From a virus: a DNA stretch of 24,189 nt. The stretch spans positions 1-24,189 of the IMG/VR virus record IMGVR_UViG_3300030117_005644; one strand, given 5' to 3'. Made by a program: the position numbers and the translations under genes. Position 1 is the stretch's first letter, and each line of letters opens with the position of its first letter. The notes under the pieces are model-generated. The model was not told the origin of the DNA. It was given only the letters and a program-made list of their open reading frames with translations, and did no database searches. Of the stretch, positions 1-24,189 are shown one piece after another.

Positions 1-50
1 GTGGTAGTGGTAGTACAAGCCTTAGTCAGTTTAAAGGTGATGAGTCATGA
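1..50 (+). CDS. C-terminal end of an unknown upstream gene (partial)
   Basis: A reading frame open from the left edge (first full codon at position 3) ends in TGA at 48-50 and gives a 15-residue Gly/Ser-rich tail ending in Asp-Glu-Ser. Its stop overlaps the ATG of the next gene in an ATGA junction, the same arrangement seen at many other junctions in this block, which is why I believe it is a real coding end. A Gly/Ser-rich stretch with an acidic end would suit the tail of a single-stranded DNA-binding protein beside a RecA-like ATPase, but 15 residues cannot support any identification. Confidence 0.5.
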   Translation, partial: GSGSTSLSQFKGDES

Positions 51-1093
51 GTGGTTGGGAAGCATTAGCAGGAGATAACCTCAGTCATAAGCATAATGAA
101 ATTAAGGGAGGGAAGACTGTGGTGCCCGAAGTAGTGAAGGAAGAAAAAACAGTAGAAAAGGTAGTAGAGGAAGTTGAAGAGAAAATAATAATCTCTTCTT
201 CAGATTTTATGAGCCAATTCCCTGCCATTGCTACAGAAATGGAGGCTCAGAGTAGTGAACCTGCTTCTATGCCTAGTCATATATTCTGTGGAGTAGTTGG
301 ACACGAAGGCACAGGAAAAAGTGGACTAGTCTTTGACGCTCATATGAATAGATATCCTGAAGGGATTTTGATGTCGATTGACTTCGACAATGGGGCACTT
401 GCTTGTAAACAAGCCCATTATAATTCTCATCCTAATCTTAGGGTATTTTCACCTTGGGTTATGCAAGACCAAGATAGAACGGCTTACAATTATATAGCCA
501 GTTATCAACGTGTTATGGATTTATGTAAATATGCAGTTGAGTATGCAGAACATCAACACGATGAAGGCTTTGAAGGATTACCGTTGAAAACTTTTCTTGT
601 AACTGGAGTAGACCAATTTGACAGCATGTGTATAGACTGTATGAAAATATACGACCTTGATATGGATGCAAAAGATGCAATTGAGGCAAGTCAATCTAAA
701 TTAAACGCTGAAATTGGATGGAACTGGAGCATCAGAGCGACTCGTTTTAAACAACTAACTGCTATGTGTCAAAAACTAAATAGACTAGGTGTGGATGTTT
801 ATTGGGAGACTCATTTAAAAGAGGACAAAGATGGTAAACTCGGATTTGATGGATGGAAATTCGCTTGGCACGGAAGTGCTAACAAAGATTTATTTCAAAT
901 AATATGGTGCCATTCGAAGCCTATTAGAAACAACGACGGTTCACTGACTGGAGAAACTAGGTATTTTGCTGAGTTCTTCAAAGAGAAAACCAACTCCAAC
1001 CTTATGGGTCAGGAGAGAGCATATTTCGTAATTAAGAAAGGCGAACCTGCTGAATGGTATGGTTTGCCAGAATTAAGGGATGGTATGCTTTAA
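47..1093 (+). CDS. RecA/RadA-like P-loop ATPase (Sak4-type recombinase candidate)
   Basis: A 348-aa protein. Residues 1-75 are charged and low in complexity, with Lys/Glu/Val repeats, and are probably disordered. The core begins near residue 78 with a clear Walker A motif, GHEGTGKS (85-92), followed by a beta strand ending in IDFD (111-114). A hydrophobic strand TFLVTGVD (182-189) serves as Walker B, and a YWETH stretch (252-256) sits where RecA-like proteins have their motif 3 or sensor region. This order fits the short RecA-core ATPases of viruses (Sak4/RadA-like), which help single-strand annealing or recombination. It also resembles other phage AAA_24-type ATPases, so the exact family is inferred. 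The ATG overlaps the upstream stop (ATGA) and a GGTGATGAG purine tract precedes it. The gene lies just ahead of the clamp and polymerase, which suits a role in recombination-coupled replication. Confidence 0.7.
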   Translation: MSGWEALAGDNLSHKHNEIKGGKTVVPEVVKEEKTVEKVVEEVEEKIIISSSDFMSQFPAIATEMEAQSSEPASMPSHIFCGVVGHEGTGKSGLVFDAHMNRYPEGILMSIDFDNGALACKQAHYNSHPNLRVFSPWVMQDQDRTAYNYIASYQRVMDLCKYAVEYAEHQHDEGFEGLPLKTFLVTGVDQFDSMCIDCMKIYDLDMDAKDAIEASQSKLNAEIGWNWSIRATRFKQLTAMCQKLNRLGVDVYWETHLKEDKDGKLGFDGWKFAWHGSANKDLFQIIWCHSKPIRNNDGSLTGETRYFAEFFKEKTNSNLMGQERAYFVIKKGEPAEWYGLPELRDGML

Positions 1094-1109
1094 TAGTTTA
1101 ACACTCTGG

Positions 1110-1190
1110 GTTTATCAAATAATAACAGGAAAATCTCTGACATATGAAATAGCAGTTAGTTTTCATGGTGGTGCTAACTGTGAACCTGTT
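1110..1190 (+). promoter_or_regulatory. Structured leader with two mutually exclusive hairpins upstream of the clamp gene
   Basis: This is the longest gap inside the + block (1094-1218). It contains a 7-bp perfect stem, CAGTTAG (1153-1159) with CTAACTG (1174-1180) around a 14-nt loop, and an outer 6-bp pair AACAGG (1124-1129) with CCTGTT (1185-1190). A competing hairpin is possible: ATGAAA (1144-1149) with TTTCAT (1161-1166). It would break the 7-bp stem. An AT-rich tract at 1110-1124 could be a weak TATA-like element. A structured 5' leader for the clamp-polymerase transcript is my inference. The function (regulation, termination or processing) cannot be told from sequence. Confidence 0.4.
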
Positions 1191-1218
1191 TCCCTAAGAT
1201 TAAACGAGGTGAAGAATA

Positions 1219-1980
1219 ATGGTAGAATTTACAATAAGTAGAGAAAACTTTCAAAACTTTCTAAGTAGTTTTGGTAAAGATTTAGCAGACATAGTCATTA
1301 AGGCTAAACAAAACGGTATATCAGCAGCAGTTGCTCAAGACACACACTATATACGTAGAAATATGGATTGCGGTGTAAGTCAAACAGGTAATTTATACAT
1401 AACAGATATACCTAAAGTAAAGTCATTTTTATCAACTACAAAGGAGTCAGATTTAACAATTAATCAAGTCAGTAAAACTGGTACTTTACACGTAAGATGT
1501 GGTAATTCTAGTTTACAGTTACCTACCTCTTCTTACATTCAATCACAAGAAAAAGTAGGATTAATTGAAAAAATGATTAAAGAAAGCGAAAATAGTATGT
1601 GGAAAAAATGGGCTAATATCGATTTAAGTCATCATGCTATTATTACAGCAGCGTCTCTTAAACCTGCTACTGGATTTAAAAAAGTATTAGGTGACAAGTA
1701 TTCTTGTAAAACAGACTTCGATATGGAAGGTAAAGAATTTGTAATAAGGGGAGGTTCGTCATCTACTGGTAAGATGTTCATAAGGGCTCCTTTGAAACAG
1801 ATAGATGCTCCTAACAAACTAGCAAGGTCGGCATATGACAAGTGGTTACCAGAATTATTGAGTAATTTACCTAATGGAGATTTAAACTTATACACAGGAA
1901 ATGAAACAGTACTTGTATTTTTACAAGCAGATACTAATTTCCTTATGATTATAGTAGACCAGCAATATGAGGAGGACTAA
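1219..1980 (+). CDS. Putative sliding clamp (divergent PCNA-like)
   Basis: A 253-aa protein, the usual length for an archaeal PCNA monomer (about 245-250 aa). The sequence looks two-domained: a first half starting with a strand-helix unit near residues 3-40 and a second half restarting near residue 133 (NIDLSHHAIITAA), as expected of a clamp made from two similar folds. The C-terminal strand pair (residues 229-247, TVLVFLQADTNFLMIIV) matches the final hairpin of PCNA in position and hydrophobicity. No PCNA signature is conserved strongly enough to be certain, so the call rests on length, apparent duplication and position immediately ahead of the B-family polymerase it would hold on DNA. A GAGGTGAA ribosome-binding site lies just upstream of the ATG. 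The alternative is an unrelated conserved viral replication accessory protein. Confidence 0.55.
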   Translation: MVEFTISRENFQNFLSSFGKDLADIVIKAKQNGISAAVAQDTHYIRRNMDCGVSQTGNLYITDIPKVKSFLSTTKESDLTINQVSKTGTLHVRCGNSSLQLPTSSYIQSQEKVGLIEKMIKESENSMWKKWANIDLSHHAIITAASLKPATGFKKVLGDKYSCKTDFDMEGKEFVIRGGSSSTGKMFIRAPLKQIDAPNKLARSAYDKWLPELLSNLPNGDLNLYTGNETVLVFLQADTNFLMIIVDQQYEED

Positions 1981-1983
1981 GTA

Positions 1984-2160
1984 ATGCCAAAAAAACATAG
2001 AGGAGATAGTTACTATACTTGTATTAAGTGTAGAGGTGTCTTTCAAGGATTTGGTTACAAGCAATATTCAGAAAACTATCGTGGTGGATATGCTTGTAAA
2101 GAATGCAGCGGCAATGGTGTATCAAGATTTACTAGAGATTTCAAGGAGGAAAATGTATGA
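1984..2160 (+). CDS. 58-aa zinc-ribbon miniprotein
   Basis: A short gene between the clamp and the polymerase. It starts 3 nt after the clamp stop and is preceded by a GAGGAGG tract inside the end of the clamp gene. The protein is basic and carries two CxxC knuckles (C13/C16 and C38/C41) with Gly-rich turns after each, resembling a DnaJ-like or generic zinc ribbon. Its stop overlaps the polymerase ATG in an ATGA junction, so its translation is probably coupled to the polymerase. Another frame over the same DNA (2036-2221) is a shadow. No specific function can be assigned. A small DNA- or protein-binding accessory factor is plausible. Confidence 0.75.
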   Translation: MPKKHRGDSYYTCIKCRGVFQGFGYKQYSENYRGGYACKECSGNGVSRFTRDFKEENV

Positions 2161-4520
2161 TAATCGATACCTTTCGACCAGACCCGGAGGGTCCCGACCA
2201 CATCTACAAAAGATGGCGTGATGCAGAAGGTAACTTAATTGAAGAAACTGTCTCAGATTTCAAACCATATTTTTGGATTCGGGCATCTACAAATGAAAAG
2301 ATAGTTAATCATATATTAGACAGATATCCGGGTTCTGAAATAGACTGGGATGACAAAGCAACTGCTTTGCGTACCGAAGAAGAATTAGTAAAAGTGTACG
2401 CTTATCGTAATAGTGATATTCGTGATATGGCTAGGGAATTTAGAATAACATGGGAAGCCGATTTAAGTTTACCAGACAGATACCTTATAGATGAAGTTAC
2501 AGATATGCCTAATTGGAAACCTAGAGTGTGGCACTTTGATTTAGAGTGGGACCCTAAAACAGATGAGACGACTGTTATGGCTGTCATTGATAGTTACAAT
2601 AATCGACACGTTGCTTTCTGTTGGAAAAAGAATAATCCCAATGGATTGTACGATATGGATAACTTCATTGAAGAAAAAGAAGTCGAATATGAAGTTGACG
2701 GAGTCCCTGTTAAATTTACCTATGAACGTCATCTATATGGTTCAGAAGAAGAAATGCATATTGCCTTTCTCAATTATATGGACGAATGTAATCCCGATAT
2801 ATTTGTAGCACACGCTATAATGTGGGCGGACCTTCCTCATCTTATCAGGCGTTTGCCTGAGTTTCGTAGAATAAGCCCCTTGAATAGAGTACTTAGACCA
2901 AACAAAGGGGAAGGTAAAAAGAAACATTATGGTTATGTAGAACAACCCATTGTAGGAAGACTTTGCTTCGATACAGCGTCACCTGTAAGAAGTGGTAGTG
3001 GATTTGAACGTGTGTGGAAAGATAGTGGTAAACCGCAATTGAAAAATCTCAAACTAGATACAATTGCTAAGGCTTGTAAACTCGGTGGTAAATTCGATAT
3101 GGATGTTATGACTGGTTGGACAGAACGATTCGATGATTATGTGGATTACTGTATGCAAGATACATTACTTCTCAAGAAAATAGATGAGGAAAATCATGTA
3201 CTTAATTTCTTTTTATCTTTACAAAGACTGTGCGGTGTAAGATTTGCATCATGTCATAATGTCACACGCTTTGCTCGTGGATTATTGAGCAGACGCACTG
3301 ATTGGAAAGCACCTACAAAATCAGGTCAAGAGAAACAAGAATACGAAGGTGCGTTTATTCCACCACCGAAACCCGGTAGATACGAAGGAGTTGCTGTTGT
3401 AGACTACAAAGGACTTTACCCTTCACTTATATTATCACATTCACTTTCTTGGGAGACTCAAGTAGATAAGTCTCGATTAGACGAAGAAAACATTAGACAG
3501 TTACCTGACGGTACATGTTGGGACCAATCCAAAAAAGGCTTACTCCCTCAGATTGTAGAGGAAATGTTTGAACTTCGTGACGAATATAAACAAAAAATGA
3601 AAAAATCAGAAAATGCTACAGAAAGGGCTGGTTGGAATACTATGCAACTGGCTACCAAACGTGTGATGGCGAGCCTATATGGGATGGTGGCAAGTCCTTA
3701 TTGGGGATGGTGTGACTTTGATATAGCCAGCGCTATTACTGCGTGTGGTAGAGAAGCAATTAAATTCCTCATGGAAGAATCAGAAAAACAAGGTTATAGT
3801 GCCTTGTATGGTCACACTGATTCTGCCTTTGTACAAGTGCCCTTTGATGAAGTACTTGCACTTGCAAAGCACCTTACTGAAACAGTACAGCGTGAGCATG
3901 AAGCCAGCCATTTGGTTGTAGAATTTGAAGCATACATGCCCTATTGGATAGTGGGCGGTAAGAACCTCTACTATGGAATATGCTCATGGCCACCAGAAGA
4001 TGAAGGTAAAGTCAAAAGTGCGAGATGGGGTAAAATCAGCACGCTGGCTCCTATTTCTAAGAACCTTGAAAATGACGTATTAACAGCCATTTGTACAGGA
4101 GCAAATGAAGACGAAGTAGTTAGTATAACAAGACCTTTGTCTCAGAAAATTAAACAAGGTAAAGTAGAACTTAACGAAATAGCAACAACTACTAGGTTAC
4201 AAAAGGCACTCAAAGATTACGCTCAAAGTACAGGAGGCGCTGTAAAGGCGGCTAGGTATTTCAATGAACATTTATCAAATGTTAAGAAGTTAGGAGACGG
4301 AGATAGTGTAAATTGGCTCTATGTCAATAAAGTACGTGATGGGTTACCACACACAGATGTAGTAGCATATGAAAAAGAGAATGATATAAACGGTTTTGTT
4401 TTAGATTATGACAAAATGGTTGATAAATTAGTAAAATCTAAAATGAAAGGAATATTTAGTGCAATGAATTGGAATTTAGATTTTGCAACGGGCGCAGCCC
4501 AACCTAAAAAGTATTGGTGA
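2157..4520 (+). CDS. polB: B-family DNA polymerase with 3'-5' exonuclease domain
   Basis: A 787-aa protein that copies the viral genome. The exonuclease domain shows Exo I as HFDLEWD (D128, E130), Exo II as AHAIMWADLP (D225) and Exo III as YCMQD (Y331, D335). The polymerase domain shows motif A as DYKGLYPSLI (D416), motif B as KRVMASLYG (K501, Y508) and motif C as YGHTDS (551-556), followed by a KNLYYG motif (602-607). Length and order fit archaeal and viral PolB. Three departures stand out: motif C has His where family members usually have the first Asp (YGDTDS); motif B has Ala for the usual Asn before Ser; and Exo II lacks the usual Asn-x3-Phe framing. The two main metal-ligand aspartates (D416, D555) remain, so activity is expected. 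The ATG overlaps the preceding stop, with a strong AAGGAGG upstream. Confidence 0.95.
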   Translation: MIIDTFRPDPEGPDHIYKRWRDAEGNLIEETVSDFKPYFWIRASTNEKIVNHILDRYPGSEIDWDDKATALRTEEELVKVYAYRNSDIRDMAREFRITWEADLSLPDRYLIDEVTDMPNWKPRVWHFDLEWDPKTDETTVMAVIDSYNNRHVAFCWKKNNPNGLYDMDNFIEEKEVEYEVDGVPVKFTYERHLYGSEEEMHIAFLNYMDECNPDIFVAHAIMWADLPHLIRRLPEFRRISPLNRVLRPNKGEGKKKHYGYVEQPIVGRLCFDTASPVRSGSGFERVWKDSGKPQLKNLKLDTIAKACKLGGKFDMDVMTGWTERFDDYVDYCMQDTLLLKKIDEENHVLNFFLSLQRLCGVRFASCHNVTRFARGLLSRRTDWKAPTKSGQEKQEYEGAFIPPPKPGRYEGVAVVDYKGLYPSLILSHSLSWETQVDKSRLDEENIRQLPDGTCWDQSKKGLLPQIVEEMFELRDEYKQKMKKSENATERAGWNTMQLATKRVMASLYGMVASPYWGWCDFDIASAITACGREAIKFLMEESEKQGYSALYGHTDSAFVQVPFDEVLALAKHLTETVQREHEASHLVVEFEAYMPYWIVGGKNLYYGICSWPPEDEGKVKSARWGKISTLAPISKNLENDVLTAICTGANEDEVVSITRPLSQKIKQGKVELNEIATTTRLQKALKDYAQSTGGAVKAARYFNEHLSNVKKLGDGDSVNWLYVNKVRDGLPHTDVVAYEKENDINGFVLDYDKMVDKLVKSKMKGIFSAMNWNLDFATGAAQPKKYW

Positions 4521-4524
4521 TAAA

Positions 4525-4713
4525 ATGAGTAGAATAGAAGATGAAGTATGTAAGAAAATAAAAGCACGCTCTGATGTAGGTAAAGAGAAATATGGAGTTA
4601 CTATGGAAGAAGAAAATCTTACAAGATTAGAGTGGTTGATACATGCACAAGAGGAAGCGATGGATTTAGCGGTTTATCTACAGAAGTTAATTGAAATGGA
4701 GAGAGGAGAATGA
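4525..4713 (+). CDS. Small MazG-like phage protein (possible nucleotide pyrophosphohydrolase fold)
   Basis: A 62-aa helical protein with the motif pattern R-S-D-x-G-x-x-K-Y-G-V followed by LEWLIHAQEEAMDLAVYL (residues 35-52). This pattern recurs in small proteins of many tailed phages that resemble one half of an all-alpha NTP pyrophosphohydrolase (MazG-type), where E43, E44 and D47 would be candidate metal ligands. That family link is from memory and modest in strength. I chose the ATG at 4525 rather than 4483: it lies just after the polymerase stop with GGTGAT at 4516-4521, whereas 4483 would overlap polymerase by 38 nt. It ends in an ATGA overlap with the next gene. A role in nucleotide-pool clean-up would suit the neighbourhood. 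Confidence 0.7.
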   Translation: MSRIEDEVCKKIKARSDVGKEKYGVTMEEENLTRLEWLIHAQEEAMDLAVYLQKLIEMERGE

Positions 4714-5711
4714 GTCAAAGAGATTGGTCAGCATACCGCAAATCTACATATGAGTGGAATCCTGAACACGAGAAGATGTTACGTATAACTAAAAGTAGTT
4801 TAACTAGTGACTTTGATTATTGTCCAAAGCAATACGAATATAAACGGATTCATCGTCTTCCAGAGCCTGAAACAGATGTTATGATTAAGGGTACTAATGT
4901 ACATGACGCTGTTGAAGTTTATTATAATAATATCATGCCTCATTTGAAAGAATTACATACTCTTATGCAAAGAGGAAAAAGAGAAGAGGCACTTACTTTA
5001 GCACTAAGTGCGATACCTGAAAAAGAATATACTTTAGGTGAAGAACCTATTATAGAAAATAGAATTTTATTAGATTTAGAAAGATTATTGATAGAAGGGC
5101 CTGATAATTACTTGCCTATAATTAATGAATTAGAAGTACATGCTTTTGTAGAAGAAGAGTTTGAATTCAACGGACAAAACATAACTATTCCTATACATTA
5201 TGCAGGTACGATTGACAGAGGTTTTGCTGAAAAAGACGGCGGAGTAGCCTTAATGGAATTAAAGACAGGTAAATGGGTACAGACTAAAAATAAAGATGGA
5301 GAGTGGCAAGATTCAAAATTCAAAACTCAATCAATGAGGACAGAAATGGCTTTCTATAAGAGATTGCTAGAATTAGCAAATCATGAATATCAGAACGTAA
5401 CTCATTGGGGCTGGGTTTACCCTTCCGGTTCAATGACAGAATTAGAAACTTTGAATAAATACGGATACGAACAAAGAGCCGTTGATAAAATAGTTTATGA
5501 GAAATGTACAGGTAGAACAAATACTACCTATTCTAAAAGAATAAATAAATTAAAAAATGCTTTGTTAACCGCTTATTTAGCAGAAGATTTTCCACCAAGT
5601 CCTAGTACAGGTAAATGTGCATGGTGTTCTTTTAAGAGCATATGTCCATCTTGGGATGGAAGTGATAACCCACAAGAATATAGAGATAATTATAAGGAGG
5701 ATAAAAGATGA
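4710..5711 (+). CDS. PD-(D/E)XK nuclease, Cas4/RecB-like, with probable Fe-S cluster
   Basis: A 333-aa protein with the complete signature of the Cas4/AddB-like nuclease group. It has an N-terminal KSSLTSDFDYCPKQYEYK segment with C38, a conserved KGTNVHDAVE helix (H65), the active-site strands AGTIDRG (D169) and MELKTGKW (E183, K185), a QSMRTEMAFYK helix (Q207, Y216), and a C-terminal CAWCSFKSIC cluster (C303, C306, C312). In this family the single N-terminal and three C-terminal cysteines hold a 4Fe-4S cluster. It would resect or trim DNA ends, probably during recombination or packaging. There is no CRISPR array or other cas gene in the window, so an adaptation role is not supported. The start overlaps the previous stop (ATGA). 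Confidence 0.88.
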   Translation: MSQRDWSAYRKSTYEWNPEHEKMLRITKSSLTSDFDYCPKQYEYKRIHRLPEPETDVMIKGTNVHDAVEVYYNNIMPHLKELHTLMQRGKREEALTLALSAIPEKEYTLGEEPIIENRILLDLERLLIEGPDNYLPIINELEVHAFVEEEFEFNGQNITIPIHYAGTIDRGFAEKDGGVALMELKTGKWVQTKNKDGEWQDSKFKTQSMRTEMAFYKRLLELANHEYQNVTHWGWVYPSGSMTELETLNKYGYEQRAVDKIVYEKCTGRTNTTYSKRINKLKNALLTAYLAEDFPPSPSTGKCAWCSFKSICPSWDGSDNPQEYRDNYKEDKR

Positions 5712-5980
5712 ATAAAGATATGATAAGACAAACGATTGAATCGCTAATGACTGCGGTTGTGAAGAGGAATGTAGAGGTCAACTTTTCCCATCTAGGAAAA
5801 GATACTGACTATAAAATAGCCATACAGAAAACACTGTATGAATTTGATGAAGAATGTGATGGACCTTTGGGACCAATGTATTTATCATTAAATACTAGCC
5901 TATTACAAGACGTTGGAAAGTTAACGAAAACTTTGTCTGAAATAACAAGTAAATACATTAATCTGAAAGAGTGTGAATGA
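5708..5980 (+). CDS. Unknown 90-aa protein
   Basis: A small, mostly helical protein of mixed charge, with no cysteine cluster, no membrane segment and no motif I recognise. Its ATG overlaps the nuclease stop (ATGA) and is served by a strong AAGGAGG. Its TGA stop at 5978-5980 is followed after one base by the primase ATG. The tight coupling on both sides makes it a real gene and suggests a helper of the nuclease or primase, but nothing in the sequence shows which. Confidence 0.8.
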   Translation: MNKDMIRQTIESLMTAVVKRNVEVNFSHLGKDTDYKIAIQKTLYEFDEECDGPLGPMYLSLNTSLLQDVGKLTKTLSEITSKYINLKECE

Positions 5981-5981
5981 A

Positions 5982-7088
5982 ATGAAAATTACCTTTGACT
6001 TTCCTAGAGAAGTAATGGAACTCAGTACTGAACAAGGTAAAGGTTTTAGGAAAATAGTAAGAAACGATTTTGATTTAGAAAAGTATTGGGCCGGTAAAAA
6101 CGGAGTATCAAATGCTTTCATGACAGTTTATGGATATAGAGGAACTATACAACCTCATAATAATCGTGTAGATTTATTGACACCGATTGTAAGGCATTTT
6201 GTTATGGATTTCGACCCTAAGAACTTTAGAGAAAAAAATAGACCTAACGTCAATCCTGAGTTAGCGTTAGAACAAACCAAACGACTTCATGATTTTCTTA
6301 TTCAAAAAGATATCATGCACAGTATATGGTACAGCGGAGGAGGGTTCCATGTATGGGTAGGCTTAGATAAAGCGTATGTACCGGGTAGTGGAAATCACCT
6401 TTCAGCGATAAAAGATGCAGGTATGACAGTAGTAAACGAATGGATAAGAGATTTAAATCTATTTTGCTCAGACCCAGCAGTTCCTTTTGATACAAGTGGT
6501 ATGATAAGAATTCCTAACTCGTACAATGCTAAGCGAGGACTGTGGTCTATTCCCCTCAGTTCTATTGATATAGAAAAGGGTTTAGAACACATAATGTCAA
6601 AAGCAATAGATGCTCAGAGTGGAATGATTTCTTATGGAAATCAGGGATTGGAATTAAATATAAAAGAAGTTGACAAAAATAGTCAAATTTTCAATCCCAA
6701 ATCTAAACCTATTGATTTACCTACTGTATCTATGGATGGAGTTATAATCTTACCATGTTTAAATTCAGCAGCATGTCGTATCGGTAGTAATCCTAGTCAT
6801 GATGCAAGAGTACAACTCGTAAAGTATTTATCAAAAAGATTGAGAAATTTCATCCCAGTTGAAAAAATATCAGCAAAACAGATAGAAGAACATAAGGAAA
6901 TTATTGTTAACTATATTAGTTCTTTACAGTGGGCTGACTTTAATGAAGATACTACTAGATATCAAATAGGAACTATCATAGGTACAGAATACCCGCAAAC
7001 TTGTGAGATGTTATACAAAAAAGGCATGTGCCTTGGTAAATGTAAATACTGGGATAAAACGGGAGTAATAAAGGGGGAAATAGCATGA
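5982..7088 (+). CDS. Archaeo-eukaryotic primase: PriS catalytic domain fused to a PriL-type Fe-S domain
   Basis: A 368-aa protein carrying both primase halves in one chain. The catalytic AEP part shows the metal-binding DFD motif in HFVMDFDPKN (D76, D78), the SGGGFH nucleotide-binding motif (S118-H123) and a third motif around R176 (MIRIPNSYNAKRG). From about residue 256 the C-terminal half reproduces the large-subunit Fe-S domain: PC (C259), then SHDAR, a TRYQIG stretch and the C341/C350/C354 group (TCEMLYKKGMC, GKC). That order of four cysteines with the H-x-x-R and TRYQ landmarks is typical of PriL. I use ATG 5982, one base after the previous stop. A GTG at 5973 would add three residues and overlap that stop. 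The protein would make RNA or DNA primers for PolB. Confidence 0.9.
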   Translation: MKITFDFPREVMELSTEQGKGFRKIVRNDFDLEKYWAGKNGVSNAFMTVYGYRGTIQPHNNRVDLLTPIVRHFVMDFDPKNFREKNRPNVNPELALEQTKRLHDFLIQKDIMHSIWYSGGGFHVWVGLDKAYVPGSGNHLSAIKDAGMTVVNEWIRDLNLFCSDPAVPFDTSGMIRIPNSYNAKRGLWSIPLSSIDIEKGLEHIMSKAIDAQSGMISYGNQGLELNIKEVDKNSQIFNPKSKPIDLPTVSMDGVIILPCLNSAACRIGSNPSHDARVQLVKYLSKRLRNFIPVEKISAKQIEEHKEIIVNYISSLQWADFNEDTTRYQIGTIIGTEYPQTCEMLYKKGMCLGKCKYWDKTGVIKGEIA

Positions 7089-7327
7089 GACATACTCTGA
7101 ATGTACGTTGCCATTTTTGTGATAAAGTAGTATCTAATCGAACAAAAGCAAAAAGAAGTCTACCTGTTCCTGTCTGTTCACATTGTTTTAGAAGTTGCCC
7201 TAAAGATGAGTACAGGTGCGAATATCGCAAAAAAAATAAAAAAAGATGTAAAAATTGGGCAATTTGGGGAGAAAATATGTGTAATTTACACAAAGAAAAA
7301 TCACTAAAGGAGGAATCAGATGTTTGA
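7085..7327 (+). CDS. 80-aa cysteine-rich zinc-binding protein
   Basis: A small basic protein with two probable zinc sites. The first is formed by CxxC at C9/C12 and by C31/C34 (C38 nearby). The second is formed by C45, C55, C66 and H69 in a C-x9-C-x10-C-x2-H spacing. A poly-lysine stretch (around residues 49-54) lies inside the second site and suits nucleic-acid binding. The ATG overlaps the primase stop (ATGA). The C-terminus overlaps the start of the next miniprotein by 8 nt. The exact family is unknown to me. Confidence 0.8.
   Translation: MRHTLNVRCHFCDKVVSNRTKAKRSLPVPVCSHCFRSCPKDEYRCEYRKKNKKRCKNWAIWGENMCNLHKEKSLKEESDV
7309..7313 (+). promoter_or_regulatory. Ribosome-binding site of the 45-aa membrane miniprotein
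   Basis: A perfect GGAGG six bases before the ATG at 7320, inside the end of the preceding gene. It supports that this short frame, too small to stand on its own coding evidence, is translated. Confidence 0.75.
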
Positions 7328-7457
7328 TGTTGATGAAGAAGAAGAAGTGACTTTGCTAAAAGTACTGTTAGCAATTATACTAATACCTATCCTTATTTTT
7401 GTCATTATATTAGTAATACCGATAGATTGGATTTTAAGGAAGGTGTTTAAAGAATGA
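7320..7457 (+). CDS. 45-aa single-pass membrane miniprotein
   Basis: The frame begins with an acidic stretch (residues 2-9, including four Glu in a row). It then has one strongly hydrophobic segment of about 24 residues (roughly 11-35, rich in Ile, Leu and Val) and ends in a short basic tail (R40, K41, K44). The acidic end outside and basic end inside would give an N-out orientation. It has a GGAGG site, overlaps the previous gene by 8 nt and ends in an ATGA overlap with the XPF-like nuclease. A membrane peptide in the middle of a replication operon is unexpected. It could anchor replication to the membrane or act in lysis or egress, but neither is shown. Confidence 0.7.
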   Translation: MFDVDEEEEVTLLKVLLAIILIPILIFVIILVIPIDWILRKVFKE

Positions 7458-8176
7458 AACCACCATTAATTATCGATACTAACGAAAGAGGTCTTCTTCA
7501 TGACGCTGTTATTCGTGCTTCGGAAAGAGAGGGATTTCCTGTAAAGAAGGAGCATTTACAGGGCATGGGAGATTACAAAGCAGGTAATGCTCACATAGAG
7601 TGTAAAAGTATATCTGATTTAATTCAATCAATATTCAAAGGTCACTTACAGAGGCAGATAGAAAACCTAGATGCTAATTGCGACAGGGTTGTTTTACTGG
7701 TACATGGTGACATTGCTAAGTATGTAGCAATGTGTAAAAATCAAGGTAGACCTACTAGTTATTCAACGGTACTGGATATAATATTAGGTATATTTGCTAG
7801 ACTTACGGCGGATTTCGATTGTCATATTTATAGAGCAAAAGATACCTCGGAAGCGGCTATGTTCATTGCAAAATTACATAGTAAATTACACAAACCTGCT
7901 TCTCGACACGGAGCAAAAGCGATAACAAGAGTAAGTACAAACGATGTTAGAGCAGATATGCTAATAACTATACCCGGCTTCGGACCGGAGTTAGTAGACA
8001 AATTACTGGATAAGTGCGGCTCAATTGAAGAGATGCTGTTTCCAGAATCACTCAAGCAAGTAAAAGGTATGGGTAGTACCTTGAGGAAGAGGCTATTAGA
8101 TGTCTTAACTTCAGAAGAGCCTATTAAGATTCAAAAAACATATAAAAAGAGAGGGAAACAATATGATAGAGCATAG
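7454..8176 (+). CDS. XPF/ERCC4-family nuclease with C-terminal helix-hairpin-helix
   Basis: A 240-aa protein with the ERCC4 nuclease core at the N-terminus: IIDTNERG (D8, E11), GDY (D40), IECKSISDL (E49, K51, D55) and KGHLQRQ (62-68). The tandem helix-hairpin-helix region lies at about residues 168-219 (IPGFG and VKGMG turns). The family cuts branched or flap DNA structures such as forks and recombination intermediates. There is no helicase domain, so it matches the short archaeal XPF form. The usual ERK triplet reads ECK here, with Cys at the Arg position; the acidic and Lys catalytic positions are kept. The ATG overlaps the membrane miniprotein stop. Confidence 0.88.
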   Translation: MKPPLIIDTNERGLLHDAVIRASEREGFPVKKEHLQGMGDYKAGNAHIECKSISDLIQSIFKGHLQRQIENLDANCDRVVLLVHGDIAKYVAMCKNQGRPTSYSTVLDIILGIFARLTADFDCHIYRAKDTSEAAMFIAKLHSKLHKPASRHGAKAITRVSTNDVRADMLITIPGFGPELVDKLLDKCGSIEEMLFPESLKQVKGMGSTLRKRLLDVLTSEEPIKIQKTYKKRGKQYDRA

Positions 8177-9680
8177 AGCAGATAATTATGAATGTGTTCA
8201 AAGGTATCCTATTTTAAAGGGGTACTTAGAGCACTTTAAACAAGTGAGTATGAATAATGAAATACCGGGATTAATATCCTTTTTCTTTATACTAGGACAG
8301 GCCGCTGTTCCTTATGTAAGAATACCGGTAAAGGGAAGTAACTTGGACCCAAGAGTTAACATGTTTTGGATTCAAGACACCCGAACAGGTAAATCAGCAG
8401 CATACCAAATAATTGAGAAAATACTTAAGGATTCAGGTATGGAAAGTACTGATTATAATTCAGGAAACGATGCGGCATTAGTAGGTACACTTGTACCTGA
8501 CCCCGAAGGCGAAAATGACCATGATGTAATGGTAAGGCCGGGAATACTTGCTGGTCGAAAAGGACTCAACTTTGATGAAGGTAGTGTTATACTCAAGAGT
8601 GGACAGCATAATGAAAATACAACTCTATTTTTACAATCTGCTCTAAACTCAGCAGGCACTGGTAGAAATATACTAGTAAAGCACATGGCTAGACAAACAT
8701 TCGAAGTTAAATCAGAAGTATCTTTATGGATTACTACTTATCCACCAAAAGGTATCAAAGAACATGTATTAGACAAAGGTATTTTTCAACGTGTTTTGAC
8801 TTATTGGAGACACTGGACTCTTGAAATGAAAAAGGAAGTTAATATGTTATTAGCAGAAGGTGTTTATGAAGATAAAAAATTCGAAGTACCTCTTACAAAA
8901 GTAATTGACTTTTTCACAAAAAAACAAGAGACATTAAAAAGCCGTGTAATAGAATTAGCCAGTATTTCTAAATTAGAATGGGATGAGATGAAAGAAGAAG
9001 ATAAAAAGAATAAATGGTCTGAAGATATGGAAGAAGAGGAGAAATTAAAAAAATGGAACGACCTTAAATGCAAATCTTACACCGCACAGGATGACCAAGA
9101 AGCCGTAGTAATGAGAGTTATGCGAGATATGTTCACTATCGATGATTCATATATCCCTGCATTAATATCCGCTATTGAAGAATACTACGGGATAGTAGAG
9201 GTAATGGGTCCAGAGAAACAAGGTATTTGTTCTTCATTCATTATGGGATTACAAAATTATACTAACATATTAGCCCATCACATGGCGATGATAGAAGGAA
9301 CTTGGACAGTTAGAGGTGACCATGTAGATATGGCTAAAGAAATATTATTCGATTTATATCAAAATTTAATTCAATGGCTTGAATCAGAAGTTAAAGTTGG
9401 CTCCGGTGGAAATGAAAAGAAAAAGATGGAATCATTCTGGAAACAAGCATTCAATCAATCCGAATTATTTGACTTCAATGATACTCGTGGACAAGGTTGG
9501 GCTAAGAAGAAAGACGTTATGGATGCGTTTGGTAAAATTGCAAATTTAAATAGCCACGCATCTGTCAATACTAAGTACAACATGTATGGTCCCAAGTTAT
9601 TCAAAGATACCCGTGAAGGAGTAAGAGTTTATCTTAAATTAAGAGAAGAACACATCCCTAAAAAGGGGGCTAAAAAATGA
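8163..9680 (+). CDS. P-loop ATPase, probable replicative helicase
   Basis: A 505-aa protein. Walker A is QDTRTGKS (71-78), Walker B is LNFDEG (135-140), a sensor-like strand runs WITTYPP (189-195) and a candidate arginine finger lies in GIFQRV (R210). Residues about 255-310 are a charged, probably coiled-coil insertion. The last 70 residues look like a winged-helix domain ending in basic residues. This order resembles AAA+ helicases of the MCM/DUF3987 sort, but the Walker A and B wording is not canonical MCM, so I do not call it mcm. With primase and PolB in the same operon and no other helicase in view, it is the best candidate for the unwinding motor. It overlaps the XPF-like gene by 14 nt, with a GAGAGGG site upstream. 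Confidence 0.7.
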   Translation: MIEHRADNYECVQRYPILKGYLEHFKQVSMNNEIPGLISFFFILGQAAVPYVRIPVKGSNLDPRVNMFWIQDTRTGKSAAYQIIEKILKDSGMESTDYNSGNDAALVGTLVPDPEGENDHDVMVRPGILAGRKGLNFDEGSVILKSGQHNENTTLFLQSALNSAGTGRNILVKHMARQTFEVKSEVSLWITTYPPKGIKEHVLDKGIFQRVLTYWRHWTLEMKKEVNMLLAEGVYEDKKFEVPLTKVIDFFTKKQETLKSRVIELASISKLEWDEMKEEDKKNKWSEDMEEEEKLKKWNDLKCKSYTAQDDQEAVVMRVMRDMFTIDDSYIPALISAIEEYYGIVEVMGPEKQGICSSFIMGLQNYTNILAHHMAMIEGTWTVRGDHVDMAKEILFDLYQNLIQWLESEVKVGSGGNEKKKMESFWKQAFNQSELFDFNDTRGQGWAKKKDVMDAFGKIANLNSHASVNTKYNMYGPKLFKDTREGVRVYLKLREEHIPKKGAKK

Positions 9681-9811
9681 GCGAGTGCTCATGTACCTTA
9701 TGTAAAACTAAAATAGGAGGTAATATAGGAGGGTACTTTGTAGGTATGCATTGGAAAAATCCTATTATAATATGTGATTGGTGCAAGATGTGTATGGAGG
9801 ATATGAAATGA
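9677..9811 (+). CDS. 44-aa cysteine-rich miniprotein
   Basis: A short frame with six cysteines (C4, C6, C9, C33, C36, C39) in two clusters separated by a Gly-rich loop, the layout of a small zinc or Fe-S binding domain. Both ends are ATGA overlaps: its start with the helicase stop and its stop with the exonuclease start. That strongly supports it as a real coupled gene despite its size. No family recognised. Confidence 0.75.
   Translation: MSECSCTLCKTKIGGNIGGYFVGMHWKNPIIICDWCKMCMEDMK
9796..9800 (+). promoter_or_regulatory. Ribosome-binding site fixing the exonuclease start
   Basis: GGAGG seven bases ahead of the ATG at 9808. It favours that start over the in-frame upstream GTG-region start at 9778, which has no such site and would run deep into the preceding miniprotein. 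Confidence 0.75.
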
Positions 9812-10416
9812 CAAAAATGCTTGCTTTAGATATAGAAACTGCAAACTATTCTCACGAAATAGGCGGTTGGGGTCAAAGTCATTTATTTGAACCAACAGTA
9901 GTCGCTACATGGGATGGAAACGAAGGTGTAGTTTATGCAAATGAATCAGTAGAGAAATATTTACCAGAAGGTACCATCGTCAAACCTTTGCATCCTAAAG
10001 CCATAGGAGAAGATTTATCTAAACACGTTTCAGAAGGAGGTATGATACTAGGTCATAATCTAAAAGGATTTGATTTACCTATTATAAGAGATTCACTCGA
10101 TTGCTGGGAAGCAAAAGAAATTATGACTAAATCGGATGAACAAGTATTCGATACATCGGCATTATTGAAAGGTATAGTGGGACACGCTGTACCTCTATCT
10201 GATGCCTGTTACCATACCTTGGGTAAAGGTAAATTAATGAATAGTCACGATGCGCCAATAGAATGGCGTAAAGGGAATTATAGCAAAGTCGCTGAATATT
10301 GTCTAAAAGATGCCGAATTAGTTTATGAACTATGGCGACACGGCATAGACGAGGGCGTAATAAAAGCCCGATGTAGAAATACTGGAGAAATTAAAGAATT
10401 CGAAGTAGATTGGTGA
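9808..10416 (+). CDS. Stand-alone DEDDy 3'-5' exonuclease (DnaQ/PolB-exo-like)
   Basis: A 202-aa protein with all DEDDy motifs: LALDIET (D8, E10), GHNLKGFDLP (N84, D89) and YCLKD (Y164, D168). It removes nucleotides from 3' ends of DNA or RNA. The wording of motif II is the canonical exonuclease form of B-family polymerases, whereas the PolB in this window has a degraded version of the same motif. A proofreading or trimming partner of PolB is therefore an attractive inference. It begins in an ATGA overlap with the miniprotein and is followed after 28 nt by the chaperonin. Confidence 0.85.
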   Translation: MTKMLALDIETANYSHEIGGWGQSHLFEPTVVATWDGNEGVVYANESVEKYLPEGTIVKPLHPKAIGEDLSKHVSEGGMILGHNLKGFDLPIIRDSLDCWEAKEIMTKSDEQVFDTSALLKGIVGHAVPLSDACYHTLGKGKLMNSHDAPIEWRKGNYSKVAEYCLKDAELVYELWRHGIDEGVIKARCRNTGEIKEFEVDW

Positions 10417-10444
10417 TATTCAATGAAAATAGAGAGGGAAAAAT

Positions 10445-11947
10445 ATGAACGAAACAGAAGGAAATACTAGTGCAGTAGTGCACAATATAAGAGCCGCAAA
10501 AAGAGCCGTTAGTACGGTTAAGACGACATTAGGTCCAATGGGAATGGACAAAATGATGGTAGATGGTGGAGGTAACGTCATAGTAACTAATGATGGGGCT
10601 ACTATCTTGCAGGAGTTGGATATTAGCCACCCTGCTGCAAAGATGGTAGTAGAAGCCGCCAATACCCAAGAAAGTATGTGTTATGACGGTACAACCAGTA
10701 CAGTTGTATTAGCAGGAGAATTACTAAGTAATAGTGAACTCCTGTTCAATAAAGGATTACATGCTAATATAATATGCAGAGGATACAGAAAAGCATCAAA
10801 ATGGGCAATTGAACATCTTGATACTTTAAAATACTCTTTTGATGCCATTGAAGGTGGGTTAAAGCATGTAGCCAAGACTGCAATTACAGGTAAAGCGTTA
10901 GAATCTAGCATGGACCATGTAAGTGAACTATGTGTAGAGGCTGTAGAAAAGGCAGGAGGAGAATATGAGAGAATACGTGTATTGTGTCAACCGGGCGGAA
11001 GCCTTGACGACTCGTCTTGTTTTTCAGGCGTAGTGTTACATAAAGAGTTCATGTTATCTGCTATGCCTTTGGTACCTAACGGTAAAGCAATATTAATTAA
11101 CACTGGTTTAAGTGATATTAAATCTGATGATAATGTACAATTATCACTTAGTTCTGCTACAGAATATCAACAATATAAGAAGCAGACAGGTAGGGATAAT
11201 TGGATAGAAAAGGCTCAAAGTATAATAGAAAAGTTACCTGATGGTGGTGCAGTATTCGTTAGAGACTCTGTTCATGAAATAGTAGCAGCAACCCTTGCGA
11301 AAAATGGAATATCTGTAGCACACCGTATACCTGAAAGTGATATGATAGCATTGTCTAAACTCCTTAATGCTGTAGTTTCTCACAGTACTGAAGATTTGTC
11401 AGATGCTACAGATTGTAACGCAGAATGTAAAACAATAGGAGATATGAAATACATTATCGTTAAAGGAGAAGGAGAAGTGACTACTTTAATCTTAAGAGGA
11501 GCAACTAGACAAACACTCGATGAAACTGAACGTGGATTTGAAGACGCATTAGGGGTCGTTTGCTTGGCTTACTTCGGATTTGTAGTTCCGGGAGGAGGCT
11601 CTTCTTATCTAAACACAGCCTTACATCTAAGGTCTAGGGCAGCAGAGGCTGGTGGACGTGAGCAAATGGCAATAGATGCCTTTGCAGATGCATTAGAATC
11701 TATACCTGCTACTATTGCAGAGAACGCTGGTCATGACCCGCTAGATAGTATATTAACACTTAGAAACGAACATAAACAAGGTAACATTGATGCAGGTCCA
11801 GATATAGAAAATGGAGGTGCCTGCTCTATGATTGACGCAAGTGTATGGGAACCTTTAGATTTAGTAAAACAGGCTATACAGTCTGCTAGTGAAGTCACTA
11901 TAAGTATACTGAGAATAGACGATATAATCGGAAAAAGAGGCGAATAG
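10445..11947 (+). CDS. Group II chaperonin (thermosome subunit)
   Basis: A 500-aa ATP-dependent protein-folding subunit that should assemble into a double ring. Equatorial motifs are plain: TTLGPMGMDKMMVD (28-40), VTNDGATIL (47-55; D50), YDGTTSTVVLAGELL (80-94; D81) and, near the C-terminus, VVPGGGS and AGHDPLDSILTLR. The EDALGVV motif that holds the second catalytic Asp in chaperonins is present before the GGG turn. It is about 40 residues shorter than typical thermosome subunits, and Tyr80 stands where the family has Gly (GDGTT). Viral thermosomes are known from magroviruses; this gene is the main reason for that comparison. A GAGAGGG site precedes the ATG. It may fold virion proteins or replace or modify the host chaperonin. 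Confidence 0.93.
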   Translation: MNETEGNTSAVVHNIRAAKRAVSTVKTTLGPMGMDKMMVDGGGNVIVTNDGATILQELDISHPAAKMVVEAANTQESMCYDGTTSTVVLAGELLSNSELLFNKGLHANIICRGYRKASKWAIEHLDTLKYSFDAIEGGLKHVAKTAITGKALESSMDHVSELCVEAVEKAGGEYERIRVLCQPGGSLDDSSCFSGVVLHKEFMLSAMPLVPNGKAILINTGLSDIKSDDNVQLSLSSATEYQQYKKQTGRDNWIEKAQSIIEKLPDGGAVFVRDSVHEIVAATLAKNGISVAHRIPESDMIALSKLLNAVVSHSTEDLSDATDCNAECKTIGDMKYIIVKGEGEVTTLILRGATRQTLDETERGFEDALGVVCLAYFGFVVPGGGSSYLNTALHLRSRAAEAGGREQMAIDAFADALESIPATIAENAGHDPLDSILTLRNEHKQGNIDAGPDIENGGACSMIDASVWEPLDLVKQAIQSASEVTISILRIDDIIGKRGE

Positions 11948-12070
11948 ATGAGATGCGAACTTTGTCATAGACAAAGCGCTGAAAGTGTAGGGATATACTG
12001 TGGTGAACATAAAATATGTATGCCTTGTATTTCTAAATTAATTAAAGATGCTTTGTTATCACTTAGTTAA
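11948..12070 (+). CDS. 40-aa zinc miniprotein at the end of the + block
   Basis: The ATG follows the chaperonin stop with no gap (TAG-ATG). Cysteines C3, C6, C18, C24 and C27 plus H21 form a compact CxxC...C-x2-H-x2-C-x2-C cluster like a truncated RING or treble-clef finger, followed by a short amphipathic helix. It is the last gene before the convergent boundary. Function unknown. Confidence 0.7.
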   Translation: MRCELCHRQSAESVGIYCGEHKICMPCISKLIKDALLSLS

Positions 12071-12071
12071 G

Positions 12072-12089
12072 TTTATAATATAATAATAT
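12072..12089 (+). promoter_or_regulatory. TATA-like tract ahead of the structured intergenic element
   Basis: An 18-nt run of A and T only, starting TTTATAAT. It is the most TATA-like stretch near a gene-free region in this window. If used as an archaeal TATA box, transcription would start about 25 nt downstream, near 12100, just where the first strand of the long inverted repeat begins (12102). It could equally be plain AT-rich spacer after the chaperonin operon. Confidence 0.3.
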
Positions 12090-12101
12090 ACCGAAATGTT
12101 T

Positions 12102-12222
12102 GTCCGTACTTAATGTTTCAATAGTAATTTTTATTCGTTGCCACCCCTACGAAAGAAAATTACTGGGTGTAGGAGTAGTACGGACGGGTGATTTCACCTT
12201 CGTTATTGTGCTCCTACACCCA
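12102..12222 (+). ncRNA. Candidate structured RNA or DNA element with nested and competing stems
   Basis: The gap between the convergent gene blocks holds these pairings. The outer stem is GTCCGTACT (12102-12110) with AGTACGGAC (12177-12185). The inner stem is AGTAATTTT (12123-12131) with AAAATTACT (12156-12164), capped by TTCGT (12134-12138) with ACGAA (12149-12153). An alternative 12-bp stem joins 12164-12175 to 12211-12222 (GGGTGTAGGAG with CTCCTACACCC) and encloses a small GGTG/CACC hairpin (12187-12198). The inner loop CACCC (12142-12146) could also pair with GGGTG (12165-12169) as a pseudoknot. All pairings are perfect as read. Options are a bidirectional terminator, a regulatory RNA or a replication origin. 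No protein frame and no tRNA pattern fits. Confidence 0.5.
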
Positions 12223-12227
12223 CCTAA

Positions 12228-12473
12228 TTATTTGGCTACTTTCCTGAGATAATTGGAAAAGCGACCTGTGCCTTTTTTAGATACAGGCGATTGCTTCCTT
12301 TTTCTTACACCTTTGAAACCCAATTGACCATGAAATCGGAGATATCCACAGAATGAACATTCGTGAAGAACTACAAATTCTCCACTTAAATATTTACCAG
12401 AAATAGAACGTGGTAAAGCGATGCGTTTACAATTCTCGCATTTTTGTTTAAGCATATCGATAAGTCTACCCAT
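12228..12473 (-). CDS. 81-aa zinc-ribbon protein at the end of the virion block
   Basis: A basic protein with two CxxC knuckles (C12/C15 and C39/C42) spaced as in a zinc ribbon, and a Lys/Arg-rich C-terminal half (RKRKQS and similar). I start it at the ATG ending at 12473, which overlaps the previous stop by one base (TGATG) and has GGTGAG upstream. A TTG three bases earlier is possible but less likely. It could be a DNA-binding regulator or a minor structural protein. The sequence does not decide. Confidence 0.75.
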   Translation of the reverse strand: MGRLIDMLKQKCENCKRIALPRSISGKYLSGEFVVLHECSFCGYLRFHGQLGFKGVRKRKQSPVSKKGTGRFSNYLRKVAK

Positions 12474-13678
12474 CAACTACTCACCGTGTTTAGATTCAAT
12501 TTATGCCAATCTGCACCATCGTAAACAAATCTACCTGACTCGCCGTTAGCAACGTCTTGGTTAATTTTAGTGTTAGTACTGTGACCTCCACTTGTAGAAT
12601 CGAAGTGCAAAGTATGTGCACCGGATTTATGATAAATTTCAACAACATGACCTACTGGAAAAGTACCAGTTGGGTTGATAGTTCTGGTAGCATCTGTAGT
12701 AACTATCCATATATTCGCTTGGTCAAATGTGAATGTAACATTGCCACTAGTAGTTATTACTTCTAGTCTATCAGGGCCAATTACATGAGTATTAGTCGAA
12801 GGTGTGGAATTTAATGCACGAGGTAATGCTGCGTATATTAGTGCGTGTTTATTACCCGCTACATCTGCTCTATGACTTTGCCATATAGCACCGAATGTAC
12901 TACCTGATAAATTTCCATTTTCAGGAGATGCAAAGAACCCGTCTAAAGTAGCAGCGCTATTGATAGCGTTTGCTGTATCTACATTTCCCACAGCCCCTTC
13001 TGTCATAGGAGTCAAGTAAAGGGGAGTAGGTCTAATGAAAGTACGCCTATCATGAATAGTAGCGGTTGTACTTAAAGAACTAGTAACAGAGCCAGCGCCG
13101 CCGGTTACAGTGTATCTTATGACTGCTAATACTGTAGTTTGATGGTTAAGGTCACTATTACCTGTGATATTAGGGTCAGAAAGAAATCTATTAGGAATCA
13201 AAGGGGTTCCAGAAGATGGAGCGACAGGTGTACCCATTTCGTATTTAACATGAGCCTCTGGAGTATTTCTACCAGTCAAATATACTACTACAAACACTTC
13301 GCTATTACTTGCAGGGACACTAGGTAAATCACCACTATGATTAGCACCTCCTCCTGTAGTACCTACTGTGAAAGTTTCACTACCTCCGGGTCCATTAGCA
13401 AATTTATACAAAACTCCGTCTAAACAACAATACCCGCCATAAACTTTAACTTCACCTTGACTAGAACCTAGTTCTATAAAACCGGGGCCTCCAGCAATTA
13501 TACTGTTTCTTAAAGAATCTGCTTTGGCACCATCTTCTAATCTCATTATACCGTTACCATGAAGACCTTCGTATAGATTAGTAAGGCTCGGACTTGTTAA
13601 TCCATCGCCGTCTCTTAGACCTTGAGCGTTAGTACCCATAGAACTTGCACTTGTATGTCCTGCTTTTGGATTAGTCAT
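12473..13678 (-). CDS. Tail-fibre-like structural protein
   Basis: A 401-aa protein rich in Gly, Ser, Thr and Asn, with alternating short beta strands and no transmembrane segment or enzyme motif. Residues near 77-100 form a GGYCCLDGVLYKF beta motif, followed by a VFVVVYLTG strand. The C-terminus ends FVYDGADWHKLNL, close to the YDGTDWHKL-type ending common in phage fibre or receptor-binding proteins. Its position downstream of the hub-like gene suits a fibre or tail-tip decoration that contacts the host. The ATG overlaps the preceding stop (ATGA), with AGAGGTGA at 13683-13690. The specific role is inferred. Confidence 0.6.
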   Translation of the reverse strand: MTNPKAGHTSASSMGTNAQGLRDGDGLTSPSLTNLYEGLHGNGIMRLEDGAKADSLRNSIIAGGPGFIELGSSQGEVKVYGGYCCLDGVLYKFANGPGGSETFTVGTTGGGANHSGDLPSVPASNSEVFVVVYLTGRNTPEAHVKYEMGTPVAPSSGTPLIPNRFLSDPNITGNSDLNHQTTVLAVIRYTVTGGAGSVTSSLSTTATIHDRRTFIRPTPLYLTPMTEGAVGNVDTANAINSAATLDGFFASPENGNLSGSTFGAIWQSHRADVAGNKHALIYAALPRALNSTPSTNTHVIGPDRLEVITTSGNVTFTFDQANIWIVTTDATRTINPTGTFPVGHVVEIYHKSGAHTLHFDSTSGGHSTNTKINQDVANGESGRFVYDGADWHKLNLNTVSS

Positions 13679-14031
13679 GCTGTCACCTCTATTACTGCTG
13701 AAAAGTGTATCTCGTTGTTACTGCTCTTATCGATTGCGTTATATGTGTATCTCATAAAATCAGTAGTATCTGTAGAATCTGCGGGATTTTTATATCTAAT
13801 AACTACTTCCCTCAAAGGCTTGGTAAAAGTAGTATCTAATGCTAATTTCGCTTCTACAATTAATGAATTATCATCTATTACTCTGACATTCGGAGTAACT
13901 ACTACTGCCGGTTTACCTATACCTCCATCTTGTTGAGTAGCAATGGTTCCGTCAAAACCGAATACTACTTCGTTAATTCTACTTTTCAGCGTATCTATCA
14001 TATATCTTGTTCCTTCATTCAATAATGGCAT
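13675..14031 (-). CDS. 118-aa putative tail/baseplate protein
   Basis: A small protein with an N-terminal helix (LLNEGTRYMIDTLKSRI) and then beta strands (VVVTPNVRVI, SLIVEAKLAL, LREVVIRYKN, IHFSAVIEV). It starts one base after the hub-like gene stop, with a strong AGGAGGGG site, and overlaps the fibre-like gene by ATGA. Position between hub and fibre suggests a connector or chaperone of the fibre, but no family is recognised. Confidence 0.7.
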   Translation of the reverse strand: MPLLNEGTRYMIDTLKSRINEVVFGFDGTIATQQDGGIGKPAVVVTPNVRVIDDNSLIVEAKLALDTTFTKPLREVVIRYKNPADSTDTTDFMRYTYNAIDKSSNNEIHFSAVIEVTA

Positions 14032-14032
14032 A

Positions 14033-16363
14033 TTAGCCCCTCCTGTTACTCATGTAATTACTTTGTGAAATTCCTAATTTTAGATTATAGTTCCTAGCCT
14101 CTGGGTAAGAGCCTCCTCCAGTAAAGCCAGCCAATGTGGTTTGACTTATATCGTCAGTGATGGTTGTATTACCCTCGCTTCCAAGCACTACTTGTGTTAA
14201 TGTGATTGATTGAGGACCATTCGCTTCTCCCGGTACTGTAGAAACGGTAATCTTACCAGCGTGTCCATCAGAGTCTTCTATAGCGGCTTTCAACTGTACT
14301 AAGAATGCGTTTTGTGTAGACGCACTACCACCAGATAATGCTAGTTGTACAGCGATACCTCCGGCTAAAGCAGTACCGGCAGTACCTGAACCAGTATCAG
14401 AACCAGAAGTAAGTACTGTCCCAGTAGCCACCCCTCCATTAACTGAATCTGTAATTACATAAGTCCTACTTGTTCCGTCTGTAGAGATTATAGACACACT
14501 TTCTTTTTCAGTCATACCACTAGCAGCGTCTCCATCTGCTACTGTAACTGTTGCTGTTGCAGCAGCGTAATCTAGTAAGAACAGTTCTTCATTATTTTCA
14601 ATAGTATGTACACTTGCTGATTTGATTACTGTAGCAGTAGTAGTTAAAGAGGCAAGATGTATATGGCCTAATTTATTACCGTTCTTAGTATAAACCGCTT
14701 GATTATCTACAAGGAATGCAGCATTAGCGTTAGTTCCATCTGTAACGAAAGTAGTAGTACCAGTACCGTAACCTAATGCTGTAATCTTAACTTGTCCCCC
14801 ACTTCCTCCAGCAACAGTTAAAGTTTCTCCGACAGCATAACCACTGCCAGCAGTGTGAATTACAGCAGATGTAATCGCTCCAGATGAATTAACCACTATA
14901 TTCACTTTAGCACTACTACCTGAACCTCCTGAAACAGATACATTAGTTCCAGTAGAGTAACCAGAACCGCCAGCACTAACAGAAGCAGACAAAACGCCTG
15001 TAAGATTAATTAATACTCCTGTACTTTTTAATTTCAAAGTACCTGTAATAGTATTACGTCCATTATATCCTAAACTATAACCTATACCCCTATTCATATC
15101 AACTCTTTCAGAAATTTGCCAAGCAACCTTCATTTTAAAACCAGCAAAAGTGCTGAATTCTTCCGTTTTGAACTGTCTATTTCTTTCATTATTTGCGTCT
15201 AAACTGCCGCTAATATCCACTTCTTGGAACCTTTGTAATACGTCTTCAAGGGTAGCGTCTACTGAATTAACGTGTAAATCACTTTTTCTTTCAGTTAAGT
15301 TGTAACTACCACCTAATACTACATACCTTTCGTTATCTGTTCTGGACTGATAAGAAATCATATCACCCGGATGTATATGAGTGGATGCCATAACGTCTTT
15401 CATCTTTTTAGAACCAGTTGCATTCTTCGCCATTTTTAACATACGCCTACCTATAGACTTAGCACTGGATTTTGTTACAGCAGTAGGTGCATGTAAACCA
15501 CCCGGTATTTCATTAACAGAGTCTTGTTGAGGACCAAAGTCATCTATTTGTACTACATTATTATGATTATTGGCTCTTGATTTACCTCTTACTACTATAC
15601 GATTAGGGACTGATTCATTTCTATCAGTGTCTATACCACCGGTTATTTTATTTTCTGTAACCAGATACTCCCTTTCTGCTTGATTTTGAGGGAAATACCT
15701 GACATTTCCATAACGGTCACCTCTTGGACCATATCCATCATGTTTAGACAAGTAACGTAGAGCAGATAGCGCTTCTACGCCATAGAAATCTTGAGCAAGA
15801 AAAGTAACACTAGGACTTCTAGTAATGACTCCGTTAATAGAACTTTTAGTGGCTTTAGGTATTTTGGCAGCAAGGTCAGAAGTTCGCAGCCCAACGCCTA
15901 TTTTCTGAGCAAAATGGATAGTTTTGTTAGTAAAGCCAATGTCATTTAAGGTTCTACCTTTTAGATTCTCTAACCTATATCGAGTACCTTTGGTCGCATC
16001 TTCTATTTTAGATAATACAAGGGACTGGTTGTTATTTTCTGAGCCAACTACAAGAGCGGGTAAGGTACTAGATGTAGTGACTTTATCACCATCAAAGTAA
16101 ACGGCTCCTTCATATCTATGACCATCTGTAGTATTATGAAGCAAACGGATAGTATCTTCTTCTTCAATTAAAGAATATTTCTTTTCAGTTGCAGGGATAA
16201 AATCTGATTGTGTTGGTTTATTTACAGTAAAACCACTACTGGATTTAGTATATTCACCGTGCCTAACTGCATTATCTACAAATCTAGGTTTACGTACACG
16301 CTTCATGATTGTATCTTGGTCAGCATCAAGGCGACCAGTTGTTATGTTTTTACCTAGTGCCAT
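14033..16363 (-). CDS. Baseplate/tail-hub-like protein with inserted beta modules
   Basis: A protein of about 776 aa. Residues about 185-400 resemble the hub domains of tailed viruses: ALSALRYLSKHDGYG, a RYGNVRYFPQ segment, NRIVVRGKS, then HPGDMI and YVVLGGSYNLTERKSDL. The C-terminal third carries three inserted modules: a GSGY-rich stretch (about 463-531), a VYTKNGNKLG strand module (about 550-596) and an ADGDAASGM module (about 599-750). A short tail follows. I start at the ATG ending at 16363 because GGGGAG (16369-16374) lies five bases ahead. A GTG at 16369 would overlap that site. It sits directly after the giant gene. Hub assignment is by pattern recall, not by search. Confidence 0.6.
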   Translation of the reverse strand: MALGKNITTGRLDADQDTIMKRVRKPRFVDNAVRHGEYTKSSSGFTVNKPTQSDFIPATEKKYSLIEEEDTIRLLHNTTDGHRYEGAVYFDGDKVTTSSTLPALVVGSENNNQSLVLSKIEDATKGTRYRLENLKGRTLNDIGFTNKTIHFAQKIGVGLRTSDLAAKIPKATKSSINGVITRSPSVTFLAQDFYGVEALSALRYLSKHDGYGPRGDRYGNVRYFPQNQAEREYLVTENKITGGIDTDRNESVPNRIVVRGKSRANNHNNVVQIDDFGPQQDSVNEIPGGLHAPTAVTKSSAKSIGRRMLKMAKNATGSKKMKDVMASTHIHPGDMISYQSRTDNERYVVLGGSYNLTERKSDLHVNSVDATLEDVLQRFQEVDISGSLDANNERNRQFKTEEFSTFAGFKMKVAWQISERVDMNRGIGYSLGYNGRNTITGTLKLKSTGVLINLTGVLSASVSAGGSGYSTGTNVSVSGGSGSSAKVNIVVNSSGAITSAVIHTAGSGYAVGETLTVAGGSGGQVKITALGYGTGTTTFVTDGTNANAAFLVDNQAVYTKNGNKLGHIHLASLTTTATVIKSASVHTIENNEELFLLDYAAATATVTVADGDAASGMTEKESVSIISTDGTSRTYVITDSVNGGVATGTVLTSGSDTGSGTAGTALAGGIAVQLALSGGSASTQNAFLVQLKAAIEDSDGHAGKITVSTVPGEANGPQSITLTQVVLGSEGNTTITDDISQTTLAGFTGGGSYPEARNYNLKLGISQSNYMSNRRG
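14037..14044 (-). promoter_or_regulatory. Ribosome-binding site of the 118-aa gene
   Basis: AGGAGGGG on the minus strand, five bases before the ATG at 14031, inside the end of the hub-like gene. It is the strongest such site in the virion block. Confidence 0.75.
14113..14568 (-). repeat. ADGDAASGM module, copy 1 (in the hub-like protein)
   Basis: A unit of about 150 residues running from ATATVTVADGDAASGM through STDGTS, QNAFLVQLKAAIE, GKITVSTVP and ITLTQ to DDISQTTLAGFTGG. It recurs twice in the neighbouring giant gene. From memory, similar units (STDGTS..., LKAAIE..GHNGKI, LTLTQ, FTGG) occur in structural proteins of many marine phages. Confidence 0.85.
14573..14716 (-). repeat. VxxxVYxxxGxxxG strand module (hub-like protein)
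   Basis: About 47 residues: VDNQAVYTKNGNKLGHI..., a Thr-rich strand and an ENNEELFLL end. It pairs with a module in the giant protein that shares the VY-x3-G-x3-G core and the NNE-x-L-(Y/F)-L end. Confidence 0.6.
14774..14990 (-). repeat. GSGY-rich beta repeat (hub-like protein)
   Basis: Two tandem units of the form GSGY-x-x-G-x-x-(V/L)-x-(V/A)-x-GGSG, each followed by a short strand and a turn (GGSGYSTGTNVSVSGGSG, then AGSGYAVGETLTVAGGSG). The same arrangement occurs near the N-terminus of the giant protein. Confidence 0.75.
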
Positions 16364-16365
16364 AT

Positions 16366-19300
16366 TCACTCCCCACTATGGTCTCCTGTATTATAAGATG
16401 CATCCCCTTTGCTACCCTTTGGATGTAGTGTCTGGCTGTGTCTTGGCTGCACAGCGTAATCACCTTCATCATCATCTACAGACCTTCTACTAGCGTCTGC
16501 TCTAAAGTGCTCAAGAGTGTTTTCAGACATGACTACTCTGGCAACAGGCGAGCGAACATCAGTTTTATCATAACCAGTCACATCGACTCCTTGAATCTTA
16601 GGTCCTTGACTATCCGGTGCATTTGGAGAACTTGGGTCAACTGTATAGACTGGTGCATATGGAGGACTACTTGGAGTACCTGTACGTGCACTTGGAGCGT
16701 CACTTACAAACATACCATATTTACCTCCAGCGGTAGCCCGATAAAAGTTAGCACCTACTTGTGGACTGCCTGCTTTTAGAGTAACGTAAGGTCTAAACAT
16801 CTGAGTATATTTATAATCTAAACCATAAGTCGGCCTGTATAAAAATTCTATAGTATTATCAGAATAATTGATATTTTCTAAGATTGGTTGTTGATGATTA
16901 GTATCTTGATAAGGGTTGGAAGAAGAAGTTACACTCGCTTTACCCCATCCCTTAACATCAAGGTTACCTGCATACCTACTCCACTCCATAACATAAGTTC
17001 CACCTAATGGCCATAAAGCATGGGCGTTAGAATGTTTAACAACGCCTACAACTGGTTGACCTACCCAATTCAAAGCAGTCATATCTAAATCCTTTAAAGT
17101 CCTATTACCGGTATCATGAGCCCCTCTAATATTTGTTCTCTGACCTACTTCTCTATCAGTGTGTAAACTGGTCGCTTCTGTGGACATAACTACATATTCA
17201 CGTGAAGTACCGTCATTTAATTCAGCAATTGTATCCACGTCTAAACCGAGCCTTACATCATCTCTTGAAACAGGCTCAGCACCTCTAGTATCAGCATTAA
17301 CTGTTTCAAATCCTTCTCCAACATGTGCACTTGGTTTCAAAAGACCGTCATCTGAATTAAGGTCAACTCTGTCACTAATTCCCCTTTCTATTTCCCCAGA
17401 CTGTGAAGTCAAATTACTTGGCCTAACTAGACCTTGTCCGAATACTGGTTCTGATGTACTATGAGATAACACTAGTCCTGTAGCGTCATGTTCTTCACTG
17501 ACATCCATAAGCATACTTTCGTTAAATACAGTAGGCCATCTTACACCTCTACCGTCACCTCTGTCTCCTACTCTTAAAGCACTAGCAGGGTTAAACCAAT
17601 CAGCGGTTCCCATATTAGTTCCGTCGTTATTTACAGTATTAGCGTGTCCACTATGAGCATCAGAAAAGTCACCACCACTAAATCCAGAAATAGTTGTTTG
17701 ACTTATGTCATCGGTTACAGTAATGTTTCCACCATCGCCCAATTCAGCCTGTGTTAATGTAATGTATTGTACCCCGTTTGCTTCCGTTGGTACAGTAGAT
17801 ACTATAATTTTCCCATTATGGCCATTTGCATGTTCTATTGCCGCCTTGAGTTGTACTAAAAATGCATTTTGCGTAACAGCACTGCCTGTTAAATCAATAG
17901 TTACTGCTACTCCAGTACTAGTAGCAGTAGTACTACCTACATCAGTAGAGCCGCTTGTTACAACATCACCTGTAGAAACAGTAGAAGCATTATCATCTAC
18001 TATGATATAATTTTTAACAGTACCGTCTGTTGATGTAATTGTTATCTTTTCATTTTCTGACATACCGCTTGCTGCATCACCATCAGCCACAGCAATAGTA
18101 GCGATAGCAGCGACTCCGTCGAATATATCATTCACAGAAGGTCTGTGTGTGACATTTGTATCTAAATAAGCGTCTTCTGGGTCCCATGCAGGTCTAATAC
18201 CAAAACCTCTTACAGGGAAACGCCTGACATCTTCACCACGTGTATTACCCCACCAATCGACCATATAATATTGATGAGCCTGAGCCAATTCTGATACTCC
18301 TTTACCTGTATCGTCACCCGGATATAGTTTCTTTATCGTAGCGTTATTTCTTAAGGTTCTAACAGGGCAACCGAATGGACCAGTCATACGACGACCATCA
18401 CTATATCTTACTTGACGACCAATTTGGTCTTGTCCAAATAATGCAGAAATTTGAGTTAATCTTTCTAATATACCTACATATAATGCACTGAAATCGACAT
18501 CGCTTACACTAACATCTGCACCTACATAATCCCATCCACTTATACCTCCTGTAAATCCAGCAAGAGTAGTCTGAGATATATCATCACTTATTGTCCTATT
18601 ACCTAAATATCCAGCAGTAGCCTGTGTAAGTGTGATTGCTTGGGCTCCATTTGCCTCAGTAGGTACAGATGAAACAGTGATTTTACCATTGTGACCATTA
18701 GCGTGCTCTATTGCTGCTTTTAACTGTACTAAGAAGGCATTTTGTGTAGAAGCGCTACCTGTTAAATTAATCGCTACTGCTATACCACCTGCAAGTGCCG
18801 AGCCAGCAGTACTTGCTCCTGTATCTGAACTAGCAGTTAGTATGTCTCCTGTAGCAACAGTAGTAGCGTTATCGTCTACCAATACATACACTTTAGATGT
18901 ACCATCTGTTGATAAGATAGTCATACTTTCTTTCTCTGACATACCACTTGCTGCATCACCATCAGCCACAGTAACAGTAGCAGTAGCGGCCACTGCTCCT
19001 GCCCTACTGTCATGTTGAATAAGAGGACCGTGATAATAACCTAACAACGCATTACTGTTAGCAACCTCTAACCAACCTCTAACATAAGGTGACCAACGAG
19101 GACGATTATACGCCTGCCTAACGCTCATTCTATAACCAAAGCATCTGTATCTGTCATTTGGATTACTTCCGCCTGTAAATTCGTCTAAAGTTTGTATGGC
19201 CACTCCAGTAGAATCTTTATAAGTTTCACAATCCATGCCATATGTATTACTACCCCAACCGATTAAAGAATGACCATATGATTCTAAACGACTAACTGCT

Positions 19301-22300
19301 CCTCCACCACGAGAGCCTCCCGGCCAAAAACCTGAAAAGTTATACTTAGTACTAAGGTAAAGTGCTTCATTATTAGTTAATATTACATTAGTACCCCCAC
19401 CAATAGTAACTGAATTAGTAGCAACTGCTGTAACTAAACCTACATTAACTCCGTATTGATTATAAACTCTGTCACCAACGTGATATTTAGTATTAGCATT
19501 TACAGTGTCTGTAGCAAGTGCAGAAGTAGTACCGGCAGCATAAGTATTAGAGCCACCAGATGGGTGGTTGATGAGGACACCACTAGTAACTCCACTAGGG
19601 ACAGTTCCACCTTGATGATATAATACAGAATCTAAATCTATAACACTAGAAGTATGTGCTAAGCCGTCTGCTACATTAGTAGGTGAAGTACCTCCGCCCG
19701 GCGGAACTATCCATTTCATTGCAAGTCCAAATGGACCCTTGCTTGAGACATAATTGAAATCTTGATAGTGGATAGTTTCGAAATGTTCAGGTATATGGTT
19801 GTAACCCTTTTTATCCAAAGGAGTATCTGCAACTCCTGTTTTATCATAGAAATTACGTGTACCGCCATCAGCAGAATCACTGTACCATGTAAATGGCCTT
19901 CCTAGATTTGGATGCCACATGCAAAGGAATGCATCAGGTAAGTGTAAAGAATTGGTATCCCTGCTTCCGTTAGCAAGTTGAGGTAAAGGTCTAGTCGCTA
20001 TACTGGTAGAAGAGTCAGTGTAGATAGAGTCAGCGGGGCTATTATCGTAAGGTCTACTTAACTTCAAAACTTGACCTGTTGCTAAATTACTCCAAAATGC
20101 AGAATTTCCACTAACTCCTGAAAACTTAGTACTTTCTCCTAAAGTAGCATGGGCCAAAGTACCTGTTCTGTTAGAATAAGTCGCTGTATGTCTTATTCCA
20201 TTCTTTGTATATTCTAATACTTCGCCATAATAAGGTACAACAGGGAATAAAGCGTTATCATCTACTGTTATCTCATTACTACTATTATGAGATATTACTA
20301 CGCAATTAGGATTAAGGCTTCTAATTCTTTTATGAGGTTCATATATATCAATAAAACTAGTAGGGTAACCTGCTAAAGTTATCTGTGCTCCTATACATCC
20401 ATAAGACGCTCTGCACAGTTCGTAATAGTTATCAGGTTTATGCCATTCTAAGTGCCTCCACTTTTGTGCTGATGTTGCTGTAGCACCATCTCTATGAAGA
20501 ACACCCCACCAAGGAATTGTAAGCGTATATCCGGGAGTAGCGCTAGTAAACATACCCGGTCTATATGGTAAACTTCTACGGCTGAATGTAGGACTAGATG
20601 TTTCTTGTACTCCAAGTGGATTATACAAAGCAAGTGGAGGTAAATTAGTAAACTGACTACCTTCGTCAGGCTCTATATCAAGAATTACTTCGTTAATGAT
20701 GACTTCACACCCTCTTACATCAGCCATCATTGCTTCTGCTAATATAAGAGCATAAGCCCCTCTAGTACTTACATCCCTTTCTATAGCAATCACTGTATTC
20801 ACTTGTTGTCCTGTTAATTCAGTAACCTTATCACCAGATTCACTTGGTGCTTTAGTTTGGTCACTGTGATTTTGATGAAAACCTTGTAATTGCTGTTTGA
20901 ATACATTTGGCTGAATAATAATCTGATAAGCACCTACTTCCAATGGGTCAGGGAAATGGTTATTTTGTGTATAAGTAGCAGCCGCTTCTAAAACTAAAGT
21001 GTGCCCGCCTTGTGCGTTTATAGTACCTGCATTACTTCCAGAACTAGCAGCGATACCATACCCTTCATATTTCACTTTAGTCTCAGTTAAAAGAGTAAAA
21101 GCACCTCCGTGTATATCACTTGGTCTAAATGCAGCCGTAGGGGTTGAAAACCAAATTAGAGGGTCCCTACCCGGCTCTTTGTCAGTTATTGTTTCGTAAC
21201 CACTAACATCACCTAACCTAGTGGCTTCAAGAGCGCCGATTAAATCTTCACTAATTGGCTTTTGATTAGACGCTTGACAAGCATAATGAGAATTATATAA
21301 TCTCTGATAAGCAGGATGAGCATAATGACCGGGCATCATAGCCATAGTAGGAGTAACGTAATGATGCCCCATTCTAGGAATAGGCATGGGTGTCATTTTC
21401 ACTTTATTGAGTATAAAATCAGTAGGTACGGAAGTAGCAGTCATAGCGCCTGTACTAGATGGTAAATTATCGTACATAGTAAACCAATCTATTTTCTTCA
21501 TATCTGGACTCGCACCGCTGTATTCACTATGGTCACGTAATCTACGTGATGCGAACATACGAGTACTTCCAGCGGGCATATAATAAGAGGGTACTACTTT
21601 CAATCCTGTTTTTCCAGTAACAAATGATACAAAGTCTGGACTGTAAACTACTCCAGTGAACTTATTTGTTCCTATTCCAGTATAAGATGCTAAAACACCT
21701 TTATCTGTATTAGGGTCATATACTCTTAAGAAATACCTACCTCCACTTTGTTCAGTAGTGTCTGTCCAAACCGTAGAAGAAGGATTAGTTGTTACATTAA
21801 TCTCTGTACCTGAATAACTAGAATAAGTTAATTCATTTGAATCATAACGATGAGTCATACTTACTCCCATTCTAGTTATATGGAAATTTAAAGTTCTGTC
21901 ATGCGGCTCATAAGATGTCTCTAATGGATTATCACCAGTATGTGAATTCCAACCTTCAACCGAAGATGCAGGGAATTTTAATCTTGTATTACTATTAGAA
22001 GAATTAACGTCTTCTCCATCTTGACTAAGATGTTCCCAGCCGTTATTTTCCCAAGTAGGCCAAAGTCTAGGACCAGAATAAGTATTTTCAAACATATTTT
22101 TAATCTGAGCAATGCTCTGAGCCGGATGTTGTAAACCACCAGACCCAAATGTTTCATTTTGATACCCTTGTATACGGTCAAATCCAGACCTAACGATAAT
22201 GTTTCCGGGAATTTCATCAGCATTTGGTAATCTTATTCTGAGGTTAGGATTTACTCCAGCATTAGCCAAAGCAGGAGATAAACCTTGTACGTCTCTATCA

Positions 22301-24189
22301 CTTATGTGCCTAAAGTCCATAATGACAGTACCTAACGGAGAGCCTCCTTCTAAGCGATGCTCTTGACCAGTATCGTCTGTCACTTGCATACTCTTAAATT
22401 GCTGGTCTTCATTAGGGATTAACAAAGCGTTTCTAATTTCTAAAGGATGTTTTTCTGATAACTGAGGATGACCTAGTTCTTGTGCTTGTATAATCGGGAA
22501 CATGGCTGCATTGGTTGTCTCAAAAGAAAATCTTACATTCCCTAATATTTTTTCTCCATAAACATAACTTGTCTGAGTACCATAAGGTATACGAGTTACC
22601 CAAGGAACCATTCCAAGCCCTCTAGCGTTAGTAGCGGGCATGGTAAGGCTACCCCCATCCATCCTCTTCCAAACTACATGCTCGGCTGTAAAGTTTCTTG
22701 CAGAAGACCGCTTAGCATAGAAACCAAATAAACCAGTATGAGGATAAGAAACATCTTCTAAATCTGCAATATTTAAATAATCAGTACTACCCTTGACACC
22801 GATACATTCTACTGAAAGAGCAGAAGCACCTTCATGGAAATTAGATGTTTTCATTATACTTTCATCCCAAAATAAATCACCCGTTGCATAATTACAAGCG
22901 GTTATATCAGCCATATCTCCACTTTGTATTTCTCTGTGCCATTGAGCGTCAGAAGGAACTGAATTTGCATTAGGGTAATCGTCCGCTGTAGTAGGTCTAG
23001 CAAAAGCGGAAGGAACTTGTGCATCTACATGAGGCCCAGCAGTGGCAGGTCCAACGTATCTTGATTTATTATGTACTTTATTAGTATCCCAAGCAGTAGT
23101 ACCGGCATTTGTCCAAGTACCGCTCGTTGCCCTTAGTTCTAAGAAATCTCCTGTACAACTAATTCCATATTTATCAGCCTTCGCAATAAGTGGTAGTTCA
23201 CTTTCGTGAGTAATTGCAATTAAATGTCTACTTGATAAACCATTAACACAATAATCAGGATAAACTACATTAGCAGTAGGAGTTTCATCATTAGCGACAG
23301 TTGAGCCACCCGATACACAAGTACTAGCAGCACCATAAGGAGAAAACCCTAAGAAAGGATGCCAAGCGCCTAATCCAGCAAAACTTTTACCAAGTGTAGT
23401 TAAAGAAGAATCAACAGAATTGAAATAAGAATAAGCCTCTCCATGCCAACCAACAGCACCTATCGCTTTAGTTCTATCAACTGCATCGATATAACCACTA
23501 AAGTGCACGGCGCACATATGATTTCTTGCAGCACCGTCACTAGAATTATTATGACGATGGGTACTTGATTTAGTCCAAATATAAGCCTTATAATCACTAG
23601 TTACCGAAACCTTTCTATGAGTATTAGGATTAACGACATCTGTTGTATTAGTTACACCGTTCACTCTGAAAGTCGCATTGCCACCTCCACCAGAAATAGT
23701 GATTAAGTCATTATCGTCATATCCTGTGCCGGGATTATTAATAGCAACTCCAGTAACTGCCCCTGTACTAGTAGTAGTATTCACTGTTAACCCTGTACCG
23801 GAGCCGCCTGTAGTAGCAACACCTGTACCATCACTATATCCACTACCTCCACTTATATTATCGGCTCCTGTCGGAGTAGCACTTACTGGACTTTTGCACA
23901 AAGTTATAGTTGTGTTAGGAGCACTAATTGATAATCCGTTATAAGGAGCATAACCGCTTTCTGTACCATTACTAACTCTAACCCAACCATAATCTGGTAA
24001 AGTAGTAGCAACATTAGTTACTACCAAACTCGCAGCAGAGCCGCCGTGCGCTGAATAAGAAACAACAGGTAACTCTACCCAACCGTATCTATCTTGTTTG
24101 TGAGCATTTTGCATTGATGGCATAAACGTACCACCAATTGCTTTCAACGGGTCTTTTCCGGGGAAAGTGTTAATCGCCGCACTTATGAT
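16366..24189 (-). CDS. Giant beta-rich virion protein, open at the right edge (partial)
   Basis: At least 2607 codons. The frame continues without a stop from an internal TTG at 24147 through 14 more codons to the window edge, so the true start lies outside. The sequence is rich in Gly, Ser, Thr, Asn and aromatic residues, with almost no coiled coil or membrane segment, so it is not a tape-measure type. It carries a GSGY-rich repeat near the visible N-terminus (23660-23861), a VGDRVYNQYG strand module (19345-19485), and two ADGDAASGM modules (18544-18993 and 17671-18115). The last 100 residues are charged and His/Ser-rich. It lies immediately before the hub-like gene, so a tail-tip, adhesin or baseplate wedge role is likely. 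No catalytic motif was noticed. Confidence 0.75.
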   Translation of the reverse strand: MISAAINTFPGKDPLKAIGGTFMPSMQNAHKQDRYGWVELPVVSYSAHGGSAASLVVTNVATTLPDYGWVRVSNGTESGYAPYNGLSISAPNTTITLCKSPVSATPTGADNISGGSGYSDGTGVATTGGSGTGLTVNTTTSTGAVTGVAINNPGTGYDDNDLITISGGGGNATFRVNGVTNTTDVVNPNTHRKVSVTSDYKAYIWTKSSTHRHNNSSDGAARNHMCAVHFSGYIDAVDRTKAIGAVGWHGEAYSYFNSVDSSLTTLGKSFAGLGAWHPFLGFSPYGAASTCVSGGSTVANDETPTANVVYPDYCVNGLSSRHLIAITHESELPLIAKADKYGISCTGDFLELRATSGTWTNAGTTAWDTNKVHNKSRYVGPATAGPHVDAQVPSAFARPTTADDYPNANSVPSDAQWHREIQSGDMADITACNYATGDLFWDESIMKTSNFHEGASALSVECIGVKGSTDYLNIADLEDVSYPHTGLFGFYAKRSSARNFTAEHVVWKRMDGGSLTMPATNARGLGMVPWVTRIPYGTQTSYVYGEKILGNVRFSFETTNAAMFPIIQAQELGHPQLSEKHPLEIRNALLIPNEDQQFKSMQVTDDTGQEHRLEGGSPLGTVIMDFRHISDRDVQGLSPALANAGVNPNLRIRLPNADEIPGNIIVRSGFDRIQGYQNETFGSGGLQHPAQSIAQIKNMFENTYSGPRLWPTWENNGWEHLSQDGEDVNSSNSNTRLKFPASSVEGWNSHTGDNPLETSYEPHDRTLNFHITRMGVSMTHRYDSNELTYSSYSGTEINVTTNPSSTVWTDTTEQSGGRYFLRVYDPNTDKGVLASYTGIGTNKFTGVVYSPDFVSFVTGKTGLKVVPSYYMPAGSTRMFASRRLRDHSEYSGASPDMKKIDWFTMYDNLPSSTGAMTATSVPTDFILNKVKMTPMPIPRMGHHYVTPTMAMMPGHYAHPAYQRLYNSHYACQASNQKPISEDLIGALEATRLGDVSGYETITDKEPGRDPLIWFSTPTAAFRPSDIHGGAFTLLTETKVKYEGYGIAASSGSNAGTINAQGGHTLVLEAAATYTQNNHFPDPLEVGAYQIIIQPNVFKQQLQGFHQNHSDQTKAPSESGDKVTELTGQQVNTVIAIERDVSTRGAYALILAEAMMADVRGCEVIINEVILDIEPDEGSQFTNLPPLALYNPLGVQETSSPTFSRRSLPYRPGMFTSATPGYTLTIPWWGVLHRDGATATSAQKWRHLEWHKPDNYYELCRASYGCIGAQITLAGYPTSFIDIYEPHKRIRSLNPNCVVISHNSSNEITVDDNALFPVVPYYGEVLEYTKNGIRHTATYSNRTGTLAHATLGESTKFSGVSGNSAFWSNLATGQVLKLSRPYDNSPADSIYTDSSTSIATRPLPQLANGSRDTNSLHLPDAFLCMWHPNLGRPFTWYSDSADGGTRNFYDKTGVADTPLDKKGYNHIPEHFETIHYQDFNYVSSKGPFGLAMKWIVPPGGGTSPTNVADGLAHTSSVIDLDSVLYHQGGTVPSGVTSGVLINHPSGGSNTYAAGTTSALATDTVNANTKYHVGDRVYNQYGVNVGLVTAVATNSVTIGGGTNVILTNNEALYLSTKYNFSGFWPGGSRGGGAVSRLESYGHSLIGWGSNTYGMDCETYKDSTGVAIQTLDEFTGGSNPNDRYRCFGYRMSVRQAYNRPRWSPYVRGWLEVANSNALLGYYHGPLIQHDSRAGAVAATATVTVADGDAASGMSEKESMTILSTDGTSKVYVLVDDNATTVATGDILTASSDTGASTAGSALAGGIAVAINLTGSASTQNAFLVQLKAAIEHANGHNGKITVSSVPTEANGAQAITLTQATAGYLGNRTISDDISQTTLAGFTGGISGWDYVGADVSVSDVDFSALYVGILERLTQISALFGQDQIGRQVRYSDGRRMTGPFGCPVRTLRNNATIKKLYPGDDTGKGVSELAQAHQYYMVDWWGNTRGEDVRRFPVRGFGIRPAWDPEDAYLDTNVTHRPSVNDIFDGVAAIATIAVADGDAASGMSENEKITITSTDGTVKNYIIVDDNASTVSTGDVVTSGSTDVGSTTATSTGVAVTIDLTGSAVTQNAFLVQLKAAIEHANGHNGKIIVSTVPTEANGVQYITLTQAELGDGGNITVTDDISQTTISGFSGGDFSDAHSGHANTVNNDGTNMGTADWFNPASALRVGDRGDGRGVRWPTVFNESMLMDVSEEHDATGLVLSHSTSEPVFGQGLVRPSNLTSQSGEIERGISDRVDLNSDDGLLKPSAHVGEGFETVNADTRGAEPVSRDDVRLGLDVDTIAELNDGTSREYVVMSTEATSLHTDREVGQRTNIRGAHDTGNRTLKDLDMTALNWVGQPVVGVVKHSNAHALWPLGGTYVMEWSRYAGNLDVKGWGKASVTSSSNPYQDTNHQQPILENINYSDNTIEFLYRPTYGLDYKYTQMFRPYVTLKAGSPQVGANFYRATAGGKYGMFVSDAPSARTGTPSSPPYAPVYTVDPSSPNAPDSQGPKIQGVDVTGYDKTDVRSPVARVVMSENTLEHFRADASRRSVDDDEGDYAVQPRHSQTLHPKGSKGDASYNTGDHSGE
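16369..16374 (-). promoter_or_regulatory. Ribosome-binding site deciding the hub-like gene start
   Basis: GGGGAG on the minus strand, five bases before the ATG at 16363. It overlaps the alternative GTG at 16369, which argues against that GTG. Confidence 0.6.
17671..18115 (-). repeat. ADGDAASGM module, copy 3 (in the giant protein)
   Basis: Same unit, with LKAAIEHANGHNGKIIVSTV and DISQTTISGFSGG endings, at about residue 2011-2159 counted from the TTG at 24147. It is separated from copy 2 by about 140 residues of unrelated sequence. Confidence 0.85.
18544..18993 (-). repeat. ADGDAASGM module, copy 2 (in the giant protein)
   Basis: Same unit as copies 1 and 3, with LKAAIEHANGHNGKITVSSV and DISQTTLAGFTGG endings. 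It lies at about residue 1720-1868 counted from the TTG at 24147. Confidence 0.85.
19345..19485 (-). repeat. VGDRVY strand module (giant protein)
   Basis: About 47 residues: VGDRVYNQYGVNVGLV, a TNSVTIGGGT strand and an NNEALYL end. Counterpart of the module at 14573-14716. Confidence 0.6.
23660..23861 (-). repeat. GSGY-rich beta repeat (giant protein)
   Basis: Two tandem units: GGSGYSDGTGVATTGGSGTG and a degraded second unit NPGTGYDDNDLITISGGGG, ending FRVNGV. Matches the pair in the hub-like protein in order and spacing. Confidence 0.75.

Follow-up and report, generated by a model that had tools for sequence, protein, structure and literature searches.

A dense inverted-repeat element between the convergent gene blocks of a magrovirus-type virus record: a candidate small structured RNA gene

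Magroviruses are viruses of marine Poseidoniales in which the replication and morphogenesis modules are opposed to each other (PMC12999244). Transcription termination in archaea has been described as U-tract dependent, with aCPSF1 (PMC8716108). The window analysed here comprises the 24,189 nt of virus record IMGVR_UViG_3300030117_005644 (positions 1-24,189). Its plus strand genes include a B-family DNA polymerase, a PD-(D/E)XK nuclease, an ERCC4-type nuclease and a thermosome gene, and the opposing minus strand block holds structural-type genes. Because magroviruses likewise combine such genes with opposed modules for replication and morphogenesis (PMC12999244), the gene content fits a magrovirus-type virus of Poseidoniales. 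The DNA polymerase is only ~25% identical to haloviral polymerases, and no annotated phage records resembling the junction or the thermosome gene were found. An open frame of 2607 aa on the minus strand (16366-24189) runs off the end of the window; PHROG offers no more than a weak match (head closure), and the product is probably a very large virion protein.

The last conserved gene of the plus block is the thermosome (Cpn60/TCP-1) gene (10445-11947, plus; PF00118, E 3.5e-129), and the last gene of the minus block is an 82-aa zinc-ribbon-like ORF (12228-12476, minus), which has 32 relatives in IMG/VR. Between them lie a 40-aa zinc-finger ORF (11948-12070, plus) and the element itself (12071-12227), in which all the pairings listed in the original prediction are present. 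Helix P1 is formed by GTCCGTACT (12102-12110) and its perfect complement AGTACGGAC (12177-12185) with nine Watson-Crick pairs, and the entire stretch 12102-12185 is an imperfect palindrome. Hairpin A (12123-12164, loop GCCACCCCTA) is part of the predicted fold and consists of an outer stem of nine Watson-Crick pairs (12123-12131/12156-12164), a U12132.G12155 pair followed by an A.A mismatch, and an inner stem of five pairs (12134-12138/12149-12153), i.e., 15 pairs, one of them U.G, over 16 positions. Helix P2 joins TGGGTGTAGGAG (12164-12175) to CTCCTACACCCA (12211-12222) over 12 bp, and the small hairpin P4 (GGTG ATTT CACC, 12187-12198) has a stem of 4 bp (12187-12190/12195-12198). Hairpin A and P2 cannot both be complete because each claims base 12164. 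The loop sequence CACCC (12142-12146) is likewise able to pair with GGGTG (12165-12169).

Of 3000 dinucleotide shuffles, 0.03% contained a stem of at least 12 and 0.17% two stems of at least 9, while a 12-bp stem with another of 9, or three of at least 9, did not occur at all (0/3000). In the rest of the window only one other place has as many as two such stems. The folding z of the element is -5.7 on the plus and -4.3 on the minus strand. Of 806 segments scanned along the window, plus and minus strand included (mean -0.29, sd 1.14), the top three all fall within the element. It is the window's most structured 125-nt stretch, with z of -7.4 and -6.4 on the plus strand and -4.5 on the minus strand. 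The original prediction of a dense structured element between the convergent blocks is correct.

P1 and P2 cross and are thus not simple nested partners, as had been pointed out. The 3' strand of P1 is enclosed by P2, the crossing helices are separated by one base and hairpins occupy both loops, as in an H-type pseudoknot; such a pseudoknot is possible as judged from the modelled helices. The nested fold has an energy of -45.8 kcal/mol, and hairpin A with P2 and P4 in the absence of P1 one of -37.0 kcal/mol. Adding P1 to the latter combination with an assumed penalty of ~9 kcal/mol, we estimate the pseudoknot to be approximately equal in energy to the nested fold, and energy therefore does not choose between them. 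Of the "switch-like" character attributed to the element there remains the possibility of two states, which crossing helices of near-equal energies allow, and nothing beyond it. A leader switch is not at hand, since no same-direction gene comes after the element. No Rfam family matches the element at gathering score, and the order of its parts presumably differs from that of HDV-like ribozymes.

The comparison with relatives covered loci in which the thermosome genes reach 77% identity or more, together with more distant ones. Near-group loci have convergent thermosome and 82-aa genes, like the window, and the element is absent from ~50 relatives whose junctions have these flanking genes. The gap between these two genes ranges from 6 to 1154 nt and contains nothing, small ORFs, or a tRNA-Arg(UCU). 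It measures 6-24 nt in 17 relatives, in several of them just 6-9 nt, eight others carry a tRNA-Arg(TCT), and most other near-group junctions harbour small ORFs. A tRNA scan of 41 magrovirus-type records returned eight with one tRNA each, in every case the tRNA-Arg(TCT) at the junction. The nearest junction, that of locus L055, has the zinc-finger ORF in common with the window (50% identity) and lacks the element. Its zinc-finger stop codon is followed almost directly by the 82-aa gene, a near-empty site, and this identifies the ~150 nt with TATA-like box and element as extra in the window. The convergent junction is an insertion or cargo hotspot, bounded on the left by the thermosome gene and on the right by the 82-aa gene, with the zinc-finger ORF in the cargo site. 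A required terminator or a conserved switch is incompatible with relatives whose two genes sit a few bases apart. The proposal of a conserved viral regulatory RNA likewise fails, as the same-flank relatives examined have no such pairing and miss the element altogether.

Two further features of these junctions were observed. Upstream of their cargo ORFs, six relatives have a common motif resembling TTTAAGTATAGTATGGTATACC, in which a palindrome comes after a TATA-like box, and variants of this motif occur in three more; this suggests a common regulated promoter for hotspot cargo ORFs. Among the more distant loci, the thermosome gene is followed directly, on its own strand, by a gene for a partial relative of the 82-aa zinc-ribbon protein; this small gene has therefore switched sides of the junction.

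We tentatively interpret the element as a lineage-specific small structured RNA gene, an optional cargo in the hotspot of a magrovirus-type archaeal virus, and rate this interpretation at slightly below even probability. The viral RNA of the original prediction accordingly stays the best candidate, though not as a conserved regulatory RNA. The TATA-like tract ahead of the first stem strand is present as TTTATAATA (12072-12080, plus), its centre ~26 nt before that strand, and occurs in the window once on the plus and never on the minus strand; it is a putative promoter. In these viruses, TTATAA and TATATA show ~10-12 fold enrichment at ~-35 relative to intergenic starts. Transcription would proceed on the plus strand from this box and start near 12102, where P1 begins, to yield an RNA of ~120 nt (~12102-12222). 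The ends of this RNA would be held in P1 and P2, either in an H-type pseudoknot or in two side-by-side hairpins, and the product may be a stable RNA acting in trans. The plus strand reading is favoured on the basis of the modelled folds, because fold scores are stronger on this strand and because the single U.G pair of hairpin A turns into an A.C mismatch on the minus strand. No clear terminator was found after 12222. A 50-aa TTG frame running through the element (12100-12252) is unlikely to be coding, given its antisense overlap with the 82-aa gene and the dense inverted repeats.

None of the homolog searches retrieved the element elsewhere. A covariance model built from the single sequence found no match below E 0.8 in 86 records (85 virus, one Altiarchaeales MAG), an empty answer that is weak given the limited reach of such a model. 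The exact P2 stem pattern has 0 matches in IMG/VR. The exact P1 stem pattern has 19, all of them in unrelated repeated sequences that look coding and differ in spacing (96 nt). Three single probes against IMG/VR recovered only sequences without flanking structure or magrovirus genes, and the 40-aa zinc finger together with its L055 relative as query found only the contig of L055. A literature search on noncoding RNAs with pseudoknots in archaeal viruses yielded nothing of use.

The main rival to a small RNA gene is an element serving the 3' ends of the two converging transcripts, be it back-to-back termination, protection of the RNA ends or avoidance of collision, which we regard as unlikely. 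It accounts for the location between two convergent operons and for T5 on the plus strand (12128-12132) and TTTTCTTT on the minus strand (complement of 12151-12158) within 30 nt; these T-runs inside hairpin A would act as archaeal U-tract terminators on both strands, with the hairpins protecting the ends. However, relatives with the same two genes and a gap of 6-24 nt have no such element, and U-tract termination requires neither a GC-rich 12-bp helix nor a crossing P1. The T-run moreover sits in the rising arm of a hairpin and not 3' of a stem, a bacterial-type stem with T-run is lacking, and the one weak terminator-like site is hardly more than chance predicts (0.7). The bidirectional terminator initially envisaged is hence disfavoured as a required part of the junction, several relatives having gaps of 6-9 nt, and survives as an unlikely role in this particular virus.

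A possible link connects the element to the tRNA gene of related viruses. After U12164, P2 opens with GGGTGTA, identical to acceptor positions 1-7 of the junction tRNA-Arg in locus L017, and its 3' end TACACCC-A differs from the acceptor 3' strand TACGCCC by one change; the element therefore possesses a 7-bp acceptor stem matching the junction tRNA-Arg. Compared with the local tRNA-Arg genes, hairpin 12165-12222 obtains a score of 12.5, a value reached by 0/1155 like-sized hairpins from these viruses (mean -5.3, sd 3.8), with most of the similarity coming from the stem and the interior alone being marginal (p 0.04 to 0.26). Local alignment of element and tRNA-Arg is unremarkable, as equally high scores are reached by 4.7% of window segments, and a tRNA-Arg covariance model aligns the acceptor stem only (7.2 bits; E = 4 over the window, 0.03 within the junction). 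The element is no tRNA: the cloverleaf of acceptor, D, anticodon and T arms is absent, ARAGORN reports 0 tRNA genes in it and no Rfam tRNA match was obtained. The tRNA comparison was picked after the resemblance had been noticed, and we consequently keep descent from a tRNA as a suggestion, and an unlikely one. The small RNA gene would then possibly have originated from the tRNA-Arg(UCU) gene present here in related viruses, with an extended acceptor-like helix retained.

That the element is instead a decaying, functionless relic of this gene we consider improbable. Its position is that of the only tRNA of these viruses, and the one-change acceptor stem and the hairpin-matched test point in the same direction. 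A relic is, however, expected to lose its pairing, whereas pairing in the helix is perfect and extends over 12 bp; T arm and anticodon arm are missing, the in-stem interior similarity is marginal, and P1 and hairpin A are left unexplained. A more elaborate scenario, in which a Poseidoniales virus remodelled the tRNA-Arg gene into a pseudoknotted RNA with an acceptor-like helix, a mimic or decoy directed against host tRNA enzymes or translation, would be a long shot.

The presence or absence of ~150 nt between otherwise matching flanks, together with the imperfect palindrome, could also reflect an inverted repeat inserted at the DNA level, such as a mobile-element remnant, a recombination site or a protein-binding site. 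This has a low probability: no second copy was seen in either the window or the relatives, nor any target duplication, and a related magrovirus family reported to be without integrase (PMC12999244) likewise counts against a mobile DNA element. A replication origin, to which the cumulative GC skew peak at the element might point, is extremely improbable, because the skew change follows gene direction: of seven element-free relatives checked, six show a sign flip at the junction (the exception falls from 0.03 to ~0). The element itself is also not conserved.

If expressed, the element would be a small structured RNA of marine archaeal viruses that are abundant and uncultured. It sits in the hotspot that hosts their only tRNA, and this hotspot is a useful place to seek host-interaction genes in magroviruses. 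Among known systems, archaeal U-tract terminators resemble the element in lying between convergent operons with T-runs on both strands, but they do not need the dense GC-rich structure, which is absent in the relatives. The junction tRNA-Arg(UCU) of related viruses is, like the element, an RNA cargo between the thermosome and 82-aa genes and shares with it the acceptor stem GGGTGTA/TAC(A/G)CCC. In contrast to this tRNA, the element has no anticodon or T arm, bears P1 and hairpin A as extra parts upstream, and spans 58 nt from acceptor to discriminator base as opposed to 72-74. With H-type RNA pseudoknots that carry hairpins in their loops, the element has in common two crossing helices, here of 9 and 12 bp with one base between them, and hairpins that sit in both long loops.
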